From contig JABWCN010000047.1 of assembly GCA_013359135.1 (NCBI GenBank), positions 1-33,044 of the forward strand: DNA of 33,044 nt. Direction: 5' to 3'. The first letter of the stretch is position 1. Each line of letters begins with the position of its first letter. Shown one piece after another: positions 1 through 33,044 of the stretch. The notes below the pieces were generated by a model, which saw only the letters and a program-made list of their open reading frames with translations, was not told the origin of the DNA and searched no databases. The stretch is from Pseudobdellovibrionaceae bacterium. GTDB taxonomy: Bacteria; Bdellovibrionota; Bdellovibrionia; Bdellovibrionales; Bdellovibrionaceae. The position numbers were made by a program, and so were the translations under genes.

Positions 1-66
1 CAAGAAAAGATGGGTACCAATGCAAATATTAAATTATCATTTTTAGGAGTGACTGTTGAAAACTAG
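1..66 (+). CDS. C-terminal end of an unknown protein (partial)
   Basis: An open frame enters from the left edge and ends at a TAG after 22 codons, with the final residues SFLGVTVEN. Only the last 22 residues are visible, so no family can be named. It reads as coding because the frame is open to the edge and the alternating hydrophobic pattern suits a terminal beta strand. A random open frame of this length in AT-rich DNA is also possible. It points the same way as the FG-GAP lipoprotein gene but lies over 300 bases from it, so the two need not be co-transcribed. Confidence 0.35.
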   Translation, partial: QEKMGTNANIKLSFLGVTVEN

Positions 67-400
67 ATTTTAAAATCCCAACACATTTGGAACGGTATCA
101 AAAAATAATAGTAAACCATTGTTTACCCCCAAATGAAAACATAAAACCCCCGTTTGGCGGCAGACATAGCATATTTTTTTATTATAAAAAAAAAGAAATT
201 TTGGAAATGTATTTTTTTTTGAACTGTTTAAAAGTTAGTCTATTTGTAGCTTATCTTGAAGTCTCATAGTGGAATACAAGGTTTTGAAATAAGTCTTAAA
301 GGATTATCGCCGAACTCAGTTTGTTTTTTTTTGATACTATCATATCACTTTTAAAAATCAAAAATTAAAGAAACGCGACTTTAGTCCGATGAGTTAAGGT
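67..400. other. AT-rich intergenic region
   Basis: There is no convincing gene here. A 60-codon open frame at 87-269 has low-complexity Phe/Lys/Tyr content from T and A runs and no ribosome binding site, so I do not call it. Visible structure is a small perfect inverted repeat (GTAAAC, 4-base loop, GTTTAC) at 111-126, facing T and A runs near 174-193, and a possible flagellar-type promoter at the right end. Confidence 0.6.
366..392 (+). promoter_or_regulatory. Candidate sigma-28 (FliA)-type promoter
   Basis: TAAA at 366-369, a 15-base spacer and TCCGATGA at 385-392 resemble the FliA consensus TAAA-N15-GCCGATAA, with 5 of 8 matches in the -10 element and the core CCGAT intact. FliA-like promoters are known to drive attack-phase genes in Bdellovibrio. 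It sits just upstream of the FG-GAP lipoprotein. A start site about 6-7 bases downstream would leave almost no leader before the ATG at 401, so either the message is nearly leaderless, translation starts at TTG 416, or the match is chance. Confidence 0.3.
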
Positions 401-3400
401 ATGGGAACCGGTACGTTGTCTAGTTTTTTTAAATTATTCTTTGTTATTGTAATCAGTACATTTGTTTTATCATGTTCCAAAGTAAATGTGGATTTATCTA
501 ATAGCATCTATGAAAATTTGAAGATTAAAGTGACATCACAGTCAAACAATAACAGTGATACTTCTATTTATCGTGGACAAAATTATAGTCTTCAATTTGA
601 AAAACAAGATAAACATATAAAACCTATCTTGATTACTCCAATTATAGATTATGATCATACTAAATTTAATATCAGTGATGTCATAGAAAGCATTCCAGAT
701 AAAATAGTATTAAATCCAGACGAAAGTGGTTTTAAAGTTAATATTAGGATAAAAAGTACTTTACCCGCTAAGGAGAGTTTTAGCTTTAGTGTGAGTTTTC
801 TATCTGCCGATAACTCGCTTGCATTTGATCTAGATAAGTATCAGTTTACGGTCAATAACTCTATAGAAAAACCAGTTCCTATAAGTATTCTAACCCCTTC
901 ACAGGGAAGCTATGTTAATTCAATTAATCAGAATGTCTTTTTAATTTCAGGAAATTGTCAAAGTGTTAATGAAATTCAATTAACTTCATCAAGTCCTTAT
1001 TCAGGTATATTTATACCACTTTCTACGGTTTGTTCTGGTGGAACATTTTCTTTTACAAATTTAGATCTGAGCTTATTTCTTGATGGCAATCTTGAATTTA
1101 ACTTAATTCAAAAGAATCAACTTAACGAAGAATCAGAGAAAATTTCTTTGGAATTAGTGAAAGATACATTAGCTCCAAATTTAACAATTACTAACCCATT
1201 AAATGGAGATGTTATAAGTTCAAATATACTTGTAGTTTATGGTAACTGTAGTGAAGTTAATCAACTTGTTTCTTTATCTGGTCCTGCAGTAAACCCTAAT
1301 TTTGCTACTTGTGATAATAATGGAGATTGGACAGGAAGTGTTGACATATCTTCTTTGTTAGATGGAGTCCTGACTTTCAGGTTGACTCTAAAGGATGTAG
1401 CTGGAAATGAAAATCTCAAAGTACTTACAGTTAATAAACTGACAACAGCACCAACAGCGAGTTTATCATCTAAACCTGAGTCATATTCGAAAAACCGTAC
1501 ACTTGCCATACAAGTACAAGGAGCAAATGTTGATAAGTATAAATATAAATTGGGGTTGAATGGTTCATTATCTTCTTGCTCCTCTGCTGCCGATTATTCT
1601 GGATGGATTTCAGTTTCCTCTTTGATAACAGATACACTTGTAAGTGATGCTGAATATAGAATTTGTGTCCTAGGACAAAATTCTGTTGCAGGTTTGTCTC
1701 AAGAGTTACTCACTCCAACAAGCTATACTTGGATTTTAGATACACAGCCGCCAAGTATATCATTAACTTTAGTTGGTGGAAGCAATGTTAATATAAGCAA
1801 TAAATCAGCTTTTCCAGTTTCAATAGATTGTTCTGAAGTTGGTCAAAATATTGAAATTCTTATTGGGAGTGTTACCTTAACTACAGTAAATTGTGCATTT
1901 ACTACGAACACTTTTAATTTAAATATGTCAAGTACACCTGAAAGTGACTATCAGTTGTCAGCTAAAATTGTTGACTTAGCAGGAAACTCAATGACCTCAC
2001 CAACAGTTAATATTAAGGTAGATATCACATCTCCATCTTTTGGGGGAAGCATTTCTGATGGGGTTGAGTTTTATTCACTAACTAATACTCCATTATTCTC
2101 ATGGGCGCCAGCAACGGACAGTTCCGGTATATCAAGTTATGCATTAGCAATTGGTTCTACTCCAGGTGGATCTGATATTTTGAATTTTACGGATATAGGT
2201 AATATTTTACTCAAGTTTTACGTTTTTTCAATTCCTGTTGTAAACGGTCAAACTTACTATCCAAGTATTAAAGCTAGAGATCAAGCTGGGAATTGGAGTC
2301 TTGCAATTCATGGAGATGGCTGGCTAGCAAAGCAAAGCTCTTGGCAAGAAAAACTGTACTTTAAACCTTTAGTTACCAAAGTATCATTGAAATATGGACA
2401 AGCAATAGCTCTATCCGCGGATACCATGGTTGTTGGAGTTCCTAATGAAAGTAGTGATGATAATCAAATTCACAATGGAGCTTTTGCGTCTAGTGATGAT
2501 AATCTATCTTTATCTGGTGCTGTTTATGTTTACAAAAAAGGCACTACAGCTTGGACTCAGGAAGCATTTATAAAACCAGCCTTTGCAAAAACTAATTTAA
2601 TGTTTGGCAGCAGTGTCGCAATTGATGGGGATTGGCTGGTAGTTGGAGCGGTTGGAGATTCTAGTGATCAAAACAATATTGTTTATGATCCAGTGGGTGT
2701 TATTGGAAATGCTAATAGTATATCATCAGGTGCTGTTTATATCTATAAAAGAACTGGAACTTCTTGGGCATTTTATAGTTATATTAAGCCAAAAAATAAT
2801 CATGCTTATATGAATTTTGGGTCAAGTGTCGCCATTTCTGGTGATACCATCGTTGTGGGCAGTATTTATGAGAAAAGTGCTGAGGGGTTAGTGTTAAATG
2901 GTACGGCAGTATCAAACGATGTGAGTTTATTAGAGGCTGGAGCTGTCTATGTTTATAAGTTATCAGGGGCAGTTTGGAATCAAAGTGCTTATATTAAACC
3001 TCCGTATCCGACTAGTAATGGAAACTTTGGAAATAGTGTAGCAATCTATGGTGATACGATTGTTGTTGGCTCAACTGGTGAATCAAGTTCGCAAAATCAA
3101 GTTTATAATGGTTCCTCTCCTGACTCGTCGTATGAAAATAGTTCTATGGGGTTAAAGTCGGGAGCTGCCTTTGTCTATAGAACAAACGGTACAAGTTGGG
3201 GGTTGGAAGCGGTACTAAAGGCTTCTAATTCAGATCAAAATGATAATTTTGGAGTTTCTGTTTCGTTATATAAAAATACAATTGTTGTTGGAAGTCACCT
3301 TGAGGATAGTAACCAGAGTTCAATTACTAGTTTAGCAAGTACTAACAATAGTAAAAGTAATTCTGGAGCAGCCTATGTTTTCAAAAGATCTGGAAGTGCA

Positions 3401-3805
3401 TGGACTCAGGAGGCATATTTAAAAGCTAGTAACTCATTTGTAGATAATTATTTTGGATCAGTAGTTAAAGTTTACGAAAATACTATTGCAGTTTCTGCTG
3501 TTGGTGAGAAAAGTAATCAAGTGACAATAATAAATGGAGAAAATAGCAGTACTGATACAACTTTGATGAATTCAGGAGCCGTATATGTATATTACTTTGA
3601 TAATCAAAGCTGGCATCAGCAGGCTTATATAAAAACAAGTAACAACAACTCAGAAGATGTTTTTGGATTTTCAATGGATTTATTTAATAATTTGCTTGTT
3701 GGCGCATCAATAAAAGAAGATAGTAGCTTGACCGGAATTACTACTAGTCCTGGTGCTGACAATTCAAAAGCTGATTCTGGAGCTGTTTATCTTTTTAGTA
3801 GGTAG
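401..3805 (+). CDS. Lipoprotein with Ig-like domains and seven-repeat FG-GAP beta-propeller
   Basis: The protein has 1134 aa. Residues 1-25 are a lipoprotein signal peptide ending in a lipobox (VLSC), so the mature protein should be lipid-anchored. Residues about 160-645 hold four to five Ig-like or Big-type beta-sandwich units, with recurring linkers such as DTLAPNLTI, DTQPPSISL and DITSPSF and repeated GNC/DCSE motifs. From about residue 648 to the end there are seven repeats of about 65-73 residues. Each has the pattern aYIKP...FGsSVAI.GDTIVVGs...SGAVYVYk..G..W, the FG-GAP/integrin-alpha repeat, and seven fits one closed propeller. The family is typically extracellular and binds ligands or Ca2+ at an interface. 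Candidate roles are surface adhesion or prey contact, which is inference. The ATG at 401 has only a close AAGG. TTG at 416 is an alternative start that keeps the signal peptide. Confidence 0.9.
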   Translation: MGTGTLSSFFKLFFVIVISTFVLSCSKVNVDLSNSIYENLKIKVTSQSNNNSDTSIYRGQNYSLQFEKQDKHIKPILITPIIDYDHTKFNISDVIESIPDKIVLNPDESGFKVNIRIKSTLPAKESFSFSVSFLSADNSLAFDLDKYQFTVNNSIEKPVPISILTPSQGSYVNSINQNVFLISGNCQSVNEIQLTSSSPYSGIFIPLSTVCSGGTFSFTNLDLSLFLDGNLEFNLIQKNQLNEESEKISLELVKDTLAPNLTITNPLNGDVISSNILVVYGNCSEVNQLVSLSGPAVNPNFATCDNNGDWTGSVDISSLLDGVLTFRLTLKDVAGNENLKVLTVNKLTTAPTASLSSKPESYSKNRTLAIQVQGANVDKYKYKLGLNGSLSSCSSAADYSGWISVSSLITDTLVSDAEYRICVLGQNSVAGLSQELLTPTSYTWILDTQPPSISLTLVGGSNVNISNKSAFPVSIDCSEVGQNIEILIGSVTLTTVNCAFTTNTFNLNMSSTPESDYQLSAKIVDLAGNSMTSPTVNIKVDITSPSFGGSISDGVEFYSLTNTPLFSWAPATDSSGISSYALAIGSTPGGSDILNFTDIGNILLKFYVFSIPVVNGQTYYPSIKARDQAGNWSLAIHGDGWLAKQSSWQEKLYFKPLVTKVSLKYGQAIALSADTMVVGVPNESSDDNQIHNGAFASSDDNLSLSGAVYVYKKGTTAWTQEAFIKPAFAKTNLMFGSSVAIDGDWLVVGAVGDSSDQNNIVYDPVGVIGNANSISSGAVYIYKRTGTSWAFYSYIKPKNNHAYMNFGSSVAISGDTIVVGSIYEKSAEGLVLNGTAVSNDVSLLEAGAVYVYKLSGAVWNQSAYIKPPYPTSNGNFGNSVAIYGDTIVVGSTGESSSQNQVYNGSSPDSSYENSSMGLKSGAAFVYRTNGTSWGLEAVLKASNSDQNDNFGVSVSLYKNTIVVGSHLEDSNQSSITSLASTNNSKSNSGAAYVFKRSGSAWTQEAYLKASNSFVDNYFGSVVKVYENTIAVSAVGEKSNQVTIINGENSSTDTTLMNSGAVYVYYFDNQSWHQQAYIKTSNNNSEDVFGFSMDLFNNLLVGASIKEDSSLTGITTSPGADNSKADSGAVYLFSR

Positions 3806-3838
3806 TACCAAAAATAATAATAATATTATCAGTTTTTT

Positions 3839-5995
3839 CTAGTTAAATTTGAAACTTGAAAATAAAGAACGAGGGTTAATATCGATAGAGTTTTCTTGAT
3901 TTATTGAATCTAAGCTAAACTCAAAATTTCTATCATTTAATATAGATCTTAAAAAAACGATAGAATCATAGATGGGTGATATTCTATTTTTTCCAGCAAA
4001 TATAGTCTGTTGTTTTTGCTGTGAAGAAGATGTTGTTAGTTGCAGATAGAGTCTATTTTCTTGCTCTTCTGGACTTATCAGAGAAGGAATAAACTGACTA
4101 ATAAGATATCTATTAAAAAGTTTATGAGCAAGAAGACGGTCAATCGCTTCAAAGCGTTGCTTTGGAGTATTATCTTCATTAACAAAAGTACTTAAATCAT
4201 TAGTTATCTCGTGTAAAAAATTATAATAATCTAAGTAAACTGGTGAATCATTATCACTTCTAGGTAAGTCCATATAATTTTTTTCAGGGTGGTTTTCAAC
4301 GAATTCATAAATTTTATAATATAAAGTTGACTTTGGAATTTGAGCTACAGATTTAATAGCATCATTACTTAAACCATATTTGAAAGAGCAAAAGATATTA
4401 GTCTGGTTTTTCTGAGGAATTAGATTAATTAAGTTCTGCTTGCTGCTAATTCCAGAAGGAATCGACTGAAAAACAGTATGATAAAATTGCTTATATTCTG
4501 AGTCGTTTAGTTCTTTATCTCTATATTGAATTTTCGAAATAATGTGATTGAGGGCCAAAGTATTTTTGTTTTGGTCAGCAGTGAATAGAGCATCAAAGTC
4601 AGAAATAAATTCTGATTCTGAACGGCCGAATAAAGTACTTGTATAGTCTCTGTTAAAGTGATTCAAAAGAATGTAGTGATCATAGGAGTTCTCTGCATTA
4701 ACTTGAGAAATAAATATTTTTGAACTCCCAACAGCTTTACTTGCTTTAAAAAGGTGACTAATTTTTGGACCAAGATCGAACGAGAATATATTTGCTAACA
4801 TTTTTCCTTGGAAAAGCTGATGAACTCGTCTTTGATTGGGATTGAGCAAGAGATCATTTTTAACAATATTAGCTGCTAACTGTGAATTTTCGTTCAGCTT
4901 TTCAAAAAATTCATTTTCGCTATTGGTAGGATTAAAAATTTTTAAAAAATTACCATTTCTTAGATTTGATAATATTTGATTAAAAGCTTGAATTGTTTCT
5001 TGCTTATCAGTGGGACTTTGTTGAAATGGCTCAAAGTTAAAATAATAGTCGAAGAGATTTGTGTCGATGGGAAAGTCATTAAATAAATTAAAAGATTTTT
5101 GAGCTCGAGCAAAAAGACCAACTTGAGTAAGATCTTTTAACCATCTAGGAGCCCAGGAAAATAAAGATTTACCAAGACTAGCATCAGCATTGGCTGTTAT
5201 AGAACCTTTACTAAATGACCCAAGAAAACGAAGCCTAACATCCGTGTCAGTGTGTTTATAAAAATCCATTAAGAAAAGTCCACTGTAGTTATACCCAACA
5301 TTAAGTCCAACTTTTTTGCCTCCAACTTTGTCTAAAATTCCTTTTTCAATACCAAAGTTTCCCAATATTTCGGCACGGATGCCTTCATGATTTTTAATTT
5401 TTTTTGATATATCTTGAGCTGTTTTGGGAAAGTCATCAATCCAGTATGGAAGATCATTAAATATAGCGTCAACTTTTGAGTCATATTCTCTATAAAAACT
5501 GATACGCATTTCAAAGCCTGCGGTAATAATATTCGACCCTTTAAAGCTGACAATATACATATCTTTACGTAGTTGCTTATTTCCTCGAAAAGCTGGCTGA
5601 ACAGTGAGTTGATAATACATATTAACTGATAAATTTAGGTCTGCAAAACTTAATGGTATTTCTCCTACATCATTACTAAGTATAGAAATTTTATTATCTC
5701 TTAGACCAAGAATAGTTGAGAATTTATAACGATCTAACTCTTTGCTAAATTTTGATTGAGCCTTAGCTTTAAGTTCTGGGGCCAGAGTAGACCACTGTTG
5801 TATTAAATTTTCTTTAAATTTGTTGTTTATGTCTTTAAAATTTTGATCTGCTACTAAGCTGTCAAAAGAAGCGACAGTTGTATGGTCCTGTTTGGAGGCC
5901 AAAATTTGCTCTTCTTCCGCCATAGATATGGACGCTATTAAAACCAAAAAATAGCTTATTTTTCTAAGTAAAGTATTAGTTGTTACAGATAGCAT
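3839..5995 (-). CDS. Large secreted protein of unknown function
   Basis: The protein has 718 aa. I chose the internal ATG at 5995 because the product then begins MLSVTTNTLLRKISYFLVLI and ends its signal peptide at SMA/EEE, a classical Sec cleavage site. The longer frame from 6058 adds 21 residues and would overlap the start region of the divergent transporter gene. The mature part is polar, with no further membrane segment. Residues about 70-290 look beta-rich (for example VNMYYQLTVQPAF and KKVGLNVGYNYSGLFLMDFY), then a long mostly helical region follows. I do not recognise a family. It faces the FG-GAP gene tail to tail with 33 bases between, where a weak AT hairpin and T-run could terminate both. 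The likely location is periplasm or outer membrane. Confidence 0.7.
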   Translation of the reverse strand: MLSVTTNTLLRKISYFLVLIASISMAEEEQILASKQDHTTVASFDSLVADQNFKDINNKFKENLIQQWSTLAPELKAKAQSKFSKELDRYKFSTILGLRDNKISILSNDVGEIPLSFADLNLSVNMYYQLTVQPAFRGNKQLRKDMYIVSFKGSNIITAGFEMRISFYREYDSKVDAIFNDLPYWIDDFPKTAQDISKKIKNHEGIRAEILGNFGIEKGILDKVGGKKVGLNVGYNYSGLFLMDFYKHTDTDVRLRFLGSFSKGSITANADASLGKSLFSWAPRWLKDLTQVGLFARAQKSFNLFNDFPIDTNLFDYYFNFEPFQQSPTDKQETIQAFNQILSNLRNGNFLKIFNPTNSENEFFEKLNENSQLAANIVKNDLLLNPNQRRVHQLFQGKMLANIFSFDLGPKISHLFKASKAVGSSKIFISQVNAENSYDHYILLNHFNRDYTSTLFGRSESEFISDFDALFTADQNKNTLALNHIISKIQYRDKELNDSEYKQFYHTVFQSIPSGISSKQNLINLIPQKNQTNIFCSFKYGLSNDAIKSVAQIPKSTLYYKIYEFVENHPEKNYMDLPRSDNDSPVYLDYYNFLHEITNDLSTFVNEDNTPKQRFEAIDRLLAHKLFNRYLISQFIPSLISPEEQENRLYLQLTTSSSQQKQQTIFAGKNRISPIYDSIVFLRSILNDRNFEFSLDSINQENSIDINPRSLFSSFKFN

Positions 5996-6092
5996 AATCT
6001 CAAATGCTGCGAAAAAGATGCCAAAATAGTTTATTTTTTTATTAAAAGTGTTTAACATGGCTAAATGTTTATATATGAGGAATAGTCAAAAT

Positions 6093-7001
6093 ATGAGTAG
6101 TGATGTGCTTGATAAGATAGAAAAAGATACTAAAAATAATTTTTATGGAGCCATTCTTATTTTGTCATCTGGTGTGTGCTTTGCTTTTTTAGGAATTTTT
6201 GGAAAATTTTTTTTTCAAAAAGGATTTGATGTCGGGTTGATTCTTACTGCTAGGTTTATAACTGCGTCAATTTTTTTAGCACTAGTTTTTTTAATAAGAA
6301 TTATTTTTAAAAAAGTTAATTACTTTCATATTGATAGAAAACATTTTTTTGCAGCAATTTTCTTAGGTGTATTTGGCTATGCATGCTTTTCAACACTTTT
6401 ATTTATGTCTTTCAAGTATTTAAGTGTATCTTTAGCCGTGATGTTATTATTTACTTTTCCTTTTTTTGTTTTTTTTGGATCTGTATTTTTGGGTCATGAA
6501 AAGTTTACGATTAAAAAAGTAATTAGCTTAGGCATGGTAGCCATGGGACTTTTTTTTCTACTGTCTGTAGAGTTAAAAGTTGAAAGCTATCAGGGAGTTT
6601 TTTTTGCTGTTTTATCAGCAGCTCTCTATGGATTGTATATCTTGATTTCAGCAAGATATCAAAAAAATATTAACCCTGTTACTTCAAGTTTTTATGTGAT
6701 TACCGGGGCTGCAGTGGCACTGCTGTTATATAATAGACCTGATTTTGAAAAAATTTGGTCTGCTGATTTTAATATTCAAATAAATTTTTTACTCTTAGGG
6801 TTAATTGGAACAGTTTTGCCACTTTCATTGTTTCAGGCAGGCTTACAAAAAATTTCAGGAACCAAAGCGAGTGTTTTAGGTACTGTAGAACCTGTTTTGG
6901 CGTCTTTTTATGCCTTTGTTTTATTTGGAGAACCATTAAATTATTTACAGATGTTAGGGGTAGTTATCATTGTTATAGCTGACATATTAATTCTCAAATA
7001 A
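6093..7001 (+). CDS. EamA/DMT-family inner-membrane transporter
   Basis: With the ATG at 6093 the protein has 302 aa. It shows about ten hydrophobic segments in two homologous halves of five, the drug/metabolite transporter (EamA) layout. The first half starts NFYGAILILSSGVCFAFLGIF, and the second half (about residues 160-302) starts YQGVFFAVLSAALYGLYILI. The family-typical motif GTKASVLGTVEPVLASF near the C-terminus supports the call. Such proteins export or import small metabolites, but the substrate cannot be read from sequence. Upstream in-frame starts exist (GTG 6048, ATG 6057, ATG 6075). I prefer 6093 because GAGGA lies upstream (spacing 11, a little long) and because this leaves room for promoters towards the divergent minus-strand gene. 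Confidence 0.88.
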   Translation: MSSDVLDKIEKDTKNNFYGAILILSSGVCFAFLGIFGKFFFQKGFDVGLILTARFITASIFLALVFLIRIIFKKVNYFHIDRKHFFAAIFLGVFGYACFSTLLFMSFKYLSVSLAVMLLFTFPFFVFFGSVFLGHEKFTIKKVISLGMVAMGLFFLLSVELKVESYQGVFFAVLSAALYGLYILISARYQKNINPVTSSFYVITGAAVALLLYNRPDFEKIWSADFNIQINFLLLGLIGTVLPLSLFQAGLQKISGTKASVLGTVEPVLASFYAFVLFGEPLNYLQMLGVVIIVIADILILK

Positions 7002-7053
7002 ATCAGCCATTTGCCAGTATTTCATTAGCTTACGTTTTTGTAAACCAAAAATA

Positions 7054-7077
7054 GAAAGTTAAAAAAAATAAACTTTC
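7054..7077 (+). terminator. Possible weak terminator hairpin after the transporter gene
   Basis: GAAAGTT and AACTTTC form a 7-bp stem around a 10-base A-rich loop, followed by ACTCATTTTT. It lies 53 bases after the transporter stop codon and before the phosphorelay operon. The stem is AT-rich and the loop large, so the call is tentative. Confidence 0.3.
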
Positions 7078-7157
7078 ACTCATTTTTCACAATTTCGTTA
7101 CAAAATATCGATCAAACTTAAATTGTCCATAGTGATGTGGAATATCTAGGAGGGAAC

Positions 7158-7925
7158 ATGCTAGGTAATCAAATTCAACAAGGCAAGAGGTCTTATTTAG
7201 GAAAACAGCAAAAAGAGATTATTGAGAATGTAATGTATGAAGCTCTTAAAGATTTTATTCTCAGAGAGCAATTAGACGTTGAGATATTTAAAAACAAAAA
7301 TGACCAATGGGAGTTTAAAGTTATTATCAATTTAACAAGGGCTATTATTGGTTGTTACAAAGTTGGTCTAGATTTGACGTTGGTAGCACAAGAAGTCAGA
7401 TTCGAGTTAATTCGAAAATTAAAACATGTGGCGTTAGGCTTAAAAAAAGAAAATTTTCATATGGACGAGACAAGTGAATATGATTTCTATACACAAGTTG
7501 TAGATAGTATTACTGAAGTTCCACATAAGTTTAAATCTATAGTGTTGGAAGATGATCCCTCGGCAAAAAAAATTTTAGTGAATGCTTTAAATAGTCTGGG
7601 AAGTGATGTTGATTCATTTAGTTTTCCAGAAGATGCTCTGAGGTCTTTAGATATAAGAAGTTATCAGTTATTGATCTTGGACTGGAATTTACCATTTATA
7701 AATGGTGGTGATTTTTTGATAGAAGCAGATAAAATAATGATAAATAAAAATCAAATGATAACGTCTATTCCGACAATAGTTTGTTCAAGCGATTTGATTA
7801 AGTCAATAGATATTCCCAAGGTTGATTGCTTTGAATTGGTAGACTATTGGAACAAATCAATGTTATTTTCAAGTGTGATTAGTTCTATGGAAAAAGTAAT
7901 CAGGCAATTTTCTAAAAAAAGTTAG
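7158..7925 (+). CDS. Receiver-domain protein with unknown N-terminal domain
   Basis: The protein has 255 aa. AGGAGGG five to six bases before the ATG at 7158 decides the start over the upstream GTG at 7137. Residues 1-120 form a domain I do not recognise, mixed alpha/beta and highly charged. Residues about 126-250 are a response-regulator receiver domain: acidic pocket in VLEDD (residues 129-133), phospho-acceptor Asp about 175 in LLILDWNLP, a Ser in VCSSD, and the conserved Lys in a YWNKS motif where KP is usual. There is no DNA-binding output domain. The gene is first in a four-gene signalling operon and is followed nine bases later by the OmpR-type regulator. It may act as an intermediate or sink in a phosphorelay (inference). 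Confidence 0.8.
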   Translation: MLGNQIQQGKRSYLGKQQKEIIENVMYEALKDFILREQLDVEIFKNKNDQWEFKVIINLTRAIIGCYKVGLDLTLVAQEVRFELIRKLKHVALGLKKENFHMDETSEYDFYTQVVDSITEVPHKFKSIVLEDDPSAKKILVNALNSLGSDVDSFSFPEDALRSLDIRSYQLLILDWNLPFINGGDFLIEADKIMINKNQMITSIPTIVCSSDLIKSIDIPKVDCFELVDYWNKSMLFSSVISSMEKVIRQFSKKS

Positions 7926-7934
7926 GAGAATTTT

Positions 7935-8654
7935 ATGATTAAGGATCTTATTTTAGTTGTTGAAGATGAGCTATCAACTAGAGTTTTAATAGAAAAAATC
8001 TTAGGAAATAAGTATAGAGTTATCAATGCTTCTACGATAAAATCTGCAAAAGAAAAAATTGAGGTTTTCAATCCAGCCTTGATTATTTTAGATCTTTATT
8101 TACCTGATGGTGATGGTTTCGAACTAATCCATGAGCTAAAAGTTGATGATAAAAAAATGAATATCCCTATTTTACTTTTAACATTAGAAGATAAGCCAGA
8201 GAAAAAAGTTTTAGGTTTTAATCTAGGTATTTATGATTATATGGTTAAACCCTTTTCTCACGTTGAGCTTGAAGCAAGAATAGAAGCTCATCTAAATAGA
8301 TCTAAACTGATTAATAAGGTAGAGGAACGTCCATTATTTTTTGGCGAATTTGAAGTTAATGATTTAGAAAGAAAAATTTATTTTAAACATCAAGAAATTA
8401 AACTAACTCCATTTGAATATAAGATTTTTTGCTATTTTTTAAAAAATAATGGCAAAGTTGTTTCAAGACAAGATTTGGCTAAATTTATTTGGGCTAAATC
8501 TTTTTATCAAGGGCGGACTATTGACAGGCATATCAGCTCGCTACGCAGAAAGCTAGGTGTGATGTCAAATTTACTAGAGACAGTGAATCAGTATGGATAT
8601 CGATTTATAATTACAGAAAGTCATTCTCATAGTAAGGAGGTAAGTATTGTGTGA
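7935..8654 (+). CDS. OmpR/PhoB-family response regulator
   Basis: The protein has 239 aa, and GGAG lies eight bases before the ATG. Residues 1-120 are a complete receiver domain: acidic residues E10/D11, phospho-acceptor D53 in ILDLYLPDGDG, T83 and K105 followed by Pro. Residues about 133-228 are a winged-helix DNA-binding domain, with the typical LTPFEYKIFCYFLKNNGKVV, a recognition-helix region RTIDRHISSLRRKL and the wing VNQYGYRF. It should be a transcription factor controlled by phosphorylation. It is the only DNA-binding output in this operon, so the hybrid kinase and the Hpt protein probably signal to it. Its stop codon overlaps the TTG start of the Hpt gene. Confidence 0.93.
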   Translation: MIKDLILVVEDELSTRVLIEKILGNKYRVINASTIKSAKEKIEVFNPALIILDLYLPDGDGFELIHELKVDDKKMNIPILLLTLEDKPEKKVLGFNLGIYDYMVKPFSHVELEARIEAHLNRSKLINKVEERPLFFGEFEVNDLERKIYFKHQEIKLTPFEYKIFCYFLKNNGKVVSRQDLAKFIWAKSFYQGRTIDRHISSLRRKLGVMSNLLETVNQYGYRFIITESHSHSKEVSIV

Positions 8655-9042
8655 CTCAAAATTAGTACCTTTAGATCAGATGATTCTTTCCTACCCAAGA
8701 GTTGAGATTTCTAAGATCGAAGAATTAAAATCTTTCGATCTTAGTGGAAATCTTTTGTCTGAGTTAATTGATATTTTTAAGTCAGAGTTTGAGTTAAATT
8801 TACCTCTTATGAAAGAGATGTTGAAAAATGAAGACTTTGAGATGCTCTCAAAAATGTCACATAGATTAAGATCAACAGGTTTTAACTCTGGAGCGAGAAG
8901 AGTTAGTGAGATTTTAAAAAAAATTGAAATTGAACTTACAGATAGTGAAACATCAAAGGCTGAAATTAACATTATGATTAACTCGTTAGAATATGAAGTT
9001 TTTAAGACAAGAATAGAATTAGAAAGACATATTAAAAGTTAA
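8647..9042 (+). CDS. Stand-alone Hpt phosphotransfer protein (TTG start)
   Basis: The protein has 131 aa. AAGGAGG ends six bases before a TTG at 8647, which is the only suitable start. It overlaps the end of the upstream regulator gene by eight bases, suggesting translational coupling. The protein is a helical bundle with the Hpt signature MSHRLRSTGFNSGA. H72 is the expected phosphorylated histidine in the H-x-L-K/R-S/G context. Hpt proteins carry phosphoryl groups from the receiver of a hybrid kinase to a separate response regulator. The next gene is a hybrid kinase that lacks its own Hpt, and the previous genes are receivers, so this protein completes the relay. Confidence 0.88.
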   Translation: MCDSKLVPLDQMILSYPRVEISKIEELKSFDLSGNLLSELIDIFKSEFELNLPLMKEMLKNEDFEMLSKMSHRLRSTGFNSGARRVSEILKKIEIELTDSETSKAEINIMINSLEYEVFKTRIELERHIKS

Positions 9043-9051
9043 TGAGGTTTT

Positions 9052-11481
9052 ATGCCACATACAATAAAGTTCGATAAACTTAGATTATCTTTTCTGTATA
9101 TATTAATACCAGTTTCAATAGCCGTAACGATTAGTGTTGGGTCTTTGATCTTATTTATGATAGATCAATTTCATTTAAAAATAGAATCGGGTATTGTTTT
9201 TTTAAATCCTGTAGTTGCTTTAGGTTATCTTTTACTTTCGATTGCTATTATTTTTCTTTATTTAAAACCACATACTAGATGGAAAATTATTTCAGGTAGA
9301 GTAATTTCTGGTATTGTTTTTCTATTTTCTCTTTTTACACTTATTGAGTTTTTTGGGAATATAGAAACTCATGTTGTATCTACGCTTTATAGTAAACTGC
9401 GTGATTCAGGTTCTTTTAACTTTAACGAATTAATGAGTATAGAAACAGGATTTTTATTCTTAGTTTTGGGACTAGCTTATTCTTGTACAAGTTATAAAAG
9501 AATTTTAAATAAGTTTTCAGTAACATTAAATGCTGTTGTTTTTTTTATTTCTCTAGTTGCTATTATGGGTTATGTCTTTGGTGTTCCTGCTTTTTACAAA
9601 TTGCATAGATTACCGGATTTTAATTTTTTTTCAGCGTTGTGTGCGTTTGCCTTATCTATAGCTGGTTTTTTTACAAGGCCTGTAGGTAGTTATTTCATGA
9701 TTTTAATGAGTAAAGGTGCCGCCGGAGCTTTTGCTAGAAGAGTTTCTGTAGCTTGTTTAATTCTGCCACCACTTTTTGGAAAGTTAGGACTTTACTATTC
9801 AACAGAGGGAATACCTAACTCTCAAGCCTATGCTTTAGTGGCAATTTTGTGTTTGCTTGCAATGGTTGGTGTTGTTTGGAAAAGTTCTAAAGAATTGGAA
9901 CAAATAGACAGAAATCGATTAGGCACTGAAAAAGAAAGATTAAAATCAATAGCCCAAACTGATGCTATTTTGGCTAAGGCTCCTATTGGAATTGCTTTAT
10001 TTGGAGTGACTGGAGATTTAATAAAAGCAAATCAAATTTTTTACCAGTATATAATAAAAAACACTGAACAAATAAATATAACTAAAATTGATATTTTGAA
10101 GCAACATTTACATTGTGTTCAAAACTTTAATGTTGCTCATTTAATTAATTCTGAATTGCCTGGAAAAAGTTTTGAAATTGAAGTTGTTGAAGATAACAAA
10201 AGTATTTTTTTGAATTTAAATTTTTTTGTTGTTAAATCTGCTATTGGTGAGTTTTTGGGTTTAGGATGCTCTTTTGTTGAAATTACCCATCTTAAGGAAA
10301 TTGAAAGCGAACTTAGAAATGCGAGAGACGAAGCAAATAGCTCTAACAAAGCGAAGTCACAATTTCTGGCAAATATGAGTCACGAAATAAGAACTCCTGT
10401 TGGGGTGATTATGGGATTTCTAGATATTATTAAAAATAAACAGTCTTCAAATGAAGAACAAAATAATCACATTTCGATCATTGAAAGAAATTGTCGGCAG
10501 TTATTAAATATAATTGATGATATTTTAGACTTATCAAAAGTTGAAGCTGGTAAAATAAAAATTCAAAAAGAAGAAGTTAATCCACAAGTTTTGATAGAGG
10601 ACTTAAGGGCTATTTTAGAATTGAGAACAGTTGAAAAAAACATTGAGTTTGAGGTGAATGTAAGAGGCCCGCTTCCAAGTGCTATCATTTCCGATAATAA
10701 TCGGATGAGACAAGTGATTTTAAATATTTGTGGAAATGCCATAAAGTTTACAAAAAAAGGAAAAGTAACCCTCGAGTGCTTTACAGATACATCAAAGATC
10801 TATTTTAGAGTCACTGACCAAGGGTGTGGAATACCAACTGATCAAGTAGAAAAATTATTCAAGCCATTTGCTCAAGCTGACTCATCTGAAACAAGGGAGT
10901 TTGGTGGTAATGGACTAGGTTTAGCATTGTCCCAAAAGCTTGCTAACTCTTTAGGTGGGGACGTTGTCATAGAGAAAACTACTGAAAATATAGGAAGTGT
11001 TTTTTTAGTCTATTTTGACATGGGGTTAGAGGAGCTTAAAGAAATTGAAAAAAAGCGTCAACAAAATTACCCATCCAAATCAAAAGAGTTGGATCATGAT
11101 GTACCTTTAAAAAGTAAGAAAGTTTTAGTAGTGGATGATTCACCCGACAACAGACTATTAATTTCATATCTTCTAAAGAATGAAGAGATTGAAGTTGAAA
11201 CAGCTTGTGATGGAAGTGAAGGGTATGAACGAGCTTTATCGCAGAATTATGATTTAATTTTATTAGATTTACAGATGCCGGTTATGGGTGGATATGAGGC
11301 CGCCCAAAGACTAAGAGAAAGTGGTTACAAAAGTCCAATAGTAGCATTAACAGCTCATGCTATGATTGGAGAAAAAGAAAACTGTCTCAATGCCGGATTC
11401 AATGATTATCTGACTAAACCAATAAATAAGGTGAAGCTACTCGATGTTCTAAAATATAATATAGAAAATGCTTCCCTTTGA
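9052..11481 (+). CDS. Membrane-bound hybrid sensor histidine kinase
   Basis: The protein has 809 aa and starts at an ATG with GAGG upstream, nine bases after the Hpt gene. Residues about 12-290 contain roughly eight hydrophobic segments with few soluble loops, an unrecognised multi-pass sensor region. A PAS-like segment follows (about 300-420, around AKAPIGIALFGVTGDLIKAN). HisKA holds H444 in FLANMSHEIRTP. The ATPase domain shows N562 in NICGNAIKF, the G1 box DQGCGIP and the G2 box GGNGLGLALSQKL. A C-terminal receiver (about 685-803) has VVDDS, phospho-acceptor D739 in ILLDLQMPVMGG, and a TKP motif. All catalytic residues are present. It should autophosphorylate, pass phosphate to its own receiver, then to the Hpt protein and the OmpR-type regulator. 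The signal is unknown. The gene ends two bases before the convergent dioxygenase gene. Confidence 0.94.
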   Translation: MPHTIKFDKLRLSFLYILIPVSIAVTISVGSLILFMIDQFHLKIESGIVFLNPVVALGYLLLSIAIIFLYLKPHTRWKIISGRVISGIVFLFSLFTLIEFFGNIETHVVSTLYSKLRDSGSFNFNELMSIETGFLFLVLGLAYSCTSYKRILNKFSVTLNAVVFFISLVAIMGYVFGVPAFYKLHRLPDFNFFSALCAFALSIAGFFTRPVGSYFMILMSKGAAGAFARRVSVACLILPPLFGKLGLYYSTEGIPNSQAYALVAILCLLAMVGVVWKSSKELEQIDRNRLGTEKERLKSIAQTDAILAKAPIGIALFGVTGDLIKANQIFYQYIIKNTEQINITKIDILKQHLHCVQNFNVAHLINSELPGKSFEIEVVEDNKSIFLNLNFFVVKSAIGEFLGLGCSFVEITHLKEIESELRNARDEANSSNKAKSQFLANMSHEIRTPVGVIMGFLDIIKNKQSSNEEQNNHISIIERNCRQLLNIIDDILDLSKVEAGKIKIQKEEVNPQVLIEDLRAILELRTVEKNIEFEVNVRGPLPSAIISDNNRMRQVILNICGNAIKFTKKGKVTLECFTDTSKIYFRVTDQGCGIPTDQVEKLFKPFAQADSSETREFGGNGLGLALSQKLANSLGGDVVIEKTTENIGSVFLVYFDMGLEELKEIEKKRQQNYPSKSKELDHDVPLKSKKVLVVDDSPDNRLLISYLLKNEEIEVETACDGSEGYERALSQNYDLILLDLQMPVMGGYEAAQRLRESGYKSPIVALTAHAMIGEKENCLNAGFNDYLTKPINKVKLLDVLKYNIENASL

Positions 11482-11483
11482 TA

Positions 11484-12368
11484 CTAACCAAACCTTACGC
11501 TTCTCATTGAAATGGATCCATTTTGCATACCTTCATAATCGAAATGTATTTGATCCTTTTCATCACTTGCTCCAAGGATATAAAGCAATGGATAATAATG
11601 ATCAGGTGTGGGTACACTCAGTCTTCCTGCTTCTGATTTTAAATGATTGCGAATCATTTCGTTGAAGTTTCTATCGCTTAGATTTTTTTTGCTCCACTCG
11701 TCAAATTCAACAGCCCAATCAAAGGGTTTGGCGTTTTCTTCCCAACTTATTCGTCTTAGATTATGAACAATATTTCCACTACCCATAATTAGGATACCTT
11801 GATCTCGTAAAGAATTTAACTTTCTGCCCAGTTCAAAATGAAATTCTGCTGGTTTAGTCATGTCAAGACTTAGCTGGACAATTGGTACATCAGCTTTTGG
11901 ATACACATGCTTCAAAACGGCCCAAGTTCCATGATCTAACCCCCAGTCATTTTCATCAAGGAATATATTTGGATCTGTAATTTGCTGATTAATTTTCTCT
12001 GCTAGTTCTGGATTTCCAGGAGCTGGATAATTAACATCAAAAAGCTCTTGTGGAAAACCATAGAAATCATGGATTGTTTTTGGATTCTTCATATGAGTTA
12101 CCCAAGTACCCTTGGTCATCCAATGAGCAGAAATCATTAGTATTGCCTTTGGCTTAGGTAATATTTTTCCTACATGATTAAGCGACTGAGTGTACGAATT
12201 ATTTTCAATGGCATTCATGGGGGAGCCATGACCGATAAAAATGATCGGCATTTTTCCATTTTCTGTCTCTGATTTTTTTTTGTTCACAGTAAACCTCCTA
12301 TTAATTAGTGCGGTTAACGTCGCAGCAGTCAAAGCTGATAGTGTTATTAAAGCCGTGCGACGGTTCAT
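11484..12368 (-). CDS. ygiD: DODA-type (class III) extradiol ring-opening dioxygenase, YgiD-like
   Basis: The long form has 294 aa. The core matches the YgiD/LigB family: GHGSPMNA, ISAHW, LDHGTWAVLKHVYP, SGNIVHNLR and PTPDHYYPLLYILGA. Candidate metal and active-site histidines are H47, H82, H146, H202 and H257. The family is metal-dependent and cleaves catecholic rings. The substrate here is unknown. The first 27 residues (MNRRTALITLSALTAATLTA...) resemble a twin-arginine or membrane-targeting signal, which is unusual for the roughly 262-aa E. coli protein. A GTG at 12287 has AGGAGG six bases upstream and would give a 267-aa cytosolic form, so the true start is uncertain. It probably belongs with the upstream oxidoreductase and esterase genes. 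Confidence 0.88.
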   Translation of the reverse strand: MNRRTALITLSALTAATLTALINRRFTVNKKKSETENGKMPIIFIGHGSPMNAIENNSYTQSLNHVGKILPKPKAILMISAHWMTKGTWVTHMKNPKTIHDFYGFPQELFDVNYPAPGNPELAEKINQQITDPNIFLDENDWGLDHGTWAVLKHVYPKADVPIVQLSLDMTKPAEFHFELGRKLNSLRDQGILIMGSGNIVHNLRRISWEENAKPFDWAVEFDEWSKKNLSDRNFNEMIRNHLKSEAGRLSVPTPDHYYPLLYILGASDEKDQIHFDYEGMQNGSISMRSVRFG

Positions 12369-12464
12369 AATAGTTTACTTTCTTGTTAAGTGTTTTAGCT
12401 GGTGAATAATCTATCGAAAAAGATCAATCACTTCTATCATAATGTAGTGACAACTAGCTTTAGT

Positions 12465-13310
12465 TTATAACCATGATTGTTTAAAGTCATGGGCGTATTG
12501 GGCTAGATTTTTTGGCTCTCGGCCTAAAATGAATTTAACATTTTCATTTACAGAAGCATTGTAGCCTTCTTTTAAAAAACTTAAAATCATTAGTAAGAAA
12601 TCACTATAGTCAGCTGGTAATCCAGCTGCCAATAAACCAGATCTTAAAACATCAGGTTCAATTTCTTGATAGGAAATATTTTTATTTGTTACCTGTGAAA
12701 TAGCTTTAGCTACTTGTTCATGGTCAACGGCTTCTGGGCCTGTTAAATCAAATGCTCTGTTATTCAGATTGTCAGAAGTTAACAATGTACTTGCGACCGC
12801 AGCAATATCTCTGGCATCAATAAAACTCACTTTAGCTTTACCTGCTGGAAGTAAAATTTTTCTTTGTTCTTTTATCCCTTGAATCCAAAAAGTATTGAAG
12901 TTTTGTAAAAACCAATTTGGTCTGATAATATTATAATTAATTCCTGATTTTTCAAGTTCCAGTTCGGCTCGTCGGAAAGGAGATGTTTCAACAGCATTTG
13001 CACCCATGGCAGTCATGAGTACTACTTTTTTCAGTCCCTTTCTTTTTGCTTCTTGTATCAGAGGTGATAATAGTCTGTATTGATCTGCATAGCCAGGAGG
13101 TGAAAGAAAGAAAGCTCTGTCTACACCGTCAAGGGCAGCTTTGATTCCTTCTCCAGTTGCTAAGTTGATATGTACCGTGTCTTTGTCATTTGCATTGACT
13201 GATTTACTGGTAGTTACTCTGACTTGGTATCCTTGTAGTTTCAGTGCTTTTGTGATTTCTGAACCAACGGTTCCAGACGCTCCAACTATTAGTATCAAAT
13301 CTTTTTTCAT
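12465..13310 (-). CDS. NmrA-like NAD(P)-binding oxidoreductase
   Basis: The protein has 281 aa, with AAAGGAA upstream of the ATG. The N-terminus MKKDLILIVGASGTVGSEI carries the GxxGxxG dinucleotide-binding motif (G10, G13, G16) of a Rossmann fold, followed by a basic/Thr patch (RVTTSK) consistent with NADPH preference. FFLSPPG, RPNWFLQNF and the segment YQEIEPDVLRSGLLAAGLP match the NmrA/atypical SDR family, which includes quinone reductases such as YtfG. The usual SDR Tyr-x-x-x-Lys pair is not obvious, as in many NmrA proteins. It lies between dioxygenase and carboxylesterase genes, so quinone or aromatic aldehyde reduction is a reasonable guess. No hydrophobic extension is present, unlike its two neighbours. 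Confidence 0.85.
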   Translation of the reverse strand: MKKDLILIVGASGTVGSEITKALKLQGYQVRVTTSKSVNANDKDTVHINLATGEGIKAALDGVDRAFFLSPPGYADQYRLLSPLIQEAKRKGLKKVVLMTAMGANAVETSPFRRAELELEKSGINYNIIRPNWFLQNFNTFWIQGIKEQRKILLPAGKAKVSFIDARDIAAVASTLLTSDNLNNRAFDLTGPEAVDHEQVAKAISQVTNKNISYQEIEPDVLRSGLLAAGLPADYSDFLLMILSFLKEGYNASVNENVKFILGREPKNLAQYAHDFKQSWL

Positions 13311-13389
13311 TTTATTTCCTTTTTTTGTTTATTGTTAACACCAATTTTTCTTAATTATTTTTAAAAAACTTTTATAGTTTTAATAACAG

Positions 13390-14193
13390 TCATTGTTTTA
13401 ATACTGGTTGTATAAACTTTTTAATTTCTGCAATGAGTGATTCTGGAATCCCATGTCCATAGGGGAATTCTAGATAGATTAAATTATCAGTTACCTTTTC
13501 TAGTATATTTCTGCTTAACTTTGCATGATGTAAAGGAAGCTTTTCATCCTTAGTTCCATGAGCTAACAAAATAGAACGATGAGTTTTAGTTTTGTGAACG
13601 ATCGACTCTAAAGTTGCAAATTCCGGTAAAGTTCTTCCAGAGATAGCAATATAACCTCCAAGCTCTAAGTGTTCACTTAGAGCTAAACCAACAGTCATGA
13701 TAGCCCCTTGGCTAAAACCTAAAATATACATATCATTTCTAGAGATCGAATTTTTTTGTGCTAGATCATTGAGTTCATTTTCGAGTAACATAAGACTTTC
13801 CAATGCTTCGACGCCATTATGAATCGGTCCTTTTTCTGTGAACCGAACTTGAAACCAAGCAAATGAGTTTGAAGTTATATTCAGTGGAGCTCGCAAGCTT
13901 ACTATACTTTCTTGAGGAAATATTTTTTCACCAAGATCTATTAAGTCATTTTCGTTGGAACCGACACCATGAAGTAGAACTAAGGTTTTTTTTGAATAAG
14001 ATAGTAATGAGCAAACTCCAGTTAGATATTTCCCGGAATAAGTTTTCCAAGTTCTCATTTCAGATCTTAAGTTTGATGTGGAATCTTTTGTTGTCATAAA
14101 ATTTCTCCAAAAAAACGTCAATAATACTAAGGGTAGCAATATCAAAGTACTTATTTGAATTTTTCTAAATGTATTTTCTTTTAATAGTTTCAT
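13390..14193 (-). CDS. Alpha/beta-hydrolase, phospholipase/carboxylesterase family
   Basis: The long form has 267 aa. The catalytic triad is visible: S161 in GFSQG, D216 in HGTKDEKLP and H247 in YGHGIP. The oxyanion-side motif VLLHGVGSNENDL and LRAPLNI...FAWFQVRF are typical of the YpfH/MhqD-type carboxylesterases. Residues 1-31 look like a signal anchor (a basic n-region, then STLILLPLVLLTFFW). A second ATG at 14097 has GGAG six bases upstream (GGAGAAATTTTATG), and would give a 235-aa soluble enzyme, the usual family length. Both starts are plausible. A TTG at 14208 is not. The gene is divergent from a LysR regulator, and a palindrome lies between the two start regions. MhqD-like esterases accompany dioxygenases in quinone stress operons. 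Confidence 0.87.
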   Translation of the reverse strand: MKLLKENTFRKIQISTLILLPLVLLTFFWRNFMTTKDSTSNLRSEMRTWKTYSGKYLTGVCSLLSYSKKTLVLLHGVGSNENDLIDLGEKIFPQESIVSLRAPLNITSNSFAWFQVRFTEKGPIHNGVEALESLMLLENELNDLAQKNSISRNDMYILGFSQGAIMTVGLALSEHLELGGYIAISGRTLPEFATLESIVHKTKTHRSILLAHGTKDEKLPLHHAKLSRNILEKVTDNLIYLEFPYGHGIPESLIAEIKKFIQPVLKQ

Positions 14194-14264
14194 ATTAGTC
14201 GATCTCAACTGTTACTAAGTATCGTTCATTTTATTACTGTTGATTAGAGGGATTATTTGAAATA

Positions 14265-14288
14265 TATTGTTTCTATATGGAAACAATA
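14265..14288. promoter_or_regulatory. Palindromic LysR-type operator over the regulator's own start codon
   Basis: TATTGTTTC, a 6-base spacer TATATG and GAAACAATA form a perfect 9+9 bp inverted repeat. It fits the T-N11-A LysR-box shape, and the ATG of the LysR gene (14277) lies inside it. The divergent esterase gene starts 70-170 bases away. A LysR protein bound here would block its own expression and could influence the divergent operon. Confidence 0.55.
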
Positions 14289-15203
14289 GAAATTGAATTA
14301 ACTAGAATTTTTATTAAAGTAGTTCAGCATGGTGGTTTCTCCAAAGCCGCCAATTTTTTGCGTATACCAAAGTCTACAGTGAGTAAAGCCATCTCCAGAT
14401 TAGAAAAAGAAACAGGAACTAAGTTGTTGCTCAGAACTACACGTAGTCAGACCCTAACTCCAGCAGGACGTGTTTTTTATGAGACATGTATTGAACCAAT
14501 ACAAATTCTTGAAGATGCTCAAAAATCCCTCTATGGGCAAGATACAATTGTAGCTGGGAAAATTAAAATCACGGCGCCAGAAGATTTGGGAAATCATGTG
14601 ATTTCACCAGAGATTGGTAAGATCTGCAGTCAGTATCCAAAATTATTTTTTGAGTTAGATTACAGTAATCAGGTTGTAGATATGATAAAAGAAGGTTTTG
14701 ATTTAGCTGTAAGAATTGGGAGATTAGAAGAAAATCGATTAAAAGTGAAAGTTTTAGGAAATTTAAGTCTGATACCTGTGGCAACGTTAGAGTATATAGA
14801 GAGAACAGAAAAAATTCGTAATCCAAAAGATTTAGAAAAGCACGATTGTTTAAGTGTTTCAGGTACATCTATGAGTCAACACTGGCAGTTAAAAAGAAAA
14901 AAAGAAACCATACGAGTACCAGTGAGAGTTAAAGTAGAAAGTAATCAGATGAACAGTTTGTTGGCTATAGCAATGACTGGCGCAGGAGTGGCTTTAGTGC
15001 CACAATTTTTGTGTGAAGCTGCTTTAAAGAGCCATCAATTGCAAAGAGTTTTGCCTGAGTGGGTTGGGGTTGGAATGCCAGTTTCTCTTGTATCATCAGT
15101 TTCAACAAGTTCATCAGCCAGACTAAAACTCGTCAGTGATCGAATTGCAGCTATTGTAAAAACTGCCTTGCATAGCCAAGAGCAGGAGAGCAGTAAAATT
15201 TAA
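14277..15203 (+). CDS. LysR-family transcriptional regulator (divergent to the detoxification-like genes)
   Basis: The protein has 308 aa, the usual family length. The N-terminal helix-turn-helix spans about residues 5-65 (GGFSKAANFLRIPKSTVSKA, then ISRLEKETGTKLLLRTTR). The rest is a periplasmic-binding-like effector domain (SGKIKITAPEDLG-type start after the linker helix, then GFDLAVRIG and GAGVALVPQFL), closest in style to the CrgA/YafC branch. The start ATG has no clear Shine-Dalgarno and lies inside a palindrome, consistent with strong autoregulation. By position it should control the divergent esterase and probably the two genes beyond. The inducer is unknown, but an electrophilic aromatic or quinone is the natural guess from the gene set. 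Confidence 0.92.
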   Translation: METIEIELTRIFIKVVQHGGFSKAANFLRIPKSTVSKAISRLEKETGTKLLLRTTRSQTLTPAGRVFYETCIEPIQILEDAQKSLYGQDTIVAGKIKITAPEDLGNHVISPEIGKICSQYPKLFFELDYSNQVVDMIKEGFDLAVRIGRLEENRLKVKVLGNLSLIPVATLEYIERTEKIRNPKDLEKHDCLSVSGTSMSQHWQLKRKKETIRVPVRVKVESNQMNSLLAIAMTGAGVALVPQFLCEAALKSHQLQRVLPEWVGVGMPVSLVSSVSTSSSARLKLVSDRIAAIVKTALHSQEQESSKI

Positions 15204-15223
15204 AAGATTTAATCATCTTATTG

Positions 15224-15652
15224 TTATAATCTTAACTCTTTTGGAATTTCAAAAAGTCCAAATGAGTTCCTATTTAGAACAATAATTTTTATGACATCTC
15301 TGGCGAAAAAAGGTCTTCTTAAATGTGGATATAAATTATTTGGATCTTTACCTTCGTAGACTAGAGCTTCTCCTAGAATAGATCGATGAGAAATAAATAA
15401 AGCATAACTATTGTCTGTAAAGTATTTATTGATTACATATGGTAATTGTCTTGGTTTTGCACAATGAATAAAACCTTCTTTGTAAAGACTTTCAGTTGTA
15501 AAAAACCCTCTTTTGTAGAAACAACTCAATTGAGTTGTTGGGATATCACAAACAACTATATTGTCGTGGTTGTAAATTTCTCCTTGAATTGAAATTTGGT
15601 GATTTGCAAGAACTTGAAAATAACTTAATAATATAGAAAATATATATTTCAT
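15224..15652 (-). CDS. Exported DUF952-family protein
   Basis: The protein has 142 aa, with AGAGG four bases before the ATG. Residues about 45-140 match DUF952: an IYN-like opening, LYKEGFIHCAKPRQLPYVIN, then ALVYEGKDPNNLYPHLRRPF and FARDVIKIIVL. To my knowledge DUF952 is grouped with ADP-ribosyltransferase-like folds, but its reaction is undetermined. Unlike typical short cytosolic members, this one begins with MKYIFSILLSYFQVLAN, which looks like a Sec signal peptide, so it should act outside the cytoplasm. It is convergent with the LysR gene, 20 bases away. Its leader or promoter contains a perfect 20-bp inverted repeat starting 32 bases upstream of the start codon. Confidence 0.75.
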   Translation of the reverse strand: MKYIFSILLSYFQVLANHQISIQGEIYNHDNIVVCDIPTTQLSCFYKRGFFTTESLYKEGFIHCAKPRQLPYVINKYFTDNSYALFISHRSILGEALVYEGKDPNNLYPHLRRPFFARDVIKIIVLNRNSFGLFEIPKELRL

Positions 15653-16069
15653 AGGACCTCTTTCTTGGATTTAGTATATAGACAACTTTATAAGTAAATA
15701 AAAGTATCTTTTATTTACTTATAAAGTAATAAATTTTAACTAAAAAATTTAAACAAGTTTATTTAAAATATGTTATTTATTCTTGTAAATATCAAATATT
15801 GCAGAATCATTTAACAAGATCTACTGTAGCTGTCTTTCATTTTTCTGAAAAAACTAGACCTAATGCAGAGATAAAAAGTTAGTATTTTTTTTCTGAGTTT
15901 TACCTAAAAAGAATTTATAAAATGGTCTCATAAGTCTGCGTGGAGATAGAACCTATCCAAATCTAACAATAGTAAGAAATACTGTGATACTGAGTTAACC
16001 TGGACTTTTTCACTTATAGATTATTAAATTAGTTATTGATATGTGCTATTGATAGTTTATCTTAATTAT
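15653..16069. other. AT-rich divergent intergenic region
   Basis: About 417 bases without a gene lie between the DUF952 gene and the second LysR gene. The outstanding element is the 20+20 bp inverted repeat at 15685-15727. Further right there are only AT-rich stretches and no open frame with a ribosome binding site. It presumably holds promoters for both flanking genes. I could not assign specific -35 and -10 boxes. Confidence 0.6.
15685..15727. repeat. Perfect 20-bp inverted repeat with 3-base loop
   Basis: The left arm at 15685-15704 (ACTTTATAAGTAAATAAAAG) is the exact reverse complement of 15708-15727, separated by TAT. It lies upstream of the minus-strand DUF952 gene. In RNA it would be a long AT-rich hairpin. 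In DNA it could form a cruciform or bind a dimeric regulator. With only three G:C pairs per arm and no following T-run outside the stem, it is not a standard terminator. Confidence 0.9.
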
Positions 16070-16921
16070 ATGAGTCTATCATCTTCTAACCTAGATGCTT
16101 TTTTAGCAGTCACTCAAACTCTTAATTTTACCAAGGCAGCAGACAAATTAAATATTACTCAATCAGCTTTATCTCAAAGAATTTTGAATTTAGAATCAGA
16201 ATTAGGAGCTACATTATTTATAAGAGATCGCTCTGGTGTTAAAGTTACGGAATTAGGATTATCATTGATTAGATACTGCCAAATTAAAAATTCTTTAGAG
16301 ACTGACTTTTTATCTGGATTGATAGCAAACAATCAAAAAGAGTTAGCAGGTATTGTTAGAATTGGTGGATTTTCATCAGTTATGTCATCAATAGTTTTAG
16401 AATCACTAGCTCCCATTTTACAGTGTCATCATAAAGTCAAAATTCATATAGTTACCAAAGAACTTGGCGAGCTGATTGATTTATTGAAACGAGGTGAAAT
16501 CGATTATATGATTTCAGACAATCGGATTAGCAAAGAGGAGCTTGAATGCGTTCCTTTAGGTGTAGAAAAAAATGTTTTAGTCGAATCAAAAAATTATGAA
16601 AGCTCTGAGAAATATATCGATCACGATGAAGATGATGAAATGACTATAAACTATTTAAGAAAATTTAAAATTCCAAGTAAATCTATCGAAAGAATATTTC
16701 TTGATGATATTCATGGCTTAATTGCTGGAGTAAGGCTTGGGCTTGGTCGTGCTGTATTACCCATTCATTTGTTAGAAGAACTTAAAGATTTAAGAATATT
16801 AAATCCAAAACAGACTTTAGATATTCCTGTAAATCTGTATTTTTATCATCAAGCTTTTTATTCAAAACTTCATAGCCAAATAGTAGATGCTCTACTTAAA
16901 GGCTTTAAGAAAAAACTCTGA
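16070..16921 (+). CDS. LysR-family transcriptional regulator
   Basis: With the ATG at 16070 the protein has 283 aa. GTG 16043 would add nine residues that do not belong to the family. The winged helix-turn-helix is at residues about 5-65: FLAVTQTLNFTKAADKLNIT, then QSALSQRILNLESELGATLF and IRDRSGVKVTELG. The effector domain (about 90-283) is recognisable by VRIGGFSSVMSS and by GLIAGVRLGLGRAVLPIHLL, the ArgP-like C-terminal signature. The whole protein is on the short side for the family. Neither neighbour is an obvious target. The DUF952 gene upstream is divergent, so regulation of that gene through the shared intergenic region is possible. Confidence 0.9.
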   Translation: MSLSSSNLDAFLAVTQTLNFTKAADKLNITQSALSQRILNLESELGATLFIRDRSGVKVTELGLSLIRYCQIKNSLETDFLSGLIANNQKELAGIVRIGGFSSVMSSIVLESLAPILQCHHKVKIHIVTKELGELIDLLKRGEIDYMISDNRISKEELECVPLGVEKNVLVESKNYESSEKYIDHDEDDEMTINYLRKFKIPSKSIERIFLDDIHGLIAGVRLGLGRAVLPIHLLEELKDLRILNPKQTLDIPVNLYFYHQAFYSKLHSQIVDALLKGFKKKL

Positions 16922-16982
16922 TCTAATTAACAACTAAAATGTAAATTATTTTGAAATAAGTAAAACTTACTTTGTCTGGTCC

Positions 16983-17026
16983 TTTGACGGGATATAGTCT
17001 TTTTAAAAAAGTCTTATATGGTCAAA
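16983..17026. repeat. Nested imperfect inverted repeat (44 nt)
   Basis: Three nested stems can form: TTTGAC with GTCAAA (16983-16988 and 17021-17026), ATATA with TATAT (16992-16996 and 17015-17019), and CTTTTT with AAAAAG (16999-17004 and 17006-17011) around a single A. It lies between the second LysR gene and the frameshifted lipoprotein gene. It may end LysR transcription or act as an operator. No terminal T-run follows. Confidence 0.55.
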
Positions 17027-17096
17027 ATGGTTTAATGTCATTTATAACTATAATGATATTAACACGTTCTAGTCTAGATTATTAGGGAGTTGAAGA

Positions 17097-17904
17097 ATGC
17101 AAAAAACCAGTTTTAAAAAAAGAGAATTACTTGTGCTATTCATTTTTTTTTTGTAACCTCCTTATCAGTTGTACCAAAAATGTAAAAAAAGAATCAACAG
17201 ATGAATCTATTGTAGAGCCTCCAACTCATGCTTTTTTAGATATCAATGTCTATCTTCAGGCTGCAATATCGGGAACTAATACAGAAATGAGCACTGGGCT
17301 TACCGGTGTTATACCCACCAATGATCCTTATGGAGTTGGAGTTACTTGTCCCGATATTAATACAATTCCTGATGTTGTTGATTGGATTAAGGTAGAGTTG
17401 TGGAGAGCAGAAATTCCAAAAGAGAAGTTGTACTCATTTTCCGCATTGTTATTAAAAAATGGTAAAATTGTCGATATTGATGGAAAAAGTTTTTTAAAAC
17501 ATGCTCAAGAAGGAAATTATCACATTGTTGTTAAACACCGAAATCACATGGCAATTATGTCTGCGGAAGTATCACTGAAAATTGGATCTACAACTTCGGT
17601 AGATTTTACTCAAAATGCCACTGCCGCCATTGGAGGAAACTCACCTCTCTATCACTTAACAAACGGATTCTATGGAATGCACTATGGAGAGTTCAATCAT
17701 GACTGTGATATAAGTAACACTGACGGACAGGAGGCTTGGGATGCCATCACAAGTCATGGTTTTACTCCAGGCTATTTTAACGATGACTTTAATATGGATA
17801 AGGTCGTCAACGTCAACGATACCTATGTTTACAGTTCAAATGATCCAGACTATAAAGCTAGTTTATATGGCTGGCCAGCTGGATCCTGTACACCTTATAA
17901 ATAA
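17097..17904 (+). CDS. Lipoprotein with dockerin-like C-terminus, signal peptide out of frame at a T10 tract
   Basis: GGGAG seven bases before ATG 17097 marks a strong start, giving MQKTSFKKRELLVLFIFF, but this frame stops at a TAA (17154-17156). The rest, from the lipobox LLISC onward, is in another frame open from TTG 17131 to 17904 (257 aa). Removing one T from the T10 run at 17143-17152 would join a complete lipoprotein signal peptide to the body. The body contains VVDWIKVELWRAE, SALLLKNGKIVDIDG and GNYHIVVKHRNHMAIMSAEV, a domain pattern common in Bacteroidota surface proteins. It ends in Ca2+-loop-like units (DISNTDGQEAWD, then FNDDFNMDKVVNVNDTYVY) resembling a dockerin pair. The function is unknown. 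Phase variation, polymerase slippage or a sequencing error could each explain the frame. Confidence 0.7.
17143..17152 (+). repeat. T10 homopolymer in the lipoprotein signal-peptide region
   Basis: Ten consecutive T bases lie between the well-placed ATG (17097) and the lipobox. A nine-T version would put both in one frame. This is the usual position and type of a contingency tract, though homopolymers are also frequent sequencing errors. Confidence 0.85.
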
Positions 17905-17939
17905 GACTGAAACAGATCCAGTGACCAACTGACAAATAG

Positions 17940-18299
17940 CTATAAGTGATGACGTTGAATTCTTTGTGCTGTTGGTATCGAAATTCCTGAAAAAACCACG
18001 ACGACAGCTCCTGCGATAACTGAATTCATAAGAAGATTTTTATCTATTGAAAAGCCAAGCGCCCAAGGTGAAAGCATCATCCAAACTCCTAAAATCAAAT
18101 TCACCCATTCCTCCCAGGGTTTTAAATCTTGCAAGGCAAGACCTGCAGAAATAGCTATAACAAGCCCTACAATCCAAAAATTCCAATTGGCAATAGAGGC
18201 AAGCTCTGGAGTTAAACTATTCATTACAAACCAAGGTGTCACAAAAAACCAAACCCCAATAATTAAATTCGTCCAATTCTCCCATGTAGCTTTGTTCAT
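17940..18299 (-). CDS. SPW-repeat membrane protein
   Basis: The protein has 119 aa, with AGGAG upstream of the ATG. It contains two copies of the SPW repeat (PF03779 type). The first, WENWTNLIIGVWFFVTPWF, is near the N-terminus, and the second, WEEWVNLILGVWMMLSPWAL, is in the middle. Each begins a two-helix hydrophobic unit, giving about four membrane segments. SPW proteins are small integral membrane proteins of unknown function, found widely in bacteria. The gene is convergent with the lipoprotein gene and preceded by a 202-base gap, so it is probably transcribed alone. Confidence 0.88.
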   Translation of the reverse strand: MNKATWENWTNLIIGVWFFVTPWFVMNSLTPELASIANWNFWIVGLVIAISAGLALQDLKPWEEWVNLILGVWMMLSPWALGFSIDKNLLMNSVIAGAVVVVFSGISIPTAQRIQRHHL

Positions 18300-18397
18300 A
18301 AAATTTCTCCTGCTAAAGATTACGATTCACAGATTTAAACTTGCATCACTGATGCCATTATGTACGCAAGGCTGGAAGTGCTGAGATTGCTTAAGGG

Positions 18398-18416
18398 AAA
18401 AAATGTCTCATTTTTT
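18398..18416. terminator. Small AT hairpin with T/A run, possible weak terminator
   Basis: AAAAAATG, TCT and CATTTTTT form an 8-bp perfect stem. It lies in the gap after the minus-strand ParA-partner gene and before the SPW gene. The stem has only one G:C pair, so it would be weak. The rest of the gap (18300-18501) shows nothing I can name. Confidence 0.25.
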
Positions 18417-18501
18417 GTGGTATATATCCTCATTAAAGTGATAGTGAAATAATTGAAAAAAACTAGTTTGTATAAAATATAGCTAAAGGAATGAATTCAG
18501 A

Positions 18502-18999
18502 CTACAAATCTTCTAGAAGATTTTTTATTTGCTCGACAAAATAGGGCTCACAAAGAGATTTCGATAAGTTTACTTTGATCTCTCGAGTTTGTTTTCGTTC
18601 TTTTGTTGTTTGACTTTTTCGAGGGGACTTTTTTTCTCCCTTGATAATACTTTCTGAGCTTACAAAGCAGGGTTCCCATTTCTCACTTAGGTGATTTCCT
18701 GAGAAAATTTCGTAGACCTTTGAAACGTAAAGTAATTCAGTCGATGATTCTATTATGAAGCGGCCTTTAACTTGTTGTTGATGCTTTAGCAAAATAGTAG
18801 TATGATATTTGACAGATTTTTTCGTCACAATCGGAGTCATGCTAAATCTTTGTGGTATGTCCATTTGATTTGTGACTTCCAAATAAAGAGCTTCATCATT
18901 TCGTAAGAAAATCTGAGTGAGCTCGATATTAGTAATTGATTTATCACCAATAGGTTTTGTTGAGTCTAAGAACAAGGGGTTAATTGTACTCAAGCCCAC
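18502..18999 (-). CDS. Unknown protein coupled to ParA
   Basis: The protein has 165 aa, starting at a GTG whose codon lies inside the end of the parA-like gene (10-base overlap), so the two are translationally coupled. TTG 18993 is an alternative start. I do not recognise a family. Residues about 20-105 look like a beta-rich domain (YLEVTNQMDIPQRFSMTPIV, then RFIIESSTELLYVSKVYEIF). A strongly basic linker follows (about 120-142, KKSPRKSQTTKERKQTREIK), then a short helical tail. There is no ParB-like helix-turn-helix and no ParB nuclease motif. The basic segment could bind DNA or stimulate the ATPase as the N-terminal tails of ParA partners do, which is inference from position. Confidence 0.7.
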   Translation of the reverse strand: MGLSTINPLFLDSTKPIGDKSITNIELTQIFLRNDEALYLEVTNQMDIPQRFSMTPIVTKKSVKYHTTILLKHQQQVKGRFIIESSTELLYVSKVYEIFSGNHLSEKWEPCFVSSESIIKGEKKSPRKSQTTKERKQTREIKVNLSKSLCEPYFVEQIKNLLEDL

Positions 19000-19739
19000 A
19001 TTTCCATAGCCAAATTAGCTAAAGCAAGTCCTGCTGGATTTTTTGGAGAAAACTTTCTCATAGGTAAATGTTTGTGATGAGCCTCTTCGACGACGATCGA
19101 GTCTGGAATATAGTTGTTAAAAACAGGGATACTGTAGTTAGACCGTAGATCTTGAATTACCTGTTCAACAATACGTCGATTCCTATACTTTGAAATTATA
19201 ATTCCGCGTACGTTTATTTTATGTCCTAGTCCTGTGTGAATATTTTTGAGTGTCTCTAGTATGAGTTCTATGCCTTTCAAAGAAAAATATTCAGGACAAA
19301 CCGGAATAACTATATCTTTAGATGCAATTAATGCATTTACAGTGAGGAGTCCCAAAGAAGGAGAACAATCAATAATAACAATATCGTAGTTGTCTTTAAC
19401 TTCAGCAAGACCTCTCTTAAGGATACTCTCTCTACCAAATTTTGAAGATAAAATGATTTCAATTCCGCTTAACATGATCTCAGAAGGAATAACATCAATT
19501 CCAAAAGATTCAGAGTGTACTACAGCTTCTTTGGCTTCAATTTCAGAGGTTAGAACATCATAGATCGTATTTTCAAATTCATTGTCACCGAAAATGGCTC
19601 TTGTCGCAGAAGCTTGAGGGTCTAGGTCTATCAAAAGAATTTTTTTACCTAATTGAGACCACTGTGCTGCTACATTAATGGCTGTTGTTGTTTTGGCAAC
19701 TCCACCTTTTTGATTGATAAATGATACAATGTTACTCAT
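18990..19739 (-). CDS. ParA/Soj-family ATPase
   Basis: The protein has 249 aa, with GAGG upstream of the ATG. It has the deviant Walker A KGGVAKTT (residues 11-18, both signature lysines present), Walker A' LLIDLDPQASAT and Walker B IVIIDCSPSLGLL. This is the compact Soj type without an N-terminal helix-turn-helix. It should dimerise with ATP, bind DNA nonspecifically and move a cargo. The cargo is normally set by a partner protein encoded next to it. Here the partner is not ParB but an unknown basic protein. No parS-like 16-mer was seen. Chromosomal orphan ParAs can place chemotaxis arrays, flagella or other complexes, and a plasmid origin is not supported by any neighbouring gene. Confidence 0.92.
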   Translation of the reverse strand: MSNIVSFINQKGGVAKTTTAINVAAQWSQLGKKILLIDLDPQASATRAIFGDNEFENTIYDVLTSEIEAKEAVVHSESFGIDVIPSEIMLSGIEIILSSKFGRESILKRGLAEVKDNYDIVIIDCSPSLGLLTVNALIASKDIVIPVCPEYFSLKGIELILETLKNIHTGLGHKINVRGIIISKYRNRRIVEQVIQDLRSNYSIPVFNNYIPDSIVVEEAHHKHLPMRKFSPKNPAGLALANLAMEMWA

Positions 19740-19972
19740 GTTGATATCCTCTCTGCTAAAATTATTAACACACTCTACCTTAGGCTAGCTTTTTTGTTAT
19801 TAAAGGAGAAGCGCGAGTGAAAACATTGCAGTCAATTCAGGACTAAGGTCTAGTTGTCGCTGTGTATGAAGATTCCTAAGTTTTTCCTTATCAAAAGTAC
19901 AGAAATTATACAAAAAAGCAAAATCTATTTAGTAAGAATCAAAATGAGGCGATGTAAGAACAGGCAATAATC

Positions 19973-21187
19973 ATGATCATAAAAAAGTGTTTCATATTAG
20001 TTACTTTGATTTCTCTTTGTTTCAGTCCCAACATTTTGGGTTCAGAATATTATTATATTATGAAACCAGGTGAAAGCTTGTCACGATTACTCTATAAAAA
20101 TGATATCAAGCCTATTTATCACAAGTGGGGATCACTAAGAGCTCTTGAAGAATACAACATTAAAACTATATTTAACTCTGATTATGTTTTAGCAGGACAG
20201 AAAGTTTTTTTCCCAACTGTTATTGTCAGATTTCTTAAAAAAAATAACGCTATTTTGATTTCTAAAAATAATGAAATTTTTTTTAAGAATAAAACAGATA
20301 CAAATTTAAGACTTCCAGCTCATCAAAATTCTGAAGTACAGAATCCATTGCAAGAAAACCCCTTACTTGTTGAAATCACAAAAAGCGATGATTCTTCAGA
20401 AAACTCAAATTCAGTAGATGAAAAAAATATATCTACTGAAAATTCTAAAAAAGTAGTTATAAATTTAAATGAAACAAAAAGTTCTCAAGTAGAAAATTTT
20501 AAACCTAAACCAGTTATTGCTGAAACTGAAAAAGAACAAAGTAATCTTTCAATTGCTATTGGAAGTGGATATTCACGAATCGACTCCATAATGAACTCTG
20601 GAAAAGCGGTTTTACTTTCTAAACCAACCTCAAATATTAAGTTAGATTGGGAACAGCTTTGGAGTAAAGACTTTCATACTTCAATTAGCTGGGGTTATGA
20701 ATCTATTCCATTTCAGTCAGCTAATGTAGGAAGTATTTATAATAATAGACAAAACCTAACTCATTTTGAGTTAGGTCTGTCTTCTTTGTTTTTTAACAAA
20801 CTTTGGTTCGGTTTATATTTTGGACAAAAAGAGAATGTCTTCATTACTTCAAATATCCAAAGCACTGCAACTCTTGAAAGCATTGCTAATGGGTATACTA
20901 GATTATCTCTAAATTCTGAGTTAATCAGAAGGAAAAAATTAAGTTTTTTTGTAGGTGTTGACGTTTCTAGTTTAGCAGCAAACTCGATGGAGTCATATGA
21001 TGTTAAATCAGGAACTTCTATTTCTGGGCAACTTACTATTAAACAACAATTCCGAAAATTTAGTTTCTTTATGACTGGTGAGTATCAGACAACTAACCAA
21101 AATACATCGATTACATCACAATCTGGTCGCGATATTAAATCATATTTAGGCATTTCAATGCCACTTGGAGGTGGTGTTGATGATTAA
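19973..21187 (+). CDS. Exported LysM-like protein with beta-barrel-like C-terminus
   Basis: The protein has 404 aa. MIIKKCFILVTLISLCFSPN and the following NILGSEY form a signal peptide. Residues about 26-82 resemble a LysM peptidoglycan-binding unit: YYIMKPGESLSRLLYKND at the start and YVLAGQKVFFP at the end, though longer and more divergent than consensus. A polar Asn/Ser/Lys linker follows (about 100-185). From about 190 to 404 alternating hydrophobic strands (for example LWFGLYFGQKENV and FFVGVDVSSLAAN) suggest an outer-membrane beta barrel, but the last residue is not the usual aromatic. It is the first gene of a likely operon with a small lipoprotein and the giant fibre. I infer that it links the fibre assembly to the cell wall or outer membrane. 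The ribosome binding site is weak. Confidence 0.72.
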   Translation: MIIKKCFILVTLISLCFSPNILGSEYYYIMKPGESLSRLLYKNDIKPIYHKWGSLRALEEYNIKTIFNSDYVLAGQKVFFPTVIVRFLKKNNAILISKNNEIFFKNKTDTNLRLPAHQNSEVQNPLQENPLLVEITKSDDSSENSNSVDEKNISTENSKKVVINLNETKSSQVENFKPKPVIAETEKEQSNLSIAIGSGYSRIDSIMNSGKAVLLSKPTSNIKLDWEQLWSKDFHTSISWGYESIPFQSANVGSIYNNRQNLTHFELGLSSLFFNKLWFGLYFGQKENVFITSNIQSTATLESIANGYTRLSLNSELIRRKKLSFFVGVDVSSLAANSMESYDVKSGTSISGQLTIKQQFRKFSFFMTGEYQTTNQNTSITSQSGRDIKSYLGISMPLGGGVDD

Positions 21188-21479
21188 TTTAAAAAAGTTT
21201 TTGGTTTTAATCACAACTCTTAAACTACTAACTTCATGTTCTAATCCTCTTGGTTCAGGAGAATCGCATGTTGATCCAAATTACGGAGGGAATGAAAAAA
21301 AACTTCCTGCCCCAACTCAATTTCAGCCTGTAGCAGGAAGTAAATTATCTCAAACCTCTATGACAGGAACAAAAGTCGTTGATGTGACTGTGGGCTCTAC
21401 GACTGGAACTTTGAAATTAAAGACCACAAAAAATAGAACAACGTATTTAAGTGTACAAGGACAAATTTTATCCAATTAA
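21180..21479 (+). CDS. Small lipoprotein in the fibre operon
   Basis: The protein has 99 aa. GGAGG eight bases before the ATG at 21180 decides the start. The gene overlaps the end of the LysM/barrel gene by eight bases. The signal peptide MINLKKFLVLITTLKLLTSC ends in a lipobox (LTSC). The mature part of about 80 residues is rich in Gly, Thr, Ser and Lys, with a possible short beta-hairpin (KVVDVTVGSTTGTLKLK). No family is recognised. It is followed 43 bases later by the fibre gene, so it may be an assembly or anchoring factor for the fibre, like small lipoproteins in other surface appendage operons (inference). Confidence 0.75.
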   Translation: MINLKKFLVLITTLKLLTSCSNPLGSGESHVDPNYGGNEKKLPAPTQFQPVAGSKLSQTSMTGTKVVDVTVGSTTGTLKLKTTKNRTTYLSVQGQILSN

Positions 21480-21522
21480 TTAGGTATTATAAATTTAAAA
21501 CACTGAGGAAATTTAAGGAAGT

Positions 21523-24500
21523 ATGAACCAGATCTCGAAAAAACTTAATCTTATTAAAAAAGATATTCTTTTAAGGAAGTACTTAAAAAAATTTTTGATT
21601 TTGATAGTGTTTTGTTATCTGGATGCTTTGGGGGGACAGAGTTTTACTGTTCAAGGGCGAATATTAAATACCGATGGCACCCCAGTCAATGGGAGCTCAG
21701 TTCAATTCAAGGTGCAAATACGTAGTCCTGGATCAGAAAATTGCCTGCTTTATGAGGAAACTCAAAGTCTGGATCTGTCTCAAACGCAAGGTTCTTTTGC
21801 TTTAACTATAGGACAAGGTAGTCGTGCGAGTACAAGTGTTGACGGCGGGAATGCTTTAAATAGTATTTTTTCAAACTCAAAAGTCATTTCTTTATCTTCA
21901 GCCAGTGGGGCTTGTTCTGGTACAACTACTTATACCCCAGCTAAAAGTGATATTCGCAATCTGATTTTAACATATAATGATGGTTCTGGTTGGGACAGTA
22001 TTCCAACAATTCCTCTTTCTTGGGTGCCACAGGCTATGTATGCACAAGATAGTGAAAAGCTTGGTGGTGTTAGTAGCTCACAGTTTTTAAGTGTTGCCAG
22101 TGGAACTACGCCAACAACTTTGTCTGCTGCAGATTACACCAATCTTATGACCTTACTTGCTGGGACTAACACGAACTATATAGCTAAAACTTCCTTACCA
22201 ACTTGCCCCAGTAGTGAGTATTTAACAACAGACCCTTCTGGTAACTTAGTTTGTGCCGGTATTAGTGGCGCTTCTGGTGGAACGGTAATCGGTGTCAGTT
22301 CGGCAAATGCTTATTTAAGTGTTAGCGCCTCAAGCACCACCCCTGTTGTTACCCTAAACGTTGGAACCACCGCAAACACGGTGGCTGCTGGTAATGACAC
22401 ACGCCTTGTTGGAGCTTTGCAGTCAGGGTCGAGTGCTGGTGGGGATTTAACAGGAACCTATCCCAATCCTACTTTGGCAGCCAATGCTGTCACCACAGCC
22501 AAGATCAATGATCAAGCTGTTACGGCTGCAAAAATCGCAAATACAACTATTACTGATGCACAAGTATCAACAACAGCAGCAATCAGTGATACAAAACTTG
22601 CAACTATTTCCACAGCAGGCAAGGTGTCAGGTAGCGCCCTCACAAGTGGGACCATCGGTGGCAGCACGGCCATCAATACTTCGGGCAACATCACTAGTTC
22701 TGGAACCATACAAGGGTCTACAGTTTCTGCAACACATGCAACAGCAAGAGATTTGCAGTTATATGATTCCGGTTCAAACAAAGTGACCCTGCAAAGCCCA
22801 ACAACTTTAGCAGCAAATTATAGCATGACTTTGCCAGCATCACTTCCAGGAGCTAGTGGTTATGTTTTATCATCTGATATATCAGGAGTGCTCACGTGGA
22901 TTGCTCCGAGTACGGGATCAGTGACAAGTGTATCAGCAACAGCACCAATCAGCTCAACAGGTGGAGTGACACCAGTTATTTCTATAACTCAAGCAACAAC
23001 TTCAACGAATGGATATTTGTCCTCAACGGATTGGAACACTTTTAACAACAAACAAACGAACACTTTGACTACAGGAAAAATGTGGATCGGCAATGGTTCA
23101 AGTGCTGCTACGGAATTTAGTCCCAGTGGGGATGTCAGTATGAATTCCAGTGGAAGTTTTTCTGTTAACAGCATCAAAGGCACAGCCGTTTCTTCAACCA
23201 CTCCTTCTATTGCTGGCCAAGTTTTAAGGTACGATGGAACGTCCTCTTGGGCGCCTGGTTTTTTAAGTTTAGCTGATATTAGATCTACGGTGACCCCTGG
23301 AAATACCATGTTCCCTGCGACAGCTTGCAGTTCAAGTCAAACTCTGACTTGGTCATCACTTACCGACACTATGACCTGCGCTAATATTACTGTGGATGCC
23401 AGTGCCCTTAGCACAGGAACCATCAATGCTGCAAGACTGCCTGCAAGCGTTGCTCTTAATGGAGGCAATGCTTTTGGAAGTAATAGTTCCATTGGTAACA
23501 CAGATAATTACAACTTAAATTTTCTAACGAACAACACAACGCGAATGACTATTGATAGTAGTGGAAATGTTGGGGTTGGTACGACAGCTCCGAGTGCAAA
23601 ATTTTCAGTTGTCGGTAATTCAACGATAGGTGGGAATGTTGCTCCTGGTTCAAATACATCATTGTTAGTCACTGATAATGCAGCTTTAGCTGCATCTGAA
23701 AATTTAGCATTGATTCGAGCCTATAATAATACACCCAATGCAAATGCTAATTTGCTTTTAGTTGGAACCTCTGGTGGCACGGGAAGTGGTTGGGAGAGAT
23801 TTGTTGTAAAGTCTTCTGGAAGTGTAGGTATAGGTACGACTTCTCCAAATTCGAAATTGGAGATATCATCACTTTTAGATCCAATGAGTTCTATTGGAAC
23901 AATTACAAATTATAATTTCATTTTGAAAAATAATTCAGATACGAATGGTTCAAGTACTGGAATTGCTTTTGGTGTTTCTAGTGGTAATACAATCGGTGCC
24001 TCAATCTATCATATAAGACAAGGGGCAAATAGTTATGGGGATTTGGCAATTGCGACAAAAAACTCATCGGGAACGATGAACGAATCATTAAGAGTTCAAA
24101 GTGGTGGAAACGTTGGTATTGGAACCACAGCTCCAGCCTCCAAGCTACATGTGGGTGTGGCACCAACAGCCACGGCTAACTATCCACTTTTTGCCTTAGG
24201 CTCTGGGGCTTTTGATGGCAGTACTACAGGGTATTTCGTTGGAAACACTAATGGAACAGTACTTGGTGCCAACACCGCAAGTACTTACACCGGAGATTTA
24301 TTAAATTTTGAAATCGCTGGAGTTTCTAAATTCAAAGTGGATTACCAAGGCAATATCACATCTAGTGGCACTACCAATTTATCTGGAACAACAACGACAT
24401 CTGGTAATTTTTCACAAACTGGATCTGCGACTTTTTCCACAGGTACAGGTGCTGTCTCTCTTAATGGTGCGACCACAGTTGCGGCTAATCAAAACTTAAC

Positions 24501-26958
24501 AATTTCTTCAGGGACGGGCACATTTAATCAAACTTATACAGGCACAACAGGAACAGCCTCTACTTTAACGGCTAACTCACTCACAAGTGGAAGTATTTTA
24601 TCACTCACTTCAAACTCAACAGCAGCGGCTAATGGCAACACTGGATTAAATATCGCTATCAGTGGTGCTAATGCAACGTCAGGAATTACAAGAACAGGAA
24701 TTTCTTCAAGTGTGACATCAACGGGAACAAGCTCAACAAATGTGGCAGCTAGTTTTTCTGCTAGTGGTGGAACAAATAATTATGGACTGCTAGTTCCCAA
24801 TGGTAATGTGGGGATTGGAAATACAGCTCCACTAAAACGCTTGCATGTAAATAACAGTGGGTTGTTAATTGATGGTACATCAGCAATTGAAAGCTCGCCT
24901 TATTCTGCTAGATTAATCGTAGACTCGGGTGCTTCTACAGGCCATATTCTGGCAGATTTAAAGAATAGTAATGGCAGTCAATTATATGTTTCTGGTAGTA
25001 GTGTAGGTATTGGTACAGCTTCTCCAAGTACTAAGCTAGATGTTCAAAGTACTGCTTATATGCAGCAAAGGCTTTGGCAAACAGGTTCATCACAACAATT
25101 ATGGCTCGGGTCAGTGGCTGACAGTGTGGGGAGTTATATAGGTAATAACGCTTATTACTCTGCCTCATATCAATTTATGCCAAATTATACTCAAGCTTCA
25201 GGAGTGAACTTTAGACAAGATGGCTCTACAGAGTTTTGGAATGATTCGGGTTTAACAAGTGGCACATTGTATACTCCAAGCAAAAGGATGGTAATTTTAT
25301 CAAGTGGCAACGTGGGAATTGGTACGACAAGCCCTACAAATAATTTGCAGGTTGGCACAACGGCAACTTCTGCAACATCATCTCCAGTGACAGCCTCATT
25401 AGGTGGTACTTATAGTTCAACAGCTGGCGCAAATCCAAAGTTGAAAATTTGGGATAATGGAAGTTTGTATTATGGAATTGGAGTGTCATCAACTCAAATG
25501 GATTTCATAGCAGGTCAAACTGGTGGGAAACATGCTTTCTATGTCAATGCTAACTCAACTCCTTCGGTAACTATAAATTCAAGTGGGTATGTAGGTATTG
25601 GCTATACGAATGCAACAAAGCCACTGGATGTGAATGGTGCTGCTCGAATGGGAACTATTAATACTGGATATTCAACAACGGAACGTTTTTATCCCAATGT
25701 CATTACCCAAGTTCAGGATACTACAGTCACAGGAGCTTGGATTGTCCATACTCCCATTACAAGAACTTCAAATAATATGTTTAAAATCAGAGTTTTTGGT
25801 TATGGCTATGGAAATTCAAAAAATATAGATTTTAGTATTGTAGGCTATGCTTACATGTCAACCAATGGCAGTGTTGATGGCGTTCCTGGTGCCGTTATAT
25901 CGTATTCTTTAAGTGATTCTGGTAATGACGGGCTAGCAAAATACGTTGGAATAGATGCTAATGGTTATGTCGCTATAGCTTTGGGAAGCACTTCTTTATC
26001 AGCTTATTTTTACAGAATTGGTGTTGATGCTTGGATAACTAAATCAACCTCTGATTACAGCTCTGGATGGTCAATAGATCAAAATACCACAGCAGGATTT
26101 GGTTGGCTGGATATTCACGGACCTCTGGCGAATGGAACATCAAACTATACATCTTTAGCTCTTGGTAGTTATGCTTCAAGTACAACTCCACCAACGAATG
26201 GTCTTATTGTTAGTGGCAATGTTGGTATAGGAGTGAGTAATCCTGGCGCAGCATTAGATGTCGCTTCGAGCATTAGACTTAGTGGTGGTTCTATACCATT
26301 TTATTTAAGTGATGGAACTACAGGTTGTTATAATAATAACTTTAGAATCGGAACAACACAATGTTCTGGAGTCATTTCTACGGATAATATGTTATCCATC
26401 ACATCAGGTGGTGCCGTTGGAATTGGGACTGGGTCTCCGGGAGCTCCCCTTGAAATTTCAAGCACATCTGACGCTATTATGAGATTGAGACAACAAGGTG
26501 GTGGTTGGAATTATATTGAATACTATAACGACACAATTAGAACCTTATTTCAAGGGATGCAAACTGATACTTTATATAGCTTAAACGGACAAATGTTTTT
26601 AAACACTTCAAATGGAAATATTGGCATTGGAACGCAAAGTCCTTCAGCAACCCTTGATGTCAAGGGGCATATGGGAAACTCTGGAGCTTCTGCCACGATC
26701 ACATCTTGTGGATCCTCAGCGACAATTTCTGGAAATGACACAAGAGGAACTGTGACACTAGGAACAGGAAGCCCTACCTCATGCACAATAACATTTGCTT
26801 CTGCATTTTCAACATCACCAATTTGTGTTGTTTCTCCAAATGGTGGTGACCCGGGGGCAATTAGATGGTGGACAGTCCCCTCAACCACTGCTCTTGTAAT
26901 TAATTTTTCTTCGACTCCTACGACGAACCAACAATTTGCTTATTATTGTATTCAATAA
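21523..26958 (+). CDS. Giant tail-fibre-like adhesin (MAT-like mosaic fibre)
   Basis: The protein has 1811 aa, with AAGGAAG just before the ATG. A basic N-terminus and hydrophobic stretch (about 20-38) act as a signal peptide. Residues about 40-180 form an N-terminal beta domain (SFTVQGRILNTDGTPVNGSS, ending PLSWVPQAMYAQDSEKLGG). Residues about 300-520 are phage tail-fibre-like, with GDLTGTYPNPTLAANAVTTA and YLSSTDWNTFNNKQ. From about 680 to 1710 come about ten copies of GNVGIGTT.P..KL.V spaced by diverse inserts. The last 95 residues form a separate tip (ITSCGSSATISGNDTRG, then WWTVPS, ending YYCIQ). There is no S74 chaperone domain and no YadA anchor. The architecture matches Bdellovibrio mosaic adhesive trimer fibres, which recognise prey. 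Trimerisation and prey binding are inferred. Confidence 0.87.
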   Translation: MNQISKKLNLIKKDILLRKYLKKFLILIVFCYLDALGGQSFTVQGRILNTDGTPVNGSSVQFKVQIRSPGSENCLLYEETQSLDLSQTQGSFALTIGQGSRASTSVDGGNALNSIFSNSKVISLSSASGACSGTTTYTPAKSDIRNLILTYNDGSGWDSIPTIPLSWVPQAMYAQDSEKLGGVSSSQFLSVASGTTPTTLSAADYTNLMTLLAGTNTNYIAKTSLPTCPSSEYLTTDPSGNLVCAGISGASGGTVIGVSSANAYLSVSASSTTPVVTLNVGTTANTVAAGNDTRLVGALQSGSSAGGDLTGTYPNPTLAANAVTTAKINDQAVTAAKIANTTITDAQVSTTAAISDTKLATISTAGKVSGSALTSGTIGGSTAINTSGNITSSGTIQGSTVSATHATARDLQLYDSGSNKVTLQSPTTLAANYSMTLPASLPGASGYVLSSDISGVLTWIAPSTGSVTSVSATAPISSTGGVTPVISITQATTSTNGYLSSTDWNTFNNKQTNTLTTGKMWIGNGSSAATEFSPSGDVSMNSSGSFSVNSIKGTAVSSTTPSIAGQVLRYDGTSSWAPGFLSLADIRSTVTPGNTMFPATACSSSQTLTWSSLTDTMTCANITVDASALSTGTINAARLPASVALNGGNAFGSNSSIGNTDNYNLNFLTNNTTRMTIDSSGNVGVGTTAPSAKFSVVGNSTIGGNVAPGSNTSLLVTDNAALAASENLALIRAYNNTPNANANLLLVGTSGGTGSGWERFVVKSSGSVGIGTTSPNSKLEISSLLDPMSSIGTITNYNFILKNNSDTNGSSTGIAFGVSSGNTIGASIYHIRQGANSYGDLAIATKNSSGTMNESLRVQSGGNVGIGTTAPASKLHVGVAPTATANYPLFALGSGAFDGSTTGYFVGNTNGTVLGANTASTYTGDLLNFEIAGVSKFKVDYQGNITSSGTTNLSGTTTTSGNFSQTGSATFSTGTGAVSLNGATTVAANQNLTISSGTGTFNQTYTGTTGTASTLTANSLTSGSILSLTSNSTAAANGNTGLNIAISGANATSGITRTGISSSVTSTGTSSTNVAASFSASGGTNNYGLLVPNGNVGIGNTAPLKRLHVNNSGLLIDGTSAIESSPYSARLIVDSGASTGHILADLKNSNGSQLYVSGSSVGIGTASPSTKLDVQSTAYMQQRLWQTGSSQQLWLGSVADSVGSYIGNNAYYSASYQFMPNYTQASGVNFRQDGSTEFWNDSGLTSGTLYTPSKRMVILSSGNVGIGTTSPTNNLQVGTTATSATSSPVTASLGGTYSSTAGANPKLKIWDNGSLYYGIGVSSTQMDFIAGQTGGKHAFYVNANSTPSVTINSSGYVGIGYTNATKPLDVNGAARMGTINTGYSTTERFYPNVITQVQDTTVTGAWIVHTPITRTSNNMFKIRVFGYGYGNSKNIDFSIVGYAYMSTNGSVDGVPGAVISYSLSDSGNDGLAKYVGIDANGYVAIALGSTSLSAYFYRIGVDAWITKSTSDYSSGWSIDQNTTAGFGWLDIHGPLANGTSNYTSLALGSYASSTTPPTNGLIVSGNVGIGVSNPGAALDVASSIRLSGGSIPFYLSDGTTGCYNNNFRIGTTQCSGVISTDNMLSITSGGAVGIGTGSPGAPLEISSTSDAIMRLRQQGGGWNYIEYYNDTIRTLFQGMQTDTLYSLNGQMFLNTSNGNIGIGTQSPSATLDVKGHMGNSGASATITSCGSSATISGNDTRGTVTLGTGSPTSCTITFASAFSTSPICVVSPNGGDPGAIRWWTVPSTTALVINFSSTPTTNQQFAYYCIQ
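23562..26675 (+). repeat. About ten GIGTT-type repeats encoded in the fibre shaft
   Basis: The protein-level motif G-N/S-V-G-I-G-T-x-x-P occurs about ten times between residues 680 and 1715, each followed by K-L-x-V/I. DNA of the repeats is only partly conserved (ggaaatgttggtattggaac-like cores), so these are diverged structural units, not a recent tandem duplication. The inserts between them vary from about 40 to over 200 residues. Confidence 0.85.
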
Positions 26959-27148
26959 CTATGACAACATTCAAATGTAATTCGAAGAGTTAGTCTCTTA
27001 TCTCAGAAGTCATTCTTAAATTTCAGACGAATCGGATCTCAGAACAAATATAAGGGTATTATACCAGTGACTAATCTTGGTCCCAGCTTTGCAAATCACA
27101 AAGCCCAGTGTGCAGCAAGCAGGTTGCATAAATGGCTTTGGGGGAAAA

Positions 27149-28300
27149 TTGAAATTATTAAACTGGTATTATCTTCACCTTGTTTTTATCATTATAATAG
27201 TTGCAGGTAAGGTCCTTGCCGCAAACAATAAAGTTTATGAAAAGTTTTTGCCACCAACAGAAAATCTTCTTCTTAACTTTGTGGTTCAACGTGAAGAAAA
27301 TCTTAAAAACTTGGTTACTTTCATCAAATCAGAATGCGGTGATAAAATTATCACAAAAAACAGTCAGGGACAGAATGTTGTTACCTATCGACGTAAACTT
27401 CGCCTGTGTTATTTGCAAGCTAAACTGAATGCCTATTATAAAATACAAGCTAAAATATTTTTACCTAAACAGGATCTTATTTATTTTCCAGATATTGAAT
27501 CGATAGCTGACAATACGATGACTCAGCAATCGCGCTGGAATCTATCAAAAATTTTATCACAAAATTATATTATACGTCCGAACCCAAAAGGAATGAAAGC
27601 AACAATTGATCTGATAGCAGAACTTCTGACTCAAAAACGAGAATTGATGCAAGAACTTGAGCTGGTAGGAAAAGAGATGAGGCAACTATCTTACGGGAAA
27701 AATCTGATGAGCTACTATTTAATTCCGTCTCTTAAAGCTTCTATCAATAACATAACCCCACTTGGAGCCATGCTGGAATTGTTTCAATCCATTCGCTGTG
27801 AATTAGAAGATAATTTCTGCCTTTATTTAAAAGCTCGTATTGGAAGCGTTCTGAATGAGATTTCAGTTGTACACGGAGAAAAACTAACCGATTTTGTAAA
27901 TCGTTTTAACTCATATGCATCATCGGAAGGTACACAAAATGCTAAACGTTTGACAAAACTGTTAGAGTTTAATGTCGCTTATCATAATTCTGAAGTTCAA
28001 AATCATGCAAAGTATATTTCTGAAATAAAAACATCGATCGAAAACTTCGTGGCTGACGGTGAGGGTAGCTTTGTCAACGATCGTCTCCAGTCTTTTGCTC
28101 AGAATATTCTAGTATTAGCTGAAGTTTCTTACTTTACTCAGCATTTAGTAAATCTAAGTGCCTATGCCAGTGATCTTTCCTTTGCAACAAGAAAACAAGC
28201 TGCGAAAGCATTGTTGCCACAAATTAATCAGTCTTTAGAAATATTAGAAACTCAATTCCAGCTGCTTGGATTTGACGAAGAAGTCGGAGGTAGTCGATGA
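27149..28300 (+). CDS. Exported helical protein of unknown function
   Basis: With the TTG at 27149 the protein has 383 aa. The frame is open from 27077, but no ATG precedes the signal peptide. GGGGGA lies just before TTG 27149, which yields MKLLNWYYLHLVFIIIIVAG with cleavage near LAANN. A GTG at 27107 is an alternative. The mature part is mainly alpha-helical and charged, with a Cys pair region early (SECGDK, then LRLCYLQ) and another later (IRCELEDNFCLY). No family is recognised. The stop codon overlaps the ATG of the following lipoprotein gene (ATGA), which indicates translational coupling. It is the first of four exported proteins, and arginine codons are mostly CGT or CGC here. Confidence 0.72.
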   Translation: MKLLNWYYLHLVFIIIIVAGKVLAANNKVYEKFLPPTENLLLNFVVQREENLKNLVTFIKSECGDKIITKNSQGQNVVTYRRKLRLCYLQAKLNAYYKIQAKIFLPKQDLIYFPDIESIADNTMTQQSRWNLSKILSQNYIIRPNPKGMKATIDLIAELLTQKRELMQELELVGKEMRQLSYGKNLMSYYLIPSLKASINNITPLGAMLELFQSIRCELEDNFCLYLKARIGSVLNEISVVHGEKLTDFVNRFNSYASSEGTQNAKRLTKLLEFNVAYHNSEVQNHAKYISEIKTSIENFVADGEGSFVNDRLQSFAQNILVLAEVSYFTQHLVNLSAYASDLSFATRKQAAKALLPQINQSLEILETQFQLLGFDEEVGGSR

Positions 28301-29241
28301 AAACACTTATTTTATTTTTAGCTCTATTAGTTATTTTTGGTTGTGCAAACAACGATGATAAAGCAGTACCTAAGGCTGAACAGCCTGTTAAGGAAAAAAC
28401 GGATATTTCTGCGAGTGAGGTCAGCTCTATTAAAGAAGTTCAGCTTGTTGGCTTAGCAGAAACGACAGCGGTGCGTGTGGGACTTGAGAATGATTCTGTC
28501 GTTATTTCTACTATGACTATCGCAAATGGACAATCTGTGTTTAAGACGGTTTTTTATCCAAAAGTAAATGACTTTAAACAAATCAATTATTCTGATAAAG
28601 GTTTATTTGATTTCAAGTTTGATACTAAAATAGCATCCAGCCGAACTGTCGACACTTTATTTTCAAAATTTAAAAAGTTGATGCAAGTATATCATTTAAA
28701 AGATGTCTATCGCTGTCGCAGTTCAAAATTTTGGCCTCAGATGGTTGATTACACTCCAGATAAACGTGGACCTGGACTTTTGAGATTGGAACAAGAACTG
28801 TACTTTCCCAGTTTAGAAGCCGAAGCCTACTTAGTTTTTGATTTTAACTCAGAGAAACTATTTGATATTGTTTTTAGAAAAACGCCGGATCATTTGGAAG
28901 GTGACTATTATACCTCTGGTCTTGGCTCTCAGTTAACGCAGTCACTGGGCACATTCTCGCTGTTTTGCAAAGAAGGATATAAAACATTAAAGCCTAACTA
29001 TATTGGTGAAGAATTTTTGAAGGACATCGATAAAGACGCTTCCGATTTAGCCGACATTTATATTCAGCGCTATATCCCAAATGCAATGACTTTGGATTTA
29101 AATAAAATGGGTCTTGGAAATGAACTTAGAAATCTTTCCCAGATTATGTCTGAGCTAAAAAAACATCGTGCCTTTATATCTGAGTCACATTGGGATTTTT
29201 ATATCCATAGTATTCAGACAGTGCGTGGATTTCATAATTAA
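28297..29241 (+). CDS. Lipoprotein of unknown function
   Basis: The protein has 314 aa. GGAGG lies before the ATG, which overlaps the previous stop codon. MKTLILFLALLVIFGCANND shows a lipoprotein signal with lipobox IFGC. The residues after the Cys are N-N-D-D; an Asp immediately at +2 is absent, so outer-membrane sorting is plausible. The mature part starts with a low-complexity linker rich in Lys, Glu and Pro, then a mixed beta/alpha domain (for example TAVRVGLENDSVVISTMTI and EAEAYLVFDFNSEKLFDIVF). Two cysteines (YRCRSS and LFCKEG) could form a disulphide. No family is recognised. It could hold the neighbouring exported proteins at the membrane, or protect the producing cell if the cluster is toxic. 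Both ideas are inference from position. Confidence 0.78.
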   Translation: MKTLILFLALLVIFGCANNDDKAVPKAEQPVKEKTDISASEVSSIKEVQLVGLAETTAVRVGLENDSVVISTMTIANGQSVFKTVFYPKVNDFKQINYSDKGLFDFKFDTKIASSRTVDTLFSKFKKLMQVYHLKDVYRCRSSKFWPQMVDYTPDKRGPGLLRLEQELYFPSLEAEAYLVFDFNSEKLFDIVFRKTPDHLEGDYYTSGLGSQLTQSLGTFSLFCKEGYKTLKPNYIGEEFLKDIDKDASDLADIYIQRYIPNAMTLDLNKMGLGNELRNLSQIMSELKKHRAFISESHWDFYIHSIQTVRGFHN

Positions 29242-29261
29242 TAATTTTAAAAGAGGAAAAA

Positions 29262-31001
29262 ATGAAAACACTAAATATAATTACATTTGCCTTTATGGTA
29301 TTAACAATGAATCTGGCTCAAGCTGTTGAATTCAGCTTGGACGGAAACTTGAATCATGAAATTCAACTGACATGGAACAAACTGACTAAGTTTCGCCACT
29401 CACTTGATTGCTATCCCACAGGGAAAGGCTCTGAACGTGAAGATTTAGGTGGCGAAACTGTTCGTACAGCAGTAAGTTTAGATGCGTTTTCAGAAAAGAC
29501 AATTAGTATTAGTTCAAATCGTGGTGTTGAGATTGGAAAAGTAAATTATAATCTATCTTTGGCTGCGACGGGTGATTATGAAGACGCTGTGTTTTCTCTG
29601 GTAGACTCAATTAATTGGAGTAAGTATGTAAATATTGGTGACTCCGACTGTGTGCTTCGTGAGTACCACTGGAAAGTCAGTTCGCATCGTATCTATGGAA
29701 ACTACAATATTAATATTAAAGTTCCACAAAATACCTGGGTTATCTCTGTCAGTATTCCTATTCATGAAGGGCAAATTGCTAATTTTAAAAAATCTGTTAA
29801 GGGTGATTTGCATTCAGCTCAGATAGACACAAATGAAATGATTTTATGGGTTCGTCCTGGTAGCGTCGTTTCACTTCCTATAAACATAGATGGATACACT
29901 GGTGCGGGTCGTTTTGGAGAAATTCGAATTCGAGTTAAAAAATCGATTTTACAAATCAACGGTTATGAAAACGACGGAAATTCACGGCTTTTGAAAATCC
30001 GTGACAGTATGGCCAGTAGTCGCAGTACTAATAATGAAAATTTAGCAAAAGAATTTTTGGAGATTGGTCATCAGCTGTTGCAAAACCCAAAGATGTCGTC
30101 GTTAACGATTCAGAGTTTCAGTATGGAAAAAAATCGCCAGATTTTGGATTGGTTATTTGGAATGGCCAACGATCCATTTCTTAAATATGGTAAATACTCT
30201 CAGCATGTTAAAGCCATGGCGGCAGCAGTCGGATACCAGCTTTCACTTAACCTGCTTAATGATCTTATGGTTTTTTGCAAAGAAATTGATGTCTATCTTC
30301 CATTAGCTGGCAAAACGATCCGATCAAATGGCTTAACGGCAGCCTATTTCTGGGTGAACAAGGACATCAAACGATTAGAAAACCTGCGTTTCCCAGAAAT
30401 TCGTGCCTTTGTTGAAGAAATAGTTCGCTGGGAAAATTCAAATCTTAAATATTCGGATATTGCAAACAACAAGACTGAATTCAAGAAATTAGATGAAGGT
30501 TATTTAAAAATTCGACGTTTTTCAGAAATTGGCTTGGATGTATTTGGTGATATCAAGTTTGGTTTGAATAAAACATTAAGTATTTTTGGAAGTGTAGGCT
30601 CTAATTTAATTTTAGTGACAAATATTAAAAGCCAACTAGATACCTTGGCAGATCAGCGACGTTCGTTAAATAGAGATTTAACGAAAATGGTAAATGAGTT
30701 TACATATATGAATAACGGCTTTATTAAGGCAGCAGATTTGTTAAGCAAGTTAAACGCTTTAGAAGTAAAAACAAAACAGTTAGCAACGGATTTAAAAGAA
30801 CAAACAAAACTAGTTGCTGTCGATGGTGATACTGGTTCTGCCACAGCTATGATGACATCCATTTTGGCTCATCAAGTGGCCATCTTCAAAAAACCACTGA
30901 ATTCGAAATTTGCAGAGCCGATTCGTGCTTTGTTTTTTCAAATAGAAGAAGATCAGAAAATTTCAAATCAGTTTAATGTTTGCTTAGGAGAAAATAAATA
31001 A
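29262..31001 (+). CDS. Exported two-part protein: beta-rich N-terminus, helical C-terminus
   Basis: The protein has 579 aa, with AGAGGA seven bases before the ATG. The signal peptide MKTLNIITFAFMVLTMNLAQ is cleaved at AQA/VEF. Residues about 20-230 are beta-rich with paired cysteines (SLDCYP and DSDCVLREYH). From about 240 to the end the protein is helical, with long amphipathic helices and a likely coiled coil near SQLDTLADQRRSLNRDLTKM and ALEVKTKQLATDLKEQTKLV. A mildly hydrophobic Gly-containing stretch, IKFGLNKTLSIFGSVGSNLI, lies before that coiled coil. No family is recognised. The layout of a globular head plus helical bundle with a small hydrophobic patch recalls alpha-helical pore-forming toxin subunits, but I see no diagnostic motif. 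Its stop overlaps the next start (TAATG). Confidence 0.76.
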   Translation: MKTLNIITFAFMVLTMNLAQAVEFSLDGNLNHEIQLTWNKLTKFRHSLDCYPTGKGSEREDLGGETVRTAVSLDAFSEKTISISSNRGVEIGKVNYNLSLAATGDYEDAVFSLVDSINWSKYVNIGDSDCVLREYHWKVSSHRIYGNYNINIKVPQNTWVISVSIPIHEGQIANFKKSVKGDLHSAQIDTNEMILWVRPGSVVSLPINIDGYTGAGRFGEIRIRVKKSILQINGYENDGNSRLLKIRDSMASSRSTNNENLAKEFLEIGHQLLQNPKMSSLTIQSFSMEKNRQILDWLFGMANDPFLKYGKYSQHVKAMAAAVGYQLSLNLLNDLMVFCKEIDVYLPLAGKTIRSNGLTAAYFWVNKDIKRLENLRFPEIRAFVEEIVRWENSNLKYSDIANNKTEFKKLDEGYLKIRRFSEIGLDVFGDIKFGLNKTLSIFGSVGSNLILVTNIKSQLDTLADQRRSLNRDLTKMVNEFTYMNNGFIKAADLLSKLNALEVKTKQLATDLKEQTKLVAVDGDTGSATAMMTSILAHQVAIFKKPLNSKFAEPIRALFFQIEEDQKISNQFNVCLGENK

Positions 31002-32041
31002 TGAAAACCATAAATCTAATTAAAATATCAGTCATAGCCACGTTAATTCAAAACTCTTTCCTTCCGATCGCCTATGGAGGCGATGCTATGAGCCAAGCTG
31101 AAAAAGTTATCGAAGCTCACCGTCAATTAGCCAGAGAGAAAGCACTAGTGGCTGTGAACGAAGACTTTAACTTTGCTCTTTCTGAAACGTTAAAAGAGAT
31201 CACTAAACGACCAGACTTGAAAGAGGCAAAGAATAAGCTTTTTGTAAGTCAGGAAGAAATCTTAAATGGTTTGAAAGATTTAATTAATCTTAAGCTATCG
31301 GACACCAATAAAGTAAAAGACCAAGCATTTGAAGCATTTGAAAAGTACACATCTTTTGTACAAAAGCGCTATGATATTTCCTATATGCCAGCCGATACAC
31401 AAGCCGAGATTCGTTCTAGTTTATTTTTGGCCAATCAATCTTTAGCTACGTTTGAACGTAACTGCGCTGGAGGTAAAGGGATCGGAGGATTGAATAATCC
31501 TAACTTTAGTTATCTATCGTTGCCACGATCAGAGTATTCATTCAATGTCGGCTATTCCAGCACAAGTGGGGCAGCAGCAGGTGGAACGGGGACATTCACT
31601 GGATCTGAAACTGAAAAATCTAGAAATGAAGTCGTGAATATTGGTCTCGGAGCAACATCTGCAGTAGCAAGTATCGCCTATGGTGGATCAACCGGTGCTG
31701 CGGTAGCAGCATGTCAGGCTGCGGCTCCGTTTATGATGGCCGGTGGTGCTGTACTAGCATTAGGCGTGATGTATCTGAATCAGATTGAGCGTGTAAAAAT
31801 GCAAAACGAAATTGTCGAGGCTGAGATGCATGCATTTCATAATTCAGCCGACGATCGTGATGTTGCTCGATATTACATAAGCTCGTGCAAAAACATTTCT
31901 CAGGAATCTAAAAAACTAAGAAACATACTTAATACAGCATTAAACTCGCCAGGTGATCTTGCTGCTCTTTACCAAGAGAGTGTTGGTGACTGGGAAAAAG
32001 ATTTACAAAGTGTTAATCTTCTTTTGAAAAATCAGAGATAA
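31001..32041 (+). CDS. Exported protein with Gly/Ala-rich hydrophobic hairpin
   Basis: The protein has 346 aa, with AGGAG before the ATG, which shares a base with the previous stop (TAATG). Residues 1-26 are a signal peptide ending near AYGGD. Residues about 30-155 are charged helices. Residues about 157-200 are Gly/Ser/Thr-rich. Residues 211-259 form a continuous hydrophobic Gly/Ala-rich stretch (VVNIGLGATSAVASIAYGG, then AAPFMMAGGAVLALGVMYL), long enough for two membrane passes with a turn near GGSTG. A helical C-terminus of about 85 residues follows. Cysteines at 155 and 238 and one in SSCKNIS may pair. A membrane-inserting hairpin flanked by helices is typical of alpha-pore-forming proteins but is not proof of that role. 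The sequence character of the window changes immediately after this stop codon. Confidence 0.78.
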   Translation: MKTINLIKISVIATLIQNSFLPIAYGGDAMSQAEKVIEAHRQLAREKALVAVNEDFNFALSETLKEITKRPDLKEAKNKLFVSQEEILNGLKDLINLKLSDTNKVKDQAFEAFEKYTSFVQKRYDISYMPADTQAEIRSSLFLANQSLATFERNCAGGKGIGGLNNPNFSYLSLPRSEYSFNVGYSSTSGAAAGGTGTFTGSETEKSRNEVVNIGLGATSAVASIAYGGSTGAAVAACQAAAPFMMAGGAVLALGVMYLNQIERVKMQNEIVEAEMHAFHNSADDRDVARYYISSCKNISQESKKLRNILNTALNSPGDLAALYQESVGDWEKDLQSVNLLLKNQR

Positions 32042-32251
32042 ATACTCCCGCAATTTTTTCAATATGCGAATCGGACTACCCGGGATGCCGTTCCTGTCAT
32101 AACCCGTACCGGCGAAGAAATCAAATATGCAAATCTCCGGGTCACTCGACATGACAAAGGTTGGAATCCACTCTTGGGCATAGTCTTCGAATATCTCTAA
32201 TTTGGCAACAGTCGTTTCGTCAAAGGGTTTTTCATGTAAATTTTTGCTCAT
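32003..32251 (-). pseudogene. tcmP: Truncated 5' part of a TcmP (three-Cys-motif partner) gene
   Basis: The first about 70 residues match the start of three-Cys-motif partner proteins: NLHEKPFDETTVAKLEIFED, then YAQEWIP, then ICIFDFFAGTGYDRNGIPGS and PIRILKK. FDFFAGTG resembles the glycine-rich cofactor loop of class I SAM-dependent methyltransferases. Full family members are several hundred residues, but here the homologous part ends about residue 70 (32042-32044). The last 12 codons are simply the antisense of the preceding operon's final gene. TcmP is named for its pairing with a three-Cys-motif phage Gp37/Gp68-like protein, and its function is unknown. It is either broken by a rearrangement or cut by an assembly joint. 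Confidence 0.7.
32036..32050. other. Sharp composition and homology breakpoint
   Basis: The predator-like operon is intact up to its TAA at 32039-32041. From the next bases on, the opposite strand matches the interior of a TcmP gene, and 280 bases further the DNA becomes strongly GC-rich. No target-site duplication, terminal inverted repeat or integrase is visible. This is most likely a chimeric contig joint. Confidence 0.65.
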
Positions 32252-32317
32252 ATTGGTAGTCGGATTGAGACCACAAATATATTAAATCAGTGACTTAAAA
32301 AACAAAATGTTTTTAAA

Positions 32318-33044
32318 TTACGTCGCCTCCGACCACACTACCCCTTCCCTTAGCCGCGTCTCCAGCACATCCCCTGCTTGTACGGCATCCGCCCTGGTCA
32401 CCACTTTCCCGTCTTTCAGCGTCAGGCTGAACCCCCGGCGCAGGGCGGCGTCGGGGTGCAGGGCGGCGCAAAGGGCCTCGGCCTGATCGAGCAGGGCGCC
32501 GGCGCGGAGCAGGCTTCGCTGCGAGAGTCCCGGCAGGGCATCGGACAGGTGTTGCAGGTGTTGGGCGGCGAGGCGCGTGCGCGCCTGCACGCTCCAGCGC
32601 AGGGCGTTTTCCGCTTTGGCCAATTCGAGGGTTTTCCAGTGGACGCGGCGGCTGGCCAGGTCCCGCAGCGTTCCGCCGAGTTGGATAATGGTATTTTCAA
32701 AGAACAGATTGTGCTGGAGCAGGAAATCGGCCACCGCGGTAGGCGTTTTCAGCGCCGAATGCGCCACCAGGTCGAGCACGGTTTCGTCTACGTCGTGGCC
32801 GATGCCGGTGAACAGGGGCAGGGGCAGCGCCGCGGCCGTTTTGCAGAGGTCGAAGCCGTCGAAAGCCAGCAGGTCGGGACGGGCGCCGCCGCCGCGCAAT
32901 ACCACGGCGCAATCGAAGCGGGTGTGTTGGGCCGCCACCAGCTCGAGCGCCGACCGGATTTCGTTTTCCGCGCTTTTTCCCTGCACGGACGAGGCGAAGA
33001 GTTGGCAATCGAAGCGGTAACCATAGGGATTGCCCGCGAGTTGT
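32318..33044 (-). CDS. xseA: Exodeoxyribonuclease VII large subunit, C-terminal part (partial at right edge)
   Basis: The frame runs in from the right edge (in frame from 33043) as NPYGYRFDCQLFASSVQGKS and ends at 32318, about 241 residues. The XseA catalytic-domain signatures are clear: QGKSAENEIRSALE, AVVLRGGGARPDLLAFDGFD, FTGIGHDVDETVLDLVAHS and LKTPTAVADFLLQHN, followed by the long helical region. With XseB it forms exonuclease VII, which degrades single-stranded DNA into oligonucleotides. The sequence style (HNLFFEN after the catalytic core) suggests a Bacteroidota source, and the G+C content of about two thirds is far above the rest of the window. No xseB follows. The gene upstream on this strand is outside the window. 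Confidence 0.9.
   Translation of the reverse strand, partial: QLAGNPYGYRFDCQLFASSVQGKSAENEIRSALELVAAQHTRFDCAVVLRGGGARPDLLAFDGFDLCKTAAALPLPLFTGIGHDVDETVLDLVAHSALKTPTAVADFLLQHNLFFENTIIQLGGTLRDLASRRVHWKTLELAKAENALRWSVQARTRLAAQHLQHLSDALPGLSQRSLLRAGALLDQAEALCAALHPDAALRRGFSLTLKDGKVVTRADAVQAGDVLETRLREGVVWSEAT

What the first reader, a model, noticed from the sequence alone, without database searches (positions are those of the whole stretch)
19973..26958. Three-gene fibre operon: LysM/barrel protein, tiny lipoprotein and a giant MAT-like fibre
The 1811-aa fibre has the modular build of Bdellovibrio mosaic adhesive trimers, which have no obvious dedicated exporter or anchor. Here it follows, within 43 bases, a small lipoprotein and a LysM plus beta-barrel-like protein that overlap each other. 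This suggests a dedicated envelope anchor or assembly module for predatory fibres. The gene structure is visible in the sequence; the mechanism is inferred.
Basis: partly seen in the sequence, partly recalled or inferred. Interest (0 to 1): 0.72.

Follow-up and report, generated by a model that had tools for sequence, protein, structure and literature searches.

The report
Anchor genes for predator's gripping fibres
In relatives of the predatory bacterium Bdellovibrio, the genes for long prey-gripping fibres often sit right behind a gene for a tiny fat-anchored protein, and sometimes also a cell-wall-linked membrane barrel, that together probably hold the fibre on the cell surface; how these fibres are held was an open question and can now be tested directly.

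Summary
The 1811-aa fibre has the mosaic adhesive trimer (MAT) N-domain (E 4e-38) and follows a lipoprotein and a LysM plus 10-stranded barrel protein. Thirteen loci in several Bdellovibrionota genera, including Bdellovibrio itself, have barrel, lipoprotein and MAT in that order. The lipoprotein is the core partner: in a sample not chosen by the barrel, 16/65 MAT genes directly follow a lipoprotein, against 2/136 other genes, and lipoprotein and MAT N-domain diverge together. The lipoprotein looks two-ended: a post-lipobox motif (NPLG) tracks the barrel and a C-terminal strand (YxxVQGxI) tracks MAT. In a fused-chain model that strand is placed as the first strand of the MAT N-domain's Ig-like sandwich. 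The barrel also pairs with giant lipoprotein adhesins without MAT.

In the genome that is almost certainly B. bacteriovorus HD100, one stand-alone adaptor sits beside MAT genes; 14 MATs with near-uniform N-domains have no private lipoprotein, while 6 of 7 divergent ones do. This names candidates for the unidentified surface element holding MAT fibres (Caulton 2024). The barrel is an optional anchor, absent from HD100 and unlikely to be an exporter. All mechanism is inferred; there are no expression or binding data.

The parts
19973..21187 (+). LysM/beta-barrel outer-membrane protein (404 aa)
   Evidence: ORF; profile A1 finds relatives in 66/144 genomes of the class; AF2 pLDDT 84
20048..20284 (+). 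LysM-like domain, residues 26-104
   Evidence: strand-helix-helix-strand in AF2 model, pLDDT about 95; aligned homologues hit Pfam LysM over cut-off; window protein itself no Pfam hit
20540..21166 (+). 10-stranded beta-barrel, residues 190-398
   Evidence: AF2 pLDDT about 97; best PDB match OpcA 2vdf, Z 21.2, rmsd 2.4 over 196 residues
21180..21479 (+). small lipoprotein, candidate fibre adaptor (ATG start; TTG at 21165 also possible), overlaps the barrel gene by 8 bases
   Evidence: ORF, lipobox LTSC; family of adaptor lipoproteins upstream of MAT genes
21237..21290 (+). post-lipobox motif CSNPLGSGESHVDPNYGG, candidate barrel-docking peptide
   Evidence: motif in 10/10 barrel+lipo+MAT, 12/14 barrel+lipo without MAT (both forms), 2/20 lipo+MAT without barrel
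21339..21476 (+). C-terminal two-strand module of the lipoprotein, ending TTYLSVQGQILSN, candidate MAT-docking element
   Evidence: alignment A8; 0/14 in barrel-linked lipoproteins without MAT, 0/49 in other lipoproteins
21523..26958 (+). MAT fibre gene, 1811 aa
   Evidence: NF053851 E 4.4e-38; residues 658-751 match solved MAT fibre chains 8ojn/8ond
21628..22095 (+). conserved MAT N-terminal domain

Best explanation
The three genes make an outer-membrane anchoring unit for one MAT fibre. The small lipoprotein is an adaptor. Its lipidated N-terminus sits in the outer membrane and the short motif after the cysteine docks on the LysM/barrel protein, which spans the outer membrane with a 10-stranded OpcA-like barrel and grips peptidoglycan through its periplasmic LysM. 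The C-terminal strand of the lipoprotein adds to the Ig-like N-domain of the fibre (donor-strand-like) and holds it at the surface so the tip projects. Shown: gene order, its conservation, the two separately tracking motifs, co-divergence of lipoprotein and MAT N-domain, and (as a prediction) the barrel fold. Inferred: every protein contact, surface topology, and that the link is lasting rather than transient.
For: Linkage: lipoprotein directly upstream in 16/65 MAT genes not chosen by barrel against 2/136 other genes, p 3e-7; all sampled 25/77 against 3/276, 14 of 25 with the same 4-base overlap. Of 29 strong barrel-family genes 23 are followed by a lipoprotein by script, 26 after reading three loci by eye, against 23/402 other genes; 13 of these then have a MAT. 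Reverse test: 19 of the 30 best loci found with the lipoprotein C-module profile are followed by a MAT. Motif dissociation: NPLG motif 10/10 with barrel and MAT, 12/14 with barrel only (both motif forms), 2/20 MAT without barrel; C-motif 10/10, 0/14, 7/20, and 0/49 in other lipoproteins. L179, a Bdellovibrio-genus locus read after both motifs were noted, has both. Co-divergence of 46 pairs: Spearman 0.68 against 0.26 (sd 0.07) under within-genus permutation, 0/2000. Fused-chain model of L063: C-terminal hairpin pLDDT 88/73 while the rest of the lipoprotein is 30-45; all 50 structural alignments to single Ig-like domains begin at lipoprotein residues 53-69 and run to about 251. HD100-like genome: 6/7 MATs with divergent N-domains have a private lipoprotein, 0/14 uniform ones do, and one stand-alone adaptor lies beside MAT genes.
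Against: About three quarters of sampled MAT genes have no adjacent lipoprotein, so shared adaptors acting in trans must be assumed. The HD100-like genome lacks the barrel. The fused model is one chain with only three sequences over the lipoprotein part, coordinates and error matrix were not available, and a linker can force contact. Co-divergence also follows from co-inheritance of linked genes. The Ig-like match is weak (best Z 8.1). Sequence similarity between the lipoprotein C-terminus and the first MAT strand is clear in the window type but not in every pair. The motifs were read off part of the data on which they were counted.
Confidence: 0.55

Rival explanations
1. The lipoprotein is a transient assembly factor or trimerisation nucleator for the fibre (periplasmic or outer-membrane chaperone), not a lasting anchor.
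For: Tight coupling by the ATGA overlap and strand mimicry would also suit a folding partner; the 14 uniform MATs could share one chaperone.
Against: A lipid anchor plus a barrel/peptidoglycan partner fits holding better than folding; the same barrel serves giant lipoprotein adhesins that need no MAT chaperone.
Confidence: 0.2
2. The LysM/barrel exports the fibre, as a split inverse autotransporter or two-partner system.
For: LysM then barrel order, with Invasin_D3-like and lectin-like domains on the partner lipoprotein in other loci, recalls intimin/invasin.
Against: The model barrel has 10 strands and best matches OpcA and omptins (Z about 17-21), with the invasin barrel 4e1t at Z 9.8; the passenger is a separate chain; 21 MATs occur in a genome without this barrel.
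Confidence: 0.08
3. The lipoprotein anchors the fibre but the barrel has another role, such as bringing lipoproteins to the cell surface, and does not itself hold the fibre.
For: The barrel pairs with lipoproteins whether or not a MAT is present.
Against: In 13 loci the barrel gene directly precedes adaptor and MAT, and the barrel carries a cell-wall-binding LysM.
Confidence: 0.12
4. The genes are only co-regulated surface genes without physical interaction.
For: No binding data exist.
Against: The same order recurs in many genera, the two lipoprotein motifs track different neighbours, and pairs co-diverge beyond genus.
Confidence: 0.05

Closest known systems
Mosaic adhesive trimer (MAT) fibres of Bdellovibrio bacteriovorus (Caulton et al. 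2024, PMC10769870)
   Same: Same conserved N-domain after a signal peptide, phage-fibre-like repeats, end without S74; residues 658-751 match solved MAT chains
   Different: The main text describes no partner genes and says the surface element bound by the N-domain awaits identification; here a lipoprotein and a LysM/barrel precede the fibre
Inverse autotransporters (intimin/invasin, type Ve)
   Same: N-terminal LysM followed by an outer-membrane barrel; adhesin with Ig-like and lectin-like domains in the giant-lipoprotein variant
   Different: Barrel and adhesin are separate genes, the adhesin is a lipoprotein, the barrel is modelled with 10 strands and is OpcA-like
Donor-strand anchoring in bacterial fimbriae (from general knowledge)
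   Same: A strand from one protein would complete an Ig-like domain of the fibre base
   Different: Donor here is a small lipoprotein at the base of a trimeric phage-like fibre; prediction only
OpcA adhesin of Neisseria and omptins
   Same: 10-stranded barrel fold (Z 21.2 and about 17-19)
   Different: About 10% identity and an added LysM; no evidence of adhesin or protease function

Membership tests
MAT fibre family | Conserved N-domain (NCBIfam NF053851) after a signal peptide | tested here: met
   130.6 bits against cut-off 60
MAT fibre family | Trimeric beta-helical fibre with variable adhesive tip | tested here: inconclusive
   GNVGIGTTSP-type repeats and a sequence match of residues 658-751 to MAT chains 8ojn/8ond; trimerisation and tip function not testable; C-terminal 152 aa match no solved chain
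MAT fibre family, S74 subgroup | C-terminal Peptidase_S74 chaperone | tested here: not met
   No Pfam hit in the fibre, so NS74 type, which the MAT family allows
LysM domain proteins | Pfam LysM over cut-off | tested here: inconclusive
   Window protein no hit; homologues L060, L067, L069 over cut-off; strand-helix-helix-strand in model
Inverse autotransporter (type Ve) | Barrel and passenger on one polypeptide | tested here: not met
   The ORF ends after the barrel
Inverse autotransporter (type Ve) | 12-stranded barrel of the intimin/invasin type | tested here: inconclusive
   The predicted barrel has 10 strands and fits OpcA far better (Z 21.2) than invasin 4e1t (Z 9.8); prediction only
Adaptor lipoprotein family proposed here | Lipobox plus C-terminal GYxV..GYxVYxxVQGxIxS module next to a MAT gene | tested here: met
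   Alignment A8 and genome search, window match E 1.2e-14, though the window is one of the 15 rows of the profile

The most novel reading that the evidence does not exclude
MAT fibres are held on the predator surface by a dedicated family of adaptor lipoproteins that donate a C-terminal strand to the MAT N-domain. In B. bacteriovorus HD100 one stand-alone adaptor (3,191,019-3,191,369 in the contig of genome G060) holds the 14 MATs with near-uniform N-domains, while divergent MATs carry private adaptors; some relatives add a LysM/barrel that ties the adaptor to peptidoglycan.
Probability: 0.38. Interest if true: 0.88.

Novelty: new variant of a known kind. Interest (0 to 1): 0.74.

Why it matters
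MAT fibres are how Bdellovibrio recognises and handles many prey, and the paper that named them states that the surface element bound by their conserved N-domain awaits identification (PMC10769870). This work names specific candidate genes in the model strain and offers a reason why some MAT N-domains are near-identical and others divergent, so a single gene deletion could test whether many fibres are lost at once, which redundancy among fibres has so far prevented. No mention of such a partner was found in the open-access papers searched.

Tried and rejected
Split inverse autotransporter/exporter: rejected as first choice because the modelled barrel has 10 strands and resembles OpcA/omptins more than invasin. 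Phage origin of the lipoprotein-MAT base: no match in the viral structure library at E<=0.001, which does not exclude it. Chance adjacency: rejected. Mixed alignments A3-A5 were dropped because lipoprotein rows were misplaced or the code was not accepted. Promoter and terminator scans were uninformative (24 promoter-like sites against 21.7 in shuffles). The strand-similarity test is strong for window-type pairs (p about 0.005-0.015 each) but weak for many others, so sequence mimicry is not claimed as general. Whether Bacteroidota fibre genes have similar small partners was an idea from memory and not tested.

Full report
OBSERVATION. The three ORFs are present as described. The fibre belongs to the MAT family by its N-domain (NF053851, E 4.4e-38) and carries no S74 domain. 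The 104-aa protein has a lipobox; its ATG at 21180 overlaps the barrel stop by 8 bases. The window protein of 404 aa is not a Pfam LysM hit itself, but homologues are.

BARREL. With a 42-sequence alignment AlphaFold2 gives pLDDT 84, about 97 in the barrel. The barrel has ten strands and best fits the Neisseria adhesin OpcA (2vdf, Z 21.2, rmsd 2.4 over 196 residues), a Legionella Dot/Icm-associated porin and omptins (Z about 17-19); the invasin barrel scores 9.8. The family occurs in 66 of 144 genomes of the class at E<=1e-4, some of these hits being to the LysM part only.

LINKAGE OF THE BARREL. Of 29 strong family members, 23 (26 after reading three loci by eye) are followed directly by a lipoprotein, against 23 of 402 other genes, p 3e-20 for the scripted count. 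In 13 loci the lipoprotein is about 96-384 aa and a MAT follows: the window, L061, L062, L063, L074, L077, L169, L170, L171, L172, L176, L177 and L179. In the others the lipoprotein is mostly a large adhesin-like protein of 790-2041 aa; those scanned have Invasin_D3, fn3 or Laminin_G_3 domains. In two loci with a lipoprotein and MAT the upstream protein carries another domain of the cell-wall-binding kind, OmpA C-terminal (L078) or a weak SH3_3 (L071).

LINKAGE OF THE LIPOPROTEIN. Among MAT genes not picked through the barrel, 16 of 65 have a lipoprotein directly upstream, against 2 of 136 other genes (p 3e-7); the most frequent arrangement is a 4-base ATGA overlap. A profile of the lipoprotein C-terminal module (alignment A8) finds it in 57 of 144 genomes; of the 30 best loci 19 have a MAT directly behind. 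The rest are mostly stand-alone small lipoproteins; in Bdellovibrio-genus genomes these mostly lie beside MAT genes in a conserved neighbourhood.

TWO ENDS OF THE ADAPTOR. The NPLG post-lipobox motif goes with the barrel and the YxxVQGxI end goes with MAT. The motifs were read off part of the same data, so these counts are descriptive; L179, found later, has both. Lipoproteins with MAT but without barrel mostly begin CS[ML][ED]A[SN][IL] or similar instead.

CO-DIVERGENCE. For 46 pairs, similarity of lipoprotein ends and of MAT N-domains correlate at 0.68; permuting partners within genus gives 0.26 with sd 0.07 and never reaches 0.68 in 2000 trials. This shows that pairs stay together; linked inheritance alone could cause it.

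MODEL OF THE CONTACT. A chain read from L063 (mature lipoprotein, stop codon read as Gly, MAT signal peptide, MAT N-domain) was folded with 55 sequences, only three of which cover the lipoprotein part. Most of the lipoprotein is disordered, but its last hairpin has pLDDT 88 and 73. All 50 structural alignments begin in that part of the lipoprotein and run through the MAT N-domain against one contiguous Ig-like domain (best Z 8.1). This is suggestive of donor-strand addition, not proof: no coordinates were available and the linker is artificial.

MODEL STRAIN. G060 has one contig of 3,782,950 bases (HD100's length from memory) and 21 MAT N-domains over the cut-off, the number given for HD100 in PMC10769870, with open frames of 868, 633, 627 and 922 aa near the reported Bd2734 (843), Bd2740 (627), Bd2872 (626) and Bd3182 (construct ending at 922). 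It holds one A8 lipoprotein (E 4e-8). The 14 MATs with near-uniform N-domains (over 215 bits) have no adjacent upstream lipoprotein; of the seven others six do. Hence the proposal of one shared adaptor and private adaptors for divergent fibres. The Bd2734- and Bd2740-like genes, whose deletion slowed predation in that paper, are among those with private lipoproteins.

LITERATURE. [quoted passage not shown] Searches found no paper on a MAT anchor, lipoprotein partner or LysM/barrel in this role; supplementary files, preprints and most subscription journals were not searched.

Noticed in passing
L010:8400-10433 and 10920-11879 (window genome contig C39): The genome's third MAT has only a 47-aa remnant of its adaptor lipoprotein (module intact, lipobox end missing) next to an IS3-type transposase gene, so this fibre may have lost its private anchor.
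   Followed up: partly
window 27077-32041: A run of four same-strand genes (407, 314, 579 and 346 aa) after the fibre, the second looking like a lipoprotein, without any confident family match.
   Followed up: no
window 18502-19739 (- strand): A ParA-like ATPase gene and a small protein are transcribed away from the three-gene unit.
   Followed up: no
L060:1131-6367, L069:4068-9253, L173-L175, L178: Giant lipoproteins (1361-2041 aa) directly behind a LysM/barrel gene; L060 and L069 carry Invasin_D3, fn3 and Laminin_G_3 domains. A separate class of candidate predator adhesins with a conserved C-terminal end (CEIDxLxITGKKY).
   Followed up: partly
L064:5112-6689: A solo family member in which the same barrel is attached to a FecR-like N-terminal region (by eye) instead of LysM.
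   Followed up: no
L074, L077, L169, L170, L172 barrel-lipoprotein junctions: In these five loci of one genus the gap between barrel and lipoprotein genes is always a multiple of three, as if from a split fusion; may be chance.
   Followed up: no
window 21155-21180: A stem-loop followed by a T-rich tail at the end of the barrel gene, overlapping the lipoprotein start; could be attenuation or chance.
   Followed up: no
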